Of a stretch of 23,162 nt of DNA, positions 1 through 23,162 are shown one piece after another. The stretch comes from a virus. Each line of letters opens with the position of its first letter. Position 1 is the first letter of the stretch. Location: positions 1-23,162 of IMG/VR virus record IMGVR_UViG_3300006734_000043; one strand, 5' to 3'. The position numbers and the translations under genes were made by a program. The notes beneath the pieces were generated by a model, which was not told where the DNA came from, made no database searches, and was given only the letters and a program-made list of their open reading frames with translations.

Positions 1-1184
1 CCAGAGGTTCCTGAGTACATAGAGGATCCAACCTTGTTTTTACCAATCTCAGTTGAATCTTTGTTTGCTGAGTGCACTTGATCTAAGTATCCAACGAACC
101 CACATTCTTCCACATAAAGTCTTCTGAAACGGTCTCCAGCTCCAATCTTCTTTCTGTCAGGAGTTATTACTGAAACCTGTAAGGTCGAACCTGTAAGGGT
201 TTTTTTGTTTTGCTTATTCTTTACTATGTGAGCTACACCACTTGTCCAGTTACCTTGTACTCTTTTGTAAAAGGGTCCTTGATATTTGGGCCTGTCAGGG
301 TTAGGATATTTGAACTGTCCTGGTTGGTTATCATAGAAACCATCTATAATTTTTAGAGACCTTTCTAAAGGTTCGCTGTCTCCTGAACCTGCGGCAAATA
401 GGAGTCTAGTTGAACATTTGTGTCTTTCTTCAAATGTCCTGACTCCTCCAAATGTCCACTCATGTAGAAGGTCCCCACCGTACAGACAATATGACTTCGC
501 AGTACCCCTACTACCCATAAAAATTCCATTCTCTCTAGAATTTTCATATAAAGCCTTACCTAAAGGTTTGTCGGACGGGTTATCTACTAGATAGAATCTT
601 GTAAGATACTCCCATGGGTCTACATAGATTTTTAATTCCCCGTTTGGTTGATAACAATTTTCAAGCTTCTTTCTTTGGTATTTATTTATGGAAAACCCAT
701 TCGCTAACCTCCAAACTAACTTGTTGCAGGTGTATATATCATCCTCTTCAAAACCACTAAACCCGTCACATAAAAGTAAGTAGGAGTATTGTAGCCACTC
801 CAAAGATGATAAATCTGGGCTCATTTCTATCCTTGAGTCTTCATCCCCTTCTTTATTACCAATAATCTTTACGTAGTTTACATAGTAAAAAAGTTTTGGC
901 ATAAAGTATACCCAAGTACCTTTATCGTTTATCCACTCCCCTTCTAAGCACTTTTTCCAGAAGTCATTCCAATAGTTTTCGAAAGTGAAAGATTCGGGAC
1001 TTATATTTTTGTAGTGGTCTCTTTGGTAAAAGAGCTCCCTGTCTTTCATTTTGTACAAGAAAAGGTCATAATCTTTTAAATCTCCAGCACTTATCTCTCT
1101 GACTGAGTGGTCAAACTCAACTTGTCTTGCCCCTTCTAAAGATTCTTTTTTATTTACTACTTTCCACAGTGGTAACTCCTTCAT
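1..1184 (-). CDS. terL: Terminase large subunit, N-terminal part (runs off the left edge)
   Basis: This frame is open from an ATG at 1184-1182 to the window edge (394 complete codons, no stop), so the C-terminal nuclease domain lies outside. TerL is the packaging motor ATPase that pumps DNA into the prohead and cuts concatemers. Residues 224-231 read GSRGTAKS, a terminase-style Walker A with K230; residues 356-360 read LYVEE, a Walker B with the catalytic acidic pair E359/E360; residues 391-393 read SGT, matching the coupling motif that follows Walker B. About 220 residues precede Walker A, a long N-terminal extension rich in Trp and Tyr. The start follows the stop of the upstream gene by one base (TAAAATG), so the two are probably translationally coupled. 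The motif order makes the family call strong; the phage subgroup cannot be told from this half. Confidence 0.88.
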   Translation of the reverse strand, partial: MKELPLWKVVNKKESLEGARQVEFDHSVREISAGDLKDYDLFLYKMKDRELFYQRDHYKNISPESFTFENYWNDFWKKCLEGEWINDKGTWVYFMPKLFYYVNYVKIIGNKEGDEDSRIEMSPDLSSLEWLQYSYLLLCDGFSGFEEDDIYTCNKLVWRLANGFSINKYQRKKLENCYQPNGELKIYVDPWEYLTRFYLVDNPSDKPLGKALYENSRENGIFMGSRGTAKSYCLYGGDLLHEWTFGGVRTFEERHKCSTRLLFAAGSGDSEPLERSLKIIDGFYDNQPGQFKYPNPDRPKYQGPFYKRVQGNWTSGVAHIVKNKQNKKTLTGSTLQVSVITPDRKKIGAGDRFRRLYVEECGFVGYLDQVHSANKDSTEIGKNKVGSSMYSGTS

Positions 1185-1185
1185 T

Positions 1186-1725
1186 TTACTCGTATTGTAT
1201 AGCAGTAGATTCTAGCAGTGATGGTGTGTAATTACCGTGCATTAAAGCTTCTTGCCTTTCCTCCTTTAATTGAGCTTGTATATGAATATACTTCTCAAAG
1301 TGCTTTTCTGTCTGAAGGAGCATCTTTTCTTTTAGTTCTGGGTCATCTTCAAAAGAGAACTCACTCATAAATTGTTTACGCTCTTCCATACTCAAAAACC
1401 AATCTTCCATTTGCCTTTCTATTTTGGTTTTTGTGTGTCTATTAAAAGCTCTTATGTACTTTCCATAGTCTCTCCAAGAAAAACTCTCATCACCAAGAAA
1501 ATTCTTTGCTATGTCTCTTTTAGCTTGGTCTAATGGTATGTCTCCATTTTGCATAGGTGATTTAGGGTCATAAACCATCCAAATAGCAGTCATTATTTTT
1601 GCGCTATTAGGTTCGTCCACAAAGCTTGCAAAAGGTTCTATGTAAGACATCTCTTCATTAAGCTCCCAGAAATCTTCAGGTTTCTTGGGTCTTTTTGCAA
1701 AACAATAGATATTCTCTAACTTCAT
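1186..1725 (-). CDS. Unknown protein immediately upstream of terL (small-terminase position)
   Basis: A 179-residue acidic, mostly helical protein, ATG at 1725. It has no motif I recognise. The middle part (about residues 60-120) is rich in charged and aromatic residues (for example FSWRDYGKYIRAFNRH), and residues 110-165 look like a long amphipathic helix or coiled coil. Its stop is one base before the terL start, so the two are co-translated. In many tailed phages the gene directly upstream of terL encodes the small terminase subunit, which recognises DNA and forms a ring. That role is inferred from position only: no helix-turn-helix is obvious, and a scaffold or other head protein would fit equally well. 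It is the first substantial gene after the hairpin at 1752-1778. Confidence 0.7.
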   Translation of the reverse strand: MKLENIYCFAKRPKKPEDFWELNEEMSYIEPFASFVDEPNSAKIMTAIWMVYDPKSPMQNGDIPLDQAKRDIAKNFLGDESFSWRDYGKYIRAFNRHTKTKIERQMEDWFLSMEERKQFMSEFSFEDDPELKEKMLLQTEKHFEKYIHIQAQLKEERQEALMHGNYTPSLLESTAIQYE

Positions 1726-1751
1726 TTCTTTCTATCTTGTAATAACAAAAT

Positions 1752-1778
1752 ACCCTCTGTACTGAATCGTAAGAGGGT
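1752..1778 (-). terminator. Hairpin upstream of the terL operon segment
   Basis: On the minus strand ACCCTCT (1778-1772) pairs perfectly with AGAGGGT (1758-1752) around a 13-nt loop and is followed by ATTTTGTT. The T tract is interrupted, so this may be a weak terminator or an attenuator that tunes read-through into the downstream gene and terL. The 5' arm overlaps the stop codon of the 59-residue ORF. Confidence 0.45.
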
Positions 1779-1957
1779 TAAATCTTGTAGTATTTACCCT
1801 TATAACAAGGGTTCTTATCCTTGTTGCTAGGGTGTATGTGTTTTGTGAAAGGGACTTTAGTTTTCATTTTGCACGACCCTATCTCTTCCATTTTCTCTAA
1901 GACTTGGTTGCCGTACTCAGTCTTAAGCCGCTTTCCTAATTGTAGAAAAACTCTCAT
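1778..1957 (-). CDS. Small basic hypothetical protein (59 aa)
   Basis: ATG at 1957-1955, stop TAA at 1780-1778. The product is Lys-rich with two Cys (C29 and C51) and a C-terminal half of the type HIHPSNKDKNPCYKGKYY. The composition (Lys, Tyr, Glu, few Leu/Ser runs) looks coded rather than random. It overlaps the 41-residue ORF upstream by 35 nt and ends in the hairpin at 1752-1778, as expected for the last gene of a short transcript. No family is recognised. The two overlapping ORFs could also be one gene joined by a frameshift. Confidence 0.45.
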   Translation of the reverse strand: MRVFLQLGKRLKTEYGNQVLEKMEEIGSCKMKTKVPFTKHIHPSNKDKNPCYKGKYYKI

Positions 1958-2048
1958 TTGTAAAAGCGTTTTTGTCGTAACCTAACCTTTTGTCATGCTC
2001 TTCTACATTACACCCTTTAGAGCCACACTTGTTTTTGATTACCTTCAT
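1923..2048 (-). CDS. Very small hypothetical protein (41 aa)
   Basis: ATG at 2048-2046, stop at 1925-1923. It begins MKVIKNKCGSKGCN and contains C8 and C13 in a basic context, suggestive of a minimal metal-binding or nucleic-acid-binding peptide but not diagnostic. It follows the tRNA-like element by about 70 nt and overlaps the next small ORF. Support is limited to plausible amino-acid composition and gap-free placement. Confidence 0.35.
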   Translation of the reverse strand: MKVIKNKCGSKGCNVEEHDKRLGYDKNAFTNESFSTIRKAA

Positions 2049-2118
2049 TGTTTTAGTTGTTGGTTAGTTAAAAAAGCCAGGGAAATTGCGCATTGTTAAG
2101 AGGCGTCCCTGGGATTGA

Positions 2119-2249
2119 TGGTGGAGGTGCAGAGATTCAAACTCTGGTCCAGTCTAATCTTAAAATATAAAGTTTACCTTAGATAGCTCCGTTGACTCCT
2201 TGTGGAACCTAGGAGGCTTTAAATTGGGGCCAGTTTCCCGGCCAGCTCC
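2119..2249 (-). tRNA. Enlarged tRNA-like RNA (131 nt) with encoded CCA
   Basis: Read on the minus strand. The 3' end is diagnostic: T-arm CAGAG-TTTGAAT-CTCTG (2146-2130), acceptor strand CACCTCC (2129-2123), then A and CCA (2122-2119). The 5' end GGAGCTG (2249-2243) pairs with CACCTCC except for one C/C mismatch. GCC-GGGAAACT-GGC (2242-2229) is a short D-arm with GG in the loop. In the anticodon-stem position CCAATTTAA (2227-2219) pairs with TTAGACTGG (2157-2149) with one A/C mismatch and one wobble. Instead of a 7-nt loop this stem encloses 61 nt (2218-2158), containing CTCCT/AGGAG around 10 nt. I cannot assign an anticodon. It is not a normal tRNA; it could be an intron-bearing or degenerate tRNA, or a tRNA mimic. 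Confidence 0.55.
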
Positions 2250-2268
2250 ACCACTCTGTTTATTAGGA

Positions 2269-2490
2269 CTACAGAGAAAACTGTCTAGCAGCTTGGTTAA
2301 CTTGGAGTGCTGCCAACTCTGCAACTTCTTCTAACATAGAGCTAGAATTAGTACTTACGGTATTAAGTTCGTCAACTATCTTTTTGAAACCTTTGGTTTC
2401 CGTCACTAAGGAATTATAAGTCAGTGCTTTATCTGTCGATATCAATTCACCCCCATAATTTTCAAAGAGAATGTTTTGTGTTAATTTCAT
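2269..2490 (-). CDS. Hypothetical protein (73 aa)
   Basis: ATG at 2490-2488, stop TAG at 2271-2269. A small acidic, probably helical protein. The C-terminal half (residues about 40-70, with MLEEVAELAALQVNQAARQF) looks like an amphipathic helix. It overlaps the stop of the thioredoxin-like gene in ATGA fashion, so the two are translationally coupled. It ends 20 nt before the tRNA-like element on the same strand. No family is recognised. Confidence 0.65.
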   Translation of the reverse strand: MKLTQNILFENYGGELISTDKALTYNSLVTETKGFKKIVDELNTVSTNSSSMLEEVAELAALQVNQAARQFSL

Positions 2491-2816
2491 TCCTCTTCAT
2501 AATCAAGGTCTTGTATTGCGTCACCTACATAAATCTCTCCGCTATTTTCTTTAAAGTTGTTCACATAGTTGGTTACAAAGTTGGGATTAAATCCATTGAT
2601 ATCATCTAGGATTTTGCCATCCGTTGAGAGTACTACAAAATGTGGAACTTTATTTATACCTAACAACTGGTAAAGTTCATAAGCCTGTTGACTAGGTTCT
2701 TTATCTAACGTCTGATAGTCATAATTTATTTCCTCAGCGTTATAAGTTTTTTCTATATAATCTTTTGCCCTTTTACATGGAGGACAAGTTGTTGTTGATA
2801 TTTGTAATAATTTCAT
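2487..2816 (-). CDS. Thioredoxin-fold protein with CPPC active site
   Basis: A 109-residue protein of about normal thioredoxin length. Residues 11-14 are CPPC at the start of the first helix, and the cis-proline of the fold is at residue 58 (KVPHF), followed by beta strands (VVLSTDGKIL) and a C-terminal helix. Such proteins reduce disulfides; in phages they often serve ribonucleotide reductase, whose large subunit in this window (9440-11065) has a C-terminal CASC pair needing re-reduction. A structural or folding role is also possible, since the gene sits in the minus-strand morphogenesis block just after a terminator. CPPC is found in thioredoxin relatives; classical thioredoxin has CGPC and glutaredoxin CPYC. 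The acidic tail (DLDYEEE) is unusual. Confidence 0.82.
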   Translation of the reverse strand: MKLLQISTTTCPPCKRAKDYIEKTYNAEEINYDYQTLDKEPSQQAYELYQLLGINKVPHFVVLSTDGKILDDINGFNPNFVTNYVNNFKENSGEIYVGDAIQDLDYEEE

Positions 2817-2836
2817 TCCTTGTTGTTTTTATTCTT

Positions 2837-2875
2837 AAAAAGATGCTAGAAGGGGAGGACCCCCTTACTAACATC
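2837..2875 (-). terminator. Strong rho-independent terminator
   Basis: On the minus strand GATGTTAG (2875-2868) pairs with CTAGCATC (2849-2842), and after one bulged base AAGGGG (2866-2861) pairs with CCCCTT (2855-2850) around a 5-nt loop. The 14-bp stem, with one wobble, is followed by TTTTT (2841-2837). It lies between the DUF1573-like gene and the thioredoxin-like gene and splits the minus-strand block into two transcription units unless read-through occurs. Confidence 0.85.
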
Positions 2876-2903
2876 AAGGCGAGATACGAGAAAGGAAGGG
2901 AAA

Positions 2904-3287
2904 TTATTCTTCATCTACTGTACACAAACCTACTATCGTGACTGTCTCTCTAGTCTTTTCGGGGTTTGCGACCTTTTGAAAATTTTCGTTTGCTTTGAAC
3001 TCTGGGTTACCATCTTCCATGTACAGAACTAACGTCCTGTTAATTACATGTGTTCCAGGTTCTTTAGGTACTCCTGTGTTTGAAACAGTTATCTTACCAA
3101 CAATAGTTCCTGTCTCAAGAACTTCTTCTTTAGTTGATGTGATTTTTGTACACCCGCAGGATACCGCAATATATTCTAGAGGAAACTCGTTATCCTCTTT
3201 AAGTTGTATCTCAAACTCTACAATGTCGTCGTACTTGACATTTCCTATTGGAGATACGTTATCTTCTACATACTTTCCTTTCGCCAT
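2904..3287 (-). CDS. DUF1573-like beta-sandwich protein (SCGCT motif)
   Basis: A 127-residue protein with SCGCT at residues 43-47, then a strand-rich stretch with a Pro-Gly turn (EPGTHVINRTLVLYMEDG). This matches the DUF1573 signature common in Bacteroidota, where the domain is usually an exported Ig-like module whose CGC Cys may bind metal or form a disulfide. There is no signal peptide (N-terminus MAKGKY), so this version is made in the cytoplasm and may be a virion decoration, head-tail or baseplate protein. It starts 8 nt after the stop of the upstream Cys-rich gene and is the last gene before the terminator at 2837-2875. The family call rests on the motif and overall pattern only. Confidence 0.72.
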   Translation of the reverse strand: MAKGKYVEDNVSPIGNVKYDDIVEFEIQLKEDNEFPLEYIAVSCGCTKITSTKEEVLETGTIVGKITVSNTGVPKEPGTHVINRTLVLYMEDGNPEFKANENFQKVANPEKTRETVTIVGLCTVDEE

Positions 3288-3295
3288 TTCTTTCT

Positions 3296-3706
3296 TTACA
3301 ATTTTATTCCAAAGTTAAAAGTTAATCCTATATTATTCTTATACTCTTCCCAAGCCTCGGCGTCTATCATCTCTATTTCATGTACATTTCCTCTTCCATC
3401 CTTTTTCTCTACAATCTTTGTAAACATTGGTATGAATTTACCATCCTCACATTCAAATTGTGGAGTCATCATGGCGCTAGGCATATCACATCCACATATT
3501 TTACAACTACCAGCTTTTAGGCAGTCATTACACATATTGACTCTGTACACTAGCTGTTCGGCATATGGGATTATTTCATCGTAAGAAAGTATGAGTCCGT
3601 CCCTTTTTATTTTTTGTCCCGTCCTGTACATACGAATACGTTCAGGGTTAGTGACGTCCTTTAGTCCTCTTTTACGAATATTGTTGAATATACTTAATAG
3701 GCCCAT
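3296..3706 (-). CDS. Cys-rich putative zinc-binding protein (136 aa)
   Basis: ATG at 3706. Five Cys lie within 15 residues (C59, C62, C68, C71, C73; CxxC-x5-CxxCGC), which is the look of a zinc knuckle. It is followed by residues likely to form a beta-rich tail (FECEDGKFIPMF). The N-terminal third is basic (NNIRKRGLKD, RTGQKIKRDG). No function can be named; in this late-gene context it could be a head-completion, neck or nucleic-acid-contact protein. Its start lies 3 nt downstream of the stop of the preceding gene and its stop lies 8 nt before the DUF1573-like gene, so it is part of one operon. Confidence 0.72.
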   Translation of the reverse strand: MGLLSIFNNIRKRGLKDVTNPERIRMYRTGQKIKRDGLILSYDEIIPYAEQLVYRVNMCNDCLKAGSCKICGCDMPSAMMTPQFECEDGKFIPMFTKIVEKKDGRGNVHEIEMIDAEAWEEYKNNIGLTFNFGIKL

Positions 3707-3709
3707 TAC

Positions 3710-4360
3710 TTACTTATTTACTACCGTTTCTACTTCATACTCACTTACTAGCAATGTCAACCTGTCTTCGACTTCCTCTTCTAGTAGCCATGGTCTGACA
3801 AAGATTTTTTGCTTCATTCTAACCTCATAGGCTGGGATAAGCTCCCTTGTATCTTTAGGCATTATTGGGGTAGCCCCTTTAGTTCTCAAAGATTCTAGGT
3901 ATTGCTCCCACTCAGGGTTTTTATAGAATCCCCTGATTTCCTCATAAGGTAGGGTTATAGTTTGTCCCGACTTAAATTTGTCAGAGCCAGAAACTATGAT
4001 TTTTGCATAGTTTGTTAGGATAGAGTCCATTACTTCTTCTTTAGGTACATACTTTCCTGTAGAATGGTCTAAAGCTAAAAGCCCTGATTTAGGGGCAGAC
4101 TTCTCATCTGGCACAAACTTGAACAACCTCACAATAAGGTGATCTTTCTTTACATCTTGAATCCTATCAGTATATTCAGATATGTAAGAGTCATCTTTTA
4201 TAAACTCTTCTAACTGTTTTTCATAATCTTTCTTCCTTAATTCTTTTCTTTTTGATTCTGCTCTGTTTTCCTCTTCTTTAATTCTTTCTTCTACACTTTT
4301 TTGTTGCGCACCTATCAAATCTTTTGTAGGGTCAATTATTCCTGATTTCCTTTTTGTCAT
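3710..4360 (-). CDS. Hypothetical structural-type protein with N-terminal coiled coil (216 aa)
   Basis: ATG at 4360. Residues 20-55 are an almost uninterrupted run of Lys, Glu and Arg typical of a coiled coil. From about residue 74 the protein is strand-rich: DHLIVRLFKF, then KSGLLALD, then AKIIVSGSDKFKSGQTITLP. The order of these strands loosely recalls the GroES co-chaperonin barrel (recognisable as LIVR..., GLLALD, VSGS...KSGQTI), but the resemblance is weak and the lengths differ; treat it as a hypothesis. Otherwise it is an unassigned virion or assembly protein. It is in the operon between the 100-residue and the Cys-rich genes, with 15 nt to its upstream neighbour. Confidence 0.75.
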   Translation of the reverse strand: MTKRKSGIIDPTKDLIGAQQKSVEERIKEEENRAESKRKELRKKDYEKQLEEFIKDDSYISEYTDRIQDVKKDHLIVRLFKFVPDEKSAPKSGLLALDHSTGKYVPKEEVMDSILTNYAKIIVSGSDKFKSGQTITLPYEEIRGFYKNPEWEQYLESLRTKGATPIMPKDTRELIPAYEVRMKQKIFVRPWLLEEEVEDRLTLLVSEYEVETVVNK

Positions 4361-4375
4361 AAACTTTCTATCTTT

Positions 4376-4678
4376 TTATCTATCCCCAAATACGGGGTCT
4401 GGTTTTAATCCTGTAATATCTGAAATCCTCTTTAAGACTAAATCTATGTAAGGCTTAAAATCTTTAGCCTCTCTTATAGTCCCTTCTGGAAGACAACATT
4501 CTTTCAACTTACTTAAGTCTCTACCCGAAACTCTCTCGGCTTCCTCTACATCCCTAATAAAATACTTGATATTGTTGGGCCTGACAACCCCATCTGCAAG
4601 TACTTTTAGGAGTTGTGTGAAAGCTTTAAGCTCCTGAATCTCTGAGTCTGACAGAGACACTCTTCTTGATACATTCAT
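4376..4678 (-). CDS. Hypothetical helical protein (100 aa)
   Basis: ATG at 4678-4676, overlapping the upstream stop by one base (TAATG), so it is translationally coupled. The sequence is predominantly helical with a conspicuous CC pair (residues 61-62) and a C-terminus DPVFGDR. No recognisable motif. Its place in a chain of overlapping genes and its balanced composition support it as real. Confidence 0.7.
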   Translation of the reverse strand: MNVSRRVSLSDSEIQELKAFTQLLKVLADGVVRPNNIKYFIRDVEEAERVSGRDLSKLKECCLPEGTIREAKDFKPYIDLVLKRISDITGLKPDPVFGDR

Positions 4679-5037
4679 TATTCCTCTTCTGTTTTACTAT
4701 TTTCTAAAATATTTTCTGCCTCTTTTTGTAAATCACTAAAATTGACTTCGTGACCTTCTAAAGGTCTGAGAACTGGAAACCACCTTCCGTGGAATTTGTA
4801 ACCGTTGTCCCCCCTAAGCCAGGCTTTTAAGTGTTTTTGTTCCCTTAGGACTTCTAGTTTTGCGTACTTTTCTGCTGTCTCTTCTAATTCATCTTTAGGT
4901 AGCTCTTGATATGTCTCGTCATCTTTGACTTGTTCATAAAAAGTCTCCTTGTAGGTTTTCATTAACTTTCGTCTGTTTTCCGGGGTAACCGTAACCCCGC
5001 AGTACGGCTGTCTTTTTCTAACTTCATTTTGTGCCAT
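4678..5037 (-). CDS. Hypothetical charged helical protein (119 aa, or 94 aa from the alternative start)
   Basis: Three starts are possible: TTG at 5046, ATG at 5037, and ATG at 4962. The last overlaps the stop of the HU-like gene as TAATG, exactly like the next junction in this operon, and would give 94 residues. The longer form overlaps the HU-like gene by 76 nt but carries a natural-looking N-terminus (VTPENRRKL). I list the ATG at 5037. The protein is rich in Glu and Lys, mainly helical, with an aromatic patch near residue 90 (GYKFHGRWFPVL). No function is recognised. Confidence 0.65.
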   Translation of the reverse strand: MAQNEVRKRQPYCGVTVTPENRRKLMKTYKETFYEQVKDDETYQELPKDELEETAEKYAKLEVLREQKHLKAWLRGDNGYKFHGRWFPVLRPLEGHEVNFSDLQKEAENILENSKTEEE

Positions 5038-5378
5038 TTCTTCCAAGTTTCTTTCTTCTGTTCTTCTTTCTGTAACCTTTTTCTTATTGGCCAGAGGTTA
5101 CTAACTGCGTCAGCTGCCTCTTTATAGCTAGTGTAGCCAAGTCTGTAAGCTCTTATGCTTCCTTTCAGGCTACGACTTATATTCCCAAACGATGGTTTAA
5201 AACTACCAAAATTGCTGATTTTAACTGTCGGCATTTTGGGAGAAGTTATCCAAGACTTTAACCTCTTAAAGAAATCTTCGAGAATGTACTCAATTTCTTC
5301 TACGTGTACACTATACTTGACAGACAATCTGTTAAGGTCTCCTTTAAATTCGTCTAAGTATTTTGGTCTTTTACTAAT
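4962..5378 (-). CDS. HU/IHF-like DNA-binding protein, probably with a non-ATG start
   Basis: HU/IHF proteins are dimeric DNA-bending proteins. From about residue 15 the sequence follows the HU pattern: two N-terminal helices (DLNRLSVKYSV, then EEIEYILEDFFKRLKSWI) leading to the strand motif KISNFGSF (residues 53-60), where FGxF is the HU hallmark, then a basic stretch likely to be the DNA-binding arm. The tail (residues 95-138) is very Lys-rich. There is no ATG near the N-terminus. TTG at 5327 would cut off half of helix 1; the frame stays open and coding-like upstream to ATT at 5378-5376, which overlaps the previous stop. I use that ATT, tentatively. The last 25 residues overlap the next gene. 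Confidence 0.68.
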   Translation of the reverse strand: MSKRPKYLDEFKGDLNRLSVKYSVHVEEIEYILEDFFKRLKSWITSPKMPTVKISNFGSFKPSFGNISRSLKGSIRAYRLGYTSYKEAADAVSNLWPIRKRLQKEEQKKETWKKWHKMKLEKDSRTAGLRLPRKTDES

Positions 5379-5613
5379 CTTCTAACCTTTTTATCTTAAA
5401 ACCTTGTGGTAAAAATTCTGAAGTCAATTCTATTTTTGCTCCAAAATAATCTTCTAATTCTCTAACTGCTATTGCTCCACCCTGTTCAAACATTATTTGA
5501 TACTCTTCTTGGACCCTTTGCAAAGTTTGGCCGTCAATAAGTATGGACTCGATATCATCAATTCCATTCATGTTTTCTAAGGCCATGTTTTGAAAAATGC
5601 TGTCAATTATCAT
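5374..5613 (-). CDS. Hypothetical protein (79 aa)
   Basis: ATG at 5613, stop TAG at 5376-5374. A small acidic protein with no recognised motif. The C-terminal part contains a short alternating segment (KIELTSEFLPQGFKIKRLED). It overlaps the 3' end of the upstream gene by 11 nt and its own stop overlaps the proposed start of the HU-like gene, so it lies in a tightly coupled chain. It is credible as a gene because of this packing and its composition. Confidence 0.65.
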   Translation of the reverse strand: MIIDSIFQNMALENMNGIDDIESILIDGQTLQRVQEEYQIMFEQGGAIAVRELEDYFGAKIELTSEFLPQGFKIKRLED

Positions 5614-6010
5614 CTTTTACTATTTTATACCTTACTTGGAATATGGCTTCATCCTTTGACAAATCAATATTCTCAAAGAGGTCTAGTAGAACGATATCTC
5701 CACCCACCTTCTTAAGCCATCCCTTCTCTTCTATTTTATCCACATAAAGTTTTCTTGTGTCTTTTCTGTGCTTACCGAAGTAATATTCAAAAACTTCTGT
5801 TGCCTCTTTAGATTTAAAATCTTGTATGCCTTCGTTCTTACATACAATTAGTGCAACGAAAAACTCTTTTTCCCTATCGGTAAGCCATAAAGACCTGTCA
5901 ACCTTTATTGACGCATAAGTATCAATTAATGACATTATATAATATGCAGGATGCCCAAAAACTTGTAGGTCTTTGGCTAACAACATGTTATCTTTTCTTG
6001 CTATCTTCAT
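5603..6010 (-). CDS. Putative winged-helix protein, first gene of the minus-strand operon
   Basis: ATG at 6010. 135 residues. The middle (LTDREKEFFVALIVCKNEGI at 43-62, then RKDTRKLYVDKIEEKGWLKK) resembles a winged-helix domain: helices followed by a putative recognition helix and a short wing. Being the first gene behind the divergent promoter region (minus -7 box at 6044-6051), it could be a late-gene regulator or an HTH-containing assembly protein. The fold is inferred from residue pattern only; the function is unknown. The leader from the predicted transcription start is about 30 nt and lacks a Shine-Dalgarno sequence. Confidence 0.7.
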   Translation of the reverse strand: MKIARKDNMLLAKDLQVFGHPAYYIMSLIDTYASIKVDRSLWLTDREKEFFVALIVCKNEGIQDFKSKEATEVFEYYFGKHRKDTRKLYVDKIEEKGWLKKVGGDIVLLDLFENIDLSKDEAIFQVRYKIVKDDN

Positions 6011-6043
6011 GTCAATTAACTAACTTTCTTTGTAAATATTCTA

Positions 6044-6051
6044 CAAATATA
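6044..6051 (-). promoter_or_regulatory. Bacteroidota-type -7 box, minus-strand operon
   Basis: The minus strand reads TATATTTG, a full match to the TAnnTTTG -7 element of Bacteroidota primary sigma promoters, about 35 nt upstream of the start at 6010. No good TTG occurs at the usual upstream distance, so the -33 element is weak. The surroundings (6030-6130) are extremely A/T-rich with long A and T runs. Confidence 0.6.
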
Positions 6052-6147
6052 CAAAAAATTTTTTAAAAAGTAGAGGTTTTACAAAAAAATTTTGGGTAAT
6101 TTTTAAATTTTTTATCTTTAAAAAGGAGTTTTTCAATATTTTTTTCG

Positions 6148-6155
6148 TATATTTA
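6148..6155 (+). promoter_or_regulatory. Candidate -7 box of the plus-strand module
   Basis: TATATTTA is one base off the TAnnTTTG consensus and lies 26 nt upstream of the ATG at 6181. Together with the minus-strand box at 6044-6051 it makes the 170-bp intergenic region a divergent promoter between the two transcription directions. Confidence 0.45.
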
Positions 6156-6180
6156 CGGTTTGTGCGTATAAAAATAGAAG

Positions 6181-7071
6181 ATGAGTAAAGTAAGTAAAGT
6201 AAGTAAAGGGAATCAACCAATAGCGATATTTCATAAAGAGGGTCATAAATACTTCATAAACGGTAAGCGTGGTTATTCGGTAAATAGGGTAAAGGATTTT
6301 TTTAAGGACCCCCTTGACCAGGGATATTGGCAAACCTACAAAGCAATAGAGTTAGCTATAGGGGTAGAAGAATTTAAGCACCTTAAAAAGAAAGAGTTTA
6401 AGTACCCTTTAATATCTAAGCCTCCGATGAGTTGGTTAGTTAATTTGGCAAACTTTAGATTAACACCAGCAGAGTTTTTTGAGTATAAGAATCAAATAAA
6501 ACAGAAGTGGAAAGATTCTCAAACTGATGGTACAAAATTCCACGACGATAGGGAAAATGAGCTTTACGAGAGGGGCTATGCAATAAACCCTTGGGATAAA
6601 AAGAAATATACTGTAAAAAAGTTTGAGAAGCAATATGACAATCAAAGTATTATAAGCGACCTTTCTGAGCTAGAGGATGGATGTTACCCAGAGCTTTTAG
6701 TTTGGCTAGAGGTCGGAGATATTTATATAACGGGTCAGATTGACCTCCCATACATAGGTACAGAGGGTGGTGTAAGGTACACAGATGTGGATGACTATAA
6801 GACTAATGCTAAACTTACTAGAACTTCTAGTTACAAATATCACAAACCTTTTCAACACCTAGATACATCAAAAATAACTAACTACTCGATACAAATGAGT
6901 GGTTACCAGTATATCCTTGAGTGCTGGGGTTACCAACCAAGAAATACAGCACTAACTCACTACAAAGATTACGATCCGTCTACTGGAAAGAGGTACGAGT
7001 TGAAATATTACAGAGACGAAGTAAAATTAATGTTTGAAACTTTTGCCAAGATTCATGGCAATGTAAAGTAA
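6181..7071 (+). CDS. PD-(D/E)XK family nuclease
   Basis: A 296-residue protein with RecB/Cas4-like nuclease motifs in order: GTKFH at 117-121 (the conserved His of this clade), E171 in PELLVW, GQID at 185-188 with metal-binding D188, and DYK at 205-207 as the D-x-K catalytic pair. These enzymes cut DNA with a two-metal mechanism; in phages they act in end resection, recombination or degradation of host DNA. The N-terminus is built from an exact 9-bp tandem repeat, giving SKVSKVSKG. It is the first gene of the plus-strand module, followed 19 nt later by an HTH protein. Fold assignment is strong; the exact biochemical role is not. Confidence 0.82.
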   Translation: MSKVSKVSKGNQPIAIFHKEGHKYFINGKRGYSVNRVKDFFKDPLDQGYWQTYKAIELAIGVEEFKHLKKKEFKYPLISKPPMSWLVNLANFRLTPAEFFEYKNQIKQKWKDSQTDGTKFHDDRENELYERGYAINPWDKKKYTVKKFEKQYDNQSIISDLSELEDGCYPELLVWLEVGDIYITGQIDLPYIGTEGGVRYTDVDDYKTNAKLTRTSSYKYHKPFQHLDTSKITNYSIQMSGYQYILECWGYQPRNTALTHYKDYDPSTGKRYELKYYRDEVKLMFETFAKIHGNVK

Positions 7072-7078
7072 TTTTTTG

Positions 7079-7086
7079 TATATTTG
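7079..7086 (+). promoter_or_regulatory. TATATTTG -7 box directly before the HTH gene
   Basis: A perfect TAnnTTTG element ends 4 nt before the ATG at 7091. In known Bacteroidota promoters transcription starts a few bases downstream of this box, so the message would be leaderless or nearly so. No clear -33 element is visible. Confidence 0.5.
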
Positions 7087-7090
7087 TAAT

Positions 7091-7816
7091 ATGAGTTTAC
7101 TAACATCAGTAGAGTTCTTGACTTCAAACGCATCTAATATAGGTGAGCTATACCTATATATGAAACTGAGATTTGCGGGGGAAGGCAAAGCTGGTTACTA
7201 TGTAAATTCTGTGAATTTAACAAAGAACGAGAAGTATAACATACTACCTAAACTTATTGAAAAAGGTTGGTGCACAAACTCTAAGGTTAACTCCCATAGA
7301 AAATTGTGCTTATCTTTAAACCTCAATACACAAAAACAGGTGAGGGTTTTGGGTAATCATGTTGAAAGTATAGAATCATTTAAGGGTTTTTTGGTTGCTT
7401 TGGCTGAGTCAAACCAACTGACCTGGGCCTTAAATGTTCAAAATAAAAAAGGAAAGCGTTGGTCTCAACGTGATAAAACTTTCATTCGTAAACAGGTAAA
7501 TGTCGGAAGCTCTTTAGGCAAGAGTAAGTACCAAGTAAGGAAGTTTAACGAGAACGGTGAGGTTTATATCAAAGGTAGAGCAGCGAATTGCATTTTAGCT
7601 AATCAATTAAACATATCAACAAGAACCATCTCTAGGTGGAGAAAGTGGTCAAGTAATCTTTACGACTATCAGAATTTTATTCTGTCATGTGACCCATATA
7701 ATCCACCAAAAGGTAGTTTTTATTCTAAAAAAGCTAATGCATTCTTTTCTAAGGATTTAGTTGTTAAGACTAATGTTATTATATTCTGTAATAAGTATTT
7801 GTCTTTTGTTTACTAA
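7091..7816 (+). CDS. HTH-containing putative replication or regulatory protein (241 aa)
   Basis: I start at ATG 7091; an upstream in-frame TTG at 7076 would make codons of the promoter box. Two likely DNA-binding segments are visible. Near the N-terminus, a winged-helix-like region includes YVNSVNLTKNEKYNILPKLI followed by EKGW. Around residues 170-195 there is a clear helix-turn-helix, ILANQLNISTRTISRWRKW. The rest is basic. Proteins of this kind act as replication initiators or transcription regulators; which applies cannot be told. The leader is probably almost absent. The C-terminus is hydrophobic and aromatic (IIFCNKYLSFVY). Confidence 0.72.
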   Translation: MSLLTSVEFLTSNASNIGELYLYMKLRFAGEGKAGYYVNSVNLTKNEKYNILPKLIEKGWCTNSKVNSHRKLCLSLNLNTQKQVRVLGNHVESIESFKGFLVALAESNQLTWALNVQNKKGKRWSQRDKTFIRKQVNVGSSLGKSKYQVRKFNENGEVYIKGRAANCILANQLNISTRTISRWRKWSSNLYDYQNFILSCDPYNPPKGSFYSKKANAFFSKDLVVKTNVIIFCNKYLSFVY

Positions 7817-7854
7817 ATCCCTAACTATTGGCACATACATTATACAAGACAAAA

Positions 7855-8319
7855 ATGGAAGAAAAGAAAATATTACCAAAACTTAAACTCTACACTGACG
7901 GTTCAGTCTCTCAGAGAGGGGTATCTACTGGTGGGTGGGCTTATGTTTTGCTAGACGATAACGAGAATATAATCCACAGGGCTTTTGACCAAGTAAAAGA
8001 TACCACGATATCTAGAATGGAGCTTTTAGCTATTAGAGAGGGCTTATTACATGTTCTAGACAACTATCCTGGACACTTTACTATGGTTTTCTCAGACTCT
8101 CAATATGCTGTCAAATCTATCACGACTTGGATGCATAACTGGAAAAAGAAAAATTGGATGAATGGGGATAAACTAAGAAAGCACCATGACATCTTTAAGG
8201 AAATAGATTATTGTAACAACCAAGAAAAGTTTTTCTACAATCATGTAAGATCTCACAATGGAAACATTTGGAATGAGCTTGCTGATGAGTACGCAAACCT
8301 TGGGAGATTAAAAAATTAA
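7855..8319 (+). CDS. rnhA: Ribonuclease HI
   Basis: RNase HI cleaves the RNA strand of RNA-DNA hybrids and removes primers. The start is ATG 7855; an upstream TTG at 7828 is less likely. All four catalytic acids are present: D15 (YTDGS), E56 (RMELLA), D81 (SDSQ) and D144 (ELADEYA), together with the general-base-loop His (H134 in VRSHNG). At 154 residues it is the normal length for bacterial RNase HI. It lies just upstream of the ribonucleotide reductase pair, consistent with a replication and nucleotide-supply module. The identification is firm. Confidence 0.92.
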   Translation: MEEKKILPKLKLYTDGSVSQRGVSTGGWAYVLLDDNENIIHRAFDQVKDTTISRMELLAIREGLLHVLDNYPGHFTMVFSDSQYAVKSITTWMHNWKKKNWMNGDKLRKHHDIFKEIDYCNNQEKFFYNHVRSHNGNIWNELADEYANLGRLKN

Positions 8320-8338
8320 AAAAAAAACGGGGAATACT

Positions 8339-9313
8339 ATGGGGTTATTTGAAGAAAGGGTAAATATACTACCTTACCAATATCCAGAGCTTTTGAAGTA
8401 TAAGGATGCCATCAGGCACTCTTATTGGATACATTCAGAGTTTAATTATACATCTGACATTAACGACTACAAAGTCGGCATATCTAGAAAAGAGAAAGAG
8501 GCAATAAAGAGGACTATGCTAGCCATTGCCCAAATAGAAGCCAACGTAAAAACCTTTTGGGCAGACCTGTACAAGAGGATGCCAATAACAGAAATAGCCG
8601 AGGTCGGAATGACTTTTGCAGAATCTGAAGTCAGGCACATGAATGCCTACAGTCACTTACTGACTTTACTAGGGCTACAAAAAGAGTTTGAGACAGTCAC
8701 CGAAGTACCTGCTATACAAGGTAGAATAAAGTACCTTAAAAAGTACCTAGAGGGGATTAAGTCTAGAAGTGATAAAATGTACACTAAATCTGTACTCTTA
8801 TTTTCCCTTTTTATAGAGCATGTATCACTGTTTAGTCAATTTCTAATTATGATGTCCTTTAATAAAGAGAAGAACATCTTTAAAGGAATCTCTAATGTTG
8901 TGGAAGCGACTAGTAAAGAGGAGGACATACACGGGAATTTTGGAATAGAAATAATAAATATTATAAAGAAAGAGAATCCTGATTGGTTTGATGAAGAGTT
9001 TAAAAACTTAATCTACTCGGCGTCGGATAAAGCTTTTCAGGCAGAGTCTGATATTCTAGAATGGATTTTTGAAAAGGGGGAGTTAGACTTCCTTTCCATA
9101 GACTCCATCAAAGAGTTTATAAAAAACAGACTAAACAACTCCTTAGTCTCTATAGGGTATGAACCTTTATACGAGAAAAATATAGAACTTTTAGAGCCTA
9201 CGCTGTGGTTTGATGTAGAGATTAAGTCTACTAAAGAGGGAGACTTTTTCTACAAGCGTTCTGTAGATTACAACAAAAAAAGTAAGCCTATTACAGCTAA
9301 TGACTTGTTTTAA
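8339..9313 (+). CDS. nrdB: Class I ribonucleotide reductase, small (radical-generating) subunit
   Basis: NrdB builds the radical that starts NDP to dNDP reduction in the large subunit. The metal ligands can be read in order: E67 (QIEANV), E97 and H100 in ESEVRH, E160 (LFIEH), and E195 and H198 in EEDIHG. The radical tyrosine is present as Y104, in the E-x2-H-x3-Y spacing of E. coli E115/H118/Y122, so this looks like a tyrosyl-radical enzyme rather than a Tyr-less class Ic. The length (324 aa) is normal. The partner gene follows after about 126 nt. An A-rich tract (AAAAAAAAAC) precedes the start instead of a Shine-Dalgarno sequence. Confidence 0.93.
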   Translation: MGLFEERVNILPYQYPELLKYKDAIRHSYWIHSEFNYTSDINDYKVGISRKEKEAIKRTMLAIAQIEANVKTFWADLYKRMPITEIAEVGMTFAESEVRHMNAYSHLLTLLGLQKEFETVTEVPAIQGRIKYLKKYLEGIKSRSDKMYTKSVLLFSLFIEHVSLFSQFLIMMSFNKEKNIFKGISNVVEATSKEEDIHGNFGIEIINIIKKENPDWFDEEFKNLIYSASDKAFQAESDILEWIFEKGELDFLSIDSIKEFIKNRLNNSLVSIGYEPLYEKNIELLEPTLWFDVEIKSTKEGDFFYKRSVDYNKKSKPITANDLF

Positions 9314-9404
9314 TAAAGTTTATTGGATATATAGAATAATAAACCCTAAAGGTAGGATTTATACAAAACAATCAGTAAATTGTGTACTTAATAGAGTACA
9401 GTAA
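9300..9404 (+). CDS. Possible 34-residue peptide between nrdB and nrdA
   Basis: An ATG inside the end of nrdB (9300-9302) opens a +1-frame ORF to TAA at 9402-9404. The product is aromatic and basic, with a central stretch YRIINPKGRIYTKQS that looks like real protein. It fills most of the 126-nt gap between the RNR genes. It overlaps nrdB by 14 nt. No family is recognised; the evidence is composition and position only. Confidence 0.35.
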   Translation: MTCFNKVYWIYRIINPKGRIYTKQSVNCVLNRVQ

Positions 9405-9439
9405 GAAATCAAAATCAATAACAGAGGAAATTTATTTTA

Positions 9440-11065
9440 ATGGAAAGGGAAAGGTATGCATGGCTAAACGAAGACAGTCGAAAATTTTTATCAAGGGGAT
9501 ACTTAGACGTAGAACCTGAAGAACGAATAAAAGAAATAGCTAATGAAGCTCAAAAACTACTTAGAGTCAAAGGGTTTGCGGAGAAATTTGAAGACTACAT
9601 GTCGAAAGGCTACTATTCGCTTGCGACCCCAGTGTGGACAAATTTCGGAAAAGGAGGAAAACTTCCTATATCGTGCTATGGTAGCACCTGTGATGACACC
9701 CTTGATTCGATTCTAAATGTGGGAAGGGAAATAGGAATGATGTCTAAGTACGGAGGTGGGACCTCTCTATACTTAGGTAACATTAGACCAAGAGGTAGTG
9801 AAATATCAACAGGTGGACACGCCGATGGTCCAGTTCATTATTCACACATATATGATACAATAATTGATAAATGTAGCCAAGGTCAATCTAGGAGAGGGGC
9901 ATGTGCCCTTTACTTAGATGTAGAGCACCCAGACATAATGGATTTCCTTGATATTGGGACTGAGGGTAACCCTATACAAAACCTACAGTTTGGTGTGAAT
10001 GTTACTGATAAATGGATAAACGAAATGATAGAAGGGGATATGGACAAAAGGTCTGTATGGTCAAAAGTTCTACAAAGAAGGTCAGAATTTGGCTTCCCTT
10101 ATATATTTTTTACAGACAACGTTAATAATAACACGCCCTATAAAAAGTTGGGTGGCAAAATAACCCACTCCAACCTTTGCACTGAAATCTTATTGCCAGA
10201 CAACCTTAAAGAGTCTTTTGTTTGTTGTATAGGTTCTATAAACCTACTCTATTGGGACGAGATTGAAAAAACTGATGCAGTAGAAACTTATGTGCTATTC
10301 CTGAACGCCGTGCTTAATGACTTCATTAAAAAGTCTAGGGGTTTGCCTGGAATGAAAAGGGCTTGGAGGTTTGCTAAAGATCACAGGGCTATAGGTGTTG
10401 GAGTGTTAGGGTATCACTCCTACTTACAGTCCAAATTAATACCTTTTGAGTCTCTCCAAGCAAAAGCCACAAACGAGAAAATCTTTTCCGAGATATCTAA
10501 AAGGGCAAACAAAGCTAGTAGGTGGTGTAACAAAGAATTAGGTTTTGAGAGTATAAGACCAGGTTACGCAAACAGTACACTAATGGCTATAGCCCCTACA
10601 AAATCTAGCTCCTACATTCTAGAGCAAGTTAGTATGGGTATTGAACCCTTAAAATCTAACTACTTTGTTAAAGACTTAGCAAAAGTTAAGTCTGTCTACA
10701 AAAACCCTTACCTAGAGTCAGAGTTAGAAAAGTATGGTCTTAACACCATAGAGGTTTGGAAGGAGATTTTAGATAAGGACGGGTCCTGTCAACACTTAGA
10801 CTTCCCGACTAAAGAGGTATTTAAATCCTTTATAGAGATCAGCCCTATGGAGATTATACAGCAAGCAGCTCAAAGGCAAAAATATATAGACCAAGGACAA
10901 TCAGTAAATCTTATGATACACCCTAGCATACCAGCCAAAGAGATTAACCAATTATATCTTGAAGCTTGGAGGATGGGCTTAAAAACACTGTATTACCAGT
11001 TTAGCCAAAGTGCTGCACAATCCTTTGCTAGAGAGATTAACCAATGTGCTTCATGTGAGGCTTAA
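9440..11065 (+). CDS. nrdA: Class I ribonucleotide reductase, large (catalytic) subunit
   Basis: NrdA reduces ribonucleoside diphosphates using the radical from NrdB. Catalytic residues are visible: C79 (PISCYGS) and C262 or C263 (FVCC) as the substrate-reducing pair, N245-x-C247-x-E249 (SNLCTE) carrying the thiyl radical, and the radical-relay pair Y518-Y519 (LYYQ). The C-terminus ends CASCEA, with C536 and C539 as the shuttle pair reduced by thioredoxin or glutaredoxin. At 541 residues it is short: the N-terminal ATP-cone is absent, so allosteric overall-activity control by dATP is probably lost, as in many phage enzymes. It forms an operon with nrdB; a thioredoxin-like partner is on the other strand (2487-2816). 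Confidence 0.95.
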   Translation: MERERYAWLNEDSRKFLSRGYLDVEPEERIKEIANEAQKLLRVKGFAEKFEDYMSKGYYSLATPVWTNFGKGGKLPISCYGSTCDDTLDSILNVGREIGMMSKYGGGTSLYLGNIRPRGSEISTGGHADGPVHYSHIYDTIIDKCSQGQSRRGACALYLDVEHPDIMDFLDIGTEGNPIQNLQFGVNVTDKWINEMIEGDMDKRSVWSKVLQRRSEFGFPYIFFTDNVNNNTPYKKLGGKITHSNLCTEILLPDNLKESFVCCIGSINLLYWDEIEKTDAVETYVLFLNAVLNDFIKKSRGLPGMKRAWRFAKDHRAIGVGVLGYHSYLQSKLIPFESLQAKATNEKIFSEISKRANKASRWCNKELGFESIRPGYANSTLMAIAPTKSSSYILEQVSMGIEPLKSNYFVKDLAKVKSVYKNPYLESELEKYGLNTIEVWKEILDKDGSCQHLDFPTKEVFKSFIEISPMEIIQQAAQRQKYIDQGQSVNLMIHPSIPAKEINQLYLEAWRMGLKTLYYQFSQSAAQSFAREINQCASCEA

Positions 11066-11076
11066 CAACTAAGATT

Positions 11077-11628
11077 ATGCGATTTATAGGTATAGACCCT
11101 GGGGTTGAGCCAGGGATTTGTGTAGTGGATGAAGAAGGCAATATACTACAAAACGTTTTAATTAAGAGAGGAAATTTTAAGAAAGATTCTGCAGGATTTA
11201 ATTATGTAGGGGTGAAGGACTTTTTTAGCCAGCTCAAAGAGGACGAAAGGTATGTGGCCTATATAGAGGATGTACATTCAGTGTATAACTCTTCCGCAAA
11301 AGCCAACTTTAATTTTGGTGGTTCGAGGTTTGCCTTAGAGATGTGTTGTGTGGATTGGGACATACCAGTAGTAAGTATTCAGCCTAAAATGTGGCAAAAG
11401 TATATGTGGAAGACACAAGACATACAACCTAACAAAAATGGCAAAAAGGGCAAGGATACAAAAATGACATCTTACAATTGCGCTAAAAGGTTGCTAGGTG
11501 AAGGTTGGAAAGATGAACTTTTCTTACCAACAAAACGTAGTAAAGTAGTTAATCATAATATGGTTGATGCATACCTACTAGCAATTTGCGCTTTAGGTAT
11601 GACAACAGATAGTAAAATAAAACAATAA
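11077..11628 (+). CDS. RuvC-like Holliday junction resolvase
   Basis: An RNase H-fold endonuclease of the RuvC type: D7 in FIGIDPG, E64 in AYIEDV and D164 in HNMVDAYLLA form the acidic active site, with a basic loop (KNGKKGKDTKM, residues 120-130) before the last helix. Phage RuvC-like enzymes resolve recombination junctions and trim branched DNA before packaging. At 183 residues it has typical length. It follows nrdA by 11 nt and precedes a small membrane protein, so it is probably in the same transcript. Other RNase H-like phage resolvases would share these motifs, so I give no gene symbol. Confidence 0.85.
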   Translation: MRFIGIDPGVEPGICVVDEEGNILQNVLIKRGNFKKDSAGFNYVGVKDFFSQLKEDERYVAYIEDVHSVYNSSAKANFNFGGSRFALEMCCVDWDIPVVSIQPKMWQKYMWKTQDIQPNKNGKKGKDTKMTSYNCAKRLLGEGWKDELFLPTKRSKVVNHNMVDAYLLAICALGMTTDSKIKQ

Positions 11629-11631
11629 AAT

Positions 11632-11871
11632 ATGAGTTTTTGGACATTATGGCTTACAATAGGTTCTTTCGTAACCTTTATTAATTTTATATTCTTTTAC
11701 GGATCCAAAATAGATGGCTTTTTTATAAGTATAAAAGAGGTTTACCCAAAAATTTCAAATTTGAGTGTCCACGTTATTTTTTTAATAGCAATACTTTTTT
11801 CTATACTAACTTGGCCCTGGGAGCTAAGGTGCCTTATTCTAAACATAAAGAACAAGATTAATGGCAATTAA
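11632..11871 (+). CDS. Small membrane protein with two transmembrane segments
   Basis: 79 residues with two hydrophobic stretches: about residues 3-22 (WTLWLTIGSFVTFINFIFFY) and 46-63 (VHVIFLIAILFSILTWPW), joined by a polar loop containing Lys and Glu. The C-terminus is polar (NIKNKINGN). It would sit in the inner membrane. Two-segment small proteins include holins and superinfection-exclusion proteins, but no lysis gene is next to it, so no function is assigned. It overlaps the following gene by 11 nt. Confidence 0.65.
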   Translation: MSFWTLWLTIGSFVTFINFIFFYGSKIDGFFISIKEVYPKISNLSVHVIFLIAILFSILTWPWELRCLILNIKNKINGN

Positions 11872-12538
11872 AAAGAAAAAGACAAGGGCAAAAGTTACTA
11901 GAAGAAAGTATTCTAAAAATAAAATCTCTAGGGGTAGGGGTAGACCTAAAAAGTATACTGACTTAGACAGTTTTAGCGAGAGAAGTATACAGTACTTTCT
12001 ACATCAGTACTACAAAGAAACTTCAAGCTTTATGTGCAGAAATAAGTACCTGTACACCTGGGAGGTGGATTGGTGGCACATAAATAACCTTAGTTACCAT
12101 TGTGAACATGAGATTAAGGTCTCTAGGAGTGATTGGAATAAAGAGTTTAAAGAAAAGCCCCAAAAACATGAGTTTCTTTTAGAGACAATGCAATGTGGTG
12201 GGGATAACCTCTCCGAAGAACTTTTTTGCCCAAACAAGTTTGTTATGACTTGCCCAGAGGATTTAATACAGCCAGAGGAGGTTGAAGAGATGATGCCATT
12301 TGCCTCACTAGTATGGGTCACTAATAAGGGCACAGTCAAGAAGAAGATAGATAAATACATACACAAAAAGAAACAGGACATGAATGAAGTCCTTTTGAAG
12401 AAGTTTTATAGTGTGTGCTCCTCACATGAATACAATTTGTATATGGCTCTAAAGAATTACAATAAAATAAAAGAGAGGGCCTCTAAAGAGGACTTAGAGG
12501 AGCTATTACTAACAATTTTTAAAGAAACTAGAATTTAA
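11861..12538 (+). CDS. PD-(D/E)XK (MmcB-like) nuclease with N-terminal AT-hook
   Basis: 225 residues. The N-terminal 30 residues are strongly basic and include RGRGRPKK (24-31), an AT-hook motif that binds the minor groove of A/T-rich DNA. The domain after it contains D70 (EVDWW) and E84-I-K86 in HEIKVSRSDW, the E-x-K signature followed by the SRSDW motif typical of MmcB-like or DUF4326-type PD-(D/E)XK folds. A C-terminal helical, Lys-rich part follows. A DNA-repair or genome-processing endonuclease is likely. The gene overlaps the membrane-protein gene upstream by 11 nt. The family is inferred from motifs only. Confidence 0.68.
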   Translation: MAIKKKKTRAKVTRRKYSKNKISRGRGRPKKYTDLDSFSERSIQYFLHQYYKETSSFMCRNKYLYTWEVDWWHINNLSYHCEHEIKVSRSDWNKEFKEKPQKHEFLLETMQCGGDNLSEELFCPNKFVMTCPEDLIQPEEVEEMMPFASLVWVTNKGTVKKKIDKYIHKKKQDMNEVLLKKFYSVCSSHEYNLYMALKNYNKIKERASKEDLEELLLTIFKETRI

Positions 12539-12550
12539 CTTCACAAAAAC

Positions 12551-12581
12551 TTGCGCAACTGTGTAAATTTTATTATATTTG
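12551..12581 (+). promoter_or_regulatory. Bacteroidota-type promoter of the exonuclease gene
   Basis: TTG at 12551-12553 and TATATTTG at 12574-12581 are separated by 20 nt, a good match to the Bacteroidota -33/-7 (TTTG / TAnnTTTG) arrangement. The expected start gives a leader of about 15-20 nt to ATG 12603. It is the best promoter in the window and marks a new transcript within the plus-strand module. Confidence 0.72.
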
Positions 12582-12602
12582 TTTTATAAATCCAGTTTAA
12601 TT

Positions 12603-13589
12603 ATGAGTAATATTAGTAAATGGGGTCACTTAGACTCAAAAATTGAAGAAGTGGTCAAACTGTTCCCTGAAGACGGGTACACAGATTTGGCTAAAAAAGT
12701 TTTACCAAAAGGTACATACAGAGATTTTGATCTCCTTAGGACCTACATTAGACGTAACTTTGCAGACTTAAGAGACAGTCTAAAGGGTAATTTGCCCGAC
12801 AAGAAAGAGGTTAAAGTTCTTATTTATGACCTAGAGACATCTCAAATACCAGCAAAAGTTTGGTGGACAGGTAAACAATACGTAGGTCATAAACAATTAA
12901 AAGGGGAGGCAAAAATCATAACAGTTGCTTGGAAGTGGTTAGGAGAGGATAAAGTCAACCATCTTACATGGGATATGGAGACCCACTCTGATGAAAAGTT
13001 AGTAGAAGAGTTTATCAAAGTGTATAACTCTGCTGACCAAGTAGTAGGGATTAATAATGACAATTTTGACTGTAGATGGATTAGAGCAAGGGCTGCCAAA
13101 TATTCCATTCCTATCAATGTATATGTCAAGTCTTTAGACATACAAAAACAAGCAAAAAAGTTATTTAGGCTTCCATCCTACAGTATGGACTATATGTCAA
13201 AATATTTTGGGGTCTCTCATAAACTGTCCCATGAAGGAATTATAATGTGGGAAATGATAGAAGACGGAAACCCAGAACAGCAAAAAGAGTACATGAAAAA
13301 GATGATAGAGTATAATGTTGGCGACATTATTTCTACAGAAGACCTGTATCTCTGTCTAAGAAAGTACATGAAAAGCCCTGTACATTTTGGCGCCTTAGTT
13401 GGAAAGTCCAAGTTTACATGCCCTGAATGTGGGGGCGATAACTTAGAGCTTATTAAAACCACAACTACAACCGCAGGCACAATACAAAGGATTATGAGAT
13501 GTAAAGATGATGGTGTAACATTTAAGCTTAGCAACACCAACTACAATAAATTTCTTGAAGAACAAAGGTTAAAATTTCTATTTAAATGA
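12603..13589 (+). CDS. DEDD-family 3'-5' exonuclease with N-terminal HTH and C-terminal zinc ribbon
   Basis: I start at ATG 12603; the longer frame would begin inside the promoter box. Exonuclease motifs are clear: Exo I D76-x-E78 (IYDLETS), Exo II with D156 (GINNDNFD), and Exo III Y237-x3-D241 (YNVGD), the DEDDy type. This domain (about 70-260) is preceded by a helical region that could be HTH (residues 12-55) and followed by CPECGG (C273, C276) and a later C300, forming an incomplete zinc-ribbon with three Cys. Such nucleases act in proofreading, end-trimming or recombination; no polymerase domain is attached. The next gene overlaps its stop (ATGA). Confidence 0.85.
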   Translation: MSNISKWGHLDSKIEEVVKLFPEDGYTDLAKKVLPKGTYRDFDLLRTYIRRNFADLRDSLKGNLPDKKEVKVLIYDLETSQIPAKVWWTGKQYVGHKQLKGEAKIITVAWKWLGEDKVNHLTWDMETHSDEKLVEEFIKVYNSADQVVGINNDNFDCRWIRARAAKYSIPINVYVKSLDIQKQAKKLFRLPSYSMDYMSKYFGVSHKLSHEGIIMWEMIEDGNPEQQKEYMKKMIEYNVGDIISTEDLYLCLRKYMKSPVHFGALVGKSKFTCPECGGDNLELIKTTTTTAGTIQRIMRCKDDGVTFKLSNTNYNKFLEEQRLKFLFK

Positions 13590-13774
13590 CAACAGAACAA
13601 TTAGAAAAGAAAGGTTTTAAGAAAAGAGCTACGACCATGGGTTTTTGTTATAGACTAAAAGTAGCTCCAAAGGTTTACGTACACGCTTCTTACCTAAAAA
13701 CGGGAGAAGTTCATACATTACAGTTTTACGATAAAAATAGAGATGAATATTCACCAGGTATAAATATGTTATGA
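13586..13774 (+). CDS. Small basic hypothetical protein (62 aa)
   Basis: ATG overlaps the exonuclease stop (ATGA). Residues 16-49 are likely beta-rich (TTMGFCYRLKVAPKVYVHAS, then EVHTLQFYD). It ends in ATGATG, overlapping the next gene by 4 nt. No family is recognised; the coupled overlaps on both sides support it as real. Confidence 0.62.
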   Translation: MTTEQLEKKGFKKRATTMGFCYRLKVAPKVYVHASYLKTGEVHTLQFYDKNRDEYSPGINML

Positions 13775-13959
13775 TGCCAGCAAGTAAACGACATGCTTCT
13801 AGAAGGAAAAAAGGGAGGTCTCAAGCCTCTAGAAGAAGAGAGGTTAAAATACATGAGGCCAGGATGTTAATTGACAAAGCTAGACAAGAGCAGCAAGAGA
13901 AGATTTTGGAGAGGATGAAGTCTGAAAACGCAGAACTTTTTAAGGATGAAGAAGAGTAA
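13771..13959 (+). CDS. Small highly basic then acidic coiled-coil protein (62 aa)
   Basis: Begins MMPASKRHASRRKKGRSQAS: the first 25 residues contain many Arg and Lys, the rest is a charged helix (IHEARMLIDKARQEQQEKIL). The bipolar arrangement suggests a nucleic-acid-binding N-terminus and a dimerising helix. It overlaps the upstream stop by 4 nt and the SET-domain gene by 14 nt. Function is unknown. Confidence 0.6.
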   Translation: MMPASKRHASRRKKGRSQASRRREVKIHEARMLIDKARQEQQEKILERMKSENAELFKDEEE

Positions 13960-14323
13960 AGTACATAGAAGAGAAGTATCTGCAGATGAGTATGGTGTAT
14001 TCTCCACGGGAAATTTTAACCGTGGGGATACTATCCATATATTACATGGGTTAATTAGCTTGCAACCCTCTAGGGAAAGTGTAGAAATTTACATAGTCAC
14101 AGAAGGTGACCAAGTACAAATAGGTCATATACTAGACCCATTGTTTAAGTACTGTAACCATTCATTCTCCCCCAACTGTGTAATTGATAAGTCTAAGCAA
14201 ACAGTTGTAGCTCTAAGAGACATAGAGGCTGGAGAAGAGTTGACTTTCAACTATCTAACAAACGAGTCTCAAATATCAAACCCCTTTAAAGATAAAGAAA
14301 CGGGTTTAGATGTTAAGAAATAA
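13946..14323 (+). CDS. SET-domain protein (putative lysine methyltransferase)
   Basis: SET domains transfer methyl from S-adenosylmethionine to protein lysines. The diagnostic elements are present: EYGVFST near residue 15 (the GxG/VF start), NHSFSPNC at 71-78 (the NHS..PNC SAM-binding motif), and GEELTFNY at 96-103 with catalytic-type Y103. It is compact (125 residues) and has no post-SET Cys cluster. The substrate cannot be inferred; host or phage proteins would both be possible, and the neighbours offer no clue beyond the small basic protein just upstream, which it overlaps by 14 nt. A protein methyltransferase among phage replication genes is unusual and worth study. Confidence 0.82.
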   Translation: MKKSKVHRREVSADEYGVFSTGNFNRGDTIHILHGLISLQPSRESVEIYIVTEGDQVQIGHILDPLFKYCNHSFSPNCVIDKSKQTVVALRDIEAGEELTFNYLTNESQISNPFKDKETGLDVKK

Positions 14324-14388
14324 GTGTTAAAAGTTAAAAGAAAACTTAGTAAAGGTTAAAGAGGGGTGGGTTAGATAAAAGTAATAGT

Positions 14389-14640
14389 ATGAGTAAAAAG
14401 TATAAGGACTGGATTTTAACTGAGATGGGGGATATGTCTTCATATTCCCCTGAACAGTTATGTGTAATCTTCAGCATAATACTTCAAAATCACAAAGACC
14501 ATTTAAAGTTTCAGAAACTCAGAGGGGTCAACAAAGAAAAAATAATGATGTTAAAGTTAAATTTCCTAGAGAACATTGACAACATTGTTGAGGATATATC
14601 AGATAAATTAGAGAGTAAAGGTAGTAAATATTTATCATGA
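14389..14640 (+). CDS. Hypothetical helical protein (83 aa)
   Basis: ATG at 14389. Helical, with a motif-free sequence containing repeated Lys and Leu. The 65-nt gap upstream is A- and G-rich with short GTTAAA-type direct repeats and could carry a promoter, though no consensus box is seen. The stop overlaps the next start as ATGA. Unrecognised. Confidence 0.62.
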   Translation: MSKKYKDWILTEMGDMSSYSPEQLCVIFSIILQNHKDHLKFQKLRGVNKEKIMMLKLNFLENIDNIVEDISDKLESKGSKYLS

Positions 14641-14921
14641 AGCAGACGAAAATAACTACCATGAAACTAAATCAAATTGACAAAAAATACGAGTATTGGG
14701 TCAATATGCATGATGATAAAGGTTCTAGCCTCATCGCTAAGATTTATGCCGACGGGCCCGATAGTGCCGAGGTGTGCCTTAAATCCATCACAAAGGCTTA
14801 CCTTGATGAAATGAAAAACTCCCCCTCTCCAGAGGATGTAGAGGATTTCATGAGTATATCTTACATTATCTTACAAGTGCCTAGAAACCTCTTTGATGAG
14901 GATGTGCACAGCTTAAACTAA
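14637..14921 (+). CDS. Hypothetical protein (94 aa)
   Basis: ATG overlaps the upstream stop (ATGA). The first half looks beta-rich (YEYWVNMHDDKGSSLIAKIY) and the second helical, ending in an acidic patch. No motif is recognised; it is part of the chain of small coupled genes after the SET gene. Confidence 0.62.
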   Translation: MKQTKITTMKLNQIDKKYEYWVNMHDDKGSSLIAKIYADGPDSAEVCLKSITKAYLDEMKNSPSPEDVEDFMSISYIILQVPRNLFDEDVHSLN

Positions 14922-14927
14922 ACAAAA

Positions 14928-15443
14928 ATGAGTATAGAAGGTATTATTAAAAAGCAAGAAAATTTTGCATCAGAAGGGTCTACTAAAGTTATTATAATAA
15001 ATACACAACTTGATAACGATAAATCTCCTCTACTTATTAGAGAGGATTTCGGTAAAGATTCGGAAGACTTTTGGAAAGGTGTAAGGTTTAAGACTGTCTG
15101 TGACCTTTGTATTGCTTGGCACAAAGAGGGCTTTAATCTTGAAGATTTAAACGATGTGCCAGACCTCTTTAGTCTTATATCCCTTTCAGAAGGAGATATT
15201 ATACTTAATGAAAGAGACAGTAGTTATCTTTGTACTGTAGAGAGTGTCTCTAACTCTGACTTATCAGAAGCAGTTAGTCAAGATTTTTTACTTAACTTGA
15301 CAAATAAGCAAAAGCCCAAAACAAGTCTTGTTTTTCAAAGGGTGCTTGTTTCTAGTAAGATGCCATTCGAAGAATCTTTTTTTAAGAGAGGAGAGTATTG
15401 GATTAAAGATCGCAATATTAATGAATTAAAAGAAAGATATTAA
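14928..15443 (+). CDS. Hypothetical protein (171 aa)
   Basis: ATG at 14928, 7 nt after the upstream gene. Predicted mixed fold: an N-terminal half with STKVIIINTQLDND and LLIREDFGKDSEDFWKGV, then C-x2-C (VCDLC) followed by acidic loops, and a C-terminal stretch with SLVFQRVLVSS. The single CxxC is not enough for a metal-site call. The next gene starts one base after the stop (TAATATG), so they are coupled. Unrecognised. Confidence 0.65.
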   Translation: MSIEGIIKKQENFASEGSTKVIIINTQLDNDKSPLLIREDFGKDSEDFWKGVRFKTVCDLCIAWHKEGFNLEDLNDVPDLFSLISLSEGDIILNERDSSYLCTVESVSNSDLSEAVSQDFLLNLTNKQKPKTSLVFQRVLVSSKMPFEESFFKRGEYWIKDRNINELKERY

Positions 15444-15444
15444 T

Positions 15445-15663
15445 ATGATAAAGATACATACACAAGGTAGGACATTAAAAGTTTTGATAGACTTTCAAGA
15501 GCTAAATCTATGCAATATTGCTGAAGTGGCAGCTTTTGTAGAAAAGTCTGTCAGTAAGATTGGCGGAGACCTCGTAGAAGCAATACAGGAAATTAAATCA
15601 GACTCCAACTTTATTTGCCCCGAAGAGGATACTAATTACGAAGACGACACAATAGAACAGTAA
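15445..15663 (+). CDS. Hypothetical acidic protein (72 aa)
   Basis: ATG at 15445, coupled to the previous gene. A short strand-rich start (IKIHTQGRTLKVLIDF), a helix, and a very acidic tail (PEEDTNYEDDTIEQ). No motif is recognised. Confidence 0.62.
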   Translation: MIKIHTQGRTLKVLIDFQELNLCNIAEVAAFVEKSVSKIGGDLVEAIQEIKSDSNFICPEEDTNYEDDTIEQ

Positions 15664-15688
15664 TAAACTTAGGAAATAAAAAAAAAAG

Positions 15689-16048
15689 ATGAAAAAACTA
15701 ATATTAATACTAATGTCTCTCGTAAGTAGTTTGACCCTATTGGGCCAAAATACATGTAAGGACAAAGCCGTTTTAGTCGCCTCACATCCTCAAAAGACTG
15801 TACTAATAGACGAACCTAGTATAATCATAGAGGGTGTAATAAATAGCACTACCCTAAATGCTAATATGGTAGTAGTAACCCCGGAGGGGTTCTGGTTATA
15901 TGAGGACATGCCTTATAGAGGCATGAATCTAATGTTCGACACTATGACAAAAAACATGCCCGACAGGCAGATAGCCTTAATACATGAAAAGCTATTCCTA
16001 CCCCACCTGTGCCGAGACACTATACCTAACTATAAAAACAATAAGTAA
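15689..16048 (+). CDS. Exported protein of unknown function (119 aa)
   Basis: ATG at 15689. The N-terminus MKKLILILMSLVSSLTLLGQ is a typical Bacteroidota type I signal peptide, with likely cleavage near LLG-Q; the mature part carries two Cys (C23 and C113) that could pair in the periplasm. The rest is strand-rich (SIIIEGVINSTTLNANMVVV). Small secreted phage proteins may act at the cell envelope (superinfection exclusion, lysis), but this is speculation. It is the last gene before the 1.2-kb repeat region and its transcript probably ends at the terminator at 16136-16176. Confidence 0.68.
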   Translation: MKKLILILMSLVSSLTLLGQNTCKDKAVLVASHPQKTVLIDEPSIIIEGVINSTTLNANMVVVTPEGFWLYEDMPYRGMNLMFDTMTKNMPDRQIALIHEKLFLPHLCRDTIPNYKNNK

Positions 16049-16052
16049 CAAA

Positions 16053-16135
16053 TAAGACTATTAACAAATAAGACTAATAAGACTCTGATAAGACTTATAA
16101 GATTCCCTAAGACTCTAATAAGATTCTATAAGATT
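16053..16135 (+). repeat. Eight TAAGAYT repeats at about 10-bp spacing
   Basis: TAAGACT or TAAGATT begins at 16053, 16069, 16078, 16089, 16098, 16108, 16119 and 16129. The intervals after the first are 9, 11, 9, 10, 11 and 10 bp, close to one helical turn, so all copies face the same side of the DNA. Spacing is not a multiple of three, so this is not coding. More distant copies occur at 16242 and 17199. It lies just upstream of the terminator. Confidence 0.8.
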
Positions 16136-16176
16136 CCCCTAGACCTCATATAAGCAGCTCTAGGGGCTTTTCTTTT
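16136..16176 (+). terminator. Rho-independent terminator of the plus-strand module
   Basis: CCCCTAGA (16136-16143) pairs perfectly with TCTAGGGG (16159-16166) around a 15-nt loop, followed by CTTTTCTTTT. It directly follows the phased TAAGAYT array and closes the transcript of the exported-protein gene. Confidence 0.7.
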
Positions 16177-16341
16177 ATGCCCCCTACCCTAACTCCCCTT
16201 TATATAAAATCTCCCGCCCAGGAGACTCTAATAGACTCTAGTAAGACTGTAATAATACCCCTTATAATAAGACCCTTATTGCAAATACAATCCTTGTGAA
16301 TTATGATTACTCATATACTGGCTTTATGAATTTCTATTACT

Positions 16342-16382
16342 TTTCATGAATATTGATTATAAATGAATATATTTCATGAATA
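16342..16382 (+). repeat. Direct repeat TTTCATGAATA, 30 bp apart
   Basis: Two perfect 11-bp copies at 16342-16352 and 16372-16382, spaced 30 bp start to start, each containing the palindrome TTCATGAA. Confidence 0.6.
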
Positions 16383-16420
16383 ATAAACCCCTCATAATAA
16401 ACCCCCCACCCTATACACAT

Positions 16421-16469
16421 AATACTTAATAATATCCCTATAATACTCTTAATACTTAATAATATTCCC
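16421..16469 (+). repeat. Direct repeat AATACTTAATAATAT(T)CCC, 30 bp apart
   Basis: Copies at 16421-16438 and 16451-16469 match except for one inserted T. The 30-bp spacing equals that of the TTTCATGAATA pair just upstream. AATACT also occurs at 16442, 16481 and 16490. Confidence 0.6.
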
Positions 16470-16633
16470 GCAGATTTAATAATACTTATAATACTTTATA
16501 AGATTTCTATTATTATATGGTCTGCCCAATTAAACCACTCAAAAACTATTATATATGTAAAGAGAAGGGGTGCTATATACGTAATATCCTTCCTCGTTTG
16601 GTTTTTTGCATACCCCCCCTTATAGCTAAGTTG

Positions 16634-16709
16634 CTGATTATCAATGCTTTACATATTATAAAAATATATATGTGAATAGCTTCTCGCCGTAACTAACTGA
16701 TTATCAATG
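16634..16709 (+). repeat. Direct repeat CTGATTATCAATG, 63 bp apart
   Basis: Perfect 13-bp copies at 16634-16646 and 16697-16709, each followed by a related TTACA(C)AT segment. They resemble iteron-like initiator binding sites. Confidence 0.55.
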
Positions 16710-17034
16710 AATTACACATAGCTGAAATAAATATGTAAAATTAAATGTAAAAACATATTATAATAAATAATATATGTAAGTAATTGATTGGCAGAGTATT
16801 GTAACATATTAGTATTATTTATATGTATAAGTGCCTGGCTGCCAGACATATAACCCGTAATACATATAACTTTTTTTAATATATAAAGCACTGAGCGACA
16901 ATTTCCTATATATTATCTTATTTTATATATATCTAATACATATTAAATAAATATAAATATGAAATATACCTTAAAAGTGGTACGATTATCTCAATAAGTC
17001 GCCGTATATTCGTAGTAGAAAAAGGAAATAGATA

Positions 17035-17219
17035 TAGACCATATATATATGGTAGACCTATAAAGGGGTTGGTTACCCTTATGGACAGGTAGACCATACG
17101 AACGTCTTAAATGTAATAATGGACAGTTGTCCACCTGGCAGACCTATGCACAGTTGTGCCGTGATGGGATGTTAGACATTCAAGGCAAGTAGACCAAATA
17201 AGACTGAAAAAATTAGACC
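17035..17219 (+). promoter_or_regulatory. TAGACC cluster with 16-bp palindrome upstream of the orphan gene
   Basis: TAGACC occurs at 17035, 17053, 17090, 17190 and 17214, with CAGACC at 17139. The first two flank a perfect palindrome ACC-ATATATATAT-GGT (17038-17053). Short hairpins such as GGACA-GT-TGTCC (17121-17132) lie between. This looks like a multi-site operator or RNA leader controlling the gene at 17263. No clear TAnnTTTG box was found. Confidence 0.45.
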
Positions 17220-17262
17220 TAATAGATTAATGTAATTTATTATATCACTAAACTATTTAGTT

Positions 17263-17820
17263 ATGTCAAATTACGTTAATTTTTACACAGGTACTGAAAC
17301 TTTGATTGGAAATGTCAAGAAGTCTGTTCAGACATTGACAAAGGCATCGCATGTCGTTAATTTCCTAAGGGATGACAAAAATAAACAACTTGTTATCTTT
17401 GGGCTGCTAACGTATGCTTTGGGAAGAAAGTTTGAATGTTTGGGGTCAAACCGCAAAACATATGATAACTCCCGTGCACTTGCATGTATGTTTGAACTAA
17501 GTACAACAGAGGAAGCTGGCGAGATTGCTTCGTTCTTGGGGCACTTTATTGCTAAAGGTGCACAGATGAATCTTAGCCTTGTAACATCTGCAATGCGGAA
17601 GGCTTGTACTATGACACCTAAAGCTAAATTTGACACCATTTTGAATGGTGGGCAATATGGTGCTGACGTTTATCCAGGTTACCCTAAGCTCAGCGCTTTA
17701 CTCGAATCTAAGCTAAAAGATTATGAGAAGACTATTGATGCCCGTATCGAAGGTGGTGTCGAAATAGGTGGTGTTGAGTTGATAACCAACAAAGGTAAAA
17801 AAGCCTTACAAGGTGCTTAG
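17263..17820 (+). CDS. Unknown orphan protein flanked by long non-coding regions (185 aa)
   Basis: ATG at 17263. A soluble, mixed helical protein with no recognised motif. Segments include NVKKSVQTLTKASHVVNFLRD, LVIFGLLTYALGRKF and the C-terminal GGVEIGGVELITNKGKKALQ. It stands alone between 1.2 kb of repeat-rich DNA and about 1 kb of non-coding sequence and ends in a near-perfect terminator 13 nt after the stop, a layout expected for a highly expressed, separately controlled gene. Codons seem more balanced and less AT-biased than those of the neighbours (for example GCT, GGT, AAG frequent), which fits strong expression or separate origin. A replication initiator acting on the adjacent repeats is possible but purely positional. 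Confidence 0.8.
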   Translation: MSNYVNFYTGTETLIGNVKKSVQTLTKASHVVNFLRDDKNKQLVIFGLLTYALGRKFECLGSNRKTYDNSRALACMFELSTTEEAGEIASFLGHFIAKGAQMNLSLVTSAMRKACTMTPKAKFDTILNGGQYGADVYPGYPKLSALLESKLKDYEKTIDARIEGGVEIGGVELITNKGKKALQGA

Positions 17821-17833
17821 TACCTAATATATG

Positions 17834-17860
17834 AGAGTGCAAGAAATTGCACTCTTTTTT
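17834..17860 (+). terminator. Strong rho-independent terminator
   Basis: AGAGTGCAA (17834-17842), GAAA tetraloop, TTGCACTCT (17847-17855), then a T run to 17860. A 9-bp perfect stem with a GNRA loop, directly after the orphan gene. It separates that gene from the downstream RNA region. Confidence 0.93.
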
Positions 17861-18850
17861 ATATGTTTATTTTGGGTTTTACGACATTGCTCGTATGGTG
17901 TAACTCGTATGGTGTGCATCTCCATGCAACTATACTGTTATGTCAATGCGAGGTTGTTCAACCTTTTATAATATTAGCTATTGTAGGTTTGATGGGAACG
18001 TAGCAAGTAAACGTCCTTATGCTAGTGTGGATATGCTTGTCTATCGGGCACAGTTTGTGCCGTCCTTTATTGGCTATTATATTACAGTTTGTAGTATGGT
18101 AGTGCTTTTCGAGGCAACAATATTGTGAATGAACATGATAGATGACATATAAGGCATTAAATAATAATACTTGTAATGCTTATAGGCGCATGGTTTATGT
18201 AGCCTGTCTTGGCTTTCTTGCGTTATTAGATACAGTTTGTATTAATGACATAATTGCGGATTGCGAGTATTTTACTCTTTAATATCTTGGGATAGAAAAT
18301 CTGCACTTGTCGGCACAGACCTTGTGTCGTACATAGTCCATATAAGTATATCTAAAACCGTCCTTAGACCTAGGAGCAGCTTAATTGTGGGTACGGGATA
18401 GGCGGGAGATGGCACTTCCTTTAAACAACAGGCCCAGTCATCCAATAATGCTTTGACATTTATTCGTAAGATGGGAACGAAGGCTCGACACGAAGCGTGT
18501 CTAGAATGGGATTGGTATGCCCTTTGGGATGTTACCTTTATGTAATTTTACTCATTCAATAGGCGGCGTAGTCAGTGCGTAATGTGCTGCGAGTGTCTTA
18601 GAGGTGTAGGTAGGGGGATCCGTCATTTAACGGGTTCATCTATGTAAAAAGGAAGACAGGCTTATCCAATTATTAAACCTGCATGCCATACTGTATATGG
18701 ATAAACAAAAAATATTCAACCCTTCCAGGAATCAGTATGTCATAACGTCAACGGTTGACACTTATTATTAGTATAAAAACAAGTTATCAATGTCCAGGTA
18801 TTAAATGTGTACGGCTTACACAGCTTGTTTTAGAAAATTTTATAAGTAAA
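17861..18850 (+). ncRNA. Candidate large structured non-coding RNA (about 1 kb)
   Basis: No credible gene occupies this stretch, yet it is less AT-biased than the control region and dense in stems. Examples: AGGTT/AACCT; GGCACA/TGTGCC (18047-18061); CGGCACA/TGTGTCG (18311-18329, 7 bp); GACACG/CGTGTC (18487-18501); GTCAA/TTGAC near 18748; TGTGTA/TACACA (18806-18822) nested within AAAACAAG/CTTGTTTT (18776-18783 with 18824-18831). It lies between a terminator and a tRNA-like element followed by another terminator (to 19049). Large ornate phage RNAs called GOLLD and ROOL also occur next to tRNAs. I do not recall their consensus well enough to assign either. The short ORF at 17940-18128 is not convincing. 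Confidence 0.55.
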
Positions 18851-18970
18851 GAGGCAAGACTATTGGAGTAATGCTTAGAATATTTACAGATATTCGTATC
18901 TGTTTACGTGGCACGTATTGTGCCATAGGTACAAATGCATTTATTGTCGGTTCGAATCCGACCTTGCCTC
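18851..18970 (+). tRNA. Enlarged tRNA-like RNA (about 120 nt), no encoded CCA
   Basis: Acceptor AGGCAAG (18852-18858) pairs with CTTGCCT (18963-18969); G18851 could also pair with C18970 to make eight pairs. The T-arm GTCGG-TTCGAAT-CCGAC (18946-18962) is canonical. ACT-ATTGG-AGT (18859-18869) is a minimal D-arm with GG in the loop. In the anticodon-stem position AATGC (18870-18874) pairs with GCATT (18937-18941), and a normal 4-nt variable region TATT follows. The stem encloses 62 nt (18875-18936) instead of 7, with two perfect hairpins: ACAGATA-TTCG-TATCTGT and TGGCAC-GTATT-GTGCCA. No anticodon can be read with confidence; CAA (Leu) would result if the insertion were an intron ending at 18931. 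Confidence 0.58.
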
Positions 18971-19013
18971 CTATATTATATAACATCCATTAGATTGATT
19001 GATTTAGTTTTTG

Positions 19014-19049
19014 GGCCTACCATGTCATTGTATGTGGTGGGCCTTTTTT
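19014..19049 (+). terminator. Terminator after the tRNA-like element
   Basis: GGCCTACCA (19014-19022) pairs with TGGTGGGCC (19035-19043), one wobble, 12-nt loop, followed by TTTTTT. It would end the transcript that carries the large RNA candidate and the tRNA-like element. Confidence 0.88.
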
Positions 19050-19069
19050 ATTTACCTAAATTAGATATT

Positions 19070-19294
19070 ATGGCAACTACAAGAGACAAGTATTTAGCGT
19101 CTAAAAGGGCTGCTATATGCGCTCTAAGGGACGCAAAAAGAAATCCTGAACCTGACTCCGAATTTGTAAATATCTCTCAACACAACAAGTTTACTACAAG
19201 GGAGTTTGGTGGCTTGGAGCATGGTAAAATATACCGAAAGGCTAAAAATCCTAAGAGTGATATGCCTGGCTATGCTTGGGGTACTTACTTTTAG
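19070..19294 (+). CDS. Small basic hypothetical protein (74 aa) ending GTYF
   Basis: I start at ATG 19070 (MATTRDKYLAS). A longer frame reaching back to 18935 would run through the tRNA-like element and the terminator, so it is rejected. The product is Lys/Arg-rich, hydrophilic, without recognised motifs, and ends WGTYF. The following gene also ends in GTYF. It is the first protein gene after the non-coding region. Confidence 0.68.
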   Translation: MATTRDKYLASKRAAICALRDAKRNPEPDSEFVNISQHNKFTTREFGGLEHGKIYRKAKNPKSDMPGYAWGTYF

Positions 19295-19331
19295 GTATAG
19301 ATTTTTAACTAACAACTAATAACTATCTATA

Positions 19332-19571
19332 ATGGAAGACAAGACTATTTTTGCAAAAATTCCTGTGTCCAATAAAGGACTTTTAACAGGGATTGAATTA
19401 GAAGCTAGAGGGTTTGGTATAAATATGTCAGAGCCTTTATTTGTTTCAAGCTCCTCTGATAAGGCTATCTTTGCCTTTAGTGGAGAGGAAGAGGATATTA
19501 AACATCTCTTTAATATTAACAAGGAGATAGAAGAGTTTAATATACTTATGATTGGGGGGACATACTTCTAA
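19332..19571 (+). CDS. Small hypothetical protein (79 aa) ending GTYF
   Basis: ATG at 19332 after an AACTAATAACTA-type leader without a Shine-Dalgarno sequence. Acidic; a beta-rich centre (KAIFAFSGEEEDIKHLF) and the C-terminus MIGGTYF. The shared GTYF end with the 74-residue neighbour uses different codons. No family is recognised. Confidence 0.68.
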   Translation: MEDKTIFAKIPVSNKGLLTGIELEARGFGINMSEPLFVSSSSDKAIFAFSGEEEDIKHLFNINKEIEEFNILMIGGTYF

Positions 19572-19597
19572 ATCATTTTAATATCTATATATATATG

Positions 19598-19682
19598 GTG
19601 TGTCTACTATTCAATGTTATACAGGTAACATAGATACACTTCGCCCTCTTTCACGAACCTGCTTAGATTGAGGGCACTTTTT
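19598..19682 (+). ncRNA. Structured RNA with terminator after the 79-residue gene
   Basis: ATGTTA-TACAGG-TAACAT (19614-19631) is a perfect 6-bp hairpin within an imperfect outer pairing GTGT..CTA/TAG..ACAC. It is followed by GCCCTC (19643-19648) pairing with GAGGGC (19670-19675) and ACTTTTT. The second stem has a large loop but a T tract and looks like a terminator; the first could be a small RNA or a 3' protective structure. Confidence 0.5.
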
Positions 19683-19693
19683 AACCTACAAAA

Positions 19694-19734
19694 ATAATAA
19701 TCTCAAGATAATAATCTCAATATTATACTCTCAA
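19694..19734 (+). repeat. Three 14-bp tandem units ATAATAATCTCAA
   Basis: Two perfect 13-bp copies at 19694-19706 and 19708-19720 and a degenerate third at 19722-19734 (ATTATACTCTCAA), period 14 bp. Non-coding. Confidence 0.65.
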
Positions 19735-19759
19735 TATTAAGAAAGCTCTATCCCAATAG

Positions 19760-19822
19760 GCCCTGTTGTTACCCTTGTCCTTTTCCATATTAGTTATCAT
19801 GGGGTGATGACGGGGCTTTTTT
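19760..19822 (+). terminator. Long-stem terminator before the membrane-protein gene
   Basis: Bases 19760-19774 (GCCCTGTTGTTACCC) pair with 19802-19816 (GGGTGATGACGGGGC) over 15 positions with four wobbles, loop of 27 nt, followed by TTTTTT. It lies in the 294-nt gap between the genes at 19332 and 19866 and would end a transcript coming from upstream. Confidence 0.8.
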
Positions 19823-19865
19823 ATGCCTACTACTAAACTATTTTTTAACTAAACCATATAAAACT

Positions 19866-20099
19866 ATGATAGTCTTTAATATTATCGCCAATTTCACAGT
19901 CACTCAGATTGTTTGTACTCTGTGCTATGCCATTATTAGTTTGCTATTTTCTTGGGTAGGCCAGCTAGAATTCTATCAGGTAGCTAATAGTGGGTTCCTT
20001 GTATTCTATGCTATTAGCTCTTTAACGATGCAATGTGTTGCATTTGTTGAGTCAATAGAGGAAGACCCAGGTACAGTTTCATTCATCTATAAATTCTAA
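19866..20099 (+). CDS. Small membrane protein (77 aa, two transmembrane segments)
   Basis: ATG at 19866. Hydrophobic residues 2-30 (IIANFTVTQIVCTLCYAIIS and on to LLFSWV) and 42-60 (SGFLVFYAISSLTMQCVAFV) form two likely membrane helices, followed by an acidic loop (ESIEEDPG). Function is unknown; holin-like or envelope-modifying roles would be guesses. It stands behind the strong terminator, so it probably has its own promoter. Confidence 0.65.
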   Translation: MIVFNIIANFTVTQIVCTLCYAIISLLFSWVGQLEFYQVANSGFLVFYAISSLTMQCVAFVESIEEDPGTVSFIYKF

Positions 20100-20111
20100 A
20101 ATAATGGCGTT

Positions 20112-20501
20112 ATGAAAAATGAAATAAGCACAAGGTTGCAAATTGAGATGTGCAATAAAGCTATTTTAGGGTTAACTGAAATTATAAACGAGATAAAAGC
20201 TAACCCTACAGATAAAAGATTTGGGAGAACTTACTTCATATGTGCAGACCTAAAAGGTTTTGAGGACTGGGAAGTAAAGTTACTAGTGGGACACCTAGAG
20301 AAGTTTGGGCATGAACATGTAGAGGGGTTTGAAAGAAAGCTGTCTGCATTTCGATATGAGAAACCTAGAGGGGAGCGTTTAGTTTGCATTGAGGTTGACC
20401 ATCATCGTGCCAAGGTAAACCATTTGACACAATATATTAATCACTTAAAAAATAAAAGTCATCCCCTGATTTTCGATGGAAAGAATAAACTAATTAACTA
20501 A
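20112..20501 (+). CDS. Hypothetical protein (129 aa)
   Basis: ATG at 20112, 12 nt after the membrane-protein gene. Helical N-terminus (LQIEMCNKAILGLTEIINEI), then a middle with CADLKGFEDWEVKLL and a His-rich C-terminal part (VDHHRAKVNHLTQYINHLKN). The HH pair suggests possible metal binding but no motif is complete. Unrecognised. Confidence 0.68.
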   Translation: MKNEISTRLQIEMCNKAILGLTEIINEIKANPTDKRFGRTYFICADLKGFEDWEVKLLVGHLEKFGHEHVEGFERKLSAFRYEKPRGERLVCIEVDHHRAKVNHLTQYINHLKNKSHPLIFDGKNKLIN

Positions 20502-20517
20502 ACTAAAACTATTTAAA

Positions 20518-23162: not shown

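Follow-up and report, generated by a model that had tools for sequence, protein, structure and literature searches.

A candidate large noncoding RNA gene with a 3′ tRNA-like domain in a crAss-like phage

The region described here (~1.1 kb) is probably an orphan large phage noncoding RNA carrying a 3′ tRNA-like domain. Its architecture is like that of the GOLLD and ROOL RNAs, and membership of either family is not supported. The more specific reading, that 17861 to ~19050 of the plus strand would by itself form a complete gene for a noncoding RNA in a crAss-like phage, is one to which we give even chances on the strength of the sequence. We favour it because the region has two terminators, no coding signal, an odd base composition, a recurrent hairpin apex, repeated k-mers and a tRNA-like element, and because there is precedent in the lncRNAs of phages ICP1 and K and in the pseudo-tRNA of GOLLD. 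Counting against it, a homologue was not found in our searches, neither the folding energy nor the long-range pairing of the body as a whole exceeds chance, the 3′ half is plain and no promoter pattern matched.

The window, by which we mean the whole stretch of DNA analysed, is a 23,162-base IMG/VR virus record. Its TerL fragment (3–1184, minus strand) is 28% identical to the TerL of Cellulophaga phage phi14:2, which is classed in the Crassvirales, Steigviridae, and the gene preceding TerL is common to both. The best IMG/VR relative of the window TerL is 31% identical, and TerL alignments gave 25–31% only. By this comparison the window appears to belong to a deep crAss-like lineage. The gene upstream of the region, 17263–17820, encodes a protein with no PDB or PHROGs match, and its structure prediction (pLDDT 34) is unusable. 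The features of the region are collected in Table 1.

Table 1. Sequence features and predicted structures of the candidate RNA region and its surroundings (window coordinates)
Feature	Position	Strand	Details
Upstream intrinsic terminator	17833..17856	+	10-bp stem GAGAGTGCAA/TTGCACTCTT, then T run
Candidate noncoding RNA body, ~990 nt	17861..18850	+	no frame with a codon score above about zero; U>A
5′ long imperfect hairpin	17874..17964	+	helix pair probabilities 0.92–1.0
Predicted central domain	17983..18682	+	helices 17983–17994/18671–18682, 18029–18033/18663–18667, 18035–18042/18654–18661
Repeat GATGGGAACG(T/A)AG	copy 1 17991..18003, copy 2 18470..18482	+	
Recurrent-apex hairpin 1	18047..18061	+	GGCAC-AGUUU-GUGCC
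Recurrent-apex hairpin 2	18073..18103	+	13-bp stem GCUAUUAUAUUAC/GUAGUAUGGUAGU, apex as in hairpin 1
Recurrent-apex hairpin 3	18222..18249	+	GUUAUUAGAUAC-AGUUU-GUAUUAAUGAC
Outlying hairpin, short apex	17120..17133	+	UGGAC-AGUU-GUCCA, upstream of gene 17263–17820
Outlying hairpin, short apex	17148..17159	+	GCAC-AGUU-GUGC
tRNA-like element	18851..18970	+	8-bp acceptor 18851–18858/18963–18970, GAGGCAAG/CTTGCCTC
Insert hairpin of tRNA-like element	18886..18903	+	ACAGATA-TTCG-TATCTGT; a second local fold, incompatible with this one, is also predicted
Insert hairpin of tRNA-like element	18909..18925	+	TGGCAC-GTATT-GTGCCA
T arm of tRNA-like element	18946–18962	+	GTCGG-TTCGAAT-CCGAC, perfect
Downstream intrinsic terminator	19013..19044	+	13-bp stem, then TTTTTATTTA

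The best evidence for selection acting on RNA structure in this region is a hairpin apex that recurs. The window has three copies of the motif ACAGUUUGU (18050, 18084 and 18232), all inside the region and on the plus strand. Each caps a complementary stem with a sequence of its own, which adds 3, 11 and 3 pairs, respectively, to those of the motif. When identical hairpin tips were tallied without a pre-chosen motif, three were reached by 2 of 1,000 shuffles, and eight coding control windows never gave more than one. A short form, ACAGUUGU, is also present three times in the window; the copies at 17123 and 17150 sit on stems in the noncoding leader of gene 17263–17820, and the one at 14201, within a gene, is stemless. 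Stems that differ beneath an identical loop amount to covariation inside one molecule. The weight of this covariation is limited because the copies number only three to five and the short form was pooled after the first three had been seen. The GGCAC/GUGCC stem of the first of these hairpins is found again in the second insert hairpin of the tRNA-like element (18909..18925).

The tRNA-like element that the original prediction placed next to the body is indeed there, at 18851–18970 on the plus strand. It has a paired acceptor and a paired T arm with the consensus TTCRANY loop, the features by which we call it tRNA-like. It is without a clear D stem and without an encoded CCA; there is a possible anticodon-like 5-bp stem (AATGC/GCATT), and an insert of ~60 nt with two hairpins replaces the anticodon loop. 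The element folds at z −4.8, and 0 of 200 shuffles did as well. An intact acceptor (7/7) plus an intact T arm (5/5) is rare by chance: a scan for the pair over 1.3 Mb, comprising the window and its relatives, gave about one chance match of more than 95 nt per set, and therefore ~0.02 would be expected in the window. The element was rejected as a tRNA gene, with 18 bits from the Rfam tRNA model against a 29-bit cut-off and no ARAGORN call; ARAGORN found no tRNA gene anywhere in the window. The region was likewise rejected as a tmRNA, there being no match in it to RF00023 or to a permuted tmRNA model. The only such match is the tmRNA gene at 2119–2454 (minus strand, RF00023, 53 bits); a 73-aa ORF that overlaps it is probably spurious. 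Odd tRNA-like elements can be seen in crAss-like TerL relatives of the window. In one (L293, ~5916–6125, minus strand) two acceptor/T-arm sets are apparently interleaved and Rfam calls none; two others (L319 3338–3482 and L326 70–214) have a tRNA-like sequence in which the variable region is oversized, that of L319 being without an Rfam call.

The folding statistics of the body are less distinctive. The claim that it is hairpin-rich turned out to be marginal: there are 11 perfect hairpins of at least 5 bp versus 6.1 ± 2.3 in shuffled sequence (9 of 200 as good), and some coding stretches of equal length also reach 11–12. The folding energy of the 990-nt body is ordinary (z = −1.7, where coding controls range from −0.6 to −3.8). 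Its long-range pairing is at chance level, as 23 of 100 shuffles reach as much, and the 12+5+8-bp closure of the 700-nt central domain was dropped as evidence on that count, the predicted closing helices (17983..18682) having P 0.94–0.97. The 3′ half (18401–18850) folds no better than chance (z +0.5); the 5′ part alone (17861–18400) gives z −3.65, which we grade as marginal. Within this part, the long imperfect hairpin bears a direct repeat, CTCGTATGGTGT, at 17890–17901 and 17904–17915. Repeated k-mers are in excess: three 8-mers are present at least three times versus 0.29 expected (5 of 500 shuffles). Two strong local folds lie elsewhere in the window. The best of the entire window (z −5.3) is at 1721–1840, between the tmRNA and gene 1186–1725. 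The other (z −4.8), at 13921–14040, overlaps the phage gene 13946–14323, whose product has a SET domain (PF00856, E 2.9e-12).

The main rival to the noncoding RNA reading is that the region is a nonfunctional spacer of ~1 kb, left by gene loss or recombination, followed by a tRNA gene that has decayed, with its acceptor and T arm surviving by chance. We regard this as unlikely, though a real minority possibility. It would sit well with a global fold, long-range pairing and 3′ half at chance, with a hairpin count that is only marginal, and with a tRNA-like element scoring below the tRNA cut-off; moreover, the window has another noncoding stretch of 1.2 kb, at 16049–17262. Three identical apices on different stems are nevertheless hard to attribute to a spacer, and the acceptor and T arm are both perfect, unlike the products of decay. 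The base composition also speaks against it. The body has A 0.283 and T 0.334, and its A minus T of −0.05 is outside the range of all 21 plus-strand genes tested, the lowest of which has −0.009; it is unlike that of stretch 16049–17262 as well. Finally, there are terminators on both flanks, as had been predicted: plus-strand terminator-like stems stand at 17833–17856, where a 10-bp stem and T run terminate gene 17263–17820, and at 19013–19044. No match to a Bacteroidetes-type promoter pattern was found near 17861.

The other noncoding stretch has a character of its own. It is AT-rich (GC 0.30), with TAAGACT repeats clustered at 16053, 16069, 16078, 16089, 16108 and 16242, and TAGACC repeats at 17035, 17053, 17090, 17190 and 17214 with small hairpins interleaved. 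It is possibly an origin or leader.

A second alternative is that the region regulates the genes from 19070 on, as their long leader or attenuator, with the tRNA-like element and the downstream terminator as its switch. Read-through could be conditional with a terminator so placed, after the tRNA-like element and before the next gene. We nevertheless think this improbable: a leader of 1 kb would be long, riboswitch and T-box models do not match, the terminator at 19013–19044 is strong, and the next gene has a separate start at 19070.

That the region might be a GOLLD or ROOL RNA had been proposed from its size and context. As for the context, the region is noncoding and in a phage, and its neighbour is a tRNA-like element in place of a tRNA gene. 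GOLLD is a large noncoding phage RNA, in many cases longer than 800 nt, and ROOL is an abundant one capable of RNA-only assembly; both are often near tRNA genes (PMC12286853). GOLLD sometimes has a pseudo-tRNA inside (PMC6582537). The identification is not supported. A scan of 4,227 Rfam models, covering GOLLD, ROOL, OLE and HEARO, gave no match to any of these four in the region at E≤10; OLE and HEARO we take to be Rfam families and hence among the models scanned. No family reached its cut-off in the region. Direct searches with RF02032 and RF03087 also returned no match at E≤10, neither having a positive control above the cut-off: for the GOLLD core (RF02032) no genome with a known GOLLD was among those searched, and the ROOL model (RF03087) was matched neither in the region nor in the control genomes. 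A group I or II intron was rejected, as no Rfam intron model matched the region at E≤10, and minus-strand matches to Baculoviridae_NAE and aCoV-3UTR, far under their cut-offs, were set aside as chance. What stands of the original prediction is a large noncoding phage RNA beside a tRNA-like element, which remains the best reading; its GOLLD/ROOL assignment is unsupported.

A very divergent GOLLD or ROOL, below the reach of current Rfam models, is a slim prospect. Size, phage context and the tRNA-like neighbour would fit (PMC12286853), as would the pseudo-tRNA known in GOLLD (PMC6582537). Neither model matches at E≤10, however, and the 3′ region of GOLLD is called universally conserved (PMC12286853) and should show in a member.

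It is scarcely credible that the region instead encodes small unrecognised proteins in its ORFs of 46–62 aa: such ORFs exist (for example 17940–18128), and the minus-strand ORF 18272–18445 (57 aa) reaches +0.14 in codon score, near the bottom of the gene range, but the plus-strand ORFs lie between −0.01 and −0.22, where 29 of 30 genes have +0.13 to +0.40, and translated fragments, the minus-strand frame included, have no credible Pfam or PHROGs match (best E 0.07–0.1). The codon score was trained on 30 annotated genes, of which only 19866–20099 (−0.04) falls outside the stated range in its own frame. Tested in 240-base windows in six frames, 17861–18940 reaches 0.01 at most. With plus-strand ORFs of 62 aa or less, the region is thus without a convincing ORF, in agreement with the original prediction, and recoded genetic codes (TAG, TGA or both read through) opened none.

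We found no homologue of the RNA region in INPHARED, at those IMG/VR and GTDB loci to which protein queries led, or among crAss-like relatives. At the DNA level, INPHARED has no similarity to the region and crAss-like IMG/VR records gave short chance matches only. Among the protein queries, gene 17263–17820 was searched against IMG/VR, INPHARED and GTDB and, at the sensitivity of these searches, had no relative; TerL alone found nothing as an IMG/VR query for loci, and GTDB scans with either protein found nothing. The exonuclease (12606) reached 20 IMG/VR loci, none syntenic. NrdA reached 80 loci at ~70% identity, where only NrdB was also common and no RNA was seen. A scan of IMG/VR for two copies of ACAGTTTGT returned 119 stretches; on inspection most were noise from coding sequence or tandem repeats, and none was similar to the RNA.

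A different noncoding RNA is conserved in this group of phages. An unannotated noncoding stretch is common to phi14:2 (L166 2905–3545) and the metagenome phage G003 (L157 ~6315–6952). Blastn aligns 163 nt at 65%, there are blocks of 25–30 identical bases, and one hairpin has two pairs changed on both sides. The metagenome phage G017 carries part of the same RNA at its contig end. Searched against IMG/VR, the conserved block of the phi14:2 RNA finds phi14:2, G003 and two coding chance matches only. Our model of the conserved 3′ block (R1) scores its two members at 174–177 bits; its best score in the window is 8.5 bits, at 16719–16856 and outside the region, and the window RNA was rejected as a member. 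Noncoding islands exist in the crAss-like group, and by this model the window RNA is not detectably of the same family.

Further elements accompany this RNA in its two phages. There is a tmRNA in phi14:2 (L166 4031–4502) and a tmRNA-like gene in G003 (L157 ~10158–10710) that Rfam's cut-off misses. The phi14:2 record fills the places of the noncoding RNA and the tmRNA with small hypothetical ORFs (gp007–gp009 and gp012–gp014). A second noncoding stretch is common to the two phages (L166 1280–1600 and L157 8630–8945), with a 28-nt block around CTGTATCAGCAGTTGTGTTTATTC that is 96% identical in phages otherwise diverged. Directly after a noncoding stretch, at L166 ~1758–1851, phi14:2 has a degenerate tRNA-like element with the T arm GAAGGTTCGAATCCTTC, in a layout similar to that of the window's tRNA-like element.

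How might the candidate RNA be made, and how might it act? The transcript would be at most ~1.2 kb, bounded by the two terminators; it would bear three stem-loops of the same apex on unrelated stems and end in the tRNA-like element. Host tRNA-maturation enzymes may recognise the acceptor/T-arm part of this element, with RNase P cutting at the 18850/18851 junction and 3′ trimming following after 18970. The 1-kb body would thereby gain a defined 3′ end, or would stay protected by a tRNA-like cap. We infer that the body would act as RNA, each of its C-AGUU(U)-G loops giving the same protein a place to dock or taking part in loop–loop contacts. Such docking would make a scaffold or sponge with an architecture like that of GOLLD and ROOL, which can be abundant and form RNA cages. 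To our knowledge, the function of large phage RNAs such as these is not known. Taken to its full extent, this proposal describes a new class of large RNA: a 1-kb body on an end-forming 3′ tRNA-like domain, whose C-AGUU(U)-G loops, found in the leader of 17263–17820 as well, recruit a phage protein (possibly the product of that gene) into a scaffold or sponge. As a whole, this chain of conjectures is a long shot. If the RNA is unrelated to GOLLD and ROOL, its presence in a crAss-like lineage would suggest that phages evolved large RNA particles or scaffolds several times over, and the tRNA-like tail suggests that host tRNA-maturation enzymes may help to make such RNAs.

Set beside known systems, the region is like GOLLD (RF02032) in being large, noncoding and from a phage, and has a tRNA-like element alongside where GOLLD has a tRNA or pseudo-tRNA; it differs in that the window has no RF02032 match (E≤10) and no tRNA gene. 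As a large noncoding phage RNA candidate beside a tRNA-like element it also resembles ROOL (RF03087), but there is no match at E≤10 and its body is longer than the 574-position model. Also comparable are abundant transcripts from ORF-less gaps in ICP1 and phage K that are assigned to neither family (PMC7567579, PMC9241854): the ICP1 gap of ~1 kb yields an abundant transcript of ~800 nt (PMC7567579), and the phage K lncRNAs adjoin tRNA genes (PMC9241854). The region is likewise an ORF-less gap of ~1 kb with a tRNA-like element alongside; it differs in having no DNA similarity in INPHARED. The tRNA-like domain of tmRNA (RF00023) offers a parallel for the 3′ element, having an acceptor and T arm, no D stem and an insert replacing the anticodon. 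The acceptor halves of the window element are only ~104 nt apart, however, with no tag reading frame, and the window has its separate tmRNA elsewhere. The noncoding RNA of phi14:2 and G003 differs in that its 3′-block model finds nothing convincing in the window. It is nonetheless also large and noncoding, lies on the arm opposite TerL in related crAss-like phages and is without an Rfam family; present in the cultured phi14:2, in G003 and in part in G017, it gives this group an example that can be studied by experiment.
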